A DNA stretch of 64,000 nucleotides, from the NCBI GenBank assembly GCA_027452245.1, contig DAIDGW010000044.1, forward strand, positions 1 through 64,000, read 5' to 3'. The stretch comes from Acidobacteriaceae bacterium (GTDB lineage Bacteria > Acidobacteriota > Terriglobia > Terriglobales > Acidobacteriaceae). The notes under the pieces were generated by a model. It was not told the origin of the DNA. It worked only from the letters and a program-made list of their open reading frames with translations, and did not search any database. The position numbers and the translations under genes are program-made. The stretch's first letter is position 1, and every line of letters begins with the position of its first letter. This document shows, in pieces, positions 1 through 64,000 of the stretch.

Positions 1-229
1 CTCCACCGCAGAGTGATTCAGCGTGAGATTTCCAGAGTCTTGGTCCTCAACCTTCTCTGGCGAAAAAAACGGTGCCAAAAACACCGCAGGGACAAGTTCG
101 TCCTTGACACCGCCTTCGTTCTTATCGATGGGCCAGCCCCCACCCACATTTGTGGTTTGGAAAGCTCGATAGAGATCGGTGCCACCCGCCACCCGGCACT
201 TGCCTACCTGCCGAATTCTCCCCTTGTTC
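1..229. other. Window edge, no supported gene
   Basis: Short open frames exist on both strands, but none has a convincing start, ribosome site or recognisable motif. The minus strand is open for about 70 codons down to a TGA near position 13 and has no start codon inside the window. It could be a decayed gene fragment. I cannot assign anything here. Confidence 0.3.
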
Positions 230-670
230 CTAATGCAGCGTGATTAGCAATAACCACATAACAATTCCAAGCGTCGAGCCAATGGATGCTCCGCGTGGAG
301 TTGTTAGTTCTCTTTCTTTAATCGTCGCAGATAGAAGGCCTACGACCGCGCATGGAATCCCGATTGCAGAGAATCTCAATGAGTAATCTAATGTGATGAT
401 TCCACTGGTGACGCCGGCAAGGAAAACAATTTGCATCAGAGCGCTCAATGACACAAATAGAACGGCGATAAGGTAGCTTCGAGGAAGCAAAGGCCGCCTG
501 CGAAGCGAATACCATGCCGGCGCATTCGAACAAATCACTGCGATGATGAGGATGTAACCCAAAGTCCTCCGCTCAGATGCTTTTCTATTATGCGAAATAA
601 CTCGGTTACACGGCGAAGCGCTGAGGTAGTGAGATGCGTCTTGAACCTTGTCGGTGCTGAAATCCTGCAA
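230..670 (-). CDS. Hypothetical small membrane protein
   Basis: The 146-residue protein is not recognised. Its first 35 residues are polar. About four hydrophobic segments follow: near residues 37-52 (GYILIIAVICSN), 67-85 (YLIAVLFVSLSALMQIVFLA), 95-115 and 130-145. This suggests a small inner-membrane protein. The reading frame opens with TTG, and a downstream start is possible because the N-terminal stretch is not membrane-like. It is followed upstream by a repeat-bearing gap and has no operon partner. No catalytic motif is visible, so no function is proposed. Confidence 0.5.
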   Translation of the reverse strand: MQDFSTDKVQDASHYLSASPCNRVISHNRKASERRTLGYILIIAVICSNAPAWYSLRRRPLLPRSYLIAVLFVSLSALMQIVFLAGVTSGIITLDYSLRFSAIGIPCAVVGLLSATIKERELTTPRGASIGSTLGIVMWLLLITLH

Positions 671-744
671 ATAACTTTCTGTTGCCGCCTCCGCGTTGGG
701 ATGGTAAATACTGTCACCCGCAATATGCGCCGGTGAAAGTACTC

Positions 745-850
745 CCCCTGGGGGGCTGGTCCAGGTTTGTCGCTGCCTAGCTTACCTTGAAATGGGTGCC
801 CCAGACTTCGTGATTTTCGAAGCCTGGGCATTTCTGCTGCCAGCGTCATG
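745..850 (+). repeat. Diverged repeat family, copy A (partial)
   Basis: This copy shares the order GGGGGCTGG ... TTCGTG ... TTCGAA ... CTGGGCA with copies B and C. One frame reads APDFVIFEAWAF, matching the peptide core of the other copies. It is the most diverged and shortest copy and points the same way as copy B. Confidence 0.55.
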
Positions 851-984
851 AGATCTTCCGGACCCGCATCTCGGCTGGTTGCGCCTCGATGCGCACTGGC
901 CCCGTTTCGTTGAAAGCGTAATGCCTACAGCTCTCCATGCCCACTGCCCGGCTTCCGGAACCAATCCCCGTCTTACCGGCTCCG

Positions 985-1138
985 GTGTAGCATGGACGGC
1001 AGAAATTTGCTGTGATGGATAAACATAGTCTCCGGCGGCAGTGGTGCCCAGCTTTCGAACACCACGAAATCTGGGGCAGCCGTTCTTGCCTCGCTGCAGG
1101 CAAACCAAGGCTGTGCCAGCCCCCAATCGCGTTCGGAT
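985..1138 (-). repeat. Diverged repeat family, copy C
   Basis: The complement of this segment aligns over about 150 bp with 2543-2695. It includes a perfect 29-base match (1041-1069 against 2611-2639, inverted). Similarity continues on both sides: the GGGGGCTGG block on one side, and the ATGTT.AT.CAT.ACAGC and CCGTCCA blocks on the other. In frame it reads APDFVVFESWAPLPPETMF, close to the peptide of copy B. It is probably a decayed gene fragment or an intergenic repeat unit. Confidence 0.7.
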
Positions 1139-1225
1139 TTGAATAATCGCTTAACCAGTCATCAGGATTGAAGTGAACCGCCCCGTCAGAATTCGGGTGA
1201 GTTGCTTAGTTAACGTCGTCATCTT

Positions 1226-1540
1226 TTATTTCCACAAAACCTTTACAACCGCCTTCACAATCGCGATGAGAATGCCGAGTCCCACCACTGCGAAATAGAT
1301 TCTGGCTTTCCGGGCCGTCCGTTCCTGAGCGCGTTCAAAGCGTTGTTGAAGCTTCTGAAGTTCTTGTTTCAGTGCTGCTGTTCTAGCCTCGAATTGAGCG
1401 CCTGCTAGGCCCCGCTTCGCGATCTCTTCCTTGAGCACAGATGCGGCAATCTCGGTCAGACCCTCTTGGTCTGCCCATAGCCGCATGATTTCATCGTCAG
1501 TGAGATTTTCGTATTGTCGCTTTAGTTCCAGTACGTCCAC
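1226..1540 (-). CDS. Hypothetical coiled-coil protein with C-terminal membrane anchor
   Basis: The 104-residue protein starts with GTG; an in-frame stop lies just upstream and GGGAG sits close before the start. Residues 1-45 form a small helical region (LKRQYENLTDDEIMRLW). A heptad-rich coiled coil runs about 50-82 (ARTAALKQELQKLQQRFERA), and one hydrophobic segment runs about 84-101 (IYFAVVGLGILIAIVKAVVK). This tail-anchored layout would place the coiled coil in the cytoplasm. It lies 36 bp downstream of the secreted protein at 1577-2341 on the same strand and could be co-transcribed with it. Function unknown. Confidence 0.6.
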   Translation of the reverse strand: MDVLELKRQYENLTDDEIMRLWADQEGLTEIAASVLKEEIAKRGLAGAQFEARTAALKQELQKLQQRFERAQERTARKARIYFAVVGLGILIAIVKAVVKVLWK

Positions 1541-1576
1541 AGCTCCCGCCAGTCGTCACGTCAACAATGAATCTCT

Positions 1577-2341
1577 CTACTGCTCAGTAGCGCTCGGAAT
1601 GTTTGCAAGGGTCTTGTTCGCACTGGATGGACCCGACCGCTCGGCGCTGAACTGGGGCAATAGTGAATTGCGCGTCAACACATTCATGGCGCGGGAAATC
1701 AGTACTGCTTGTGCCTCGGCTGTGGCTGAGGCAATGAGTTCAACATCCACATCGCTCAGGTGCGGGGTGTTCCAGCAGTTCAGCAATTTGGCCACGGATG
1801 AGGAGAGAGTCTCAGTATCAATGGTCTTCAGATTGTTATCTGCATTGAATTCGTTCAGAACGTTCTTCACTCCGGCTTTGCATTCATCAGTCAAATTGGA
1901 GGCTTGAGCCGAGGTCTGCGGCGCAAAACTCCCGAGTTTGTTTGCGATTAGCACGTGCTGTAATGTGTTCCATGCGGGCTTGCCCTTGGCTAATGGCGTG
2001 GACTCGACGTATTCTTCGAACGCTTGAATTACATCCCACGTTGAGCTTATCTGCGACCAATCGATTTGAAACGTACCGAGTGTTCCATCTTGGAGTTGCC
2101 AGCCTCCAGTATTGTCCATTCCATCCATAAGCCCTTTAAAATAGCCGTAGCACCCTCCGGTGTCGTAGACATCATTCGAGCCGCCCTTGAACTCTTTGTG
2201 CTTGTCGAGGCGTAGCTTTGCCCAGTGAGCGCAAGTGCTCTCGACCGCGCCAGATGTGTTGTTGTTGTCTTGCGCGAAACATGCACACGTGAGCGCAACG
2301 AGCAGGAACAAAGTTAGAGCAGCAAGGTTCGGAGCTTTCAT
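1577..2341 (-). CDS. Secreted protein, Rap1a/Tai-like
   Basis: The 254-residue protein starts at the ATG at 2341, which has GGAGG eight bases upstream; an upstream TTG would add 14 residues ahead of a clear signal peptide (about residues 1-24, ending FAQ). Residues 55-135 resemble the Rap1a/Tai immunity-protein pattern: a Cys-containing GCYGYFKGLMDGM helix followed by an amphipathic segment with TWDVIQAFEEYVESTP. The C-terminal half (about 150-254) is helical and matches nothing I recognise. Rap1a/Tai proteins are periplasmic inhibitors of type VI amidases, but no effector gene is next to this one, so an immunity role is not supported. It may simply share the fold. The similarity is moderate. 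Confidence 0.55.
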   Translation of the reverse strand: MKAPNLAALTLFLLVALTCACFAQDNNNTSGAVESTCAHWAKLRLDKHKEFKGGSNDVYDTGGCYGYFKGLMDGMDNTGGWQLQDGTLGTFQIDWSQISSTWDVIQAFEEYVESTPLAKGKPAWNTLQHVLIANKLGSFAPQTSAQASNLTDECKAGVKNVLNEFNADNNLKTIDTETLSSSVAKLLNCWNTPHLSDVDVELIASATAEAQAVLISRAMNVLTRNSLLPQFSAERSGPSSANKTLANIPSATEQ

Positions 2342-3046
2342 GCGATTTTCCTCCACTCTCTTGGCCCCGCAGAACACTAACAAGTCTCCGACCGGTAAGC
2401 CTCCGGCACAAGATTACCCAGTGCGTTCTAAAGTTACGAAGGTTTTGATAGTCGTTGAATGACCGCCCGAGTCTTTCTCAGGAGTCCCAGAGCTTCGGGA
2501 ACGGGCACGGGCCTTTACCGGAAACAGGACTCCCCACCCCCCATCGGAATTGTTCGGGGGCTGGCCAACCTTTGTTCTGCGGGCAGTAAGACAACGACGG
2601 TTACCCCGGTTTTCGTGGTGTTCGAAAGCTGGGCACCACGGACGTCGGGGACCATGTTCATGCATTACAGCCAAAGTTCTTCCGTCCAGAAGCCGCAAAT
2701 GAAAATGTCAGAAGGGTAGCGGCCCGGCGTCCCGCCCCTTTCCGCAGTGATTTCTTGGCTTTAGGTGTCATGACGATAGCGTCTGCCCATAACTGTCCTG
2801 ACGATGTGTTCCTTCAGGAACATTTTGCTGATGTCTCCCATGACTGGTAGTCGTGCCCCTTGGGCGAGGACGGGTCACCCACAGTTTGGAAACGGAGCAG
2901 AAACAGCCCCGGAAAGGGCGTGCCTCCTTGCTCAGCATGATGCCAATAAAAAGGGAGCGCTCGTAAGATGGCCCTCTTGCTTGACCCTGCGCGCCGTGGC
3001 GCACTACCATGGCAGGTCCCGTCGAATGTCACCCCAGGAGACCATC
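2342..3046. other. 705 bp non-coding gap holding a repeat copy
   Basis: It contains repeat copy B (2543-2695), a 14-base palindrome with arms GTTCCT/AGGAAC at 2808-2821, and the upstream region of the protease gene. The open frame that runs into the protease from 2804 lacks coding character and precedes the signal peptide, so it is excluded. No promoter could be picked with confidence. Confidence 0.55.
2543..2695 (+). repeat. Diverged repeat family, copy B
   Basis: This copy matches the complement of 985-1138 along its whole length with a perfect 29-base core at 2611-2639, and matches copy A over the first half. One frame reads TPVFVVFESWAPRTSGTMFM and runs to a TAG near 2718. Several differences from copy C are synonymous (ACC/ACT, TTC/TTT), which hints that the sequence once encoded protein. 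Confidence 0.7.
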
Positions 3047-6391
<3,345 letters not shown>

Positions 6392-6402
6392 GGCATCGGG
6401 CT

Positions 6403-6480
6403 ATCACCCAATTTTGGGTGATTTTTGATTTATCACCCATTTTTGGGTGATATGTTGAAAAACACCCAAATTTGGGTGAT
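6403..6480 (+). promoter_or_regulatory. Three tandem near-palindromic operators, 29 bp period
   Basis: Three 20-base near-palindromes of form ATCACCCAnnnnTGGGTGAT lie at 6403-6422, 6432-6451 and 6461-6480. Their starts are exactly 29 bp apart. The third is almost perfect (one mismatch) and fills the spacer of the predicted satD promoter, so binding there should block RNA polymerase. The arms CACCCA/TGGGTG are invariant while the centre varies, as expected for a dimeric helix-turn-helix protein. The protein that binds is unknown; the HTH of the downstream SatD protein is the obvious candidate by position. Confidence 0.85.
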
Positions 6481-6483
6481 AAT
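6455..6483 (+). promoter_or_regulatory. Predicted sigma-70-type promoter of satD
   Basis: TTGAAA at 6455-6460 and GATAAT at 6478-6483 are separated by 17 bases. Transcription would begin near 6490. That places any translation start before 6490 upstream of the transcript, which helps exclude a TTG at 6472 that falls inside the third operator. Confidence 0.65.
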
Positions 6484-6501
6484 GCAGGTTCACGTTATTT
6501 C

Positions 6502-7200
6502 GTGCGCGAAAGCGGGGCCCGCTTGGCATCCCATCTCTACATAGGAATCATTGCGGACATGGTCCGGTCCCGCGACCTTTCCCCGGCACGGCGCCGCGCA
6601 ACCCAGAACCGGTTTGCCGATCTCATCAAAAGACTCAACCGGGATTACCGCAAAGCCGTCGCCTCGAAATTCATCATCACCCTGGGAGATGAGTTCCAGA
6701 GCCTGTTGAATACGGCGTCCATCGTTCCGGAAATAATCTGGCGTCTGGAGTCCGATTTCCCCGATCGTGAGCTGAGAGTCGGCATTGGATTGGGCAAGCT
6801 GGATACGCCGATTCAGCCGTATGCCATCAATATGGATGGCCCGGTTCTTCACCGGGCGCGGGAGGCGATCAATGACGCAAAGAGAGCGAAAATTCTCGGC
6901 GGGATATTTCGTGGTTTCGGTGAATGGGATAGCGTGCTGAATGGCCTTGCCGGACTGCTGTGGTTTCAGCGTTCTCAATGGACTCCGGCGCAACGCCGGA
7001 TTGCCAGCCTGCTTCGTTGCGGCATGTCGCAGGCCGACATAGCCGCAAAACTGCGCATCCGGCCTCAGGTTGTATCACGGCAGGTGCAATCGTCCGGCTG
7101 CGTGCAATACGTCGCGGGCGAACGCGCCTGGAGTATGATTCTTCGGAATCAGATCGATCCTTTGCTTCATTCCAAACATGGCCGCGTCAAGTTCCATTAG
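6502..7200 (+). CDS. satD: SatD family protein with C-terminal HTH
   Basis: The protein has 232 residues from the GTG at 6502; a TTG at 6523 is an equally possible start. Both lie downstream of the predicted transcription start. The N-terminal half has the SatD pattern: LYIGIIADMVRSRDL (about 12-26), FIITLGDEFQSLL (57-69), LRVGIGLGKL (91-100) and GPVLHRAREA (113-122). The order Asp ... GDEFQ ... R.GIG.G resembles the palm domain of class III nucleotide cyclases; this is my inference. Residues about 162-198 form a LuxR/sigma-4-like helix-turn-helix (QRRIASLLRCGMSQADIAAK). The stop overlaps the next gene, so the two are coupled. SatD proteins have no settled biochemical role. The operators just upstream suggest autoregulation. 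Confidence 0.8.
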   Translation: MRESGARLASHLYIGIIADMVRSRDLSPARRRATQNRFADLIKRLNRDYRKAVASKFIITLGDEFQSLLNTASIVPEIIWRLESDFPDRELRVGIGLGKLDTPIQPYAINMDGPVLHRAREAINDAKRAKILGGIFRGFGEWDSVLNGLAGLLWFQRSQWTPAQRRIASLLRCGMSQADIAAKLRIRPQVVSRQVQSSGCVQYVAGERAWSMILRNQIDPLLHSKHGRVKFH

Positions 7201-7981
7201 TCCTCAGTTTCTCGTCTGGTGCGAATGCGTTCTGGTTTGGATCGCCTGTTCTTACGGCGTTATGTCCGATCCATTGCGCGGAGAACAGGATGACTCTCAG
7301 GTTCGCTATTGGGCAGTGCTGGGCGCGCGTGGTCTAACGGGTTTCGCTTTGGGTTATCTGCTTTCTCGATCGATCATTTTGGCCGGAGTGTTGCTTGTCC
7401 TCGTCTGTCTCCAGCCGGTTTTCCGCTGGCAAATGCGGCCGAAGAGAGTGGCCGAATTCGAAACTTTCTGGAGTGTGGCGTCCGTTCTGGTTCTATTTGA
7501 GTTGATTCAAGTCCTGGGGTTGAATCCACGCTGGACTCCGCATCGTCCGTCGCCGCCGCAATTAGCTTCGCTCTGCATCATCGCCGGCTGCCTTTTGTTC
7601 GTGTTGCGAGGAGGAACGTATATTGTTCGCGGAATTCTGAAGAAGGCCGGTACATCACCGAGGCGACCCGCGCCCGACAATGAGCTGGATTACGGGAATG
7701 GAATCGACATCAAGGAATACAATCGCGGCCGCCTGATCGGTGAACTGGAAAGAATTGTTCTGGTCATTGTGATTGCCGGCGGCAGCTATGCGGCGTTGGC
7801 GTTCCTGGTCGCGGCGAAAGGCCTGGTTCGCTCCGAGCAGTTTCAAAAGAGCTCGGAATTCGCGGAATACTTCCTGATCGGATCGCTAACCAGCGTTCTT
7901 GTGTCTCTCTGCGTTGGGATCGCGTTGCGGCTTGCGCTCCTGCGGCTGTGGCCGGAACTTCTGAATTTCCGGATTCAGTAG
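7178..7981 (+). CDS. DUF3307-type membrane protein, SatD partner
   Basis: The 267-residue polytopic protein has about six to seven membrane segments (near residues 10-28, 45-75, 90-112, 127-148, 190-214, 232-256). The C-terminal part carries the pattern I associate with DUF3307 proteins found next to satD: a RGRLIGELERI turn followed by a membrane helix ending AFLVAAKGL, then a short SEFAEYFLIGSLTS helix. The ATG lies inside the end of satD (23-base overlap), so the two proteins are made together. The N-terminal half is less conserved. A role as membrane sensor or effector controlled by SatD is inference. Confidence 0.7.
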   Translation: MAASSSISPQFLVWCECVLVWIACSYGVMSDPLRGEQDDSQVRYWAVLGARGLTGFALGYLLSRSIILAGVLLVLVCLQPVFRWQMRPKRVAEFETFWSVASVLVLFELIQVLGLNPRWTPHRPSPPQLASLCIIAGCLLFVLRGGTYIVRGILKKAGTSPRRPAPDNELDYGNGIDIKEYNRGRLIGELERIVLVIVIAGGSYAALAFLVAAKGLVRSEQFQKSSEFAEYFLIGSLTSVLVSLCVGIALRLALLRLWPELLNFRIQ

Positions 7982-8001
7982 CATCGGTGGCGGGTTGGGA
8001 T

Positions 8002-9009
8002 TCATTGGAGTATCCCGATTTTTGTCCATCGCTGGTATATCAGGAAGACTCCTGTCAGCCCTAGAGTTCCCGCGAGGACTGCGAAGGGAAACTTGATATT
8101 CGGGGAATCCATGACGGCAGGCAGCAGGCCGACGGCCATGGCTGGCGGCATGTGCAGGTCCAAGAATCGCAGCACAGCCATGCTGATCACCATACTGATC
8201 ACGGCCATGGTGATCCCCACCCCAAACGCGTGTTGCGCCAGGAACCCGGTAAGCGCCACGATGAAGCAGGCTATGGGCAATGAAATGGGCCGCTTGGTCC
8301 AGGGACATGTTTCCGGATGGCCGAACATCTCGTAAGCCATGGTCACGAGGGGCGGGAAGATGATAAAACGCAGACCCGAGAAGCGTGCGATTTCCGCCAT
8401 GACCATGACGAATACAAGCAGCACGAGTAGCCACCATCGGCCGCGCGGCGCCGATTCCAAGACGTCGTCAACGTCTGGTTTTGCATTCGGGTCGAGCTTC
8501 TGGGAGTGATACTTGCGCCAGACGATCGAAATTCCACAAAGCACCACGAGCGTTGCCACGATCGATGGCGGATAGAGCCAGCTTTTCACGCCCAAGACCA
8601 GGGGAAGGACTCCCGCGGACATTGCCGGTGCGATATTGGATCGCAACGACCAGATCACAGCCGCACTTGAAGCCACAATCAGCACGGCACTCAGTCCATT
8701 GAATGGCAAGTGCTGCGTCACCAGCGTGCCGATGACGGCGGTGATCGTCGGGGTCAGAATCAGCCTGGCCGGTTGACTTGCCCATTTGCCCCACGGGCGT
8801 AATAGAACGTCATAAGCCAGGGCTCCAAGCTCCGGAAATAGCAGATAGGGAACGCCGGAAACTTGCGCAAGTCCTGTTACGGCAGCGACATAAACGATGG
8901 CCAGAAACTCCGCGGCCAAGCGGCTGCGACGCGTCAGGGAGCCATTGGGAGAGAATGGTCCGATTGCGGCAGGGATTGGCTGTTGCTCTTCAGTAGCCGT
9001 GAGTTTCAT
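8002..9009 (-). CDS. HPP family membrane protein
   Basis: The protein has 335 residues from the ATG at 9009; a TTG at 9057 would add 16 residues. It is strongly hydrophobic with two similar halves, each with about four membrane segments. Both halves carry an HPP-type loop: SNIAPAMSAGVLPLVLG near residue 120 and LHMPPAMAVGLLPAVM near residue 285. HPP family proteins (PF04982) have four predicted helices and include a plant plastid nitrite transporter; substrate here is unknown. The double-length form suggests an internal duplication, with a polar linker in the middle (about 165-190). It converges on the SatD module with only 20 bases between the stops and has no operon partner. Confidence 0.75.
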   Translation of the reverse strand: MKLTATEEQQPIPAAIGPFSPNGSLTRRSRLAAEFLAIVYVAAVTGLAQVSGVPYLLFPELGALAYDVLLRPWGKWASQPARLILTPTITAVIGTLVTQHLPFNGLSAVLIVASSAAVIWSLRSNIAPAMSAGVLPLVLGVKSWLYPPSIVATLVVLCGISIVWRKYHSQKLDPNAKPDVDDVLESAPRGRWWLLVLLVFVMVMAEIARFSGLRFIIFPPLVTMAYEMFGHPETCPWTKRPISLPIACFIVALTGFLAQHAFGVGITMAVISMVISMAVLRFLDLHMPPAMAVGLLPAVMDSPNIKFPFAVLAGTLGLTGVFLIYQRWTKIGILQ

Positions 9010-9114
9010 TCCTGCTTTGCCGGATGGTGGAATGTTTGAAGGGAGCGGTCCCAGCAACTACATCTAAAATTATATCTTGATGTGATTTCAATTACCGCGG
9101 CGGAAATACTTGTT

Positions 9115-9483
9115 ATGACAACTGTCCGCAGGCTGAAGACCTATGCTGGTTCGCAAGGGTACGTGTATCAGTACTATTTCGTGGGCAAGCGGCCTGCGCT
9201 GTCCGAGGCAACGAGGGAAGGCCCCGCGGAAGAGTTCATTTTCGATGTGACCGCCGATCGCAAGCTGACCTATTCGGTGAGCGTCTTTCTATTGCAGACA
9301 GCAGTCGAAGCCTGGAATCAAGTACATGGACGTGCTCTGACCGAGGCCGAGCAGTATGCGGCGGTGAAGTTGCGGCTTTTGCGCGCCTTTGACGAGTTGG
9401 AAAATGTCATGGAGTCGGGTCGCCAGTTGTTCATGGATAGTGGGGCGCTGGCACAATCGCTCTCGGTTCTGGGCGTGCAGTAG
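9115..9483 (+). CDS. Conserved small protein of unknown function
   Basis: The 122-residue protein starts at an ATG preceded by GGAAA. The N-terminal part is beta-rich (VYQYYFVGKRPA near residues 16-27, EFIFDVTADRK near 39-49). The C-terminal half is helical and contains GRALTEAEQYAAVKLRLLRA (about 73-92). It has no signal peptide or membrane segment. It looks like a genuine soluble protein from its alternating secondary structure and codon use, but I do not recognise a family with certainty. It is divergent from the HPP gene and precedes the ccsA/hem cluster by 159 bp. Confidence 0.6.
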   Translation: MTTVRRLKTYAGSQGYVYQYYFVGKRPALSEATREGPAEEFIFDVTADRKLTYSVSVFLLQTAVEAWNQVHGRALTEAEQYAAVKLRLLRAFDELENVMESGRQLFMDSGALAQSLSVLGVQ

Positions 9484-9642
9484 CAGCTCCCGCCATTGGG
9501 CTGTGATTCTAATCACACAACTAAGTGACGCCCTTTGTTTACCTTGGCGCCCTTTGCAGGAACAATAGCAGGTGTGCCAGAGATCCGAGTCTGGGGATCG
9601 GGAAGTGCGATAAACTCAGGTAATTCCGGAACTCATAACCCT

Positions 9643-10452
9643 ATGCCACTGATTTGGCTCCGTTTCGCGCTCGGCTGCTACCTTATCGGGCTGGTCTATG
9701 CTTTCGTGGCGCTGACGCGCACCAGTGACCTGTTCAGCCGCATCGCCCTGCACGCGGCAACCCTGGGCATGGTCTTTCACTTTGTCTCGCTGGTTGAGAC
9801 TTATGCCGCCGACCAGGCCGCGTGGGCGTCGGTGCACAACGCCGAATCGCTTCTGGCGTTCCTCTCGATGACGTTTTTCATGGTCATCTATGCGATTTAT
9901 AAGACGACGTCTCCGGGGGTGGTCGTCTTTCCAATCGTCTTCTTTCTGACCTTTGTCGCCGCGGTGGACGAGCAACCGGTGCTGCTGACGTCATTTGTGA
10001 AGGCAAAAGGATGGCTGGTCGCGCACATCATCCTGATTTTTACCGGATATGCCGCTCTGTTGCTTAGCTTTGGAGCCAGCCTGCTCTATCTGCTGCAGGA
10101 GAAGAGGCTGAAATCGAAAAATCCGAGCAGCCTGATTTCGTTTCTGCCCGCGCTGGAAGTGATCGATCAGATTGGGTATCGGTCGCTGCTGCTGGGCTTT
10201 CCATTCATGACCCTGGGGCTGATCACCGGGTCGATTGTGGCGATGTCGGCGTACGGGCATATCGACTTTCTCGATCCCAAGATTTTGCTGTCGTTATTGA
10301 TGTGGGCGGTGTACATGCTGATGGTGTTCACGCGCTGGAATTCGGGTTGGCGCGGACGCCGGGCGGCGTTTCTGGCTACGTTCGCTTTTGTGGCGGCGAT
10401 CGTGGCCTGGGCAGCCAATTACTTTTCGACGATTCACAGGTTTGCCGCATAG
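9643..10452 (+). CDS. CcsA/HemX-like cytochrome c assembly membrane protein
   Basis: The 269-residue protein starts at the ATG at 9643; an upstream TTG in the same frame would add 36 non-membrane residues. It has about eight membrane segments and matches the CcsA/HemX (CcmC-like) family layout. A periplasmic His occurs in the first loops (FHFVSLVETYAA, near residue 45), a tail His is in STIHRFAA, and the internal segment LIFTGYAALLLSFGASLLYL is typical of the family. Members either handle haem during cytochrome c maturation or, as HemX in Bacillus, affect the level of HemA. The stop codon is immediately followed by the hemA start, which strongly favours a haem-linked role. Confidence 0.8.
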   Translation: MPLIWLRFALGCYLIGLVYAFVALTRTSDLFSRIALHAATLGMVFHFVSLVETYAADQAAWASVHNAESLLAFLSMTFFMVIYAIYKTTSPGVVVFPIVFFLTFVAAVDEQPVLLTSFVKAKGWLVAHIILIFTGYAALLLSFGASLLYLLQEKRLKSKNPSSLISFLPALEVIDQIGYRSLLLGFPFMTLGLITGSIVAMSAYGHIDFLDPKILLSLLMWAVYMLMVFTRWNSGWRGRRAAFLATFAFVAAIVAWAANYFSTIHRFAA

Positions 10453-11763
10453 ATGCGATACCAACTGATTGGCGTGAATCACAAAAGCGCACCGCTCGAA
10501 GTTCGCGAGCGGCTGGCGATTCCGGAATCGCGCCTGCCGGATACCTGCCGCGAACTGACGAGCTATCCAGGAATTGAAGAGGGAATGATCGTTTCCACCT
10601 GCAACCGGGTGGAAATCATTACTCATACGGCGAATGGCACGGCCGACCTGCGCGGGTTTCTGCACGATCATTTCAAACTTACGCCGGAGGAACTCGATCC
10701 GCATCTTTACGAGTTCCGCGAGAAGGATGCTGTGCGGCATGTCTTTCGGGTGGCATCGAGTCTGGACTCAATGGTCGTGGGGGAGGCCCAGATTCTGGGA
10801 CAGGTGAAAGAGGCATACGCTACTGCCCGGGCAGTGGGAGCGGTTCGGGGACAGCTTGACCAGCTCTTCAGCCGCGCATTCGCTGTGGCCAAGAGGGTCC
10901 GCACCGAGACGGCCGTCGGATCGTCTTCGGTATCCATTGCTTCGGTCGCGGTAGAACTGGCGAAGAAGATTTTCGGATCTCTACAGGGCAAGAACGTGTT
11001 TATCGTGGGCGCCGGGAAGATGAGCGAGCTGGCCGCGCGGCATCTGATGGCCCACGGCTGCGCGTCGATTTTTGTCGCCAATCGGACTTACGAACGCGCC
11101 ATTGGACTGGCGCAGCGCTTCAACGGACAGGCGATCAAGTTTGAGGATCTGTATTCCACTTGCGACCGCGCCGATATCGTCATTACTTCGACCGGGGCGC
11201 AGCATGCGATCTTCCGGCGGGAACACGGCGAGCAGTTTCTCGCCCGGCGGAAGAACCGTCCGATGTTTTTCATCGACATTGCCGTGCCGCGCGATGTTTC
11301 GCCGGAGATGGCGAAGCTCGATGGCATCTTCACTTATGACATTGACGACCTGCAGCAAGCGGTGACCAGCCATGTCGCCGACCGGCGGAAAGAAGCCGAG
11401 CTGGCTGAAGCCATCATCGCGGGCGAGGTTGAGCGCTTCGAGGCACGGCTACACACTCTGGATGTCGTGCCGACGATTGTCAGCCTGCAGGATCATCTGG
11501 AGACCATTCGACAGGCAGAGGTTGATCGTGTCCGGGGACGCATGGGACAACTCACGCCGGAGCAGGAGATTGCCATTGAAGCGCTGACCCGAGGGATCAT
11601 CAACAAAGTGATGCATACGCCGATCACGACGTTAAAGTCGGCGGCGCGCGAGTCTGAGGCGGCCACCGTGATCGATGTCGTGCGAAGACTGTTTAATCTG
11701 CAGGTCAAAGAGAAGCCTGCAGAAATCTCCACTAAAAAAGACGAAGTGGAGACCCTGCAATAA
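10453..11763 (+). CDS. hemA: Glutamyl-tRNA reductase
   Basis: The 436-residue protein catalyses NADPH-dependent reduction of glutamyl-tRNA(Glu) to glutamate-1-semialdehyde, the first committed step of C5-pathway tetrapyrrole synthesis. The N-terminal [15 protein letters not shown] motif and the catalytic Cys in VSTCNRVEI (near residue 50) are present. The [17 protein letters not shown] block (about 105-121) and the dinucleotide fold [17 protein letters not shown] (about 182-198) follow. The C-terminal dimerisation helix is intact. It starts directly after the ccsA/hemX-like stop and its TAA overlaps the hemC ATG by one base, so the three form one operon. Length is normal for the family. Confidence 0.97.
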
Positions 11764-12695
11764 TGGCGCGTCTTCGCATCGGCTCGCGCGGCTCCCAGCT
11801 TGCTCTCTGGCAGGCCAACCACATTTCCGCCCTGTTGCGCGCCCGCGGACATGAAGTCGAAATCGAAATCATCCACACCACCGGCGACAAGATCACCGAT
11901 GTTGCGCTGGCGAAAGTCGGCACCAAGGGCATGTTCACCAAGGAGATCGAGGAAGCGCTTGCTGCCGGACGCGTCGATCTCGCCGTCCATTCGTTGAAAG
12001 ACTTGCCGACGGAACTTCCCAAGGGATTCGAAATCGCCGCGATCACCGAGCGGCAAGATCCGCGCGACGCCTTTTGTTCGCGCAGATATTCCAAGATCGA
12101 AGAGCTGCCCCAAGGCGCGCGGGTGGGCACGTCGAGTTTGCGGAGGCAAGCCCAGCTGAAGGCGATTCGTCCCGATCTTGACATTCACCCGTTGCGCGGC
12201 AATGTCGATACGCGCCTGCGCAAGCTCGAGCAGGGGGAGTTTGACGCCATCATCCTGGCTGCGGCGGGGCTGAAGCGGCTGGGGAAGACAGAGTTGATCC
12301 AGCAGATCATTCCGGCGGAAATCATGTGCCCGGCGGCGGGACAAGGCGCGCTGGGAATTGAGATCCGCGAAGGAGATGCGAAAAGCCGCGAAGTATTGCA
12401 ATTCCTTGACGACGTTGCGGCGCGCGCGGCAACGACTTGCGAGCGCGCCCTGCTGAACCGCCTGGGCGGAGGCTGCCAGGTTCCGATTGGCGCGTTTGCG
12501 GAAATCAGGAACAAGAAGCTGCATCTGGAATCGATCGTGGCCGATCCCGATGGATCGAAGCTTCTGCGTGACTCGCGCGACGGGGACGATCCAGAGAAGC
12601 TGGGAAACGATGCCGGTGCTGAGTTGCTGCGCCGCGGCGGGGATCAGATCCTTGAATCTGTCTATCACCGGGGTCTAGCGTCGACGGGCAGGTAG
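11763..12695 (+). CDS. hemC: Hydroxymethylbilane synthase (porphobilinogen deaminase)
   Basis: The 310-residue cytosolic enzyme joins four porphobilinogen units into hydroxymethylbilane. Family signatures are [14 protein letters not shown] at the N-terminus, the catalytic Asp in [12 protein letters not shown] (near residue 81), the arginine-rich [13 protein letters not shown] block (about 128-140) and the Cys in [12 protein letters not shown] (near residue 239) that binds the dipyrromethane cofactor. It overlaps hemA by one base (TAATG), which gives translational coupling. hemD and hemB are not adjacent in this window. Confidence 0.97.
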
Positions 12696-12779
12696 CAGAC
12701 CTGATTTAAGGCCCATCTATACAATTTCCTTCAGAGCCGCAGTCATTTTGTTAAGGCGAATCATCGCCGCCGAAATCCG

Positions 12780-12808
12780 TGCCAAGTGATGCTGGCTGCC
12801 GTTATAAT
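12780..12808 (+). promoter_or_regulatory. Candidate promoter of the PP2C gene
   Basis: A perfect TATAAT is at 12803-12808. The best -35 at 17-base spacing is weak (TGCCAA at 12780-12785). The predicted transcript would begin about 45 bases before the ATG at 12859. Confidence 0.4.
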
Positions 12809-12858
12809 GCCTGTTCCTTGATCATCCAAATGAGCATTTTTGATTCTTTCCAAAATCG

Positions 12859-13638
12859 ATGGCGGTTGGCATGACGGGCAAACCGGGCATCGAAATTGCC
12901 AATCTGAGCGATATTGGTCTGCAGCGAGGAAACAATGAGGATTCGTTTCTCTACTGGGAGCCAAAAGATGCGGAAGAAGTAAGCCGCAAAGGGCGATTGG
13001 CGGTAATCGCGGACGGCATGGGTGGCCACGAGGGCGGACAGGAGGCCAGCCGCATTGCGGTTGAAACCGTACGCGACGCCTACGAGAAGAGCTTCACCAC
13101 TGACGTCCGGGCTGTGCTGATGGAAGCTTTTCGCGCCGCTCACCAGCAGATCTGCGACTACGCGGTCCAGCATTCGGAGCTGCAGGGAATGGGCACGACC
13201 TGCACCGCGATGGCGATCGTAGGAAATGAGCTATTTTTTGCCCACGTCGGGGATTCCAGGCTGTACCTCGTCCGCGAAGGCGAAATCTCAAAGCTGACGC
13301 ACGATCATTCCTACGTTGGCAGGCTGGTCGAGACGGGTATTGTTCGCGCGGAAGAGGCGGAGACCCATCCGCAGCGTCACATTCTGACAGCAGCGCTGGG
13401 AGCGGGAAGGGAACTGGCAGCTGACGTTTCCGAAGCACCGCTTGAACTCTATGATAGCGACACGCTGATTCTTTGCACGGATGGATTGTGGGGAGTGGTG
13501 AGTGAGCAAGAACTTGCAACCTCGGCAGCCAAACGATCTCCGGAAATGGCCTGCCACGAGCTTGTCCGCCTCGCCATACAGCGTGGGGGCCCCGACAACA
13601 TCACGGTGCAGATCCTTCGCTTTCATCGACATAAGTAG
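12859..13638 (+). CDS. PP2C-type Ser/Thr protein phosphatase (Stp1-like)
   Basis: The 259-residue soluble metal-dependent phosphatase removes phosphate from Ser/Thr residues and is usually the counterpart of Hanks-type kinases. All main motifs are present: SDIGLQRGNNEDSFLYW (about 15-31), VIADGMGGHEGGQEAS (about 50-65), GTTCTAMAI, FAHVGDSRLYL (about 131-141), LTHDHSYVGRLVETG, LILCTDGLWGVV (about 201-212) and GGPDNITVQIL near the end. An ATG four codons later is an alternative start. It follows hemC by 163 bp with its own candidate promoter. No kinase gene is adjacent, but one lies at 60776-63154. Confidence 0.93.
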   Translation: MAVGMTGKPGIEIANLSDIGLQRGNNEDSFLYWEPKDAEEVSRKGRLAVIADGMGGHEGGQEASRIAVETVRDAYEKSFTTDVRAVLMEAFRAAHQQICDYAVQHSELQGMGTTCTAMAIVGNELFFAHVGDSRLYLVREGEISKLTHDHSYVGRLVETGIVRAEEAETHPQRHILTAALGAGRELAADVSEAPLELYDSDTLILCTDGLWGVVSEQELATSAAKRSPEMACHELVRLAIQRGGPDNITVQILRFHRHK

Positions 13639-13778
13639 TTCCTCAAGGCTGCGCGATGTTCCGAACAAGTGCATTGGGATGCAGGTATCTGCACACCTCC
13701 CGCCATGAAAGAAAGCATCCGTGGGCGTGCAGTAATGTCTATTAAACTAATCAACTTTGTGGAATAATCGACGCCACC

Positions 13779-14279
13779 ATGCGGATCTCGCAAAAGGGGC
13801 TTTACGCGCTGCAGTCGCTGATGATGCTGGCCCGTCACTATAAACAGGGCTCAATCAAGATTCGGGACATCGCGTACGAAGAAGACCTTCCCGAGAAATT
13901 TCTGGAATTGATTCTGCTCGAACTGAAGAACGCTCGCGTCGTCGAGAGCGTGCGGGGCGCCAAGGGCGGGTACCAATTGCGGCGAGATCCGGCTCAGATT
14001 TACATGAGCGAGATTATTCGGCTCATCGATGGCCCGCTGGCCCCGTTTGGAGATGCCGATCAACTGCGAGTTCTGATCGACAAGGATCTCCCGCATCAGG
14101 CGCTGTATCAGGTTTTTCTGGACGTGCGGGATGCGGCCGCGCGGATTCTGGACAACACGACATTGGCGGATTTAATTGTGGAGAACGGGCATCGCGGCAA
14201 AAAGCGCCAGCGAGTGTCGAAGAAGAAGGCAACCGTTTCCGTCCTCCCGGTAATTATCGGAGGGAAGCATCGTCCGTAA
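13779..14279 (+). CDS. Rrf2 family transcriptional regulator without cysteines
   Basis: The 166-residue protein begins MRISQKGLYALQSLMMLA, typical of Rrf2/IscR proteins, followed by a winged helix-turn-helix (IKIRDIAYEEDLPEKFLELI, about 27-46) and the wing VRGAKGGYQLRRDP (about 59-72). Fe-S members carry three Cys near residues 90-110; this protein contains no Cys at all, so it cannot bind a cluster in the IscR manner. A basic Lys/Arg-rich tail (about 140-152) is added after the usual end. An AATAAT at 13763-13768 may be the -10 element. The target is unknown; the porin gene downstream is 145 bp away. Confidence 0.88.
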   Translation: MRISQKGLYALQSLMMLARHYKQGSIKIRDIAYEEDLPEKFLELILLELKNARVVESVRGAKGGYQLRRDPAQIYMSEIIRLIDGPLAPFGDADQLRVLIDKDLPHQALYQVFLDVRDAAARILDNTTLADLIVENGHRGKKRQRVSKKKATVSVLPVIIGGKHRP

Positions 14280-14423
14280 GCGTGTACAGAACGTCGGGCG
14301 GGTTGCGATAACCTCGATCTCAGGCCTGAATGTAAGTTGCAGTTCCTTCCCCCCCGGTATGAATATCTCGATATCAGGAAACAAAATGATGATAATGAGA
14401 ATTGCAGGAACAAGGGCGTGCTG

Positions 14424-15737
14424 ATGCGTGCGCGAGGAGAATTGTTTGGATGCGTGGCCGCGGCTGCTCTTCTGTTCGCGTTGCCGATCCCGCAGTCGAT
14501 GCACGCGCAGGTTCCCGGGAATAACTCGGCGACGACAGGCCAGGTCGTGGCGTTAGCTGAGATCGATGCGGTGAATTCCAACCCGCCGATGGCAGTCCAG
14601 CGGGATGGGTTGTGGTTCTCGACGGACAGCGGGTCGACACAACTGCATGTGCACGGATATGCACAGCTGGACAACCGCATGTTCAGCAACAACATCCAGG
14701 GTGCAGCGCTCGACACTTTTGTGCTGCGCCGGATTCGGCCGATCTTCGAGGGAAGCCTGTTCCGTTCGGTCGATTTTCGTTTCATGCCCGACTTCGGAGA
14801 GAGCAACCCGCAAATCCAGGAATCCTACCTTGAGCTCAACACCCTGCCTTTTGCCAAGCTGCGAGTAGGGAAGTTCAAGGAGCCCATCGGCCTGGAGGTG
14901 TTGCGTTCCGATCGCGATCTGACCTTCGTGGAGCGTTCGTTGGCGTCGGACCTGGTCCCGCTCCGCTATATAGGTGCGCAACTGAGCGGCTCGGTGTTGT
15001 CGGAGTCGATAAGCTATGAAGCTGGTTATTTCAATGGAGCCAACGATGGATCCAACGGAAGCATGACCTGGCTCGCCGGGAACGAGGGGGCAGGCAGAGT
15101 TTTTGTGAGACCTTTCGCCGGCTCATATCTGACTTCGCTTCAACATTTCGGAATCGGCATCGCGGGTTCAGCTGGAAACCAGCGCGGCCCGATCGCAGGA
15201 CTGAAAACAGTGGGGCAGAGTTCGTTTTTCACGTATTCTTCGGCCACTCAGGCGGCGGGCGGCCATAACCGGATTGCCCCCCAGGCTTATTTCTATGCTG
15301 GTGCGGCCGGAGCTATGTTCGAATACGTCAGCTCGTCTCAGGGCGTGATCAATGCGGGCCGCTTTGGGCAGATTCGCAACGATGCCTGGCAGATTGCCGG
15401 CTCTTATGTCGTGACCGGAGAAAAGAATACTTATGGCGGCGTACGCGTGCGCAGTTCGTTTGACCCCAGGCGCGGATTTAGCCATCTGGGCGCATTGGAA
15501 ATCGCGGTGCGCAGCAGTCAGTTGCGAATTAATGGCAACGCCTTTCCGGTGTTCGCCAGTCCGGAGTCAAGCCCACAGCAAGCTCACGAATATGGCATAG
15601 GCATGAATTGGTATTTGAACAACGTGGTCAAACTGGTCAGTAACTTCGAACACACGACATTCGGGAAGGCGCCGACTGCGGCCAGAGTTTTTGAGGCCGA
15701 GAATGTCCTGGTAAGCCGGCTGCAACTGGCCTTCTAA
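14424..15737 (+). CDS. Porin O/P-like outer-membrane beta-barrel
   Basis: The protein has about 437 residues. The start at 14424 was chosen because it places a normal signal peptide at the N-terminus (about 1-30, ending MHAQ). The mature part shows the alternating pattern of a beta-barrel and the phosphate-selective porin O/P signature: YAQLDNRMFS (about 80-89), RRIRPIFEGSLFRSVDFRFM (about 105-124), SYLELNTLPFAKLRVGKFKE (about 137-156) and FVERSLASDLVPLRYIG. It ends with Phe, as barrels inserted by BamA normally do. Family members pass phosphate or polyphosphate, but substrate cannot be read from the sequence. The phosphate genes of this window lie 25-35 kb away. Confidence 0.85.
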   Translation: MRARGELFGCVAAAALLFALPIPQSMHAQVPGNNSATTGQVVALAEIDAVNSNPPMAVQRDGLWFSTDSGSTQLHVHGYAQLDNRMFSNNIQGAALDTFVLRRIRPIFEGSLFRSVDFRFMPDFGESNPQIQESYLELNTLPFAKLRVGKFKEPIGLEVLRSDRDLTFVERSLASDLVPLRYIGAQLSGSVLSESISYEAGYFNGANDGSNGSMTWLAGNEGAGRVFVRPFAGSYLTSLQHFGIGIAGSAGNQRGPIAGLKTVGQSSFFTYSSATQAAGGHNRIAPQAYFYAGAAGAMFEYVSSSQGVINAGRFGQIRNDAWQIAGSYVVTGEKNTYGGVRVRSSFDPRRGFSHLGALEIAVRSSQLRINGNAFPVFASPESSPQQAHEYGIGMNWYLNNVVKLVSNFEHTTFGKAPTAARVFEAENVLVSRLQLAF

Positions 15738-15910
15738 GCAGCGAACAAAACATAATAAGCAAAGCGCCACCGACCCAGAGCCCATCTGGAGCCCTACGGC
15801 AGCGCTGCTACGGACAGAGCCCAAATTGCATGAAGAAAGTATAGAAACATCGGTGCACTGATTCTAGTGCATAACGATGTACTCAGAAGTGCATGGCAGT
15901 TTCCAGAATG

Positions 15911-17485
15911 TTATTGATGATCTGGATTCTTTGCATTTTCCGCGGCCGAGCCCTTTTCAGGACGCAGTAACGGGAACAGGATTACGTCGCGTATGGTGTG
16001 CGAATCGGTGAGCAACATGCACACGCGGTCGACGCCGATGCCGACCCCACCCGCCGGTGGCATGCCGTAGGAGAGCGCGCGGATGTAGTCTTCGTCCATC
16101 TGGTGGGCTTCTTCGTCGCCGCGCTCGCGCTCTTTTAACTGGGCTTCGAAGCGACGGCGCTGATCCTCGGGGTCGTTGAGTTCGCTGAATCCGTTGGAAA
16201 TCTCCATCTGTCCAGCGAAGATTTCGAAGCGCTCCGTCCAATCTGGCTCGTCCGGCTTCTGCTTTGAAAGCGGAGAAACGGCAGTCGGGAATTCGTAGAT
16301 GATCGTCGGCTGGGTAAGGTGTTCCTCGGCAACCGATTCGAACAAGGATGCGATTGTTTTTCCGGCAGGTTCGTTGGGATCGTAGGCCATGTGCGAGTGA
16401 GCCGCATTGAAACGGGTCACGAGCGCTTTGATCCGATCCGGCGAGGAAAAGTCGGACATCTCCGGCTTGGCACCGGCTTTCTCGGGCCAGAACTTCAGGA
16501 TGGCCTCGCGCATGGTGAAGCGCTGCCAGTTCGACCAGTCGAGCTCGTGGACAGTGTCTTTGCCGTCTTCGCTTACGGTCCACTTCGATATCGGGCTGCC
16601 GTTTACTGCCTTGGCCGCCTCGGTGATGGCCTCCTGCGTGAGATTCATGATGCCCTGATAGTCCGTGTAAGCCTGATACGCCTCAAGCATGGTGAACTCG
16701 GGATTCCAGCGCCATCCCAAACCTTCGTTGCGGAAATTGCGGTTGATCTCATAAACGCGATCCAGGCCGCCCACAACCAGGCGCTTCAAATAGAGCTCCG
16801 GCGCGATGCGGAGATAGAGATCCATGTCGAGCGTATTGTGATGGGTCACAAAGGGACGCGCGACCGCTCCTCCGGCGATGGGCTGCATCATCGGAGTTTC
16901 CACTTCGACGAAGTTGTGAGAATCGAATGTGCGGCGCAACGATTGCACCAGGCGGCTGCGCTTGAGGAACACGTCGCGGACTTCCGGATTGACCACCAGA
17001 TCGACGTAGCGCTGGCGGTAGCGCAACTCGACGTCGGTGAGGCCGTGCCATTTTTCGGGAAGCGGGCGAAGATCTTTGCTGAGGAATGTGATGCTCTCAA
17101 CGTGCACACTAAGTTCGCCGGTGCGCGTGCGGAAGAGATATCCGCTGACGCCAATGTGGTCGCCCAGATCAAGCAGCTTGAAGAGGTCCCATCCCTGTTC
17201 GCCGACGGCATCTTTCTTGATGTAGATCTGCAATTTCTGTCCACCCTGCTGCAGGTGGCTGAAGCTGGCTTTGCCCATCAGACGGATGGCGACAATCCTT
17301 CCAGCCACACGCACGTTGACGCGCGCGCTTTCGAGTTCCTCGCCGGTTTTCGGGGAATAGTCCGTAACGATCTGCGGGAGGGTGTGGGTGAATTCGTATT
17401 TAGTGGGATACGTGCGTTGTCCCAAGGCTTCAATCTGTTGAAGCTTCTGGCGCCGTAGTTCGTAGATTTCTTCGTCGAGTGCCAC
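15911..17485 (-). CDS. lysS: Lysyl-tRNA synthetase, class II
   Basis: The 524-residue cytosolic enzyme charges tRNA(Lys). The GTG start has GAGGAC about five bases upstream. The N-terminal OB-fold anticodon-binding domain spans about residues 55-165. The class II core follows with motif 2 (FRNEGLGWRWNPEFTMLEAY, near 250-270) and motif 3 (GVGIGVDRVCMLLTDS, near 475-490). Between them lies an insertion larger than in Escherichia coli (about 290-400, with the TVSEDGKDTVHELDW stretch), as is common in Acidobacteriota. It is transcribed apart from its neighbours. Confidence 0.97.
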   Translation of the reverse strand: MALDEEIYELRRQKLQQIEALGQRTYPTKYEFTHTLPQIVTDYSPKTGEELESARVNVRVAGRIVAIRLMGKASFSHLQQGGQKLQIYIKKDAVGEQGWDLFKLLDLGDHIGVSGYLFRTRTGELSVHVESITFLSKDLRPLPEKWHGLTDVELRYRQRYVDLVVNPEVRDVFLKRSRLVQSLRRTFDSHNFVEVETPMMQPIAGGAVARPFVTHHNTLDMDLYLRIAPELYLKRLVVGGLDRVYEINRNFRNEGLGWRWNPEFTMLEAYQAYTDYQGIMNLTQEAITEAAKAVNGSPISKWTVSEDGKDTVHELDWSNWQRFTMREAILKFWPEKAGAKPEMSDFSSPDRIKALVTRFNAAHSHMAYDPNEPAGKTIASLFESVAEEHLTQPTIIYEFPTAVSPLSKQKPDEPDWTERFEIFAGQMEISNGFSELNDPEDQRRRFEAQLKERERGDEEAHQMDEDYIRALSYGMPPAGGVGIGVDRVCMLLTDSHTIRDVILFPLLRPEKGSAAENAKNPDHQ

Positions 17486-17609
17486 GTTTGTCCTCTAGCA
17501 GGAATTGCGCTGTTTCTGCGCAGAGCAGGATGAAGGCCGAAACCGGATTATAACAATGCAGGCGTGGGGAGAGGAGATGGCTCTGCCTGTTTGAGGTAGG
17601 ACCGGGCGG

Positions 17610-19472
17610 TCAGCGTTTTACCCAGATTTCAGGAGTGCTGCGCTGAAAGTTAGAGACGATGTGAGGCGTGATAATGACCAGCAATTCGTCGTCGTTCTCC
17701 TGCTTGGTATTGGTCGTCATGATCTGATTGAGGCCAGGAATAAAGCCGAGTCCGGGGATCCCGCTCATGGAGTACTGGTCGGATTTTGAAATCATTCCGG
17801 CGACGAAAGCCGGCTCGCCATCCTGGAGCGTAATGCTGCCCTTATATTCCCGATTGGAGATGATTGGAATCCCATTGTTGTCTTGCCCGGTTAAGGAACG
17901 CACCTCCATGTCGAGTTGCACGCTGACGTCATCCTCATGAATGACGGGTTTTGTTTTCAGAATCAGGCCGAGGTCTTCGTAGCTTACGGACGGGAATGGC
18001 GCGACGTAACTCTGATTGCCGAGGACCTGCGCAATTTGCGGAGCATTGAAGATCGGGGCATAGGAGCCGTTTAAGACTGGATACTTGGTTCCGAGATGGA
18101 AAGTGGTCTCAACCCCTTGCCCGGCGCGCATCGTGACGTGGTCTATGGTACGGGACCAGGATTCGTTGACGGAAAGCGCGCCGGCCAGTTGATCGAGGCT
18201 CAATCCCATAAAGGTGAGTCCGCCGCCGAAGGTCGCCAGAGGCTGGCTGAAGATGGAGTTCTGTTGTCCGGTTAATTGCGCAAGCAGCGCCGAAATTGAA
18301 GAACTGCCGGCTTGATTGATTCCACCGGATGAGATCAGTTGATTGATAAGGTTCTGGATATTCTGGCCGCCAAGTCCGGCAAGTCCAGCGAGTGCTGCTG
18401 CAGGAATGTTGTACAGGTTGAAGGTGTTCGGAATGTGCAGACCGATGTTCTGAGCTAATTGGTGATCGATTTGATAGACCTTGATGTCGAACATGACCTG
18501 CGGCTTGGGGGCGATGCGCAATTGCTCCACAAGCTTGTTGCAAGCGTCCATGATGGATTGTGGTGCGCGCACCTCAACCGTGTCAGCCGTCTGGCCAGAA
18601 TTGACGTAACGCAGGTCAAACATGTTTCGCAGGGTGAGAACAAACTCCGTGGCCTCCTGGGGAGTTGAGTGAGTTGGAAGAATAAAGGTGCGCAGCACCA
18701 TACGATCGAACTGCTTGTGATTCTGGGCCGTGTCGGCCGCCACCAGAAACTGACGCGGGGCTAAAGGCGTCCACATCGTCTTGGTGACAGCGCAGGCGAG
18801 GCGCAGGGCGGTGGTGAAATCCACATCGCTGATGTAGAAACGGGCCGGCTTCGAAGGTACGGACTCGTCAAACTCCGCAGTCAAGCCGTATGCGGTGGCG
18901 AGCTCAGTGAAGAGTCCTTTCACGTCCCCCTGATAGTGAAACGTCGCCAGATCGTTCCCAGACTGAAGATGGATCTCGCCGGAATCGTAGACGGAGGTCG
19001 GAGGAAAGAACGAGTCCAACGGAGCGGGTGGTGGCGATGCTTCCTGCAAGCGATCGCGCGCATACTGATCATCGGGGTCCAGTTGGAGGGCGGCGCGGAA
19101 TTCCTCAGCCGCTTTGTCGTGCTGCTTGGACAACAGCAGCGCGTCACCGCGTTGCACATGCTGAAAGACCAACTCCTGCGTGAGGGTCTCGCGAGCGGTT
19201 AAATACTGGGGATTTTGCGGGTCGAGACGGGAGGCGGCATCGAACTGCTTGAGGGCTTCTTCCAGTTGATGATCTTGCGCCAGCTTTTTGGCCAGAGAGA
19301 AATCGCGACGGGCCTGCTTGAGATCTTTTTTCGAGGTGATGCAGTTCACCCCGCCGGGAACGCCGTTGCCGCAGGTGACTGGCGGAAGCATGGCAGATTC
19401 GTCCGGTCCCGTCGCGTAAGACGGTGCCGCGCACAAGAATCCTGTCAGTAAGACGAGAAGGGCGCCCCGCAT
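17610..19472 (-). CDS. Secretin-domain protein with N-terminal TPRs
   Basis: The 620-residue protein has a signal peptide (about 1-20). Residues 50-140 form two or three TPR units (LEEALKQFDAASRLDPQNPQ; DKAAEEFRAALQLDPDDQYA). A Pro-rich linker and secretin N-type domains follow (about 170-330). The C-terminal secretin barrel (about 430-600) has VPFPSVSYEDLGLILKTKP-like and GIPGLGFIPGLNQIM segments and ends with ELLVIITPHIV. Secretins form outer-membrane channels for type II secretion, type IV pili or Tad pili. The TPR plus secretin fusion may let the protein do its own pilotin-like job. No gsp or pil genes are adjacent; the Tad genes at 55.6-58.7 kb are the nearest possible partners. The exact system is uncertain. 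Confidence 0.88.
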   Translation of the reverse strand: MRGALLVLLTGFLCAAPSYATGPDESAMLPPVTCGNGVPGGVNCITSKKDLKQARRDFSLAKKLAQDHQLEEALKQFDAASRLDPQNPQYLTARETLTQELVFQHVQRGDALLLSKQHDKAAEEFRAALQLDPDDQYARDRLQEASPPPAPLDSFFPPTSVYDSGEIHLQSGNDLATFHYQGDVKGLFTELATAYGLTAEFDESVPSKPARFYISDVDFTTALRLACAVTKTMWTPLAPRQFLVAADTAQNHKQFDRMVLRTFILPTHSTPQEATEFVLTLRNMFDLRYVNSGQTADTVEVRAPQSIMDACNKLVEQLRIAPKPQVMFDIKVYQIDHQLAQNIGLHIPNTFNLYNIPAAALAGLAGLGGQNIQNLINQLISSGGINQAGSSSISALLAQLTGQQNSIFSQPLATFGGGLTFMGLSLDQLAGALSVNESWSRTIDHVTMRAGQGVETTFHLGTKYPVLNGSYAPIFNAPQIAQVLGNQSYVAPFPSVSYEDLGLILKTKPVIHEDDVSVQLDMEVRSLTGQDNNGIPIISNREYKGSITLQDGEPAFVAGMISKSDQYSMSGIPGLGFIPGLNQIMTTNTKQENDDELLVIITPHIVSNFQRSTPEIWVKR

Positions 19473-19622
19473 CGCTTTTGATTTTAACCTGCTACCGGAT
19501 CAGTTTGGAGGCGGCTAGTGGACCTAGTACCTTCGAGTGCGGCGGCAGGATTCCAAACGCAGAAAGAACGAGCAAGGAAGGCATTCTTGCACGAGGAGGA
19601 ATCTGGGCTCGTAGCGTTGGTC

Positions 19623-20420
19623 TTAATCTCCGGAGAGCATGAGCGGTTCGATCGAGCGCGCCTTTCCCGTGCTCTCATCGCACTCGATCACCACGGCACA
19701 GAAACGGACGTCCCCGGTTGCCGGCTCAAACCGGATCGGCATATTGGTAAGAAATCGCTCCACGATCAGCTCTTTTTTTACCCCGATCACGCTATCGTAG
19801 GGACCCGTCATCCCGACGTCGGTGATGTAGGCAGTTCCGTTGGGAAGGACGCGCCCGTCGGCAGTTGGCACATGCGTATGTGTACCCAGGACGGCGGTGA
19901 CGCGGCCATCGAGATACCATCCCAGGGCAACTTTCTCGGAGGTCGCTTCCGCGTGGATATCGACGAAGACCAGGCGGGCCGTGATTTTTTTCAGAAGATC
20001 GTCTGCAGTCCGGAAGGGATCATCGTTGGACGCCATGAAGACACGCCCTTGCAGGTTGATGACCGCGTACGCTGTATCCCCTTTTTTGCCTTCGTAGAGG
20101 CCAGAACCGGGCATGTTCGGGGGATAGTTGGCCGGACGCAAAATGCGCTTTGCCGGCCCGTGGCCGTTCGTCTCGCCAAGCTGCATGTAGTCGATGAGTT
20201 CGCGCTTGTCCCAGACGTGATTGCCGGTCGTGATCACGTCGATATTCAGATCAAAAAGTTCTTCGGCGAGCGCGGGAGTGATTCCGAATCCGGCAGCAGC
20301 GTTCTCTCCGTTGGCGATAATGAGGTCGATATTTTTCTCGCGAACAAGGCGTGGCAGACGGTCTTTGACGATGGTGCGTCCCGGCCGGCCAAAAATGTCG
20401 CCAATGAAGAGAACTCGCAT
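19623..20420 (-). CDS. ymdB: YmdB-type cyclic-nucleotide phosphodiesterase
   Basis: The 265-residue metallophosphoesterase (TIGR00282 family) has the binuclear metal motifs GDIFGRPGR (about 7-15), NGENAAAGFGI (about 37-47), TTGNHVWDKRE (about 65-75), DIHAEATSEK (about 155-164) and GTHTHVPTAD (about 180-189). The Bacillus homologue YmdB hydrolyses 2',3'-cyclic nucleotides and influences biofilm and motility decisions. Length is normal. It lies 150 bp downstream of a separate secretin gene on the same strand orientation, with no shared operon evident. The TIGR00282 family is usually linked to rny; rny is not in this window. Confidence 0.92.
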   Translation of the reverse strand: MRVLFIGDIFGRPGRTIVKDRLPRLVREKNIDLIIANGENAAAGFGITPALAEELFDLNIDVITTGNHVWDKRELIDYMQLGETNGHGPAKRILRPANYPPNMPGSGLYEGKKGDTAYAVINLQGRVFMASNDDPFRTADDLLKKITARLVFVDIHAEATSEKVALGWYLDGRVTAVLGTHTHVPTADGRVLPNGTAYITDVGMTGPYDSVIGVKKELIVERFLTNMPIRFEPATGDVRFCAVVIECDESTGKARSIEPLMLSGD

Positions 20421-20560
20421 GAATGTCTCAGAGAGCTAAAGTGACAAATTTCGATAGTACCACGCGGAATTGAGCTGCCTTGGGAGGCGATGTTGCCCGG
20501 TCTTCACAAACGTCCCAGAGACGAGAGTGAGCCAAGCCGGTGCTTGCGAAGAGGGCGCAA

Positions 20561-22156
20561 TTAATTCCCGGCAACCGGAGTGAGTTCCGCAGTGCGCAGG
20601 AAGTCATAATTGCCGGCCGAATTCAATTGCAAGTGAATGGCTCGGCGGCTGTGGACGAGAACGTTATCGAGATACCAGAGATTGATGGTGGGTACATCGG
20701 TCGCGAGAATCTGCTGGATTTGCGCATAGATCGCTTTTCTTGCGGCGGGGTCGATCTCATGTCTCGCGCGATCGAGTAGCGCGTCAATCTTTGGATTGGA
20801 GTAGTACCCGCGATTGGCGCCATTGGGCGGGAACTTGGCGGTGTCATAGGCGTATTCGAAAATGTCGGGGTCCTCGTTTCCGCCGATCCAGCGCAGGCCA
20901 TACATCTGGAAGGCTCCGTGGGTGACGTCGGCGAAGAAAGTCCCAAATTCGAAGCTGCGGATGTCGAGGACAATACCGACCCGGCGCAGCTGTTGCTGCA
21001 TCACCGTGACCATGAGGCGAGTGTTCTCGTCGGTTGACGTCTTCATGGTGATATGAAAACGCTGGCCATTTACGAGCGGATAGCCGGCGGCCTCCAGTAA
21101 CTGTCCGGCTTTCTCGGGGTCGTGATCGTAACTGGGAACATTGCCGTCATACGCCCAGCTTTGCGAGGGCAGAATGCTGCGAGCCGGGCGCGCCTCGCCG
21201 CGCCATAGATATTCGATCATCGCCTTACGATCAAGTGCGTAGGCAATCGCCTGCCTTACCCGGACGTCTTTGAGGATCGAATCGCGCAGGTTGAATCCCA
21301 AATAGGCAAGCACTGTGCCCGGTGCGCTTTCTATCACGAGATCGCGATCACGGCTGAGGGTTGTGACCGTGTCAGGAGTGAGGGCGTTGATCTCGGCGTC
21401 GGCGCTGCCCTTGCGCAATTCGAGAGCGCGGGTGATCGCATCCGGAACGACAGCAAATCGGATGCGGGCCAACTTCGCTTTGTCGCCCCAGTAGTCGTCG
21501 TTATGCTCAACGATCACCTCGCGGTCGGTTTCCGCACTCACGAACTTGAAGGGTCCGGAGCCAACGGGATGCGTTGACATCTCGTCTCCGCTGCCGTAAG
21601 GCACGATTCCTATCGCACCATCAGAGAGATTCCACAACAATGTCGCGAACGGCTCTTTGAGATGGAAAACCACGGTGTAAGGATCGGGCGCATCGATGTG
21701 ATCGACAAAGCGGTACACGGCAGATTTGGTGCTGCGAACTTTGTGCTGGAGCAGAGAGTCGAAGGTCCATTTCACGTCTCTCGAGGTCAGCGGGCGTCCG
21801 TCATGAAAGTTGACACCGTGGTGCAAATGGAAGACGTAGGTGAGGGGATCGGGAATCTCCCAGCGCTCGGCAAGGCCAGGGGCAACATCGAGATTGTCAC
21901 CGCGCGAGAGCAAGTCGTCGAAGATGAGGCTATCAATGCGCTCCGATTGCGCATCGATGCCGACCCGCGGATCAAGATTGGTGGGACTTGATTCGATCAG
22001 CATCACGAAGGTATTGGGATCCGGCTTGCGGGAACACGCAGTGAGCACGAGACATACGGCCGTAAACGCAACGAGAAGGCGAGTTTGCCTGAACTGGCCG
22101 AAGAGCGCCGGCGATGCTTTGCCGGACGCGCGTTGGGATTTGCGCCTCATTCGCAA
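20561..22156 (-). CDS. Peptide-type ABC substrate-binding lipoprotein, orphan
   Basis: The 531-residue protein belongs to the SBP_bac_5 (DppA/OppA) family. A long basic N-terminus leads to a lipoprotein signal with lipobox LTAC near residue 41. The family signatures NLDPRVGIDAQSERIDSLIF, LTSRDVKWTFDSLL and the C-terminal YAQIQQILATDVPTINLWYL are present. Such proteins bind di- or oligopeptides, sometimes murein peptides. The start overlaps the end of the DUF1697 gene, and the run continues upstream to anmK, nagZ and mutS. No permease or ATPase genes follow, so it must use components encoded elsewhere. Binding of cell-wall peptides is an inference from context. Confidence 0.88.
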   Translation of the reverse strand: MRMRRKSQRASGKASPALFGQFRQTRLLVAFTAVCLVLTACSRKPDPNTFVMLIESSPTNLDPRVGIDAQSERIDSLIFDDLLSRGDNLDVAPGLAERWEIPDPLTYVFHLHHGVNFHDGRPLTSRDVKWTFDSLLQHKVRSTKSAVYRFVDHIDAPDPYTVVFHLKEPFATLLWNLSDGAIGIVPYGSGDEMSTHPVGSGPFKFVSAETDREVIVEHNDDYWGDKAKLARIRFAVVPDAITRALELRKGSADAEINALTPDTVTTLSRDRDLVIESAPGTVLAYLGFNLRDSILKDVRVRQAIAYALDRKAMIEYLWRGEARPARSILPSQSWAYDGNVPSYDHDPEKAGQLLEAAGYPLVNGQRFHITMKTSTDENTRLMVTVMQQQLRRVGIVLDIRSFEFGTFFADVTHGAFQMYGLRWIGGNEDPDIFEYAYDTAKFPPNGANRGYYSNPKIDALLDRARHEIDPAARKAIYAQIQQILATDVPTINLWYLDNVLVHSRRAIHLQLNSAGNYDFLRTAELTPVAGN

Positions 22157-22695
22157 CCCTGACAGATCTCGTGAATATTGTTTACCGTTTGCCAGTTGCG
22201 AGTCGTCGCGCCCTTGAGGTGACGCCGCTCAATGCGATTGTTGATGAGGCTGCTTTTCGACATTCCATTCGGCAGAAAGAGGTAAATCTCTTTTCCCAGG
22301 CAGGAAGATTCATCGGGTGATGTGGTCAACCCTTGCAGTTCTTTAAGAGCGTCGGGTCCGGGCACTTCGGGCAGGAAGATCACGTGCAATTTGTCAAGAC
22401 CAATGCCGGAGCGCTTCACGAAGGGATTGTTCGTAATCGCCCGTTTCAATTCCTGCGCTGTCCGCAGGACGACGGGAGCAGGAAAGCCGAAGTCCGACAG
22501 AATCTTGTTCTCGATTCGGCTGCACATCGCGGGAAGCGATTCTTTGCCGGCCTCGAAGACAACGTTGCCGCTTTGAATATAGGTTTGGACCTGTTTGAAT
22601 TTCAGGTCTTCGAAGGAGGCGCGAAGTCGTTCCATCTTCATGCGCTTGTGCGGCCCCAGGTTGATTCCGCGCAATAAAGCAACGTAGATCGGCAT
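22147..22695 (-). CDS. DUF1697 family protein
   Basis: The 182-residue soluble protein starts at the ATG at 22695, where the family signature MPIYVALLRGINLGPHKRM begins; the longer open frame upstream overlaps anmK and is not coding. The TYIQSGNVVFEA block (about 36-47) and the C-terminal NNRIERRHLKGATTRNWQTV (about 150-170) are typical of DUF1697. No enzymatic function is established for the family. It starts 19 bases downstream of the anmK stop and overlaps the start of the peptide-binding gene by 10 bases, so all three are probably co-translated. Confidence 0.9.
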   Translation of the reverse strand: MPIYVALLRGINLGPHKRMKMERLRASFEDLKFKQVQTYIQSGNVVFEAGKESLPAMCSRIENKILSDFGFPAPVVLRTAQELKRAITNNPFVKRSGIGLDKLHVIFLPEVPGPDALKELQGLTTSPDESSCLGKEIYLFLPNGMSKSSLINNRIERRHLKGATTRNWQTVNNIHEICQGCE

Positions 22696-22714
22696 TGGTG
22701 TTGTTGGTCTTCCG

Positions 22715-23890
22715 TTAAGGATACGAAATTTTGCCGAGAACTGCCGGGTATCTGGCGCCCGTGGCTGAAGGAATATTTGAGGCCTGCCGGAGCCAGGTTT
22801 GATGGGCCAGCACAGCAAACGCGACGGCTTCTTTCGCTTGCGAGGGTAGGCCCAGGTCATCGGAAAGCTTGAGTCGAATTCCGAGAGCTGACAACCGCCG
22901 GCGGAGGAGTTCAACGAGCGTTCGATTCTTTGAACCTCCGCCGGAGAGAATCATTTCGCCGTAGTTTGCAGCGCTACGGGCGCGGTTCAGTACAAATTGC
23001 TTTACGGCTGAGGCGATGGATTCGGCGGTGAGGGCGGTTGCTGTCGCGACCATGTCTGCCTTGCGAGCGCCTTTGCAGAGCCTGAGGAAATCGCGCACAA
23101 ACTCGCGGCCGAATTGCTCGCGTCCCGCGGTCTTGGGCGGCTTCACGCGAAAGAATTTGTTTCGCAGGAGTTGGCGGAGGGCGTCAGACAGCACGATTCC
23201 GGAAGCGGCCGTCCTGCCATTGCGGTCAAATGGCTGATGAAACAACTGCAGCATGAGGGCATCGATCACCATATTGCCGGGGCCGGTATCGAAGGCGATG
23301 ACGCCGCCCGCGGACGCGCCGGCGGGAATCGCCGTGAGATTTGCGATTCCACCGATGTTCTGAATGATCCGTCCGATTCGCGGATCGTGAAAAAGAGTGA
23401 AATCTAGAAACGGAACAAGCGGCGCGCCCTTGCCCCCTGCGGCGATATCCGCAGGCCGGAAATCGGAGACGACAGGAACTTTTACTCGCGCGGCGATGAT
23501 CGCTCCTTCGCCGGTCTGCCAGGTCGCTGCGACCTTCCGTCCCAAAAATGATTCTGCTTCGCTCTGGTGATAGAGAGTCTGGCCGTGGCAGCCAATCAGT
23601 TCCGCCTTCAGGCCACAGCGTTTCTGGGTCCGGAGAATTGCAGCCGCATATAAATCCCCGAGCAGAAAATTCAGGCGGGCCAGATCGGCGACGCGGGCTC
23701 TCTCGGCATTCATCAGGGTGAGGATTTTCTCGCGCACCTGGCCCGGATAAGGGAACTCGGCGTGGGCAAGAAGCGGTATTTCCGGGTGACGGGCGTCTCG
23801 ATCGCGACTGACTCGCACCAGCGCGACGTTGATCCCGTCCGCCGAAGTTCCACTCATTACGCCGGCCACGATCATGGATTGTGTTTTCAT
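22715..23890 (-). CDS. anmK: Anhydro-N-acetylmuramic acid kinase
   Basis: The 391-residue enzyme phosphorylates and opens 1,6-anhydro-MurNAc released during cell-wall turnover, giving MurNAc-6-phosphate. Signatures are GVMSGTSADGINVALVRV near the N-terminus, GCHGQTLYHQ (about 97-106), ATWQTGEGAIIAARV, QNIGGIANLTAIP (about 178-190) and FDTGPGNMVIDALML (about 200-214). The ATG overlaps the nagZ stop (ATGA). NagZ produces the anhydro-MurNAc substrate, so the two genes encode consecutive steps of muropeptide recycling. Ends slightly longer than Escherichia coli AnmK. Confidence 0.96.
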   Translation of the reverse strand: MKTQSMIVAGVMSGTSADGINVALVRVSRDRDARHPEIPLLAHAEFPYPGQVREKILTLMNAERARVADLARLNFLLGDLYAAAILRTQKRCGLKAELIGCHGQTLYHQSEAESFLGRKVAATWQTGEGAIIAARVKVPVVSDFRPADIAAGGKGAPLVPFLDFTLFHDPRIGRIIQNIGGIANLTAIPAGASAGGVIAFDTGPGNMVIDALMLQLFHQPFDRNGRTAASGIVLSDALRQLLRNKFFRVKPPKTAGREQFGREFVRDFLRLCKGARKADMVATATALTAESIASAVKQFVLNRARSAANYGEMILSGGGSKNRTLVELLRRRLSALGIRLKLSDDLGLPSQAKEAVAFAVLAHQTWLRQASNIPSATGARYPAVLGKISYP

Positions 23891-25053
23891 TCGCTGGCGG
23901 CCGAGTCGTTCATTCGGCCGAGAGTTTCGAGGCGCACGCGTTCATTGAGTTCCCACACTTGGCGGGAAAGCCGGGCTGAGTCCTTCAAGGAAGGCGCTTT
24001 CGGCGGCCGCAGCAACTTGGCAAATTTCTTCTTGAACTTCAGAATGCGCACCGTGGAATCTTCCACGCGTTTCGCGAACTTGCGGTCCGCCCGGACCTCA
24101 CGTGCGAGCGCATCATAGGCTTCGAGGACCCGGTCCTCGCGATGGCAGACCAGGCACAGATCAGAACCCGCACGCACAGTTCGCACGGCAGCATCGCCGA
24201 CTGACGCCGAGCCGAGTACTCCTCCCATCTCGAGGTCGTCAGAGATGATCAGGCCTCGGTAACTGATCTTCTTGCGGAGAATCTCCGTAATCCAACGCTT
24301 CGATAATGAGGCAGGGTTTCGATCCCGCGTGAGCTGTGGATACGCAGCGTGGGCGACCATCACGAATGGCAATTGCCCGCGCAATAACCGGTATGGGGCG
24401 AGATCCTGCTCCCAGAGCTTTTTCGCCGGCTTATCGATGACTGGCAGACGATAATGGCTGTCGAGCCCGGCCTCCCCGAGGCCGGGGAAGTGCTTACCGC
24501 ACCCAAGCACCTTTTCCTTCTGCAATCCTTTGAGAAATTCGCGCGCATAACGCGACGCGATTTTTGGATCTATCGATACCGTTCGCGATCCCAGAACTTT
24601 CCGGGAGCGTTCGAATCCCAAGTCGAGAACGGGAGCGAAGTCCACGTTGAATCCCAGCGTTCTGCAGTTCCTTCCCAAAACTTCACCGTGTTTTCGAAAC
24701 AGCTTGCGGTCACCGGAGGCGAAGACGTCTGCGGCGGCGGGAGACGGCCCGAGTAATTCGCGGAAGCGATCGACGGTGCCGCCTTCCACATCGACACAGG
24801 TAAACAGCGGAGTCGCCACGCAGTCCTGGCAGTCTCGCAGCAAGCGCCAGGTCTGCTCTGCAGACTTGATGTTGCGTGCAAATAGAATCACTCCCCCTGG
24901 CTGCACACGCGTGAGGAGCGTCTTGAGGCCGGGAGTCATCTCGTGGCCGGAAAAGCCAATGATGAGCAACTGGCCTGGGTTCGCCTGATTCGTACTTCGT
25001 TTGTTGGTGCCAGCCAACGGACTGTTTCCTTTCCTTGATGTACTGCCGCTCAT
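23887..25053 (-). CDS. nagZ: Beta-N-acetylhexosaminidase, GH3 (NagZ-like)
   Basis: The 388-residue GH3 enzyme cleaves GlcNAc from anhydro-muropeptides. Family motifs are PGGVILFARNI (about 51-61), CVDVEGGTVDRF (about 86-97), GCGKHFPGLGEAGLDSHYRL (about 178-197) with the NagZ Asp-Ser-His loop, and the nucleophile Asp in LIISDDLEMGG (about 269-279). The first 25 residues are polar and not a signal peptide, so it should act in the cytoplasm as in Escherichia coli. It overlaps anmK and lies 9 bases downstream of mutS. The C-terminus is basic (FKKKFAKLL). Confidence 0.93.
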   Translation of the reverse strand: MSGSTSRKGNSPLAGTNKRSTNQANPGQLLIIGFSGHEMTPGLKTLLTRVQPGGVILFARNIKSAEQTWRLLRDCQDCVATPLFTCVDVEGGTVDRFRELLGPSPAAADVFASGDRKLFRKHGEVLGRNCRTLGFNVDFAPVLDLGFERSRKVLGSRTVSIDPKIASRYAREFLKGLQKEKVLGCGKHFPGLGEAGLDSHYRLPVIDKPAKKLWEQDLAPYRLLRGQLPFVMVAHAAYPQLTRDRNPASLSKRWITEILRKKISYRGLIISDDLEMGGVLGSASVGDAAVRTVRAGSDLCLVCHREDRVLEAYDALAREVRADRKFAKRVEDSTVRILKFKKKFAKLLRPPKAPSLKDSARLSRQVWELNERVRLETLGRMNDSAASE

Positions 25054-25062
25054 AAACGCTTG

Positions 25063-27741
25063 CTAGATTTCTCGCTTCAACTCCGCCAGCAGATTCAGTG
25101 CTTCCAGCGGTGTGATGCGGTTCAAATCCACATCACGCAACTTCTCCAGTACGGGTTGCGACAAGGGAGTGAAAATTGTCAGCTGTGCCGGCGGAGGCAA
25201 CGCTCCGGGAGACAGGTGTCCGGTAGCGACCCTCTCTGCCGATTCGTGCTCGGCGAGCACTTCGCGAGCACGCTCGACGACCTCATTGGGCAGTCCCGCC
25301 AGCTTCGCGACTTCGATGCCGTAGCTGCGATCGGCGGCGCCAGGCTCGACTCTGCGCAGAAAGACGATGCCTCCGCCGGTCTCTTTGACTGACACATGAT
25401 AGTTTTTCACTCCGGCAAGCTGGTCTGCCAATTCGGTCAGCTCGAAGTAGTGGGTCGCGAACAAAGTTTTTGCCTTCACCCGCTGATGCAGATATTCCAC
25501 CGCGGCCCAGGCAATCGCCAAACCGTCGTACGTTGCGGTGCCGCGCCCGACTTCGTCGAGCAGGACGAGAGACCGTGCGGTCGCGGTATGGAGAATCGCG
25601 GCCGTTTCGGTCATCTCGACCATGAAAGTCGAGCGTCCGCGCGCGAGGTTGTCGCTGGCGCCAATCCGTGTGAAAACGCGATCGACTACGGTCAGGCGCG
25701 CGGATCGCGCGGGAACGAACGAACCCATCTGCGCCAGAATGACCATCAGCGCGATCTGTCGCAGATACGTCGACTTTCCGCCCATGTTCGGACCGGTCAG
25801 AAGCAGGATATTGTGCGTGCTTCCGTTCATGAACAGATCATTGGGGACAAACCGGTCGCTGCCGCCTGCCAGTTCCTGCTGCTCAATGACGGGATGCCGG
25901 CCTTCGATGATCTCCAACTGATCTCCGTCGTTGGAAAAGATCGGGCGGCAATAATTTCGCAGCGCAGCGATATGAGCCATGGAGGCGAGGACATCCACTT
26001 CAGCCAGCGCCAGAGCCGTCTGGCGAATCCGCTTGGCTTCGGCCGCGATGGCGCCACGCAGTTCGGTAAACAGGCGGCGTTCGATTTCGACGATCTTCTC
26101 TTGCGCGTCGAGAATCTTGGCTTCGTACTCTTTTAATTCCGGAGTCGTGAAGCGCTCCGCTCCCACCAGCGTTTGCTTGCGTTCGTAATCCGCTGGAACA
26201 AGATGCAGATTCGGCTTGGAGACTTCCATGTAGTAGCCGAAGACCGAGTTGAATTTCACTTTCAGCGAGGAAATCCCGGTGCGGGTCCGCTCACGCTGCT
26301 CGATTTGCGCCAGGACCTGCTTGCTATTGCGGGAAAGTTCCCGAAGTTCGTCCAGTTCCGGATCAATGCCGGAGGAGATCACGCCGCCGTCCGCGAAGCT
26401 CAAAGGCGCTTCGGCAACAAGGGTTGCTTCAATTTTCTGGCGCAGATCCTGCAGGTCGTCCAAAGAAGTGTGCAGTTTTTGCCACCGTGCCACACTCATC
26501 AGTCGGGCCACGGCAGCTTTTATGCCGGGAATCTTGGCGCATGAAGCTCCAAGTGCGAGCACGTCGCGCGGGTTCGCCGTCTCCAGCGTTACCCGGCTCA
26601 GCAGGCGCTCCAGATCGAGCACCCCGTCGAGCGCGCGCCGCAGTTCCTCCCGCAGCAACAGATCCTTGACTCCGGCCTCCACCGCGTCCAGGCGGGACTG
26701 TATCTCCTCGGTTTCGATGGAAGGACGCAGCAGCCAGGACCGCAGCAGGCGCTTGCCCATGGGAGTTACCGCGCCGTCGATCGAGCGAAAAAGCGTTACC
26801 CCGGCGTCGGTTCCGGCAAACAGCGGCTCGATCAGTTCCAGATTGCGGACCGTCACGGCATCGAGCACGAGGCAATTCTGCCGCTCGTACCAGCCGATGC
26901 GATCGACATGATCTAACGAGCCGCGCTGCGTGGATCGCACGTAATAGAGAATGGCTCCGGCGGCGGTGGCTGCAGCGACTCGACCCGCAAGACCGAAGCC
27001 TTCCAGCGAGAGTACGCCGAAATGGTTTTCAAGTAGTGGAATCGCGTGGTCGGGAGCGAAAATCCAGTCGTCGAGCGGAGTCTCGGTGCAACTGGTTCCG
27101 GCGAGCCGTTGTCGGGGCGAAACAGTGGCCGTAGATGCAGTGGCTGTTGCGGAAATACTGGCTGTGTTAGCCTCTCGTCCCACAGTTTCAAACAGGGGAG
27201 CGGCCGATCCGTAGACGATTTCCCGGGGCCGCAGTTGTTCGAGTTCCTCGTGCACGCGCCGCAGGGCGCTCTCCCCGGAGAACTCGGTTGCGCGAAATTC
27301 TCCGGTGGAGAGATCAAGAGCGGCAAAACCGACCCGGTCGCCAACCTGGGCGATGGAAGCCAGAAAGTTGTTATCTTCCGATCCGAGCGAGGAATCGGCG
27401 GCAGTTCCCGGCGTAATGACACGGGTCACTTCGCGCCGCACCAGTTTCTTCGCGAGCCTGGCGTCTTCCATCTGGTCGCAGAGTGCGACTTTATATCCTT
27501 TGCGGATCAGCTTTCCGATGTATCCTTCGGCGGCGTGGAAGGGAACACCGCACATGGGAATGGCGATCCCTTTTTCTTTATTCCGCGAGGTAAGCGTGAT
27601 CTGAAGCTCTTTCGCGGCGATGACCGCGTCGTCAAAAAATAATTCGTAGAAGTCTCCAAGCCGGAAGAACAGCAGCGCCGTGGGATGGTCTTTCTTGATC
27701 GCGGAGTATTGCCGCATTAACGGCGTGGACGGCTCAGTCAT
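25063..27741 (-). CDS. mutS: DNA mismatch repair protein MutS
   Basis: The 892-residue protein starts at the ATG at 27741, where the conserved MutS N-terminus begins ([20 protein letters not shown]). The mismatch-contact motif [11 protein letters not shown] (about 24-34) is intact. The ATPase has [16 protein letters not shown] (about 648-663), the [17 protein letters not shown] Walker B region and the [12 protein letters not shown] motif. A Ser/Thr/Ala-rich insert (about residues 185-205, [14 protein letters not shown]) is unusual and probably a flexible loop between domains II and III. A perfect TATAAT on the minus strand at 27772-27777 may be its -10 element. It heads the run to nagZ and anmK, possibly by position only. 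Confidence 0.96.
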
Positions 27742-27871
27742 GGGGCGGTGTTTCGTTGCTCTTGAGCGCGGATTATAACAAACAGGATTGCACCACTTCT
27801 GTGTCGCTGGCTTCGATCGGACAGAGGAAAAATCCATTGACTCCGCTTGTCTGGCGGTGTCTTCTTATCGC

Positions 27872-28867
27872 ATGGAGCTGCGCAAGGATCCCATTACACG
27901 CTCCTGGGTGATTACCGGAGACGAGCCTGCTGAGGGGAGGCCCAAGCCGCAAGGGCCGTGTCTGTTCTGCCCTGACAGTCCTTCTGCGGCTCATGTGATT
28001 GCAGACCTGCCGAGTTCCGGTTCAGCACCGTGGTCGGCTCGCTCGGTCGTACATCCCTCGCCGATTTACCACATTGAGGGCGAACCCGGACGTCGCGGCG
28101 ACGGGCTTTATGACCGGATGCATGCCGTCGGCGCCCATGAAGTGCTGGTGGAAAATCGAAGCCACGACCGCCAATTGTGGAATTCCAGCGATGAAGATAT
28201 CGGCTACTTTTTGCGTCTTGCCGCAGAGCGAATCCTCGATTTGAAGCATGATGCACGCATCAAGTACGTCAGCCTCTACAAGGATTTTGGAACTCACGCG
28301 GGACAGGAATTCTCGCACCCAACCTCTCAACTCACGGCGACCCTTTTTGTGCCGCGCCGGGTCCTGTATGAACTCCGCGCTGGAAGGGAATACTTTCTCG
28401 GCAAGGAACGCTGTGTGTTCTGCGACATTATTCAGCAGGAGGAGCGGCAGGCGCTGCGGGTGATTGAGTCACGCGGCGACTACATCGCGCTGGGCCCATT
28501 TGCGCCGCGCGTACCCTACGAAACCTGGATCTTGCCTCGGAATCATGAGGCCGCGTTCGAACGCACGGGGCTGAATCGTCCCGGCCTGCGAACGAATCTC
28601 GCGGCTTTACTCCGCCGTACGCTGCAGCGCATTCGCACCATCACAGAAGAATTCCATCTGGTGCTGCACACCTCGCCCAGCAGCATGCATCCCTCGCGAA
28701 GCCTGGGATATTGGAAGACGATCGATGAGGACTATCACTGGCACATTGAAATCCTGCCCGTGTTGTCTTCGAAAGCCCGCTCTTACACTTTCAAAGAAGT
28801 GTATTACTCCCCCGTAAGTTCAGAAGCGGCGGTCGCGACCCTGAGAGCTGCGCAAATCGAAGGGTAG
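27872..28867 (+). CDS. GalT-like nucleotidyltransferase, catalytic His changed
   Basis: The 331-residue protein starts at the ATG at 27872; the family N-terminus ELRKDPITRSWVIT begins there. It has both HIT-like domains of the galactose-1-phosphate uridylyltransferase superfamily, zinc-type pairs CLFC (about 30-33) and CVFC (about 187-190), and HWHIEILP near residue 290. The active-site block is SHPTSQL (about 157-163); in GalT this is HPHGQ, and its second His is the uridylylated nucleophile. Here it is Thr, so standard ping-pong chemistry looks impossible unless another residue substitutes. It is divergent from mutS and convergent with the EAL protein. Sugar-nucleotide or ADP-glucose-type metabolism is possible but unproven. 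Confidence 0.82.
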   Translation: MELRKDPITRSWVITGDEPAEGRPKPQGPCLFCPDSPSAAHVIADLPSSGSAPWSARSVVHPSPIYHIEGEPGRRGDGLYDRMHAVGAHEVLVENRSHDRQLWNSSDEDIGYFLRLAAERILDLKHDARIKYVSLYKDFGTHAGQEFSHPTSQLTATLFVPRRVLYELRAGREYFLGKERCVFCDIIQQEERQALRVIESRGDYIALGPFAPRVPYETWILPRNHEAAFERTGLNRPGLRTNLAALLRRTLQRIRTITEEFHLVLHTSPSSMHPSRSLGYWKTIDEDYHWHIEILPVLSSKARSYTFKEVYYSPVSSEAAVATLRAAQIEG

Positions 28868-28873
28868 AAGCAA

Positions 28874-30775
28874 TCAGCTTCGAGTGTTGTGAAATTCCAG
28901 CAGCGACCTCGGGGAGAGCTTTTGAGTGAAAATTTCAGAGTTGCGAGACTGTTGCCGCAACATTGGTTCAACCAGTGCAGGCTCCACGGCGCGCGAGAAC
29001 AAGTATCCCTGCCCGAGTTCGCAGCCCAGACTTCGTAACTCTTCCAGTTGCGAGACGTTCTCGATAGCCTCGGCGGCGACCGTCATATTTAGTTTGTGAG
29101 CCAACGAAATGAGGAGTTCCAGGCGAATTCGTGATCGTTTATCGACCAGCATCTCTGCGATTAGCGTGGCATCGAGCTTGAGCTCGTCGAAAGGAAAATC
29201 CTGCAGTGTGCGGATCGAGCAGGGGCCGCGTCCGAAGTCATCCAGAATCAGGCGTACGCCCAATTTCTTCAGGTCTGCTGCAATCGCCGCGGTGCTTTTG
29301 GGATTCGCAGCTAGCACATCTTCCGTGATTTCCAGCTTCAAATGCCCGGGACTTAAGCCCGCTTTCTGGAGCGCCAATCTGATCCGGGAGGCAAGTCCAA
29401 TGTGGCTGAATTCTCTTACAGAGAGGTTTACAGTGACGGACAGAGGAACGTCGGGCGGCGAAAGCTGCTGCCACGAAGCAAGCTGCCGGAGTGATTCTGC
29501 CAACAGCCCTTCACCGACGGAGGTGAGCATCCCCATGTCTTCCGCGGCTTCGAGGAACTTATAAGGCGAGATGAGGCCTTGTTGGGGATGCTGCCAGCGC
29601 AACAATGCCTCCAAACTGACCACACGGCGGGAACAGAGCTCGACGATTGGCTGGTAATGAATACGGAATTCACCGTTGTTCTGGGCGAGGCGCAACTCAT
29701 TTTCCAGGCGCAGTCGGCTTTCCGCGCGCGAGTGCATCAATTCGTCATAGAGCTCACAGCGGCCTCCTCCGCGCGCCTGTGCGCGGCGCATCGCCGCCTC
29801 TGCATCGGCCAACACCTGGGCGGCTGACGCATGGCCAGAGGCCGCCATCGTAATCCCAATGCTGGTCGAGGTCCGAATCCAGTAGCTTTCGATCGAGAAG
29901 GCGTCACGAAACGCATTCTGGATGCCGTTGCTGACTCGCATTGCATCCGCCGGATCCGAGATGTTTTCGATGAACACTGCATTGACGTGGCCGCGCAGCC
30001 GGCATAGCAAAGGATCGCGGGGAGCAAATGCGGGCGTGCCGGTGCTATCGCAGAGGTCGCTCCGGAGACAGGATTGCAACCGCTTGGCTGCAGCAACAAT
30101 TAAGGCGTCGGCGAGCCGAGGACCGTAGGTCTCCTGAACCTGTGCGAAATCATCAAGGGCAATGAACAGCAGGGCAAAGGGTTTCCCATTCGTGCCCTGA
30201 GCTTCTGCCAGAGCCCGTTCCATGCGATTCACCAGAAGCTTCTGATTCGGGAGACCGGTTAAATTGTCGTGGAGCAGAGTTTGGTCAGCCCGTTCTTCGG
30301 CTTCTTTGCGATCGGTGATGTCACGATTCACGATCACAAGCTTGGCGACCCGGCCATGCTGATCGCGAATGGCGCTGGCCACCGATTCCAGAACTCTCCA
30401 TGATCCGTTCTTGTGCCGGACGCGGTATTCAAGTTTCCGTCCGACGCCGCTCGCGCGCGCCTCGCGCGCCGCCTCCAGCACTTTCAGTTTGTCTTCCGGG
30501 TGGATTTGCTCAAAGGATGAGGTTTGCTGCAGCTCCGCCGCTGAGTAGCCCAAAATTTTCGTGTAGGCAGGGCTGTTGTAGAGGCGATGCCCTTTCATAT
30601 CCACGAGCGCAATCATGTCAGCGGCATTTTCGGCCACAATCTGAAACAGTTCCTCGCGATTCCGCGAGGCGCGGCGTGACAGGAAAATTCGGATCTCTTG
30701 AAGAACAGCCACTGCAAGAAGTGCCGCGATTGCCCACGACGAGGCATAGTTCGAAATCAGCACGCACGCTTTCAT
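28874..30775 (-). CDS. PAS-GGDEF-EAL signalling protein, degenerate GGDEF
   Basis: The 633-residue protein has one N-terminal membrane helix (about 10-32), a PAS/PAC sensor (about 42-160), a GGDEF-family domain (about 170-345) and an EAL domain (about 360-605). The GGDEF signature is replaced by LRGHVNAV (near residue 262), so diguanylate cyclase activity is unlikely; it may bind GTP or act as a scaffold. The EAL motifs look intact: SLEALLRW, VNLSVREF, LEITEDVL, LILDDFGRG, DELKLD and AEAIE, so c-di-GMP phosphodiesterase activity is expected. It ends 6 bases from the GalT-like stop. No partner gene is evident. The signal sensed by PAS is unknown. Confidence 0.92.
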   Translation of the reverse strand: MKACVLISNYASSWAIAALLAVAVLQEIRIFLSRRASRNREELFQIVAENAADMIALVDMKGHRLYNSPAYTKILGYSAAELQQTSSFEQIHPEDKLKVLEAAREARASGVGRKLEYRVRHKNGSWRVLESVASAIRDQHGRVAKLVIVNRDITDRKEAEERADQTLLHDNLTGLPNQKLLVNRMERALAEAQGTNGKPFALLFIALDDFAQVQETYGPRLADALIVAAAKRLQSCLRSDLCDSTGTPAFAPRDPLLCRLRGHVNAVFIENISDPADAMRVSNGIQNAFRDAFSIESYWIRTSTSIGITMAASGHASAAQVLADAEAAMRRAQARGGGRCELYDELMHSRAESRLRLENELRLAQNNGEFRIHYQPIVELCSRRVVSLEALLRWQHPQQGLISPYKFLEAAEDMGMLTSVGEGLLAESLRQLASWQQLSPPDVPLSVTVNLSVREFSHIGLASRIRLALQKAGLSPGHLKLEITEDVLAANPKSTAAIAADLKKLGVRLILDDFGRGPCSIRTLQDFPFDELKLDATLIAEMLVDKRSRIRLELLISLAHKLNMTVAAEAIENVSQLEELRSLGCELGQGYLFSRAVEPALVEPMLRQQSRNSEIFTQKLSPRSLLEFHNTRS

Positions 30776-30900
30776 GGAGAAGGCTTCCTATCCAGATATC
30801 GGCAGGATGAAGAAGAAAATTAGTTCTGGCGGTTGGACGATACAAGCGAAGGTGGGAGCCTCAGCATGGTTGAGAAGCCCGCGGGGTACAATTCTCCAGT

Positions 30901-32181
30901 TTGACGATCCCCAAGCAAACCGGGCTTAACCTCCATCCTCGAGTCACGCGCGCCTTTGTACGCATATGCCTGGCCACGATTGTTGCCATGCATGCGTTCT
31001 TCCTTTGGCACGAGAGAGGACGCATCCGCAAAGGCGATCCGGATTTTACCGTCTTCTACACGGCCGGACGCATGCTGCGACAGGGACAGGCCCGCGCTCT
31101 ATATGACCTGCGCGCGCAATACGGCGTTCAGCGCGAATTCGCCGCCAATTGGGATATCCGCAAAGGCCCTCTGCCCTATATCCATCCTCCGTTCGAGGCG
31201 CTGCTGTTTCTGCCCCTGACATCTCTTACGTACGCTTCGGCTTTCCTGAGTTGGGAACTCGTCAATCTTGCGCTTCTGATAGGAATTGCGCTGTTGCTGC
31301 GCAAGTCGCAAGCCTTCCTGAACCGTATCCCCGTCTGGGAAATCGTATTAGCCTTCTTCGCATTCTTCCCGGTGTTCACGAACTTCCTCCAGGGACAAGA
31401 CGCAATTCTTCTTCTCTTTCTTTGCACCCTCGGATTTGTGTTGCTGCAAAGAGAATCGGAGATTGCCGCCGGAATCATCTTCGGACTCGGACTATTCAAA
31501 TACCAGTTCACGATTCCCTTGTTGCTCATCCTCGCCCTGTGGAAGCGAAGCAGAGTTGTCGCAGCGTTTGTTGGAACGGGCGCTTTTCTCGCCATCGTCT
31601 CGCTCGCGATGGTTGGCTGGAAAGGCATGGCGGAATATCCCTCGTTGGTATTGCAGGTGGCGCAAGAAGCCGGCAGGGGACAGGTTCCTTATGGCCTGAT
31701 GCCCAATCTGCTTGGGCTGGAGCTGGGCTGGAAACTGGCTGACCGTTTTGGACTGCCTCTTCGGCTGATCGTGCTGGCCGTTTCAGCGGGATTGATTGCG
31801 ATTGCGGGCAGAGTCGGGGATTCGCGTACAAGTCCAAGAACGTTTTCCCTGAGCTTTGCTCTGGCGGTCGTCACTTGCGTGCTCGTTAGCTATCAGGCCA
31901 GTTCTCATGACCTCTGTCTGCTGCTGTTGCCACTGGCCCTTGTCGCGGACTGGGTGAGTTCGTATTCCCGGCGATTCTCGTGGCCCCAGGTCCGGCTGCT
32001 CGTTCCCGTCTTGCCGCTTCTGTTCAGCCCGCTATGGATATTTCTGTGGCTGGTCTGGCACAAGACCAACCTGCTGGTGATCCTGCTGCTTTGGTGGGGA
32101 TGGGAAATTCACCGGGTACTCCGCGACCTTCGCTTGCAGGAGGTGGCTATTTCAGCGGGATTGCAGGATCCGGAGCCTTAG
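30901..32181 (+). CDS. GT87-like polytopic glycosyltransferase
   Basis: The 426-residue integral membrane protein has about ten membrane segments. The first periplasmic loop has the GT87 (DUF2029) pattern: KGDPDFTVFYTAGRMLRQGQ (about 40-59), with the conserved Asp followed by Phe-Tyr, then YIHPPFEALLFLPL. GT87 enzymes use polyprenyl-phosphate sugars, mostly mannose in actinobacteria; substrate in Acidobacteriota is not established. The start is a TTG; an ATG at residue 28 lies inside the first helix, so the TTG is preferred. It converges on the next gene with a 35-base overlap of 3' ends. Confidence 0.8.
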   Translation: MTIPKQTGLNLHPRVTRAFVRICLATIVAMHAFFLWHERGRIRKGDPDFTVFYTAGRMLRQGQARALYDLRAQYGVQREFAANWDIRKGPLPYIHPPFEALLFLPLTSLTYASAFLSWELVNLALLIGIALLLRKSQAFLNRIPVWEIVLAFFAFFPVFTNFLQGQDAILLLFLCTLGFVLLQRESEIAAGIIFGLGLFKYQFTIPLLLILALWKRSRVVAAFVGTGAFLAIVSLAMVGWKGMAEYPSLVLQVAQEAGRGQVPYGLMPNLLGLELGWKLADRFGLPLRLIVLAVSAGLIAIAGRVGDSRTSPRTFSLSFALAVVTCVLVSYQASSHDLCLLLLPLALVADWVSSYSRRFSWPQVRLLVPVLPLLFSPLWIFLWLVWHKTNLLVILLLWWGWEIHRVLRDLRLQEVAISAGLQDPEP

Positions 32182-33031
32182 ATTTTCGCAGCAAGACCAC
32201 GCACAGCATCGGCAAGTAGAGCGAGATCACAGCCCACCGGCCCACCTCGGTGAAACTATGCGGCATGTGATACCAGCGCCAGACGCCTGCTCCCCAACTG
32301 GCAAGGACGGTCCACAGGATTTCTCGGCGCGTTTTTGGAATGAGCCAGAGAATGAAGGCGTCAAAAAACCAGCGCTGCGGCATGAGAGCCATGAGGAACA
32401 ACAGCCACGCGTCACGGTTCCGAAAACGCCACAGACTCAATACCAGCAGGGGCCCGGGCAACACGAGAAGCGGAATGAAGTGTTCGTAATTGTGCCATTG
32501 ATGGATCCAGAGCAGGGGCCATTTGGGCAGCAGGGCGAGACTGATTGCGGCAACTGCGATGCAGGCAACCACCCCGCGGCGGGTTGCATGCGTGAGGAAT
32601 ACCGGAATGCCGATCTGGGGCTTCGCCATGGTGAGGGGAAGAAGCAGCGGGAAGAAAGCTGCGGCTGCGATGACCGCCGACCACTGCACCGTCAGGATTC
32701 CTGCCCAGTACGGGTATGCGAGCAACACAAACAGGCGTGTGTATCCATGTCGGGTCAGTCCCAGAGACAGTGCGAACGAACTCAGGCCCCAGAACACTCC
32801 GGCCGCGATTTCCGGGGACATGCGCAAGAAGGGAAGGGCGAACAATGCGGCAGTAAAGGGGTACTGTTCGAGCGGCGTATCGTATGGGTTCTTGTGCGCG
32901 ATGAGCGCGTGCCCCAAATGCAGCGCCCAGCGGAAATCGGCGGCATCCTGATGGAAGTGCCGCATCAGAAACCAGCAGAATATGCCGCTGACCAAGCCGA
33001 TCAGCGTGGAAACTGCGATTCGCCCTCGCAT
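32147..33031 (-). CDS. GT87-like polytopic membrane protein, shorter
   Basis: The 294-residue membrane protein has about eight hydrophobic segments. The start region carries AADFRWALHLGHALIAHKNP followed by YPFTAALFALPF, a layout parallel to the loop of the two flanking GT87-like proteins, so it is probably a diverged, shortened relative. The basic C-terminus (LLRKSKAPDP) is cytoplasmic by the positive-inside rule. Gene orientation is opposite to its two neighbours, which suggests local rearrangement. Its 3' end overlaps the previous gene by 35 bases and its start lies about 40 bases from the start of the next gene, so their promoters must overlap. Confidence 0.7.
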   Translation of the reverse strand: MRGRIAVSTLIGLVSGIFCWFLMRHFHQDAADFRWALHLGHALIAHKNPYDTPLEQYPFTAALFALPFLRMSPEIAAGVFWGLSSFALSLGLTRHGYTRLFVLLAYPYWAGILTVQWSAVIAAAAFFPLLLPLTMAKPQIGIPVFLTHATRRGVVACIAVAAISLALLPKWPLLWIHQWHNYEHFIPLLVLPGPLLVLSLWRFRNRDAWLLFLMALMPQRWFFDAFILWLIPKTRREILWTVLASWGAGVWRWYHMPHSFTEVGRWAVISLYLPMLCVVLLRKSKAPDPAIPLK

Positions 33032-33071
33032 GAAGTGTTTTCGCGCCCCTCAAGTTGTAACATGAGACGGC

Positions 33072-34412
33072 TTGATCTCAACCGCTTCCACGACTTCGCG
33101 CCTCTCCGCGAAACTGTCGTTTCGCCGCAGCCTGGCATTTGTGCTCATCGCTGTTTTTGCGGGAGCGAGCACGTGGGTTTACACGGATCTCATTCTCAAG
33201 CCGGTGCAGCTCGCCGAGGCTCGCACCCACGGCCGCCCACGCGGCAATCTTTCAGATTTGTACCCGCGTTGGCTCGGCGCCCGCGAACTCCTGCTGCACA
33301 GGCGCAACCCCTATCGCCGGGATGTCACCCTTGAGATCCAGCAGGGATACTACGGACGCGAACTGGATGCCTCGCGGCCCTACGATCCGAAAGATCAGCA
33401 GGCGTTTGCCTATCCCGTATATGTAGTTTTTCTTCTGGCGCCGCTCGTTGCGCTGCCTTTCTCTACCGTTCAGATTCTCTTCCATTGGCTATTGATAGCG
33501 TTGGTCGCTGCCACTGTCCCGCTTTGGTTGGGTGTCCTGGGCTGGCGATTGCCCGCACTCTCGCAGCTTGCTTGCATGGCACTTCTTCTTGGCTGCTTCC
33601 CCGCAGTGCAGGGAATCAAGCTGCAGCAGCTTACGCTGCTCGTGGCTGCTTTGCTCGCCGGTTCGCTGTTCTGCATGGTTCGGGGATGGCTGGTTGCTTC
33701 GGGGGTGCTTCTGGCCTGCGCGTCCATCAAGCCGCAACTGGTCTGGCCGCTGACGATCTGGCTTGTTGTCTGCGCGCTCGCGGATTGGAAGCTGCGCCGC
33801 CGATTTCTGATCGCTTTTGGCATAACGATGGCTGTTTTTTTTGCTGCCGCCCAGATCGTTCTGCCGGGCTGGCTATGGATGTTTCTGCACGCCATCGGTG
33901 AGTACCGCGCCTACACGCAGAGCACCTCGGTGCTCGACGAACTCGTCAATTGGGGACTGGGACCTTATGGCGGTGGCGCGCTGGCAGCGCTCGGGGTCGG
34001 GTTAACGGCCTGGGTTCTCTGGGGTGCCCGCAAAGCCGCGTGGATGGAGAATTTTGGGGCACTGGCTGCGCTGGTACTCGCGCTCACCATTCTGATTGTG
34101 CCCATGTATGCCCCCTACAATCAGGTTCTGCTTATCCCTGCAGTCTTGTACTTGTGGAAAGAACGACGATGGCTTTTGGGATCGCCTTTCAGGCAGATAC
34201 TTTTCATATTCGCGGCTTTCGTCCTGGTCTGGCCCTGGATCGCTACCATTGCTTTGTCACTGGCCTTATTGTGGTCTCCGGATCGTGTCTATCCGCTGTG
34301 GCGATTGCCTCTGTACAGCACCTTTGCCGTTCCGGTTCTCGTATTCGTTTTAACAGTCTGGATCAACCAGAACCACCACCCTGCCTTGCGAGCCAGTGAG
34401 TCGACAGAGTAG
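33072..34412 (+). CDS. GT87-like polytopic glycosyltransferase
   Basis: The 446-residue integral membrane protein has about ten segments and the same family layout as the protein at 30901-32181: RGNLSDLYPRWLGARELLLH (about 57-76), where the acidic residue and Tyr are at the expected loop position, then RRNPYRRDV and FAYPVYVVFLLAPL. Start is a TTG at 33072; no ATG occurs in frame before the first helix. It is divergent from the shorter GT87-like gene and precedes the FHA phosphatase by 53 bases. Substrate unknown; cell-envelope or exopolysaccharide glycosylation is the likely area. Confidence 0.8.
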   Translation: MISTASTTSRLSAKLSFRRSLAFVLIAVFAGASTWVYTDLILKPVQLAEARTHGRPRGNLSDLYPRWLGARELLLHRRNPYRRDVTLEIQQGYYGRELDASRPYDPKDQQAFAYPVYVVFLLAPLVALPFSTVQILFHWLLIALVAATVPLWLGVLGWRLPALSQLACMALLLGCFPAVQGIKLQQLTLLVAALLAGSLFCMVRGWLVASGVLLACASIKPQLVWPLTIWLVVCALADWKLRRRFLIAFGITMAVFFAAAQIVLPGWLWMFLHAIGEYRAYTQSTSVLDELVNWGLGPYGGGALAALGVGLTAWVLWGARKAAWMENFGALAALVLALTILIVPMYAPYNQVLLIPAVLYLWKERRWLLGSPFRQILFIFAAFVLVWPWIATIALSLALLWSPDRVYPLWRLPLYSTFAVPVLVFVLTVWINQNHHPALRASESTE

Positions 34413-34465
34413 TCTGACACCACCGGCACAGAGCGTCATATTCTGCCGGGAAACCACTATCTTCC

Positions 34466-36157
34466 ATGACTCTGACCGCAATCAGTTCGTCGCATTCCAG
34501 TTCCGGTTCCGGCATTTTTCCTGCCTTGATTTTCGTGCAGGGCAATGAGCAAAAGAACATTGTTCTCAATCGAACGCCCTTCACCATCGGACGGAAGGCG
34601 GACAAAGACCTGGTCATCGCCGACCCTCGCGTTTCCCGCGATCATGCGCAGATCCTGCAGGAAGATGGGATCTTCTTCCTCCTGGACGAGGGCAGCAAAC
34701 ATGGAACGTTCGTCAACGGCGAGCGCATTCAGCGGCAGAAACTGGAACGCAACGATCGCCTGGAATTCGGGGCGCGTGACTCGGCCTACCTGATTTTCAA
34801 TCCGGCGCAGGCGTCGTCGAATACCGCCAGGGAATTTCTAAGCCAGATTTCGGTCATCAAGATCCCGCAGGAAAACGAAGCGGCCGACCTGCAAAAACTT
34901 AAAGTCTTTCTTGAGGCGGCGCGCAAGCTTAACACAGCCGGTGTTCTCGGCGAGATCCTGCTGACGATGCTCGACACCACGTTGCAATTAACGCACGCCG
35001 AACGCGCCTACGTATTCCTTAAGGGCGAGGATGGCAAGCTGCGGTTGTCGGCAGGAAGGAATCAAAAGGGAGAGTCGCTGCTCGACGACACGACCATATC
35101 GCACTCAATTGTTGAGGAGTCGATGCGGTCCAATTCCGAGTTCGTTCTGACCGATACCAGCCAGTCCGCGGATCTCTCCGGACGGAAGAGTATCGTGGCG
35201 TACGATCTGCGAAGTGTCATCTGTATTCCGCTTCGCAAATTGCAGGTTCAGGCCACACGGGAACAGCAGACCCCGGTGCCGGTTGCGGGAGCGGAAGTGA
35301 TGGGCGCCCTCTACATGGATTCCCGATTTGCCTCCCGAGGCATGACCGATGTCGACAAAGACATCCTCCACGTAATCGCGACAGAAGCCGGATCGCTGAT
35401 CGAAAATGCGCGCCTGGTGCAGGCCGAGGAAGAATCACGCCGCTATCAGCAGGAATTGGCCATCGCCGCCAGCATTCAACAACGGCTGATGCAGGTGAAG
35501 ATTCCCGAGGTGCCTTTTGCCCAGTTCGATGCCCGCAATCTTCCTTGCCGCCAGATTGGGGGAGATTTTTACGATGCCATCAGCACAAAAGACGGCTTAG
35601 TGGTCGTACTCGCGGACGTGAGCGGCAAAGGAGTTTCGGCGGCACTGCTGGCGTCCACTCTGCAGGGCCTCATCTATTCCCACTTGAGCGCGGGCATGGC
35701 CCTGGTTGATGTGGTCAGCTGCGTGAATCGCTTTTTCACTGAGAAATTGGTGGGCGAGAAATACGCCACATTGTTACTGGCCCGTCTGCGCCGCGATGGC
35801 GAGTTGGAATACATAAATTGCGGTCATGTTCCGCCTTTGCTGGTGTGCGGCAATGAAGTGATCCGGCCTACCCATGGCAACGTGCCCGTAGGCCTTCTCG
35901 CGGGGGCTGCCTTCGAAAGTGCTTCTTGTCAGATGAAGTCTGGCGATCGATTCATTCTCGTAACGGACGGGGTGACGGAAGCAGAAAACCCCGCGGGCGA
36001 ATTCTTCGACGATTCGCGGCTGGAGGCCATCGCGAAAAAAACGCCTACGTTGGGAGCCATTCTGTCAGCCGTCACTGAGTTTTGTGCCGGGAACCCGTTG
36101 AGCGACGATTGCACCGTAGTTGAACTGCTTTACTCGACCGCGGAGGCCGCCGCTTAA
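34466..36157 (+). CDS. FHA-GAF-SpoIIE-type PP2C phosphatase
   Basis: The 563-residue cytosolic protein combines three signalling domains. An FHA domain (about 30-110: TPFTIGRKADKDLVIADPRV, SRDHAQI, GSKHGTFVNGE) binds phosphothreonine. A GAF domain (about 140-315) follows. A PP2C/SpoIIE domain (about 350-560) carries QIGGDFYD, LADVSGKGVSAALLAS, FILVTDGVTEAEN and SDDCTVVEL, with the acidic metal ligands in place. Such proteins dephosphorylate anti-sigma factor antagonists and open partner-switching pathways. No anti-sigma or STAS gene is next to it. FHA suggests control by a Ser/Thr kinase; the kinase at 60776-63154 is a possible but distant partner. Confidence 0.93.
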   Translation: MTLTAISSSHSSSGSGIFPALIFVQGNEQKNIVLNRTPFTIGRKADKDLVIADPRVSRDHAQILQEDGIFFLLDEGSKHGTFVNGERIQRQKLERNDRLEFGARDSAYLIFNPAQASSNTAREFLSQISVIKIPQENEAADLQKLKVFLEAARKLNTAGVLGEILLTMLDTTLQLTHAERAYVFLKGEDGKLRLSAGRNQKGESLLDDTTISHSIVEESMRSNSEFVLTDTSQSADLSGRKSIVAYDLRSVICIPLRKLQVQATREQQTPVPVAGAEVMGALYMDSRFASRGMTDVDKDILHVIATEAGSLIENARLVQAEEESRRYQQELAIAASIQQRLMQVKIPEVPFAQFDARNLPCRQIGGDFYDAISTKDGLVVVLADVSGKGVSAALLASTLQGLIYSHLSAGMALVDVVSCVNRFFTEKLVGEKYATLLLARLRRDGELEYINCGHVPPLLVCGNEVIRPTHGNVPVGLLAGAAFESASCQMKSGDRFILVTDGVTEAENPAGEFFDDSRLEAIAKKTPTLGAILSAVTEFCAGNPLSDDCTVVELLYSTAEAAA

Positions 36158-36187
36158 TGCAATTCAGGTCGATCGCCTCGCGGTCCG

Positions 36188-38593
36188 TCATTCCACGGAG
36201 ACAGAATAGTTTGTTCCCTCCCATCGATTCTGGCTCGGCCAAAAGAACGTAAACACAACCTTGCCGCCCGTTGGTAACGATGCTGTCGGTAAATCGAGCG
36301 TATACGTGCCCAATCCACTGTCTTTCGTCGGGGAGTCCTGATAGCTCTTCCAATCGTCAATTGACCAGTGCACGACTGCCGGAGCAAGCAGGACAATGCG
36401 AAGGGTCTTATTTCGTGGCACCGTCCGCGTCTTGTTGTTGAATCGCCAGCCAAAGATCCGCCGCACTGGCTTTTCTACTTGATACCTTTGGACAGTCTGC
36501 GGAGGCTGGTCAAAGATTCTTCCATCCCGAATGGAGCGGCGCAGTTTCACATATTCGGAATGCGCCCACACCAGCGGACAGGCCGACCCCGATGGCTTGC
36601 CCCGATACAATTCAAGCGCCGGAATATCGGCCGCGTCCCAGACCTGCTCGGGAAGCAATCGGCTTTGCCCGGCAACTGAATGCTCCATGACGGTAAGCAT
36701 GGCCTCCGCCTCGTCGCTGAACCCCGATGCCAGCGCATAATGCCCCCGTTCCCCAGCCAATAACGGCCAGGGCCGCCCGATGCCAGTGCCGTCAAAGGGC
36801 GAACCGTCGTTGTGCTCCCCATAACCGTCGCCGTTGTAGCGATACCAGCAAGGGCCCTGGGGCAGTTCGACGGTTAGCAAAGCATCGATCACTCGCAAAG
36901 TGTTCAGAATCCGGGGATCGTCCGGCGCACGCAGCCCAAACCTCACGAGTGCAAGCGAATCCGGGCTCACCATGTGGTAAGCACGATCCTGACTCTCTCC
37001 CGGAGGCCGGTTCTTTATCGGAACAAAGCCTTGTGTGGGGGAAGCCGCGCCGTCGGTATCCGGCGGAGCGATGCGCACGTAATATCCCTCAACCCCCAGT
37101 TTCTGTGCCAGGTCGCCTCCGCTGGCGTAAACCCAGCGTTCAATATTGTCGTTCCAGGCGTCCGCGGTATCTCGTAATGTCTGAGCTTGCTCATGGTGTC
37201 CGGTGAGGTCCGCTAGCTCAGCGGCCGCCAGCAGGGCAGAGATCTCAACCGACAAGGTGAATGGAGAATAGCCGGCGTCCTCCTCCCAGCGATCCTGCTG
37301 CGTAACCGGGCCGTTGCGCACAATAAAGCCGGCCGCCTTCAGAGCCATCGGCCACCAGCGCTCCAATTTCCCCAACTCCTTTGGCGCTTCTCTTCGCAAT
37401 AGATCAATCAGAAGGATGGGGAACGCGGCCTCATCCATCTGAATGCCGCTCCAGTAAGATCGTCCGTCGAGCCAGAGATTCTGTGCCCAGTTGCCCTCTG
37501 CTTCCTGCGTCGATTCCAGGTAGCGAAGGACACGCAGTGCGTCGTTGACCGCGCCCGCAGCCAGGAGCGCACCTGCCGTCTCCACCAGATCCCGCGGCCA
37601 GACCAGGTGATATCCGCCTAAGTCCTCATCGCCTTTATTGAATCCCCAGGGAATCGACAGGCTCGCAATCACTCCTCCCAGAAAATCCTTGGATTCGTGG
37701 CTGCGTATGACGGCAGTCGAAGCCCGATACAAATCCAGTTTCCGCGCTGGCTTATCGAGATCCAGGAGCGTCTTCTGCCAATTTCTCCACTGGGCGATGT
37801 AGTGCTCCCGAAGTTCTTCATAGTCTTCAGCCAGCGTGGACCGAACCTGTTGGCCGGCTTCGGTCCAAATTCCTCCAAAGCCCAAAGCCAGAACAAACTC
37901 ACCCCCGCATCCTTCCAGGTCGAGTTCGCCGGTGAAGGCAATGTTGCCGTTTTCGGCGCGCGTATATTCCCAACGCAACTCTCCGTGCTGCGATAAGTCC
38001 TGCCAGCCGTCGGACACGCCGACATACCCCACCGACATTTTTTTCCAGGGCGTGGATGAGGCCAGAGCCAGCGTGGTTCCGTCATGTTCGGCAAAGAACA
38101 TCGGAACTCCCTTGTAATCTCCCATCCACCCGGTGTTGCCATAGCCGCAGTTCGCCAGGTGAGGAGAGAGCAGCGCGTGCAGGCGATAATCTGCCAGCTT
38201 TCCCTGCAGCGGTTCAAATCGAATTTTCTGCAGAACAACGTTTCGATATGGATCGCTAAGGACTTCCTTATGAATGCGATAGCGCCCGCTTCTGCAAGTA
38301 TTAATTAAGTCGTAAGCCGGAACCCCGGGCTCAAAGGGACGGTTCTCAAAATCGCAGTGACGCTTTTCTTCCGAGAAGAACCGGTTGCCATCGGTGACCA
38401 GAAAACCCATGTCACGCGTGCAGGCCTGATCTACGCGGGGAAAATAGACTTCATTCAGGATGCCGTGACTTAAAGTGAACCAGACCTTGCTGTGCTGGTT
38501 GAGGGCGGTACCCACGCCAGTTTTGGCGCTGGAGGTCCAGCGCGGAGGAATCCCAGGCGCGCCCGGAGCGTGTCGAATCGGAGAGTCTGTCAT
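36188..38593 (-). CDS. GH15 glucoamylase / glucodextranase-like
   Basis: The 801-residue protein has an N-terminal beta-sandwich (about 1-270), the (alpha/alpha)6 GH15 catalytic domain (about 290-700) and a C-terminal beta-rich domain (about 710-801) with a starch-binding-like WSIDDWKSYQDSP stretch. The substrate-binding block GDEDLGGYHLVWPRDLVE (about 318-335) is followed by the general acid region SGIQMDEAAFPILL (Glu near 385) and the base region LVWAHSEYVKL (Glu near 679). GH15 enzymes release beta-glucose from alpha-glucan ends. No signal peptide is seen, so a cytoplasmic role in glycogen or maltodextrin use is likely. It converges on the FHA phosphatase with 30 bases between the stops. 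Confidence 0.93.
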   Translation of the reverse strand: MTDSPIRHAPGAPGIPPRWTSSAKTGVGTALNQHSKVWFTLSHGILNEVYFPRVDQACTRDMGFLVTDGNRFFSEEKRHCDFENRPFEPGVPAYDLINTCRSGRYRIHKEVLSDPYRNVVLQKIRFEPLQGKLADYRLHALLSPHLANCGYGNTGWMGDYKGVPMFFAEHDGTTLALASSTPWKKMSVGYVGVSDGWQDLSQHGELRWEYTRAENGNIAFTGELDLEGCGGEFVLALGFGGIWTEAGQQVRSTLAEDYEELREHYIAQWRNWQKTLLDLDKPARKLDLYRASTAVIRSHESKDFLGGVIASLSIPWGFNKGDEDLGGYHLVWPRDLVETAGALLAAGAVNDALRVLRYLESTQEAEGNWAQNLWLDGRSYWSGIQMDEAAFPILLIDLLRREAPKELGKLERWWPMALKAAGFIVRNGPVTQQDRWEEDAGYSPFTLSVEISALLAAAELADLTGHHEQAQTLRDTADAWNDNIERWVYASGGDLAQKLGVEGYYVRIAPPDTDGAASPTQGFVPIKNRPPGESQDRAYHMVSPDSLALVRFGLRAPDDPRILNTLRVIDALLTVELPQGPCWYRYNGDGYGEHNDGSPFDGTGIGRPWPLLAGERGHYALASGFSDEAEAMLTVMEHSVAGQSRLLPEQVWDAADIPALELYRGKPSGSACPLVWAHSEYVKLRRSIRDGRIFDQPPQTVQRYQVEKPVRRIFGWRFNNKTRTVPRNKTLRIVLLAPAVVHWSIDDWKSYQDSPTKDSGLGTYTLDLPTASLPTGGKVVFTFFWPSQNRWEGTNYSVSVE

Positions 38594-38777
38594 TATTAAT
38601 TTTTTCCCAGATTGGCTTTTCCAAAATCGATTGTTCCCAGAACCGCTAGTGATACGATGCTTCTAGGGTGGCGTCCCTACAACAATTTACTGAATTTCTA
38701 GCATCAAAGTAACAAAGGGGTCGAAGGCACCCATTCTGCCGATCTTTCCGGTGCCGGGACTGCACCCACACACATCC

Positions 38778-39647
38778 ATGACTATCTTTCGGCGAGCAAG
38801 ATTACTGCTTACGTTGAGCTTGGCCTTGTGTCTCAGTTTCGTCGGCGCAAGCTTTGCTCTGGCCGCCGCGCCCTCAAGTCTGAGTGATCCCACCGGATTG
38901 GATCGAGGTTTTTCCGGTCTTTACAACCTCGACTTTGCCGGCGCGCAGCGCGATTTTGCTGCCTGGGAGATGCAACATCCTGACGATCCCATGGGCCCGG
39001 TGAGCGAGGCCGCAGGTCTGTTATTTTCGGAGTTCAATCGCCTCGGGGTTCTTGAGGCGCAGTTTTTCGAGAAGGATTCGGTCTTTTCCTCTCGCCCGAA
39101 GTTGGACGCGAACCCCGCAGTCCGCGACCACTTTGAATCGGCATTGAGCCGGGCTCAGGATTTGGCACAGAAACGCCTCGCCAAGGATCCCAAAGATAAG
39201 CACGCGCTGTTTGCCATGACGCTATCGTCGGGCTTGCAGGCCGACTATGACGCGTTGATCGAAAAGAAGAACTTGGCCTCGTTGCATTACACCAAGGAAG
39301 CTTCCGGTTGGGCTCAACAGTTGCTCTCAAGCTGCAACAACTGCTACGACGTCTTCGTCGCCACTGGCTTTTCCAAGTACATCATCGGAAGCATGAGCGC
39401 GCCCATGCGCTGGATGCTCCGGATGGGCGGTCTTCCGGGCGATAAACAAGCCGGGATTGCCGATCTGCAGATGACCGCCGATCACGGCCATTACCTCGCA
39501 CCTTTCGCGCGTATTCTTCTCTCCATCGCCTACGTGCGCGAAAAAGAGACACAGAAAGCACTGCAATTGCTCACCCGGCTAAAATCTGAATTTCCCGGAA
39601 ACCCTCTCTTCAGTCGAGAAATTGCCCGCCTCCAATCGGCCCACTGA
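38778..39647 (+). CDS. Secreted TPR-like protein of unknown function
   Basis: The 289-residue protein starts at the ATG at 38778, which places a signal peptide at the very N-terminus (about 1-30, ending LAAAPS); a GTG nine codons upstream is also possible. The rest is helical and TPR-like: GLYNLDFAGAQRDFAAWEMQ (about 39-58), FESALSRAQDLAQKRL (about 114-129), and a final repeat ETQKALQLLTRLKSEFPGNP (about 260-279). A pair of Cys (SCNNC, near residue 187) might form a disulfide. I recognise no catalytic motif. It is divergent from the glucoamylase gene by 184 bp. Similar exported TPR proteins are common in Acidobacteriota. Confidence 0.7.
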   Translation: MTIFRRARLLLTLSLALCLSFVGASFALAAAPSSLSDPTGLDRGFSGLYNLDFAGAQRDFAAWEMQHPDDPMGPVSEAAGLLFSEFNRLGVLEAQFFEKDSVFSSRPKLDANPAVRDHFESALSRAQDLAQKRLAKDPKDKHALFAMTLSSGLQADYDALIEKKNLASLHYTKEASGWAQQLLSSCNNCYDVFVATGFSKYIIGSMSAPMRWMLRMGGLPGDKQAGIADLQMTADHGHYLAPFARILLSIAYVREKETQKALQLLTRLKSEFPGNPLFSREIARLQSAH

Positions 39648-39978
39648 ACCGGGGACGAGTTTTTGCCATCCAGTTGCTCAAGAATAGAATCATATATAAC
39701 GCACTAAATATAAGAAAGAATTGTAGTTACTGCAAACTCACAGCATGGCTTCATGCTGGGATTAGCGACGCCTGTCCTCTCACGGTGTGGAACCGGCGCC
39801 TGCCGTTGCATCGCTTGAGTCTCTGCATTTTCCCCACCGCCCAATGGCTTATACTTACTGTTCGCTGATGTGGCGGCAGATGGCTTGGTTCATGCCCTTC
39901 TTTCGCAAGTAACTGGGAATCCCCCTCCATAGCATCCACGAGGACGGTAAACGTCGGCGGTGAGGTCCGAAGGTAATC
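39648..39978. other. 331 bp intergenic region upstream of ppk1
   Basis: No gene is supported. An AT-rich patch (about 39686-39730) lies near the start, a perfect 7-base-pair hairpin CAGCATG/CATGCTG with a four-base loop at 39741-39758 in the middle, and a TATACT at 39850-39855 that could be a -10 element with no good -35. The region is long for this tightly packed window and probably holds the control signals of ppk1. Confidence 0.5.
39741..39758 (+). repeat. Perfect short inverted repeat (hairpin)
   Basis: CAGCATG at 39741-39747 and CATGCTG at 39752-39758 are perfect inverted copies around a 4-base loop. No T-run follows on either strand, so it is not a standard terminator. It could be a protein-binding site. 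Confidence 0.5.
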
Positions 39979-42135
39979 ATGGCGCGCGTAACGCTGGAGT
40001 CTCCTCAGCTTTATCTCAATCGCGATACCTCCTGGCTGGCGTTCAACCGCCGCGTGCTCGAAGAGGCCCAGGATCAAAGCAACCCTTTATTGGAGCGCCT
40101 GAAATTTCTGGCCATCTCGGCCAGCAACCTCGACGAATTCTTTGAAATCCGGCTGGCTTCGCTGGTTCAGCAGATTGAAGACGGCTATAACGAAGCCGGC
40201 CCCGATGGTCTGACGCTGATCGAGAAGCGCGATCTGCTCAAGGAAGCGACGCACCAGTTTGTGGAGAATCAGTACGAGTGCTGGAACGAGAGTCTCCGGC
40301 CGGCGCTCCATGAGCAGGGTGTTCGTGTTCTGGGCTTGCATGAGTTGGGCGCGGAGGCGCGCCGCTTCGTCGATGAGTATTGCGAGAAGGAACTCGACCC
40401 GCTCCTGACCCCGGTGACGGTCGATCCGGCGCATCCGTTTCCACGAGTCATCAACAAGGCATTGTGCGTAGGGTTTCTGCTCCGCCGGCGTCGCCGTTCC
40501 GCTCTGACCTATACCGGAGTTGTTTCTGTGCCTCGCGCTTTACCCCGCCTGGTGCGGCTGCCCTCGGACGGAACCAACGATTTCATTTTCCTGGCTGATC
40601 TCGTGGCCCATCACGCCATCCGCATGTACCGCGGCTATGACATCGTTTCTTCCGCGCCATTTCGGGTCACTCGCAACAGCAACCTCTATCTGGCCGAGGA
40701 AGAAGCGCGCAGCCTGCTGGAATCCGTGCGGACAGAACTACACAACCGCCGCAAGGGCGACGCCGTCCGGATGGAGATTGAATCCGACGCCGATCCCGAG
40801 ATTATCGAGCGACTCCGCACCGTCTTTGAGCTGGATTCCTGGCAAGTCTTCCCGGTCAATGGACCGGTGAATCTGTCGCGGTTGATGAACGTGTATGAGC
40901 AGGTGAAGCGCCCTGACCTCAAATACCGCGCCTACACCCCTCGAGAACTCAGGCTGACGGCGAAATCCACAGATCTGTTCGAGGAATTGCGGCGTCATGA
41001 TGTCTTGCTGCACCATCCGTTTGATTCCTATGACGCGGTGGTTTCATTCATCGAGTCTGCGGCGCAGGACGACCGCGTTCTGTCGATGAAGCAGACGCTG
41101 TATCGCACCAACGAACATTCCTTGATCGTTCCCTCGCTCATCGAAGCCGCTTCCCGTAAAGAAGTTACCGCCGTGGTGGAACTGAAGGCACGGTTCGATG
41201 AAGCGTCCAATATTCGTTGGGCTCGCGATCTGGAGGACGCCGGAGTCCAGGTGTTCCACGGCCTGGTGGGATTGAAAACGCACTGCAAATTGTCGCTGCT
41301 CGTGCGCCACGATCCCGACGGCGTGACGCGCAGCTATTGCCATATCGGTACGGGGAACTACAACGCCGCAACCGCCCGCATTTATACCGATCTCAGCTTG
41401 TTTACGGCTGATCCGGAAGTCACGCGGGCAGTCCACGACGTCTTCAGCTTCCTCACCGCCTATGCCGAGAACCCAAGCTACGACCCGCTGCTTGTGGCTC
41501 CCCTCGATTTGGCCGAGAAAATCATCGCCATGATCGAGCGGGAAGCCGAACACGCCCGGCAGGGAAAAGAAGCCCGCATTATCGCCAAGATGAACGCCCT
41601 GCTCGACAAGAAGGTGATTCAGGCGCTTTACCGCGCTTCCCAGGCTGGGGTGGAAATCGACTTGCTCGTACGCGGTATCTGCGCCTTACGTCCCGGCGTG
41701 CGCGGGGTCAGCAACCGCATCCGGGTGCGCAGCATCGTGGGAAGATTTCTGGAGCATAGCCGGATCTATTATTTCGCCAATGGCGGCGACGAAGAGATTT
41801 ACATCGGCAGTGCCGACTGGATGCCGCGGAACCTTTACGAGCGGGTCGAGGTTCTCGTCCCGCTTCGCGATGAACTGCTGCGCCAGCGGGTCCGGCATGA
41901 AATCCTCGATGCCTATTTGGCGGATAATTTGAAGTCGCGTATTCTTCTGCCCGATACGCGGTACATTCGGCCATGGCAGTCGAGTCGCGGAAAACGCGGT
42001 CACAAGCCGCCTGCAGGTCCGTCGGCATTTAATGCGCAGGAATTCCTGATTCAGGTTGCGGAAGGCAAGCCTGCCATGATTCCTTCCGTGAGTTCTTCCA
42101 CAAAACGCAGGGCTTTGGCAGGAAAGGAACGCTAG
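39979..42135 (+). CDS. ppk1: Polyphosphate kinase 1
   Basis: The 718-residue enzyme reversibly makes polyphosphate from ATP. Start ATG has an AAGG about five bases upstream. The N-terminal domain begins LYLNRDTSWLAFNRRVLEEA. The autophosphorylated His is residue 435 in GLKTHCKLSLLVRH, the same number as in Escherichia coli PPK1; a second active-site His is near residue 593 in FLEHSRIYYF. The ARFDEASNIRWARDLEDAG and GTGNYNAATARIYTDLSLF blocks flank the active site. sixA begins six bases after the stop, so the two are co-transcribed. The basic tail (SSTKRRALAGKER) is not typical. Confidence 0.97.
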   Translation: MARVTLESPQLYLNRDTSWLAFNRRVLEEAQDQSNPLLERLKFLAISASNLDEFFEIRLASLVQQIEDGYNEAGPDGLTLIEKRDLLKEATHQFVENQYECWNESLRPALHEQGVRVLGLHELGAEARRFVDEYCEKELDPLLTPVTVDPAHPFPRVINKALCVGFLLRRRRRSALTYTGVVSVPRALPRLVRLPSDGTNDFIFLADLVAHHAIRMYRGYDIVSSAPFRVTRNSNLYLAEEEARSLLESVRTELHNRRKGDAVRMEIESDADPEIIERLRTVFELDSWQVFPVNGPVNLSRLMNVYEQVKRPDLKYRAYTPRELRLTAKSTDLFEELRRHDVLLHHPFDSYDAVVSFIESAAQDDRVLSMKQTLYRTNEHSLIVPSLIEAASRKEVTAVVELKARFDEASNIRWARDLEDAGVQVFHGLVGLKTHCKLSLLVRHDPDGVTRSYCHIGTGNYNAATARIYTDLSLFTADPEVTRAVHDVFSFLTAYAENPSYDPLLVAPLDLAEKIIAMIEREAEHARQGKEARIIAKMNALLDKKVIQALYRASQAGVEIDLLVRGICALRPGVRGVSNRIRVRSIVGRFLEHSRIYYFANGGDEEIYIGSADWMPRNLYERVEVLVPLRDELLRQRVRHEILDAYLADNLKSRILLPDTRYIRPWQSSRGKRGHKPPAGPSAFNAQEFLIQVAEGKPAMIPSVSSSTKRRALAGKER

Positions 42136-42141
42136 TCTGCA

Positions 42142-42672
42142 ATGATCGTCTACTTCTTGCGTCACGCCAGTGCCGGCGAGCATCTGGCGAACCCTAAAAA
42201 AGACGAGAAGCGCGCTCTCGACAAAGAAGGCATTGAGCAGTGTGGATTCATGGGCCGCGCCCTCACCGCGCTGGATGTCCAGGTCGATACCATCGTCACC
42301 AGTCCGCTCAAGCGCTCCACACAAACAGCAGCCCTGCTCGGCAACGAAATCGGATACGAAGGCAAGATCCAGATTGACCCCGGACTCCGGCCCGAGGCTG
42401 GGCTGGCGGACTTCCGTAAGCTCCTCGAGAAGTACAGCCGCCAGGAAGCCATTATGGTCGTTGGCCACAATCCCAATCTGAGCCAGTTTCTCGGATCGGT
42501 GATTAGCGATTCGGGCTGCGAAGCGTCCGTGGAGTTAAAGAAGGGAGCGGCGGCAAAGGTGGAAATGCGCCGCACCTCGGGCACGCTGCAGTGGTGCCTG
42601 ACGCCTAAAATTGCCCGGACTCTCTATTCCAGCGCGATTGAAAGCTCGCGTCCAAATACTTCGCGGAAGTAA
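42142..42672 (+). CDS. sixA: SixA-type phosphohistidine phosphatase
   Basis: The 176-residue protein belongs to the histidine phosphatase (RHG) superfamily: catalytic His8 in YFLRHASAG, the arginine in TSPLKRSTQTAALL (about 52-65) and the second His109 in VVGHNPNLS. SixA proteins remove phosphate from phosphohistidine, for example on phosphotransfer proteins. It is linked to ppk1, an enzyme that itself works through a phosphohistidine, so PPK1 or another polyphosphate protein may be its target (inference). The last 16 codons overlap the 3' end of ppx on the other strand (42624-42672). The C-terminal 30 residues are extra compared with Escherichia coli SixA. Confidence 0.9.
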   Translation: MIVYFLRHASAGEHLANPKKDEKRALDKEGIEQCGFMGRALTALDVQVDTIVTSPLKRSTQTAALLGNEIGYEGKIQIDPGLRPEAGLADFRKLLEKYSRQEAIMVVGHNPNLSQFLGSVISDSGCEASVELKKGAAAKVEMRRTSGTLQWCLTPKIARTLYSSAIESSRPNTSRK

Positions 42673-44156
42673 GGCGCATCTTTCTCGAGAGCCCAAAACT
42701 CCAGGTCAACCCCTGCCCGTCGTCTCGGAATGAGGGTCAGGCGCACTTTCGCCGCCCGGATGGCCACCCGCACTTTCTCGACCGCCCGGGTTCGTCCTAA
42801 GTTCAGCGATCGAGCCAGCCGTAACAAAAGAATCGCTTTTTGCACGTTCCCGCGCTCTTCGGGTTCGATCATCTTCATTGGGCCGTCTTCAATGTCGGGG
42901 CGCGACTTGCCCAGATAGCGCGCAATAGCAGCAATGATGCGGCGCTGCTGCGGCGTGTAACCCAGGATTTCCGAGTTGGAGATGACGTAATGGGTGTGCC
43001 GATGGCGTCCTGTTCGGCTCACGTAATCCCCGACTTCGTAAAGCATCGCCGCCGCGGAGAGCCACTCCCGGTACTCCCACGGCAATTGATGCACGGAATG
43101 CAGGGCAGAGAACAGAAACACCGCCGATTCGCGCACATCCAGGGCATGCTTGCGGTCGATGTGATAGTGCTGCACGGCGTGATTGATCGACTCCCAGCGC
43201 TCGGACTCAATCTGCTTTCCGGAACGCGTGCTGCGGTCATATTCGGCGGCCATTTGCGCCAGAATGCCGTCGCGCAACCCGAGCGGCGAGAAGCGGAATC
43301 CCCTCAGGCGCAGTCGATCCAGCAACTCGCGATAGACCATCGCTCCTGCCACGACAATTTCAGCTCGCCGCGGGCCAATGCCCTCGATCGCCCTCCTTCC
43401 AGAAATCGGCAGACGGGCCAGGCGCTTGGCAATGCGATTCATTTCCGCACGCGACACGGACGGCCGCTGCCGGGTCTGCGATCGTTTCCGAAGATGTGCC
43501 GCTGCCGCTGCCAGCGCAGCCGCCGTCCCCGAAGTTGCGATAACGTTCTTCACGTGAGTCTTGGGAATCCCCGGAGTCATGCGTCCCAGTTCACGGGTGA
43601 TGAAGCCGCTCAGGCGTTTCAGTTCGCTTTTTCGCGGAGGATCGTGGCGCAAGAATTCATTCGTCAGGCGCACTGCACCGAGCGGAAGACTCACCGTATC
43701 CCGAATCTGTCCCGCCTGGGATAGAGTCAATTCACAACTGCCGCCGCCCAGGTCGATCATCAGCGTGGTGGACCGGTCCATGCGCGCGCTCGAGATCAGG
43801 CCAAGATGGATCAGTCGCGCTTCTTCCACTCCCGAGATAATTTCGACATCCCAGCCGGTAGCCGAACGCACCCATTGCAGAAAAGCCTGGGAATTTCGCG
43901 CATCGCGCAAAGCGCTGGTCGCAACCACGCGGACGAAGTCGGCCACGATCTGCTGGGTTGCCCGATGAAATCGCCGCAGCACTTTGACCGTGTCCGCCAT
44001 CGATTCCGGCGTCAAGAATCCTGAACGGAAGACGCCTTCACCCAGGCGGGTGACCTCGCGATCCTCGTGTATCGATTTCAGCCGGTGATTCTGCAGCCGC
44101 GCGATCTTCAGCCGTACCGAGTTGGAGCCGATATCGACCGCGGCAAAGGTAGGCAT
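42624..44156 (-). CDS. ppx: Exopolyphosphatase, Ppx/GppA family
   Basis: The 510-residue protein starts at the ATG at 44156. Its ASKHA ATPase-like fold has AVDIGSNSVRLKIARL at the N-terminus and LMIDLGGGSCELTLSQ (about 136-151). The C-terminal half is HD-like (about 320-420), but the usual HD pair appears as YE in AAMLYEVGDYVS, so the second metal-dependent activity is doubtful. Ppx removes terminal phosphates from polyphosphate; GppA hydrolyses pppGpp. Placement beside ppk1 and pst favours polyphosphate. It converges on sixA and is divergent from pstC, sharing an 80-120 bp control region. Confidence 0.92.
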   Translation of the reverse strand: MPTFAAVDIGSNSVRLKIARLQNHRLKSIHEDREVTRLGEGVFRSGFLTPESMADTVKVLRRFHRATQQIVADFVRVVATSALRDARNSQAFLQWVRSATGWDVEIISGVEEARLIHLGLISSARMDRSTTLMIDLGGGSCELTLSQAGQIRDTVSLPLGAVRLTNEFLRHDPPRKSELKRLSGFITRELGRMTPGIPKTHVKNVIATSGTAAALAAAAAHLRKRSQTRQRPSVSRAEMNRIAKRLARLPISGRRAIEGIGPRRAEIVVAGAMVYRELLDRLRLRGFRFSPLGLRDGILAQMAAEYDRSTRSGKQIESERWESINHAVQHYHIDRKHALDVRESAVFLFSALHSVHQLPWEYREWLSAAAMLYEVGDYVSRTGRHRHTHYVISNSEILGYTPQQRRIIAAIARYLGKSRPDIEDGPMKMIEPEERGNVQKAILLLRLARSLNLGRTRAVEKVRVAIRAAKVRLTLIPRRRAGVDLEFWALEKDAPYFREVFGRELSIALE

Positions 44157-44203
44157 AAAGGAGCCCAACAGTTTACATGGCCCCGGCTAAGAGCCAACCC
44201 TGT

Positions 44204-44221
44204 TTTAACAGTTCTGTAACA
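44204..44221 (+). promoter_or_regulatory. Pho-box-like direct repeat
   Basis: TTTAACA (44204-44210) and TGTAACA (44215-44221) form a direct repeat with four bases between, an 11 bp period. This is the spacing of PhoB/PhoP boxes. It lies between the divergent starts of ppx and pstC and could control either or both. A third loose half-site TTTACA is at 44172-44177. Not tested against background frequency. Confidence 0.5.
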
Positions 44222-44272
44222 AGGTTCTGGTAGCCTCGACTGGTGGCCAACCGTGCCTTCCAACAGCCCAAC

Positions 44273-45280
44273 ATGTCCGGTCCTCAGCCCCTGGAAGTAG
44301 CGAACCTTAAGGTCTCTCCCAGGCAGGGTGAGGCTGCTCGCTGGTTGCGCCGCTCCACGGGCGAGCTCCCGGACCAGTTTTTCAAGTTTTTGATGCTCGC
44401 CTGCGGCATTGGAGTTTTAGGCCTTCTCGTCCTCATCTTTTACGAACTGCTCCTTCGCTCGGATCTCTCCTGGCACGCCTTTGGACTTCGGTTCTTCACG
44501 CAGAGCGAGTGGGATCCGGTGAATGAGCATTTCGGTGCTCTGCCCTTCATCTACGGGACAATAGTCTCCTCCATCCTCGCTTTGATTATTGCCGTTCCCC
44601 TTTCCGTCGGCGTGGCCGTGTTTACCACGGAGATGTGTCCGCGCGCTCTGCGCGGTCCTCTTTCCTTCTTTGTGGAGTTGTTGGCGGCGATTCCCAGCGT
44701 GATCTACGGATTATGGGCCATCTTCGTGCTCGTGCCGATCATGAGCCGGTACATCGAACCGTTCCTGGGAAAGACTCTGGGTTGGACTGGATTGTTTGAA
44801 GGCGCCCCCTACGGAATCGGAATGCTGAGCGCGGGAATCATTCTGGCCATCATGATTGTGCCTATCATTTCCTCGATCACCCGGGAAGTCATGATGGTTG
44901 TGCCCCAACATCAACGCGAAGCGGTTCTCGCCTTGGGTGCAACCCGCTGGGAGATGATCCGCATTGGAGTCTTGCGCAATGCCCGCGCCGGCATGGCCGG
45001 TGGAATCATCCTGGGATTGGGCCGCGCACTCGGTGAAACGATGGCGGTCACGATGGTGATTGGCAATCGTCCCGAAATCGCGAAATCATTGTTCGCTCCC
45101 GGATACACCATGGCCAGCGTGCTGGCGAATGAATTCAGCGAAGCGACGGGGAATGTTTATCTTTCTGCCTTGGTTGAAATCGGCCTGGCATTGTTCCTGG
45201 TGACGATCGTCGTGAACGCGCTAGCGCGCCTGCTGGTGTGGTCGGTCACTCGCGGTCTTCCGAGGAGCAGCCATGCCTGA
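44273..45280 (+). CDS. pstC: Phosphate ABC transporter permease PstC
   Basis: The 335-residue inner-membrane permease has about six membrane segments and the binding-protein-dependent transport loop ALGATRWEMIRIGVLRNA (about 222-239) with GLGRALGETMAVTMVIGNRP next to it. A GTG ten codons upstream is an alternative start. No phosphate-binding pstS gene precedes it, which is unusual because pstS normally leads the operon; the binding protein must be encoded elsewhere. Its stop overlaps the pstA start by eight bases. Expected induction by phosphate starvation through the upstream Pho-like box is inference. Confidence 0.95.
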   Translation: MSGPQPLEVANLKVSPRQGEAARWLRRSTGELPDQFFKFLMLACGIGVLGLLVLIFYELLLRSDLSWHAFGLRFFTQSEWDPVNEHFGALPFIYGTIVSSILALIIAVPLSVGVAVFTTEMCPRALRGPLSFFVELLAAIPSVIYGLWAIFVLVPIMSRYIEPFLGKTLGWTGLFEGAPYGIGMLSAGIILAIMIVPIISSITREVMMVVPQHQREAVLALGATRWEMIRIGVLRNARAGMAGGIILGLGRALGETMAVTMVIGNRPEIAKSLFAPGYTMASVLANEFSEATGNVYLSALVEIGLALFLVTIVVNALARLLVWSVTRGLPRSSHA

Positions 45281-46151
45281 CACCCGCCGAGCCCAGATCG
45301 CCTTGGAACCCATGAGCCTCCGTCGCCGTTTGACCGATCACGTGATGACCGGCCTGGCCGTCGGGACCGTGATTCTGGTGCTGCTCCCGCTGATCGCCAT
45401 CTTTGGATATCTGGTTTACCGCGGCATCGGATCGATCAACTGGGCATTCCTGACGCAGACGCCAAAGCCGGTCGGTGAGAGTGGCGGCGGCATGGCCAAC
45501 GCTATCGTGGGATCCTGCGTGATTCTTGGAATCGCCAGCATCATCGGAGTTCCGTTTGGAATTGGCGCGGGCATCTATCTGGCGGAATACGGCCGCAATA
45601 CTTTCGGAAACGTAATACGGTTTACGGCGGACGTGCTCAACGGCGTGCCTTCCATCGTCATCGGCATCGTCGCTTACGCCATCGTGGTCTTGTATCAGAG
45701 GCATTTTTCCGCGTTTGCCGGAGGGGTCGCCCTGGCAATTATGATGGTTCCCACCATCACGAGAACGACGGAAGAGATGTTGCTGCTGGTTCCCAGGGCA
45801 CTCCGTGAAGCTTCCTACGGACTGGGCGTGCCGCGCTGGCGTACCACGCTTTCCATCACCTTGCGCACCGCGACCTCCGGCGTGATTACCGGCGTGATGC
45901 TGGCATTTGCCCGCGTTGCCGGCGAAACCGCTCCCTTGCTCTTTACCGCGTTCGGAAATCAGTTCTGGAACCTGAACACCGCACAACCAACGGCCGCCTT
46001 GCCGTTGCAGATTTTCACCTACGCTATCTCTCCCTATGACGAATGGCACCGGCAGGCATGGGCCGGTGCCCTGGTGCTCATCATTCTGATTGTTGGCGCT
46101 GTCGCAGCCGTGCGCATTGCCGTTCGCCACGGAACCTTTGGAGCTGCCTGA
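45273..46151 (+). CDS. pstA: Phosphate ABC transporter permease PstA
   Basis: The 292-residue partner permease has about six membrane segments and the coupling loop [19 protein letters not shown] (about 189-207) followed by [20 protein letters not shown] overlaps the end of pstC, which gives translational coupling; the stop lies two bases before pstB. It has a short basic N-terminal extension (about 1-25) compared with Escherichia coli PstA, and a longer cytoplasmic tail that is only weakly conserved. Confidence 0.96.
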
Positions 46152-46153
46152 CT

Positions 46154-46912
46154 ATGGGAGTGGGAATTCAGGTCGATACGCTCAATGCCTGGTACGGCAA
46201 AGGCCAAGCCCTGTTCGACATCAACTTGAAAGTTATGGCCAATCACGCCACCGCGCTGATTGGTCCTTCGGGATGCGGCAAGTCGACGTTTATTCGCTGC
46301 CTCAATCGCATGCACGAAACCATTCCCGAAGCGCGGGTGAGCGGGCGAGTTCAGATCGGCGATCTCGACGCATATAACGGAACTTCTCCGACCCAGCTCC
46401 GCCGCCGGGTCGGGATGGTCTTTCAGAAGCCGAATCCGTTTCCGACCATGTCGATTTACGACAATGTGGCCTCCGGGCTGAAATTGAATGGATTCCGCGA
46501 CCGCCGCAAGCTCGACGACATCGTGCAGAATTCTCTGCAAGCCTCCGCTCTCTGGGATGAGGTAAAAGACCTTATCCACAAGAAGTCAGGCGCCAGCTTG
46601 TCTGGCGGTCAGCAGCAGCGCCTCTGCATTGCGCGCGCTCTGGCTGTCGAGCCCGAAGTCCTGCTCATGGACGAGCCCTGCTCGGCTCTCGATCCCATCT
46701 CCACCGGAAAAATTGAAGAGTTGATCTTTCAGCTCAAAGAGCGGTATACCATCGTTATCGTCACTCATAACATGCAACAAGCGGCTCGCGTCGCAGAGTT
46801 TACCGGCTTCTTCCTGCTCGGTAAGTTGATAGAATTCGACAAGACCGAAAAAATCTTTACGAAACCGTCGGATAAGCGGACGGAAGATTACATCACAGGC
46901 AGGTTCGGATAA
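46154..46912 (+). CDS. pstB: Phosphate ABC transporter ATPase PstB
   Basis: The 252-residue ATPase starts at the ATG at 46154, two bases after the pstA stop; longer open frame upstream is antisense-like overlap and excluded. Walker [19 protein letters not shown] (about 37-54), the Q-loop in [18 protein letters not shown], the signature [16 protein letters not shown] (about 150-165) and Walker [16 protein letters not shown] (about 172-186) are intact, as is the H-loop in [10 protein letters not shown]. It forms the dimeric motor of the Pst uptake system. The TAA overlaps the phoU ATG by one base. Confidence 0.97.
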
Positions 46913-47616
46913 TGCGCACGCGATTTCAGCAGGACCTGGATGAACTCCGCCAGAAATTGCTTCGTATGGGAGGCCTGGCCGAGCAGGCGGTTGATCGCGC
47001 CCGCCAGGCGTATGTGGAACGCGATCTTTCCCGGTGCCAGATGGTGCTGGAGGGCGAAGGCCTGATCAATACGGCCGAACGGGAAATCGACGAAGCCGCT
47101 TTCGACCTTCTCGCCATGCAGCAGCCCATGGCCGTCGATCTGCGCTTCATTCTTGCCGTCACCAAGATCAACTCAGACCTCGAACGCGTAGGCGACCAGG
47201 CGGTCAATATCGCCGAACGCGTCATGGACATGATGGAACTTCCCGCCGCCGATCTGCCCGTCGACATTGCCCGCATGGGGGCAGCGGTCAGCGCCATGGT
47301 CCGCCGGGCTCTGGAATCGTTTATCGAAGGCAAAGTCGAACTGGCGCAGGCCGTGCTCGAAATGGATAACGTGATCGACCGCATGCGCGACGAAGCGTTT
47401 ATTCAGCTCGTCAAGGTCATGAACTCGCGTCCGGAAATTGTCCGCCAGGCCCTGGATGCCCTGCTGGTAGCTCGCAATCTTGAGCGCGTGGCAGATCACG
47501 CCACCAACATCGCCGAAGACGTGATCTTCTGGGTGCAGGGATCGGACGTTCGCCATAACGTCGGCGTGGAAACCGAAGTTCCATCCGATAGCCAGCCGCG
47601 GCTCTCCGGGGCATAA
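46912..47616 (+). CDS. phoU: Phosphate-specific transport regulator PhoU
   Basis: The 234-residue cytosolic helical protein has two PhoU three-helix repeats, each with the acidic metal-binding pattern (EREIDEAAFDLLAMQQPM about 57-74; VIDRMRDEAFIQLVKVM about 153-169) and the DLERVGDQAVNIAERV / NLERVADHATNIAEDV pair. PhoU links the PstSCAB transporter to the phosphate sensor kinase and keeps the Pho response off when phosphate is sufficient. No phoR or phoB gene is in this window. It is the last gene of the translationally coupled pstC-A-B-phoU unit; the phosphoesterase follows 88 bases later. Confidence 0.96.
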   Translation: MRTRFQQDLDELRQKLLRMGGLAEQAVDRARQAYVERDLSRCQMVLEGEGLINTAEREIDEAAFDLLAMQQPMAVDLRFILAVTKINSDLERVGDQAVNIAERVMDMMELPAADLPVDIARMGAAVSAMVRRALESFIEGKVELAQAVLEMDNVIDRMRDEAFIQLVKVMNSRPEIVRQALDALLVARNLERVADHATNIAEDVIFWVQGSDVRHNVGVETEVPSDSQPRLSGA

Positions 47617-47704
47617 TCCTCGACCCACATCGTATGGGGCTGCCTTTTGACCCGAGGCCGCGGCCTGCTTTACCCTTTTTCTTCCCAGTGTTCCCGGAGG
47701 CGCA

Positions 47705-50512
47705 GTGAACCGCTCTTCTCGCCCGCTACTTGCATCATTCGCATTCCTGGCTTTCGCCGTGGCCTTCACCTTTGCCCAGAATCCAGGATCGCATTCGATC
47801 CCGCTCTCCACCAGCAAGAATCTCACCGTTCCCGCACCCGGTCGCCTCGCGGCGACCAACAGTTTTCCCGCGACCATCGCCCTGAGCCCGGATGGACGCC
47901 ATGCGGCGATGCTCAACGATGGTTACGGAACGCAGCAGACGCTGGCAACCCAGTCGATCTCTGTCCTGGATTTGAAAACAAATAAGCTGGCAGATTTTCC
48001 CGATGACCGCTTTGGCGATCACGCCCAGCAGAGTTATTTTCAGGGACTCGTCTTCAGCGCAGACGGCAAGCATTTATATGCCTCGGTTGGTTCCATCTCT
48101 GATCCCAGAGGAACCAAGGCAGGCGATACCGGAAACGGAATCGCAGTCTACTCGTTCAAGGACGGCAAAGTTACGCGGGAAAGATTTATTTCAATTCCGC
48201 CGCAGTCGCTGGCAGCGGGCAAGAAAGTTGCCATCGCTTTGCGTAACACCGAACGCGGAACCGCCATCCCATATCCTGCCGGACTGGATCTGGTCAAAGT
48301 AGATGGACGCGAGCAACTTCTCATCGCCAACAACTATTCCGACAACGTGATCCTGCTTGATCCGGCGAGTGGAAAGATCTCCCAGAGCTTCGACCTCAGC
48401 ACGAACGCTCTGGTGCCGTCTTCGTATCCGTACACCGTGATCGCCAGCAGGGATGGAAAGCGCGCCTGGTGCAGCTTATGGAATGCATCGGCGGTCGCAG
48501 AGTTGGATCTCGCAGGCGGCAAGGTTGTCCGATGGATCAATCTCCGGAAGCCGAAGAGTGCCATCGCCCCCGGCTCGCATCCCACGGCGATGCTCTTGAG
48601 CCCGGACGAGAAAACGCTGTACGTTGCGCTCTCGAACGCCGACGAAGTGGCTGCGGTCGAGGTCGCGAATCCTGACGTGGTGCGCTACTTCTCGACGCTT
48701 CCTGCCGGAGTCAAATTCGGCGGCAGCTATCCCACTGCGCTTGCCCTTTCGCACGACGGTAAGCATCTGTTCGCTGCGGATTCTTCGCTCGATGCCGTCG
48801 CCGTTTTCGACGTCTCTCAGTCGTCCGAGTCAGACCATGTTGTTCCCGCGCTCGGCTTTGTACCCACCGACTGGTATCCCAGCGCTCTTGCCGTTCGCGG
48901 CAACGATCTGCTCATCGCGACGGCAAAAGGCGAAGGAACCGGCCCCAACAGTCAGATGGGAAAAGTCCCCTGGGAGGTGAAGCATCAATCCCATGCCTAC
49001 ATCGCAACCTTGTTGCAGGGCTCAATCGCCCGCCTGAAGGTCTCCGAAGCGATCGGGAAACTCCCTGAACTCACGCGCGTGGTCGAACAAGACAATTTGT
49101 TCCACTCCGATCCCGGCACGATTCATTTCGCCAATGGCACGAATCCCATCAGGCACGTGATCTATGTGATCAAGGAGAATCGTACCTACGACCAGATCCT
49201 TGGCGACCTTGGGGTGGGGAACGGCGATCCGTCGCTCACCATGTATGGGAAAGACATCACTCCCAACGAGCATAAGCTCGCGTTGCAGTTTGGCGTGCTC
49301 GACAATTTCTATGACAGCGGGGAAGTGTCGGGCGACGGACATCTCTGGTCCACCGCCGCGATCACCAGCGATTACAACGAAAAGAATTGGCAGATTGCCT
49401 ATCGCGGAAGAGAGCGCACCTACGACTTCCAGGGAACTGTGGCCGACGAATTTCCTCTCGAACACCACGAGCCCGATGTCGATGATCCGGCCACCGGATT
49501 TTTGTGGGACAACATCGCGCGCCACGGCCTGACCTACCGCGACTATGGCGAATTCACCATTGCCGACTGGTGCAATAAGCGCGCCAACGCATTTTCGCCG
49601 AAAGACGGAACCCCGGCCGCGGGCACAGCCTTCTGCGAGCGATCCGGCATCCGCCGGGGCGAAGACCTCGAAGCGAACGTGGGAAATCCGCATGGCGGCC
49701 CCAGTCCCTGGACATGGGAGGTGCCGCTGTTCACCCGCACGCGCCCGACCAAGGCGAACTTGAGCGATCACTACGACGTCCTCTATCCGGATTTCAATAC
49801 CGATTATCCCGACCAGTTGCGCGCCGACGAGTTCATGAACGAATTCAACGCCTACGTTCGCGCCCGACAGAATGGACAGCCGGAAGAGAATCAGCTTCCG
49901 GCTTTCGTCCTGCTCTATTTTCCCGACGATCACACCGGAGGCACGCGGCCCGGCCATCCTCGCCCGGCGGCGTCGGTTGCCGACAACGATTTAGCGGTCG
50001 GCCGCCTCGTCGAGGCGGTTTCGCATAGCCCTTATTGGGACGACACAGCCATCTTCATCGTGGAAGACGATGCCCAGAACGGCGCCGATCACGTGGATGC
50101 CCACCGCTCTACCGCGCTCGTGATCAGCAAGTATTCGCCGGGATCGTCAGCCCAGCCGCACCTGGAGCACCATTTCTACACCACGGTCAACATGATTCAC
50201 ACCATGGAAATGCTCCTGGGCCTGCCTGCCATGAACCAGAACGACGCCTATGCTCCCGTGATGAGCGGAATGTTTTCCGGTGCGGGCAATCAGGCGCCAT
50301 TCACCGCCGATTACAGTAACCGCAGTAGCGGCCGGATCTATGAAATCAATCATGCCGATGCGCCCGGCGCCGCCGCTTCGCTTCGCATGGACTTCTCCCA
50401 TCCCGATGCCGCCCCGGCGGCCAGACTGAACCAGGTCTTGTGGCGCGACCAGATGGGGAATGCGCCCATGCCTCCGCCAAAGCACACGGTTTTTCCGGCG
50501 CCGGAAGACTGA
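47705..50512 (+). CDS. Exported beta-propeller phosphoesterase
   Basis: The 935-residue protein starts with GTG after GGAGG at 47696-47700. A signal peptide (about 1-25, ending FAQ) is followed by a YVTN/YncE-like beta-propeller (about 50-440; repeats such as SPDGRHAAML, SPDEKTLYVAL, SHDGKHLFAAD). The C-terminal part (about 480-880) is a PF04185-type phosphoesterase of the alkaline phosphatase superfamily: HVIYVIKENRTYDQILGDLG, FVLLYFPDDHTGG and VEDDAQNGADHVDAHR supply metal and substrate ligands. Family members hydrolyse phosphate esters or phospholipids. Its place directly after phoU suggests a role in phosphate scavenging outside the cytoplasm (inference). Confidence 0.9.
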   Translation: MNRSSRPLLASFAFLAFAVAFTFAQNPGSHSIPLSTSKNLTVPAPGRLAATNSFPATIALSPDGRHAAMLNDGYGTQQTLATQSISVLDLKTNKLADFPDDRFGDHAQQSYFQGLVFSADGKHLYASVGSISDPRGTKAGDTGNGIAVYSFKDGKVTRERFISIPPQSLAAGKKVAIALRNTERGTAIPYPAGLDLVKVDGREQLLIANNYSDNVILLDPASGKISQSFDLSTNALVPSSYPYTVIASRDGKRAWCSLWNASAVAELDLAGGKVVRWINLRKPKSAIAPGSHPTAMLLSPDEKTLYVALSNADEVAAVEVANPDVVRYFSTLPAGVKFGGSYPTALALSHDGKHLFAADSSLDAVAVFDVSQSSESDHVVPALGFVPTDWYPSALAVRGNDLLIATAKGEGTGPNSQMGKVPWEVKHQSHAYIATLLQGSIARLKVSEAIGKLPELTRVVEQDNLFHSDPGTIHFANGTNPIRHVIYVIKENRTYDQILGDLGVGNGDPSLTMYGKDITPNEHKLALQFGVLDNFYDSGEVSGDGHLWSTAAITSDYNEKNWQIAYRGRERTYDFQGTVADEFPLEHHEPDVDDPATGFLWDNIARHGLTYRDYGEFTIADWCNKRANAFSPKDGTPAAGTAFCERSGIRRGEDLEANVGNPHGGPSPWTWEVPLFTRTRPTKANLSDHYDVLYPDFNTDYPDQLRADEFMNEFNAYVRARQNGQPEENQLPAFVLLYFPDDHTGGTRPGHPRPAASVADNDLAVGRLVEAVSHSPYWDDTAIFIVEDDAQNGADHVDAHRSTALVISKYSPGSSAQPHLEHHFYTTVNMIHTMEMLLGLPAMNQNDAYAPVMSGMFSGAGNQAPFTADYSNRSSGRIYEINHADAPGAAASLRMDFSHPDAAPAARLNQVLWRDQMGNAPMPPPKHTVFPAPED

Positions 50513-50560
50513 CCTTGGATCTCGGGTGAGCCGTCCCCCCAGATCGCCGACATTTTTGAG

Positions 50561-51370
50561 GTGCATGCTTTTGTCTGCTCCTCCCGAATCGGGAGAATAA
50601 ACGGCCTACGTCTCGTCTGGCGCCGGCTGTCCTGCCATGTGGTATATGCTGCTCTCGTGCTAAGACAGATTCTTAAGGCTGTGAGCCGCGGAGCGGTTTT
50701 ACGACGTCGTCTGCCAAGAGAATTTGGCAACGTACCGCTTCTTGTCACCCCTGAGTCGGCTCTCGCGTATTGGCGGTGGGATATCGCTAAAGTTGATCCC
50801 TTCTTGCTATCTATGGCCCGCGAGTTGGTACAGCCGAACACAATCGTATGGGACATTGGCGCCAACGTTGGCCTGTTCTCATTCGCCGCGGCGGCCTTAG
50901 GCGCTAAGGTCGTGGCCGTTGAGCCGGACCCATGGTTGGCGAGCCTGATTCATAGGTCGGCTCTCATAAACAAGCTGCCGGTTACTGCTCTGGCAGCCGC
51001 TGTCTCAGATCGAATAGGAATCCGCGAGCTACACACCTCTGATGAGGGGAAGTCGTCGGGCTCTCTGGAGGGCAATGGTGCTGGACAGACCGTGATCTCA
51101 ATGACACTCGACTCACTGCTCAATTACTTTGCGGCTCCGCAGGTCCTGAAGATAGACGTCGAGGGAGCGGAGCTTTCGGTTCTGGAGGGCAGCCAACGAG
51201 TCTTACAAGAACGGCCGCGCCTTTTTTGTGAAGTCACTGACCATCATGAGGCAATTGGAGAACTGTTAAGAAATGCAAACTATGACTTCTTTGCCGCAAG
51301 GGCGAGCACCCGGTCCTCCCTGAAACGCCCTTCACGCGATACCCTAGCGGTACCTCGGAGCGCCTCTTGA
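50561..51370 (+). CDS. FkbM family methyltransferase
   Basis: The 269-residue protein has the SAM-binding core: VWDIGANVGLFSFAAAALGA (about 98-117), VVAVEPDPWLASLI (about 119-132) and the later VLKIDVEGAELSVLEG block (about 190-205), typical of FkbM enzymes that O-methylate sugars or natural-product scaffolds. The ATG at 50561 has GAGGTG upstream. The N-terminal 70 residues are basic and less conserved. It stands alone with no glycosyltransferase or polyketide genes nearby. The codons look less GC-biased than those of flanking genes, so it may be acquired. The tail after residue 240 is Ser/Arg-rich and doubtful. Confidence 0.85.
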   Translation: MHAFVCSSRIGRINGLRLVWRRLSCHVVYAALVLRQILKAVSRGAVLRRRLPREFGNVPLLVTPESALAYWRWDIAKVDPFLLSMARELVQPNTIVWDIGANVGLFSFAAAALGAKVVAVEPDPWLASLIHRSALINKLPVTALAAAVSDRIGIRELHTSDEGKSSGSLEGNGAGQTVISMTLDSLLNYFAAPQVLKIDVEGAELSVLEGSQRVLQERPRLFCEVTDHHEAIGELLRNANYDFFAARASTRSSLKRPSRDTLAVPRSAS

Positions 51371-51935
51371 ATGCTGAACGCCGTTCCCCTTGTAACTGCG
51401 GCCCCTGATTCCGTTTCACTATGCCGCCGATATTTCCAGTGAGGCGATGGTTCGCTCTCCAGCCGTCGGACTGGAGCCTCTGTTGTTCATCGCTTTGCCC
51501 CTAAGTCTTTCCCCTGCATGTCATTACGCGTCCATGTACATACATATAACAATATACACAAGAGTATGCAAATGACACCAGGGCGGTTTGCTGCCCCGTA
51601 GGGCGATTGTGGGCCCGCAAACGACCCTTCATGGCATCAAGGGAGAGACGGCCGCTCCTGGGGGCCTTAGCGCCGCCGCAAACCGCATCCTGGATGAGGT
51701 TTTAATCAGCCAGAGGCACTGGCGGCCGATGTACATACAAAGATAGCAATACGGAAGGTCCATGGTGATAGAGACGATATTCTCTATTGCTGGCAATGCG
51801 CGGCGCCCTGGTCTAACCTCCGGCGGCCCCTGTTCGTGGCGATCATATTGAAAACAGGCCGGTAATCCGTGAGTATGCGTAACGCGACCACCCCGCCGCT
51901 TGGCTGGACATTCCTCCAGCCTTTACACTAATGCG
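51371..51935. other. 565 bp gap with nested repeats
   Basis: No gene is supported. An exact 11-base direct repeat ATGTACATACA occurs at 51534-51544 and 51729-51739, with looser similarity extending about 20 bases further. Between them lies a 9-base inverted pair GCGGTTTGC (51583-51591) and GCAAACCGC (51678-51686). A hairpin CTCCAG/CTGGAG is at 51457-51476. This could be the relic of a small non-autonomous mobile unit or a structured RNA. The end of the gap carries the nadE upstream region. Confidence 0.5.
51534..51739. repeat. Direct repeats flanking an internal inverted repeat
   Basis: ATGTACATACA at both ends (51534-51544 and 51729-51739) encloses about 184 bases that contain the inverted pair GCGGTTTGC / GCAAACCGC. 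The layout recalls target-site duplications around a miniature element, but there is no transposase and the inverted repeats are not at the ends, so this remains a suggestion. Confidence 0.4.
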
Positions 51936-53576
51936 GTGAAGATTGCCCTGGGGCAAATCAATCCGACAATTGGCGATTTTTCCGGTAACGCCACCAAAAT
52001 CATCGACTTCGCGCGGAAAGCGCAAGCCGCCGGCGCGGGACTGATTCTTTTCCCGGAATTATCTGTCTGCGGATATCCGCCGCGCGACCTGGTCGAGCGG
52101 CATTCTTTCGTGGCGCACAATCGCGAAAGCGTCCAGCGCATCGCCGAAGCGACCCGCGGCATCGCGGTGATCTGCGGCATGGTCACGCCCGCCAAGTCGG
52201 AGACGGGGAAGGCGGTGATGAACTCGGCCGCCCTCCTGATGGATGGCAAGATCGCCTTCGTCCAGTCCAAGATGTTGTTGCCCACCTACGACGTGTTCGA
52301 CGAGCAGCGGAATTTCGCCGCGGCCACGGCGCAGCAGACCTTTCCCTTCTGCGGAAACCAGATGGCGCTCACCATCTGCGAAGACGCCTGGAATGACAAG
52401 CAGTTCTGGCCCAAGCGACTCTACTCTGTCGATCCGGTCGAAGCGCTCATTCGTGCCGGAGGTAATTTTGTTCTCAATATTTCGGCCTCGCCGTTTTGGA
52501 TCGGGAAGCGCGAACTGCGCCGCGACATGCTCGCCTCCATCGCGCGCCAGCACAAGGCTCCGGTGGTGATGGTCAATCAGGTCGGGGGAAACGACAGCCT
52601 GGTATTCGACGGCTCAAGCCTGGCGCTGAACGCGGAAGGCCAGGTCATTGCCCAAGGCAAATCGTTCGAGGAAGACCTGATCTTCTTTGACTCGAAAACG
52701 CTGACCGGGGAAATGCACGAACAGATGGAAAGCGAGGAAGCCAGCGTTTATTCCGCACTCGTGCTGGGTACTCGCGACTACATGCACAAGTGCGGATTTC
52801 AGAAGGCTATCGTCGGACTGAGCGGCGGCATCGATTCGGCTCTCACGGCGACCATCGCGACCGACGCGGTGGGGCCGGAAAACGTGATCGGCGTAGGCAT
52901 GCCGGGGCCCTACTCCTCGCCGGGTTCGATCGCTGACGCCCGCGCTCTTGCCGGGAATCTTGGAATTCGCTTCGAGATTCTGCCCATTACCCCGGTGTAT
53001 GAAACGTACCGGCAGATTCTCAACCCTGTTTTCAACCGCTGCCCCGAGGATGCAACCGAGGAAAATATCCAGTCGCGTGCGCGCGGGACCATGCTGATGG
53101 CTCTTTCCAATAAATTCGGGGCGATTGTGCTGTCGACGGGAAATAAGAGTGAACTGGGTGTTGGTTATTGCACACTTTACGGGGACATGGCCGGCGGACT
53201 CGCCGTGATCTCCGATGTCTCGAAGACGCTGGTATACCGGCTCAGCCATTACGTAAATTCACGGCGCCCGGTGATCCCGCAAGCCAGCCTCGAAAAGCCG
53301 CCTTCCGCCGAATTGAGGCCCGACCAGAAAGACAGCGATTCGCTTCCGGCTTATGAAGTTCTCGATGCGATTCTGGAAGACTATGTAGAGCAGTCGCGAC
53401 CTGCGGAACGCATTGCCAATGAGCAGGGCATTCCGATTGAGACTGTCACCAAGGTGATCCGGATGATTGAACGCTCCGAATACAAACGGCAACAGGCGGC
53501 CCCGGGCTTGAAGGTTTCCGCGAAAGCGTTCGGTTACGGCCGCCGTTTCCCGATTGCCGCGAAAACCGAGATTTGA
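51936..53576 (+). CDS. nadE: Glutamine-dependent NAD+ synthetase
   Basis: The 546-residue enzyme starts with GTG at 51936, where the nitrilase domain begins (KIALGQINPTIGDFSGNATK); no ribosome site is seen, so translation may be leaderless. The nitrilase-type glutaminase domain (about 1-255) has the catalytic Glu in PELSVCGYPPRDL, Lys in SKMLLPTYDVFDE and Cys in LTICEDAWN. The C-terminal synthetase (about 270-546) has the ATP-pyrophosphatase loop LSGGIDSALTATIA (Ser near 296) and later LSTGNKSELGVGYCTLYGDM. It amidates nicotinic acid adenine dinucleotide to NAD using glutamine. A separate transcription unit. Confidence 0.96.
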   Translation: MKIALGQINPTIGDFSGNATKIIDFARKAQAAGAGLILFPELSVCGYPPRDLVERHSFVAHNRESVQRIAEATRGIAVICGMVTPAKSETGKAVMNSAALLMDGKIAFVQSKMLLPTYDVFDEQRNFAAATAQQTFPFCGNQMALTICEDAWNDKQFWPKRLYSVDPVEALIRAGGNFVLNISASPFWIGKRELRRDMLASIARQHKAPVVMVNQVGGNDSLVFDGSSLALNAEGQVIAQGKSFEEDLIFFDSKTLTGEMHEQMESEEASVYSALVLGTRDYMHKCGFQKAIVGLSGGIDSALTATIATDAVGPENVIGVGMPGPYSSPGSIADARALAGNLGIRFEILPITPVYETYRQILNPVFNRCPEDATEENIQSRARGTMLMALSNKFGAIVLSTGNKSELGVGYCTLYGDMAGGLAVISDVSKTLVYRLSHYVNSRRPVIPQASLEKPPSAELRPDQKDSDSLPAYEVLDAILEDYVEQSRPAERIANEQGIPIETVTKVIRMIERSEYKRQQAAPGLKVSAKAFGYGRRFPIAAKTEI

Positions 53577-53637
53577 GCTATCCTGATTGTTACCACCTTG
53601 CTTGGGGATAACTTACAACCTGCTGCGAAAGGAATCC

Positions 53638-54552
53638 ATGCGTAATTTCTCGACCCTTCTCACGACTCTGTTGCTCGTGACCGTTTTGAGCATGGCTCAA
53701 ACTGCCTCTTCGAAATCATCATCCGGGAAATCCGAGGCCAAGGCCGCCGATCCCTCCGTTCCTGCAAGCCTGCCCTCGGAGGCGACGGTTGATTCCTTTT
53801 TGCAGCAGACATTCGGGTATCAGTCGGACGTGACCTGGAAAATTTCTTCGATCAAGCCCGGTCCGGTGAAAGGACTGGTCGAGCTCGACATCATCCTGGC
53901 CAACGCCCAGGGACAGCAACTCAGCAAACTCTATGTCACACCTGACGGCCATCACGCCCTGGTTGGCGACATTATCCCCTTCGGGGCCAAGCCCTACGAA
54001 CCCGCGCAGAAGGCGCTGGAGAAGGGAATGAATGGACCTTCGAAGGGTCCGAAGGACGCCCCGGTCACGATCGTGGAATTCGGCGATCTTCAGTGCCCGG
54101 CCTGCCGCGCCGCGCAACCCCAGATCGAAGCACTTGTAGCGGCCGAGCCGACCGCGCGGTTCGTGTTCCAGAACTTTCCCCTGGAAATGCATAATTGGGC
54201 CGCGAAAGGCGCCGCCTATGCCGATTGCGTGGGGCGCGCTTCCAATGACGCGTTCTGGAAATTTGTCGCCAAGGCCTATGAAACTCAGCCAGAAATCACG
54301 GCGGAGAATGCCGACCAGAAGCTCACCGCCATCGCGGACGGCGTGGGCCTGAAAGGCTCAGATATCGCGGCGTGCGCCGCCAAGCCGGACACCAAATCCC
54401 GCGTCGACTCGTCGATCGAACTGGGGAAAGAGGTCGACGTGACGGGCACTCCGACGGTGTTCATCAATGGGCGCAAGATTGGCAACATTGGCCAGCTTCC
54501 GGCCGACATGGTGAAGAACATCGTGGCTTTCGCGGCAAAGGATCAACACTAA
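53638..54552 (+). CDS. DsbA-like exported thioredoxin-fold protein
   Basis: The 304-residue protein starts at the ATG at 53638, preceded by AAAGGA; this gives a signal peptide (about 1-21). A poorly conserved N-terminal domain (about 35-120) precedes a DsbA-type thioredoxin domain (about 130-300). The active site is CPAC (Cys153, Cys156) in FGDLQCPACRAAQPQIE, and the cis-Pro loop is GTPTVFINGRKIG (about 261-273). DsbA-like proteins form or move disulfides in the periplasm. Two extra Cys (near 200 and 245) are outside the active site. No DsbB partner is adjacent. It follows nadE by 61 bases and may share its transcript. Confidence 0.92.
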   Translation: MRNFSTLLTTLLLVTVLSMAQTASSKSSSGKSEAKAADPSVPASLPSEATVDSFLQQTFGYQSDVTWKISSIKPGPVKGLVELDIILANAQGQQLSKLYVTPDGHHALVGDIIPFGAKPYEPAQKALEKGMNGPSKGPKDAPVTIVEFGDLQCPACRAAQPQIEALVAAEPTARFVFQNFPLEMHNWAAKGAAYADCVGRASNDAFWKFVAKAYETQPEITAENADQKLTAIADGVGLKGSDIAACAAKPDTKSRVDSSIELGKEVDVTGTPTVFINGRKIGNIGQLPADMVKNIVAFAAKDQH

Positions 54553-54645
54553 GTCCGTTCGTTCTGTGACCTCGGTAAGTTCAGGGGACGTCTAAGGCTG
54601 CTAAAATTGCGCTAGGGACGTGGTTGGTCGAACGCGCAGGTGTGG

Positions 54646-55602
54646 ATGTCGAGGCTTTCCCTGAATTTGCTGTCATTGATCGGGATTGTGGGCCTTTGTG
54701 CGTCAGCATGGGCACAGACCTCGGTTCGCAGTGTGCGCGTTCTGGGCGGCAAAGATCCGAAAGCCGCGATTGAAATCGAAATCGACGGATCTGATAAACT
54801 CGCTGCCACGACTCGCACCCTCACGGGACCAGAGCGCCTGGTCATCGATTTTGCCAACGCTGTTCCCGGCACGGAACTTCGTGCCCAGTCCGTCAACCGC
54901 GGCGCCGTGAAGGACGTTCGCGTTGGCCTGTTTCAACAGAACCCGCCCATTACCCGCGTCGTTATCGACCTGAATTCCGAGCAGTCGTTTGAGGTATTTC
55001 CCGAGGGGCGGACGGTCATGCTCAAGCTGACAGGTTCGTCCTCGGCAGCCGCGCAAAACAAGGCTGCGGCACCGGCGCAGGCATCCGGGCCATTCGACGG
55101 TTTTCCGCCGGCGCGCCCCAGCGGGAGTGCGGAGAATTCAGCTGAGGCGGAAAATAGGAATCCGGCTGTGCCGGAGGCGTCACCGCTGGACGTTCGCTTC
55201 GAGAATGGGCTGCTCTCGATTCACGCCAATAAAGTCAGCCTGTCGGAAGTATTGTTTGCAGTGCACGAACGCACGGGGGCGGATGTGGAAATTGCCGCCG
55301 GGGCGGAGCAAGAGAAAGTCGTGGTTGACCTTGGACCCGGACCGGCTCCGGACGTCTTAAGTCAACTGCTGAACGGTTCGCGTTTTAATTTTCTGATTAT
55401 CAGCGCGCCCAACGATCCAAAATCGGTGGATCGCGTCATCCTCACGATGCGCAACGGAGGCGTGCCGCCGGTAGCGAGTTCTCAGGAAGCGGACAAACCT
55501 GAGGCGCAACCTCCCGTCGCCGCCGCTCCCGGGCAGACTCGCCCACAGGCCTTAATCCCCGCTACGCCCGCGGAACAGAATGCCGAAGACAATCCTGAAT
55601 AG
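54646..55602 (+). CDS. AMIN-domain secretin-associated protein
   Basis: The protein has about 318 residues with a signal peptide (about 1-22, ending AWAQ); GTG two codons upstream is an alternative start. An AMIN domain spans about 25-122 (SVRSVRVLGGKDPKAAIEIE, VIDFANAVPG, ITRVVIDLNSEQSFEVF). A Pro/Ala-rich linker (about 128-178) follows, then a secretin N0/STN-like domain (about 180-265: LSIHANKVSLSEVLFAVHER). AMIN domains target envelope proteins to the cell wall or to secretin complexes such as PilQ. Layout suggests a periplasmic accessory of a secretin. It converges on the Tad operon with one base between the stops; the two may be functionally related. Confidence 0.85.
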   Translation: MSRLSLNLLSLIGIVGLCASAWAQTSVRSVRVLGGKDPKAAIEIEIDGSDKLAATTRTLTGPERLVIDFANAVPGTELRAQSVNRGAVKDVRVGLFQQNPPITRVVIDLNSEQSFEVFPEGRTVMLKLTGSSSAAAQNKAAAPAQASGPFDGFPPARPSGSAENSAEAENRNPAVPEASPLDVRFENGLLSIHANKVSLSEVLFAVHERTGADVEIAAGAEQEKVVVDLGPGPAPDVLSQLLNGSRFNFLIISAPNDPKSVDRVILTMRNGGVPPVASSQEADKPEAQPPVAAAPGQTRPQALIPATPAEQNAEDNPE

Positions 55603-55603
55603 G

Positions 55604-56977
55604 TTATTGGTATTGTTGAACCAGTCGAACTGGCACCGGAGAAGACCCGGTGACGGGATTGCCGATAGGGTTGGTTCCATTGCCGCATCCGGCGACATTC
55701 AGCACGGTCACGTTCACGTTACCGGTAGTGGTGTCCACGTTATTGATGAACGCCTGCAGGAAACCCACGATTGTCACTGGAACCTCGTTACCTCCGGTGA
55801 ATGTCACTCCCGCATTGTTGTCATAGATGGGAAAGGACACGATCGAGTTGCTGCCGCTGATAATTGTGTTCGCCGATAGGCCGCCATAGATTACGAGCGG
55901 GTTGCTGGTACCCGCTAATATCTGGTAAGGGTACACGGTCGTATCCAGTTGATCTTCGCCGGAGCTGGTGCTGGCGCTGGACTGGTGGATCAGACATTCC
56001 GCACCGTTGGCTGTGTCGCCGTTTGGCCCGGACGGATTCTCAGCCAGGTCGACAGTGTTGCCATTTTTTACGCCGCACTGATAAAGAGTGGTTTGATCGC
56101 ATCCTGAGATAGCAGTCTCATAAAGATTCCCGCTCCCTGGGCAGGAGGGCATCGCCACTGAAGGATTGCTGGTCTCGGCAGGCACGTATTGTCCCGCAGA
56201 GACGGGCCCGGGTTGGCAAACACCACCGATACCCCCGCAATTAGCAACCAGCCAGAAAGTCTCGCCCACAGTAGCCGTGCCGCCGATTCCCGTATTGACG
56301 ATGTTCCCATCCACTGACACAAGGGCGCTGTTGGTTCGCGGATCAATGTTGGGTATGACCCACGGCTTTACGCATCGAGGTTGAACGGGGATCGTGGTGG
56401 TTCCGCTGCCATTCCCGGCCGTGTTCGAAAACGATGGATTGAACGCTTCTGCGGTACCGGTTGCGCTGACAGTGGCCGAACTCCAGTTCGAGTTGAACAA
56501 ACCGAAAATATGGGCGAAGAAGGTAGGCAGGTCCGTCCGCTGAACCTTCACGCTGACCAGCGGATTCACGCCAAACTGGGGACTCGCCCCAGTACAAGAT
56601 GTCGGGTCGGAGTTGTTAGGGTATCTAACCGTGAGTTGAGCGGTCGTGATCTGCGCCCCGGAAACTGTGTTTTGCTGGGCGACGGCAGTGGCGACCTGGG
56701 TCGCCAGGTTACAGGCATTGGTCCAGTTGCCAGTCGAGTTGTTCGGATCCCCGGTCATTCCCGTGATGGAAAGAATGCGCGCCGCCGAAATTGCGGCGGT
56801 ATCGGCCGCTCTCTGCATCTCAGCGTTTGCGAGATAGAGGGTCACGACATCGATGGAAAGCGCGGCGATTGCCATCATGGCTACCATTGCGACCGCAACG
56901 AGCACGATGGTTACCCCGCGCTCCGGCTGTCGCGCTGCCGAACGGTGACCCGGGTGGCTAAATAATGGCCGCTTCAT
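55604..56977 (-). CDS. tadG: TadG-like pilus assembly protein
   Basis: The 457-residue protein has the TadG N-terminal signature: a short basic stretch, RGVTIVLVAVAMVAMMAIAA (about 20-39) as a membrane anchor, then SIDVVTLYLANAEMQRAADT (about 41-60). The rest is a long extracytoplasmic region rich in Gly, Asn, Ser and Thr, with many Cys (for example GCDQTTLYQCG). TadG proteins are minor components of Tad/Flp pili. It is the last gene of a four-gene operon, four bases after the tadE-like stop. The C-terminus ends without a recognisable domain (VWA-type MIDAS motifs are not seen). Confidence 0.85.
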   Translation of the reverse strand: MKRPLFSHPGHRSAARQPERGVTIVLVAVAMVAMMAIAALSIDVVTLYLANAEMQRAADTAAISAARILSITGMTGDPNNSTGNWTNACNLATQVATAVAQQNTVSGAQITTAQLTVRYPNNSDPTSCTGASPQFGVNPLVSVKVQRTDLPTFFAHIFGLFNSNWSSATVSATGTAEAFNPSFSNTAGNGSGTTTIPVQPRCVKPWVIPNIDPRTNSALVSVDGNIVNTGIGGTATVGETFWLVANCGGIGGVCQPGPVSAGQYVPAETSNPSVAMPSCPGSGNLYETAISGCDQTTLYQCGVKNGNTVDLAENPSGPNGDTANGAECLIHQSSASTSSGEDQLDTTVYPYQILAGTSNPLVIYGGLSANTIISGSNSIVSFPIYDNNAGVTFTGGNEVPVTIVGFLQAFINNVDTTTGNVNVTVLNVAGCGNGTNPIGNPVTGSSPVPVRLVQQYQ

Positions 56978-56981
56978 TTCG

Positions 56982-57602
56982 CTAATTCTCGTTCATTTCG
57001 ACAGCATTACTGGTCAAGATACTGACTTTCGCATAAGTATTGGAGCCTACCAGCAACGAGATAACGTTACTAAATGTCCACTGATATGCGTATTGAATGC
57101 TGACGCAGGTTCCCACCACCGCCATCTGTGCTTTCGAGGGGGATTGGGAAGAGCAATTTGCAGGAATTTGCCCGCCGGACTGGGGAAAAAAATAGCCGCG
57201 ATTGATGATGATCGTCAGGCCCCCCGCCGCGCATCCATTGCCGCTGGCGGTGAATGTCCAGGTTAATCCCGCCTGGGTACCGCCGGGAGAAATTCCACAG
57301 TGATTTATCTGGTTGGCGATGAAGTAATTCTTGATGACCTGAAACGAATCGCTGACGGACGCAGGTGTCGATGTACCCATGTCATTTGAGGGATCGGCGG
57401 CGCCGGCCCGGGCTCCCTCGCGCGCCGCGTTGGCCAGTTTTTGCTTAAGCGTGTAGGCCCCACTGAAATCAAAGATGCCGACGACGAAGACAATCAGCAG
57501 AGGCAGAGAGACCGCGAATTCGGCGATCTGCGAAGCCCGCTGGTCGCGCCACAGGCGCTTCCGCATCTTTTCATTCGCAATCTGGAAGCGATCCGGACTC
57601 AT
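56982..57602 (-). CDS. TadE-like pseudopilin, second copy
   Basis: The 206-residue protein starts at the ATG at 57602, whose TGA-overlap (ATGA) with the upstream tadE-like gene indicates coupling. The TadE signature is RASQIAEFAVSLPLLIVFVV (about 22-41): a Gly/Glu-containing cleavage region followed by one membrane helix. The KLANAAREGARAGA helix follows (about 54-67). The C-terminal part is extracytoplasmic with Cys residues. TadE and TadF are minor pseudopilins processed by the TadV peptidase encoded at 58183-58713. Assignment to E or F cannot be made from sequence alone. Confidence 0.85.
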   Translation of the reverse strand: MSPDRFQIANEKMRKRLWRDQRASQIAEFAVSLPLLIVFVVGIFDFSGAYTLKQKLANAAREGARAGAADPSNDMGTSTPASVSDSFQVIKNYFIANQINHCGISPGGTQAGLTWTFTASGNGCAAGGLTIIINRGYFFPQSGGQIPANCSSQSPSKAQMAVVGTCVSIQYAYQWTFSNVISLLVGSNTYAKVSILTSNAVEMNEN

Positions 57603-58186
57603 TGCGTTTCGGCCCTCATCTCTGCCTGAGCCTGAATCCATATCTTCTGGTTACTGATACTGGCGAAAGGCAGCCAGAACGTGTAGGGATACTGGAAGCT
57701 GACCGAGACTCCGCAGACTCCGGCTCCGGTAGTGCCGGAGGATAGCTGCACCAGATTCTCGCTCAGGTTTCCGTTGTTGTGCGCGATGCCCTGGACGCAG
57801 ATGTTCGACTGGTTTCCGTCACAGGCAGCCCCGCCTCCCGTGCAGGTGGTTTGTCCGCAGGCGCAGAACGATGGTGGTGTCGGCGGTTGACGCAGCAGGC
57901 TGGGATTCATGTGGGCGGACTGCAGCGTGTTTTGCACGGCATTATAAGCATTCGTCGATGGATCGCCGGCCGATGCACAGGTGGTGCAGGCGGGTGTGAC
58001 GGCAGCACGCACGCCTTGCCGAGCGGCTTGGGTGATTGTTCCGTAGATGCTGAAGGCCTGGCCGAACCAAAAGATACCGAGAATCACCGTGAACATCAGA
58101 GGCAGGACGACTGCAGCCTCGGCGATCTCCTGTCCGCGGGTCTCCCGGATGAACCTGAGGACAATTTGTTGTTTCCACCCCATCAT
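57599..58186 (-). CDS. tadE: TadE-like pseudopilin, first copy
   Basis: The 195-residue protein starts with ATGATG; the first ATG overlaps the prepilin peptidase stop, giving coupling. RGQEIAEAAVVLPLMFTVIL (about 17-36) is the TadE-type processing site and membrane helix, followed by FGQAFSIYGTITQAARQGVR. The extracytoplasmic remainder has several Cys (CTTCAS, CACGQTTCTGGGAACDG), which could form disulfides. The repeat-like similarity to the next protein suggests duplication of an ancestral tadE. The operon lacks tadA, tadB, tadC, rcpA and flp, which must be elsewhere. Confidence 0.87.
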   Translation of the reverse strand: MMGWKQQIVLRFIRETRGQEIAEAAVVLPLMFTVILGIFWFGQAFSIYGTITQAARQGVRAAVTPACTTCASAGDPSTNAYNAVQNTLQSAHMNPSLLRQPPTPPSFCACGQTTCTGGGAACDGNQSNICVQGIAHNNGNLSENLVQLSSGTTGAGVCGVSVSFQYPYTFWLPFASISNQKIWIQAQAEMRAETQ

Positions 58187-58713
58187 CGAACCACTCCACC
58201 AAGCTTGGCCCCGCCATAGAGCAGGACGGTTACAGCCAATGCCACGCCGTAAGGAACCTTCAGTGAGCGTGGGTTATCCAATGAAACCTCGCTGCCCGGC
58301 ATGCGGAAGGTCACCAGCGAAACGACCAGGTGGCGGATGTTGCGCAGCGTTTCGCGGACCCGCCGCTTGTACACAATCAACACCATCGCCATGATGCCGG
58401 TCACAAAAACTGAAACGATCAATAGATCGGTCATTACGGCCGGTCCAACAAAAGCCCCTACGGCGCCCGCCAGCTTCCAATCGCCGGCCCCGAGGCTTCG
58501 CAGTAAAACAAACGGCAGCAGCAATAATAGGCTCAATCCTGCCCCCAGCAACGATAACTTCAGGCCCGTCCAACCGGCCGTCGCAGTGTTCAGCACCACT
58601 CCCAGCAGAAATGCGGGAACGGTGAGCCAGTTCGGAATGCGCCGGCTGCGGGTATCGGTCCACCCCGCGATTAAAGCCAGCGCGATGACACCACCCAAAA
58701 TGGCGTATCTCAA
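58183..58713 (-). CDS. tadV: Prepilin peptidase, TadV/CpaA type (A24)
   Basis: The 176-residue inner-membrane protease has about five membrane segments. The two catalytic Asp of A24 peptidases are present: WTDTRSRRIPNWLT (Asp near residue 20) and LGAGDWKLAGAV (Asp near residue 77, the GxGD motif). It has no methylase domain, as is typical of the short TadV/CpaA form. It cleaves the leader of Flp pilins and pseudopilins such as the two TadE-like products downstream. First gene of the coupled operon. Confidence 0.92.
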   Translation of the reverse strand: MRYAILGGVIALALIAGWTDTRSRRIPNWLTVPAFLLGVVLNTATAGWTGLKLSLLGAGLSLLLLLPFVLLRSLGAGDWKLAGAVGAFVGPAVMTDLLIVSVFVTGIMAMVLIVYKRRVRETLRNIRHLVVSLVTFRMPGSEVSLDNPRSLKVPYGVALAVTVLLYGGAKLGGVVR

Positions 58714-58849
58714 GCTGTTCCTTAGCCCACAGCAGCGTCGAACTACGGCTCAAAATCCGCTTGTCTGGGGAAACCCCATTGTATGACGAACGCCAGCGTG
58801 CGGAAAGGGAATTGCCGTGCGAGAGTTCCCTGGTAACCAGCAAAAAGTA

Positions 58850-58873
58850 AAGGCCCGGGTTGGTCCGGGCCTT
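58850..58873 (-). terminator. Intrinsic terminator of the S41 protease gene
   Basis: On the minus strand, arms of nine bases (AAGGCCCGG and CCGGGCCTT) with a six-base loop lie 19-42 bases past the stop, followed by TTACTTTTTG. This is a standard rho-independent terminator. Confidence 0.88.
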
Positions 58874-58891
58874 GTGGATCAACGATTTAGA

Positions 58892-60499
58892 CTATCGGTT
58901 GCTGAAGGCCGAGGCGGCGGCATTGTGCTCGGCCACAATACGCTTGGCGTTATCCGCCAGGGCTTTGGCCTGCGGCAGCAACTCCAGAGCTTTGATAACC
59001 TCCGGATCCGATTCCGCCCGCACCTTCATGCCTTCGTCTTCGCCAAAGGCGTCGACGAAAATCTCGGCCTTGATATTCGATTTGATCCAGTCGCTGTTTT
59101 CCATCAGATCGGCTTGCGTGTAAGGGATATTCGCGTCATCGAGCGATTTGCGGAACTCCTGCATGATGGCGTCGTCCACTTCGAAGCTCTTTGTGGGATG
59201 GTGATTCACGACATAGAGCTTGGCGAAGTTGAAGAAGGCATAGTGCTGCAGCAGCGTGTCCTGGAAGTGGTTGTCCTTCGGGGTGGCGATCATGACGTCG
59301 GGGGTAATTCCGCCGCCGCCGTAAACCGTGCGGCCGCTGTCAGTCAATTTCACTTCCTTGTTGGCGTTGCTGCTGGTTTCCGCGTCACGGTTGTAATAGT
59401 AGTCGTAAAGGGAAATGTTACTGTAGTCGCGCTGGATCAGGCGTCCGCTGGGCGTGTAGTAACGCGCCGTGGTCAGGGCCAGACCGGTGTTCTCTGACAG
59501 CGGATAAACCGTCTGCACCAGACCTTTGCCGAACGTCACTTCCCCGGCGATCAGGCCGCGGTCGTGATCCTGAATCGCGCCGGAAACGATCTCGGCTGCC
59601 GAAGCAGTCAATCGGTTCACCAGCACAACGATGGGATAGTCCTTGCCGCCATTGCCATGCTGTGCGACGTATCGCTTCTCGGCCGAGGCGCGGCCGTGAT
59701 GCGAAACGATCAACTGGCCCTTCTTCAGGAACTTGTCAGCCACACCGACGCCTTCACTGAGCAGGCCGCCGGGGTTTCCACGCAGATCGAGGATCAGTCC
59801 CTTCAGATCGCCGAATTCGTTCAGTGCGTTGGTGACTTCTTCGTCGGTAGTCTCATTGAAGCCGGTAATGTGCATGTACCCGATGCCGGGGCGAATCAGG
59901 AAATGCACGTCGACGCTGTAGCGAGGAATCTCATCGCGTACCAGCGTGAACTCCATCGGCTTGTCGACGCCTTGCCGGGCAATGCTGATGTGAACCGTGG
60001 TGCCCTTCGGTCCCTTGAGCAGATCGGCAACGTCGCTGGTACTCATGTTTTCGGTCGATTTTCCGTCAACCGCGACAATGACGTCACCAGGGTGAATTCC
60101 AGCTTTGTAAGCGGGTGTTCCAACGAAGGGGAAGATGACGATGACTTTATTGTTGCGCGGACCGACGGTCATTCCCACGCCGTAATATTTGCCGCGCTGG
60201 TCTTCGCGCATGAGCGCGTACGACTTGGGATCGAAGAAGTTGGAATGGGGATCGAGCGCGTGCAACATCCCGGGGATGGCGCCGTTATAGATTGCCTTGT
60301 CCGGATTGACCGGCTCAGCATAGTTTTCTTCGACGATCGAGTAAACGTCTGTGAAATCCTTGAGGCTGTCTTTGACATCGGAATCGCCGGTGATCGACGA
60401 TTGCTGTCCGGTCCGCTGGGCGAACAGGATGCCCAGGAAACCGCAGGCCAAAAGAAAGAAAACTACCAGGAAGAGAGACCGGCGAGAACTACGAGCCAT
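58892..60499 (-). CDS. ctpA: C-terminal processing protease, S41 (CtpA-like)
   Basis: The protein has about 535 residues from the ATG at 60499, which has AAGGA about nine bases upstream. An N-terminal hydrophobic segment (about 8-28) is a signal anchor. A PDZ domain (about 80-170: GVGMTVGPRNNKVIVIFPFV, GIHPGDVIVAVDGKST) precedes the S41 core (about 185-390). The Ser nucleophile is near residue 300 in RLTASAAEIVSGA, and the Lys near 324 in TFGKGLVQTVYPL. Ser-Lys dyad proteases of this type trim the C-termini of periplasmic or envelope proteins. The C-terminal helical region (about 420-535) resembles that of other CtpA proteins. It has its own terminator. Confidence 0.93.
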   Translation of the reverse strand: MARSSRRSLFLVVFFLLACGFLGILFAQRTGQQSSITGDSDVKDSLKDFTDVYSIVEENYAEPVNPDKAIYNGAIPGMLHALDPHSNFFDPKSYALMREDQRGKYYGVGMTVGPRNNKVIVIFPFVGTPAYKAGIHPGDVIVAVDGKSTENMSTSDVADLLKGPKGTTVHISIARQGVDKPMEFTLVRDEIPRYSVDVHFLIRPGIGYMHITGFNETTDEEVTNALNEFGDLKGLILDLRGNPGGLLSEGVGVADKFLKKGQLIVSHHGRASAEKRYVAQHGNGGKDYPIVVLVNRLTASAAEIVSGAIQDHDRGLIAGEVTFGKGLVQTVYPLSENTGLALTTARYYTPSGRLIQRDYSNISLYDYYYNRDAETSSNANKEVKLTDSGRTVYGGGGITPDVMIATPKDNHFQDTLLQHYAFFNFAKLYVVNHHPTKSFEVDDAIMQEFRKSLDDANIPYTQADLMENSDWIKSNIKAEIFVDAFGEDEGMKVRAESDPEVIKALELLPQAKALADNAKRIVAEHNAAASAFSNR

Positions 60500-60775
60500 T
60501 GTGAATTTGTCCTTCGTTGTGAGGGGGATACACACCCCAACTGCTGCGCTGAATATAGGCAGTATACCATTCAGGCAGACTGCCCGGTTCCGTAAAGGTT
60601 ACACCCTTAATCTTCAGAAACTGCCCTTTCGTAAGATGCGGGATGGCCGCTTTGGGGCTCGCCGTTTGGGCAAAATTCAGGATCAGAATGGGTTCTTTAC
60701 TCGTCGTAACGGCGGTTCAAACCTTGACTGAGCGTCGCCGCCAGCCGATTCGACCTGGAGCGTCGGAGAGCGAGT
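60500..60775. other. 276 bp intergenic region
   Basis: No gene is supported. It serves as the upstream region of the S41 gene; TATACT on the minus strand at 60561-60566 is a possible -10 element with no good -35. No terminator for the kinase gene was recognised. Confidence 0.4.
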
Positions 60776-63154
60776 CTACTGCGGCAGGCCGAGCTTGCGC
60801 ATAAATGGGGCGTATTGGGGATCGGAGCGTATGGGATCAAACGCGGGGTAGCGAATGACAAACTCCAAATCTGGATCTTCGGCAGCGTACCCACGTTCGA
60901 GAAAGGGAAATACGTTTTCTTGCTGATGGGCCAGCAACGCAGCCAGCGCGGGGTGCACCCATGCATTGTCCTGCTCCGCCAGCGCGATTGTCAGCTTAAG
61001 ATAGCCCTGCGCGTCCGGACTCCACGAGTCGGGGATTCGCGCGGCGGTGGCGATCTCCTTTTCCGCCTCGGCAAAATCGCCGGAGATGGCGTGAACCTCT
61101 CCCTCATAAAAGTGTATCCCCCGAAACGAGGGGTCGCGTTCCTCCACCTGCCGCAACTGCTCGAGGCCCTGCGTATTCTGCCGGGCTATGATCAAGGTGA
61201 TGCCATAGTTCATGTTGACGACGGTGGAAAGCGGATCAAGCGACAGGGCGGTGCGAAATTCCGCCAGCGCTTCCTGCAGTCGATTCTCGGGAACTAGAAA
61301 CTCAAAAGCATAAAAGTAGTGCGCGGTCGCATTGTTTGGATTGATCTGCAGTGCGCGGCGAAATTCCGGCTCCATTTCGCTCCAGCGGCGAGCCAGACCC
61401 AAAGCATTGGCACGCGCTTCGTGCGCTTCGGAGAGCGAATCGTCGAGTTCGAGTGCTTTGCGGCTGGCTTGGTCGGCCATCATCCGTGCCTCTGCCGGGG
61501 TCACGCCTGTTCGGTAGCTGGCGATGACGTTGTAAGTGTCTGCCAAACCCGCATAAGCGAGAGCATAATTGGGATCGGCTGCGATCGCCTGCTGGAATAA
61601 AGTGATGCTTCTTCTCAGACCCTCGTCCGAGCGTCCATACCAGGCTTGACGGCCTTCGAGATAGAGCCGGTAAGCTTCGGGATTCGAGGTTCCCGCGCTG
61701 CCCAACCGTTGCTGTTCATTTTCGGTGACCTGAACGTGGAGACGGCGTGAAATATCGCGCATGATGTCGGCCTGAACCTGAGTAACATCTGCCATTTTGC
61801 GCGTGTAGTGCGATCCCCACAGTTCGGTGCCATCGGAGGTATTCACTAAATCTGCGTCGATACCCAGTTCGTCGCCGTGCTGGGCAAGCCGTCCGGTAAG
61901 AACTGCAGCAACCTGCAGGGACTTTCCAATCTGCTGCGGATCGTCATCCTTGCCCTTGAATTTGAAGACGGTGCTGCGGGCCATGACCTTAAAGTGGGGA
62001 AGCTGCGACAGCGAGTCGATCAGGCCGTCTGTCAGCCCGTCGCTCAGGTAATCGTTATTGGCATCGTTGGTAGCGTTGACGAAAGGCAGAACGGCGATAG
62101 AAGTTACCGGCTGAGAGGCCGATTTTCCGCGCATGAGATAACCCGTCACGCCAGCCACGAGCAATAGCGCAACGCCAAAAGCAATCGCAATTTTCCATCC
62201 CGAACTCAAGCCGGCCGCCCGCGCCGGGATGGAAGACGACGATGCCGAAGCGTGCCGTGTGACTTCTGCAGCCGACGAACGCCCGGACTCGAAGTCCCGT
62301 TTCAGGCGGGTAAGATCGGTTCGCAGGTCGGCGGCGCTCTGATAGCGCAGATTCCGATCTTTTTCCAGAGCCTTGTCGAGGATGCGTTGCAAGTCGGGCG
62401 GCAGATCTGGATTGATCCGCAGGGCGGGAGTAGGAGCGGAATCGAGAATCGCCTTGAAGATTTCGGCTGAGCTTCCACCGCGAAAAGGAAGCAGACCGGT
62501 CGCCATCTCGTAGAGCACTGAGCCGAAGGAGAACAAATCGCTGCGTGGATCGAGTTCTTTCGCCCGGGCCTGCTCGGGAGACATATAGGAAATCGTCCCC
62601 AGCGTCGAACCGGGGCTGGTAAGGTGCTGGTCATCAGCCGTCATGGTGTTCGCGGATGCCGCCTGGCTGGAAGAACTCTCCCCCTGTGTAACCTTGGCGA
62701 GGCCGAAGTCAAGCAACTTGGCGTGGCCGCGCTTGGTGACGAAGATGTTGGCCGGTTTTATGTCGCGATGAATAATGCCTTGAGTGTGGGCCGCATCCAG
62801 TGCGTCAGCCATCTCGATGGCCAGCGAGAGCGCCACTTCATTGTCCAGCGGCTTGCCCGCGATCAGGTGCTTCAGGGTCATGCCGTCGAGGAATTCCATG
62901 GCGATGAATGACTGTTCGCCGTGCTTCCCGATCTCATAAAGGGTGCAGATGTTGGGATGATTGAGAGCAGAGGCGGCACGGGCCTCGCGGCGAAAGCGCT
63001 CCAAGGCCTGCGGATCGCGCGAGAGTTCCTCGGGCAGGAATTTCAGGGCAACAAAGCGGCCAAGCTCCGTGTCCTCAGCCTTGTAGACGACGCCCATACC
63101 GCCGCCACCGAGCTTTTCGAGAATGCGGTAATGAGAGATGGTCTGGCCGAGCAT
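60776..63154 (-). CDS. Ser/Thr protein kinase with TPR sensor
   Basis: The 792-residue membrane protein has a cytoplasmic Hanks-type kinase (about 9-275): glycine-rich loop [18 protein letters not shown], the ATP Lys in [10 protein letters not shown], catalytic [19 protein letters not shown] and [10 protein letters not shown], all intact. One membrane helix follows (about 325-347), then a TolB-N-like extracytoplasmic domain (about 355-480: [30 protein letters not shown]) and C-terminal TPRs (about 505-790). The TPR and TolB-like part probably senses proteins outside the cytoplasm. No substrate is known; PP2C genes at 12859 and 34466 could oppose it. Architecture is common in Acidobacteriota. 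Confidence 0.94.
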
Positions 63155-63266
63155 GGGCTGAAATAGTAGGTCTGGTGACAGTGCAAGTCAAATATGAGTA
63201 GAAGGACGCAACTGGAGCAAGGCAGCAGGTCTGCGGTACCCTACCAGAGATTTCCAAGGACAAAGA

Positions 63267-64000
63267 ATGGGTGAATCAGCAGTGTACGTTGCCATGCCTG
63301 ACGCTCCGTCCCCTGTCGCGTTGCCGACAGGGTGGACGGTGGCCAGCGCCGGCGATCCACTTACGGTGACTGGACCAGAGTCGGATTTGAAGATGTCGTT
63401 CATGGCTCGTGCCGTGAACGGCGAGGTAGAGGGGTTGATTCGCGCTGCGTTGCAGGAAGCGGAGCCTGGATTCAACTTGCCCGTCAGGCAGAAGATGGAA
63501 ATGCCCGCGACCGACGGATGGGAAAACTCGATTCAGATCACGTACGACGTACCCGAAATCGAGAGCCGGATTGTAATGGCAATCGCCTGCACGCTTGGCC
63601 GCCGTATCTACATCACGTTTATCGACGGCACCAAGGCAGCATTCAGCCGGCGGATGGCGCAAATTGCGGAATTGCATCACTGCTGGAAGCCGGCGGGATT
63701 GAAGGAGCCGAGCCTTGCGGGCGTGTCCCCCAAGAGATTCGGTGGGGATGAACAGCAGACTATGAGCGATTTCGTCGCCTGGGCCATGCAGCAGCTCAGT
63801 ATCCCGGGGGTTGCGGTCGCTGTCCTAGAGGATGCACAGACCATCTATGCCGAGGGCTTTGGGGTGTGTAGGGAGGGCGGAAGGGATCGAGTAAAAGCGG
63901 ACACGCGCTTCATGATCGGTTCTTCGACCAAGCCGCTGACAACCCTAATGATGGCGCGGCTCGTGGATATGGGCCACTTTACCTGGACGACGCCGGTAAC
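63267..64000 (+). CDS. Beta-lactamase-family serine hydrolase, cut by window end
   Basis: The first 244 codons are in the window; the 3' part is missing. The ATG at 63267 has a strong AAGGA six bases upstream. Residues about 1-150 form an extension without signal peptide: a beta-rich stretch (LPTGWTVASAGDPLTVTGPE) and segments RRIYITFIDGTKAAF and HHCWKPAGLKEPSLA. From about 165 the class C beta-lactamase/penicillin-binding fold begins (MSDFVAWAMQQLSIPGVAVA), and the nucleophile motif SSTK (Ser in FMIGSSTKPLT, near residue 219) is present. The YxN and KTG motifs would lie outside the window. It may be an esterase, peptidase or lactamase. The N-terminal domain is not one I recognise. Confidence 0.82.
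   Translation, partial: MGESAVYVAMPDAPSPVALPTGWTVASAGDPLTVTGPESDLKMSFMARAVNGEVEGLIRAALQEAEPGFNLPVRQKMEMPATDGWENSIQITYDVPEIESRIVMAIACTLGRRIYITFIDGTKAAFSRRMAQIAELHHCWKPAGLKEPSLAGVSPKRFGGDEQQTMSDFVAWAMQQLSIPGVAVAVLEDAQTIYAEGFGVCREGGRDRVKADTRFMIGSSTKPLTTLMMARLVDMGHFTWTTPV

Follow-up and report, generated by a model that had tools for sequence, protein, structure and literature searches.

Upstream of satD in the window (the whole stretch of 64,000 nucleotides that was analysed), we observed three palindromes at a step of 29 bp that cover the satD promoter. Arrays that keep this spacing with divergent letters were found at satD loci of many phyla, placed on promoters or directly ahead of a membrane partner gene, and the decay of the gene pair in Streptococcus was one-sided, at the expense of the partner. 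We consider it likely that the array is SatD's own operator, on which SatD dimers spaced at 28-29 bp repress the satD-partner operon, with binding, repression and partner toxicity being inferred.

The palindrome array of the window

The three 20-base near-palindromes that a first-pass annotation of the window had described, starting at 6403, 6432 and 6461 and 29 bp apart, were re-found exactly. Putative operator palindromes 1 (6403-6422, core 6405-6420) and 2 (6432-6451, core 6434-6449; 29 bp after site 1) have perfect 8-bp arms, and putative palindrome 3 (6461-6480, core 6463-6478; 29 bp after site 2) has one outer mismatch; no strand was assigned to any of them. The core sequence CACCCA-n4-TGGGTG occurs with 0 mismatches at all three sites, in line with the description of the CACCCA/TGGGTG arms as invariant. 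The gap of n8 in the search pattern proposed by the same annotation was wrong, as that pattern found 0/3 sites; the correct gap is n4. On the forward strand, a -35 element TTGAAA (6455-6460) and a -10 element GATAAT (6478-6483), which shares the last base of core 3, form the better of two sigma-70-like promoter matches within 6300-6700. Their gap is 17 bp and is occupied by palindrome 3, the coordinates agreeing with the earlier placement. The ORF of an upstream tricorn-like peptidase stops at 6391, shortly ahead of the array start at 6403.

Such an arrangement was found at one place in the 64 kb: when triples of identical 6+6 palindromes with equal spacing (<=60 bp) were sought, only the satD array was returned, and no such triple arose in 100 first-order Markov simulations. 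The exact core has four copies in the window's own 6.2-Mb genome (assembly 97.6% complete), namely the three array sites and one copy inside an ORF (C13). When a two-site CACCCA pattern was allowed <=3 mismatches, 1/396 genomes of the phylum matched, which was the same genome.

Spacing, letters and promoter phase across satD loci

Of 542 candidate loci on named genome contigs, we compared the best 80 together with 12 phylum matches, which gave 93 satD loci with the window; because no more than these 80 were kept, the set leans to nearer relatives. satD was present in 12/396 phylum genomes, the window genome included, and in 0 of 14 control genomes. Arrays were scored as three palindromes with one shared half-site and each spacing between 20 and 45 bp (maximum score 42), and were counted on 92 loci, L036 being left out for its short upstream DNA. 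The best three-palindrome spacing was 29 bp in 53/92 and 28 bp in 15/92 loci. At scores of at least 36/42, 27 loci stood at 29 bp, three at 28 bp and none at any other spacing from 20 to 45 bp. Across four controls (far upstream, in-gene, after satD and block-shuffled; 91-93 regions), 2-6 regions were best at 29 bp and 2-6 at 28 bp, and the region after satD gave 3 high scores. Dereplication at 50% identity left 21 loci at 29 bp and nine at 28 bp (30/45). A plain repeat test agreed, with a lag of 29 reaching 14/18 in 33/92 loci and a lag of 58 (the double step) in 18, as against 0/92 far upstream and 0/93 in the gene for lag 29. By a strict count, 53/92 loci carried an upstream array with a score of at least 33 and a best spacing of 28 or 29 bp; 18 were weaker at the favoured spacing, five had the array behind satD, and 16 had no array by these criteria. 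A first scan (300 bp, 20 shuffles per locus) had found the same arrays with many AT-rich loci not above shuffles, and was replaced by the spacing test. The array is a feature of the satD family, and the expectation that it would stand ahead of other satD genes was borne out in the majority of the loci examined, at 28-29 bp and with other letters.

The favoured spacing extended to more distant groups. In Streptococcus, it was 28 bp in 45/53 genomes, 27 in four, 29 in one and another value in three (one of the 53 being the genome of L070 in the first set), and two alphaproteobacterial plasmid loci had scores of 35 and 37 at a spacing of 28 bp. Three haloarchaeal plasmid loci had palindrome pairs at 29 bp, but a three-site score of only 31/42, and in L172 a spacing of 38 bp scored 32, above the 31 at 29 bp. 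By eye, L172 and L173 show two palindrome pairs 29 bp apart, with one perfect and one imperfect palindrome each, and the final palindrome lies directly before the start codon; L175 has perfect palindromes 29 bp apart. Archaea do not use sigma-70 promoters, and the protein is thus a likelier source of the spacing than the promoter. The pair of satD and a DUF3307 gene itself occurs in archaea (L172 and L173, on haloarchaeal plasmids).

The letters of the sites vary by clade, whereas the spacing hardly does: half-sites included CACCCA, CAACC, ATGCAT, TTCGCC, TATGATA and others. The idea that the CACCCA array itself would recur ahead of other satD genes stood for L018 and L019, the two closest satD genes found (among the phylum matches and the 80 top-ranked of 542 candidates), and did not stand in the letter search of 396 phylum genomes. 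That search was abandoned as a way to find arrays, since the letters diverge and it recovered only its own genome. Operator distance correlated with the distance between recognition helices when the N-terminal domain was allowed for (partial r = 0.15, 1/5000 permutations; 53 loci, those with a score <33 or another best spacing being left out). Operator distance correlates no less well with N-domain distance (0.21), so the small helix covariation is only mild support for binding by SatD.

The arrays also keep a phase with the promoters. After loci scoring <35 (39 kept) and promoters <10 bits (32 kept) had been dropped, the -10 boxes of these 32/39 strong-array loci occupied just two phase clusters of the lattice, with 22 and 10 loci (phase resultant 0.42, reached by 46/20,000 random draws). 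The clustering may owe something to sites that look like -10 boxes, and four of the ten loci in the second cluster (L052, L064, L069 and L090) seem, in our judgement, to be centred half a period off. The last site fills the spacer between -35 and -10 in the window, L018, L019, L055, L082, L092 and L093, a position compatible with occlusion. Eleven Clostridia (L035, L041, L043, L044, L048, L051, L056, L061, L063, L068 and L075) have their -35 centre 17-19 bp past the last of three scored sites, on the downstream side and in the same phase; a promoter one step past the last scored site would fit either SatD spreading along the lattice or activation. L048 has, by eye, a fourth palindrome in the promoter spacer. 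Many streptococcal sites (L104-L156) appear by eye to hold TATAAT in mid-palindrome, and operator and -10 box may coincide there.

In four loci (L014, L050, L062 and L077), the array stands between satD and a DUF3307-like partner, with no clear array ahead of satD, and in L039 it stands behind satD with no recognised partner after it; a wider scan after satD gave five arrays with a score of at least 35. As the array immediately precedes the partner in the four loci, the common target looks like the partner, with satD usually included.

SatD, its membrane partner and the decay of the pair

The satD gene (6523-7200, forward strand) encodes 225 aa from a probable TTG start, which was judged by eye; L018 and L019 have a comparably placed TTG that follows a purine-rich stretch. 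Its product passes the curated cut-off of the SatD family profile PF16264 (88.8 bits vs 29) and is the sole PF16264 match in its own 6.2-Mb genome. The predicted structure (pLDDT 95.1; built on an alignment of the window with 73 of the 80 named loci) consists of an N-terminal domain with a palm fold as in nucleotidyl cyclases (approximately residues 1-134; 6523-6924, forward strand), followed by a helix-turn-helix (HTH; approximately residues 155-191; 6985-7095, forward strand) that rests on the model helices and weak PDB HTH matches. The class III cyclase homology fold is present (Foldseek best match 3et6, E = 7.1e-5; VIA Z 10.1 with 4wp9 over 134 residues). GTP cyclohydrolase III (Z 10.5) and GGDEF (Z 9.4) score similarly, so the N-terminal domain belongs to the wider palm fold and not to class III alone. 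D12 in strand 1 and D56 in the turn between strands 2 and 3 are each kept in 92/93 SatD proteins, and R113 in 91/93; the two aspartates were tentatively paired with the cyclase metal aspartates by topology and known motifs, without a residue alignment. Class III cyclases select adenine with a Lys, and SatD has an Ile at the motif-matched place. In a PDB sequence search, the better matches were HTH stretches, and a library of defence models returned weak matches only, which for the window protein fell at its HTH. Phage records searched with one clostridial query gave no SatD match. The satD gene of S. suis is annotated as a DNA-binding protein (PMC12005413).

The membrane partner (267 aa; 7178-7981, forward strand) starts 23 bases inside the end of satD and clusters with DUF3307 partners; its conserved C-terminal core (GRLIGELERI ... 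FAEYFLIGSLTS; 7715-7912, forward strand) was delimited by the partner alignment and a core profile. The window partner matched 0 Pfam families, and so not the DUF3307 profile (PF11750), which 23/35 aligned partner proteins match (best E = 9.7e-24). Members of the partner cluster (BLAST) occur in 80/93 satD loci, and the core profile was matched in 74/84 loci that extend 900 bp or more past satD; the nine loci with <900 bp were left out of this count, and 3/9 of them matched. Among the 14 largest ORF clusters, the partner alone was a same-strand neighbour in >7 loci (an HTH scan of the neighbours was not included). The partner model is all-helical (pLDDT 82.6), and its fold search gave no match (best E = 0.65). 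Short partners of about 90-150 aa, made up mostly of the C-terminal core, occur in L009-L011 (by eye) and in the plasmid loci L174-L176. A phage membrane family assigned to moron and host takeover functions (phrog_2470 of PHROGs) matches 3/4 partners tested, in each case at the N-terminal part of a DUF3307-type partner. An HPP-family membrane gene (8002-9057, reverse strand) is convergent to the satD operon.

Of 118 Streptococcus genomes, 53 have satD, 50 match DUF3307 and 49 have both, and the lone DUF3307 match in a genome lacking satD falls short of the cut-off and contains four stops. Among the 53 satD genomes, both genes are intact in 41 and both are broken in one; satD is intact beside a broken or absent partner in 11 (four absent, seven broken), and the reverse was seen in 0 (11 vs 0, binomial P ~ 0.001, without correction for relatedness). 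Some breaks may be sequencing errors, related genomes are not independent, and two of the 11 (L145 and L147) have a satD match with a late start. The array is retained in the four loci without the partner. Two criteria derived from type II toxin-antitoxin systems, paired genes and a regulator that outlasts its partner, are both satisfied by satD and its partner. According to PMC11323703, satD of S. pyogenes is accessory (178/249 genomes) yet essential, is the only accessory gene to rank within the top quarter for essentiality, and is named together with acid stress. We propose that satD is essential though accessory, and that the partner decays one-sidedly, because SatD represses a harmful partner; this presumes that S. 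pyogenes has the partner, and the toxicity is inferred.

Partners also occur without a recognised SatD. DUF3307 was found in 14/396 Acidobacteriota genomes, 9/14 of them without a Pfam SatD, and in 2/14 control genomes, neither of which has satD; partners without Pfam SatD mean that a partner on its own need not be harmful in every case. In two or more of the nine, a diverged SatD-like gene immediately precedes DUF3307. These are L162 (ORF 733-1432, reverse complement) and L167 (ORF 558-1419), which the Pfam profile misses; by eye, both have palm-like motifs and an HTH-like end, and L167 has a 29-bp array between the genes. The Acidobacteriota DUF3307 loci without Pfam SatD had been intended as a negative control, and three of them were best at 29 bp: two carry the diverged SatD-like gene and the third is L163. 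Two loci gave no ORF.

Proposed regulation of the operon and relation to known systems

In the mechanism that we propose, a SatD homodimer, with a cyclase-like N-terminal domain and a C-terminal HTH, would bind each palindrome, and dimers would step along the DNA every 28-29 bp, at a distance dictated by SatD-SatD geometry, until the promoter is covered. The operon of satD and its membrane partner would then be held low by SatD on the promoter, and in some lineages the array may control the partner alone. The N-terminal domain probably reads or makes a nucleotide that would release or tighten binding, and loss of SatD would derepress the partner, which is likely harmful at a high level. This mechanism has no binding or expression data behind it, and the dimer, the binding, its cooperativity, repression, nucleotide control and partner toxicity are all inferred. 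The first-pass suggestion that SatD's own HTH is the likeliest regulator nevertheless gains support from the arrays ahead of other satD genes and from the array kept in four Streptococcus genomes without the partner, again without binding data.

Several other explanations of the array deserve weighing. The regulator could be an unlinked protein, with SatD acting elsewhere, as SatD binding has not been shown and the recognition-helix covariation is modest. We regard this as very improbable, given that the exact motif is nearly unique to the satD locus in its genome, that the letters shift by clade at a constant spacing, that the array remains beside satD when the partner is absent, and that the partner is the one same-strand neighbour common to >7 loci (14 largest clusters, HTH scan not included). 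A version in which SatD binds the array and activates its own operon draws on the eleven Clostridia with a -35 centre 17-19 bp further downstream than the last scored site; we think it improbable, as the last site fills the promoter spacer in the window and the six loci named above, L048 has its fourth palindrome within the spacer by eye, many streptococcal sites contain TATAAT by eye, and the final site in the haloarchaeal loci L172 and L173 sits just before the start codon, which suits occlusion. The palindromes could also act as RNA hairpins, the first being the terminator of the upstream peptidase gene: site 1 and its T-run (6403-6432) look terminator-like on the forward strand, as does site 3 on the reverse strand, and the array region folds strongly as RNA (z = -7.8). 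This reading is barely tenable, because L018 and L019 have no T-run after site 1, sites 2 and 3 overlap or adjoin the promoter, and hairpins have no need for a fixed 28-29 bp period across phyla.

A further option does not dispute the operator, and would leave it to set dosage only: SatD may also restrain the partner post-translationally, in a Panoptes-like manner that relies on a nucleotide product or on contact. The cyclase-like fold with D12 and D56 in 92/93 proteins and R113 in 91/93, the essentiality of an accessory satD and the one-sided decay of the partner speak for it. We hold it possible and do not favour it, since no SatD activity is known, an Ile occupies the motif-matched place of the adenine-selecting Lys, and the same facts are explained by transcriptional repression alone. 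More doubtful is a widespread guard-like module of bacteria and archaea, in which a single protein, combining a nucleotide-making or nucleotide-sensing palm domain with an HTH that forms a 28-29 bp lattice over its own promoter, would restrain a harmful partner both at the promoter and via the nucleotide, so that nucleotide depletion would release the partner twice.

Autorepression by SatD, if true, would directly answer the published puzzle of satD essentiality in S. pyogenes (PMC11323703), and it predicts that satD becomes dispensable after loss of the partner. The little-studied SatD family thereby gains a candidate regulator, a target and a DNA site that are open to a simple binding test. 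A spacing kept over many phyla with free letters is an unusual operator signature, and may offer a way to find the operators of other diverged regulators.

The sat operon of Streptococcus mutans gave satD its name and is associated with acid tolerance; for this operon, we found no SatD operator or DNA-binding study in the open-access literature. The statement of the first-pass annotation that no operator of a SatD system has been described agrees with our full-text searches of the open-access literature, in which none was recognised. Pycsar systems are cyclase-effector pairs, and SatD resembles them in that its class III cyclase-like fold is encoded beside a candidate effector; unlike them, it carries an HTH, and its matches to defence models are weak only. 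Type II toxin-antitoxin systems are autoregulated two-gene operons with a DNA-binding first gene and palindromes over the promoter. The satD gene and its partner likewise form a two-gene operon with a DNA-binding domain in the first gene and promoter palindromes, the partner is lost while SatD stays, and satD is essential although accessory. They differ in the cyclase-like domain of SatD, in the multi-helix membrane partner, whose toxicity has not been shown, and in the 28-29 bp site period kept over many phyla. In Panoptes (mCpol-2TMbeta; PMC12657230), a constitutive cyclic dinucleotide inhibits an effector with two TM helices and a beta-barrel. The satD partner, by contrast, is all-helical in its model and failed the criterion of such an effector fold, and SatD differs from its Panoptes counterpart in having an HTH and an operator array, with no nucleotide product or defence activity known (PMC12657230). 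What the two share is a palm-fold protein beside a membrane protein and, if SatD is indeed the repressor, a harmful outcome when the first protein is lost (PMC12657230).
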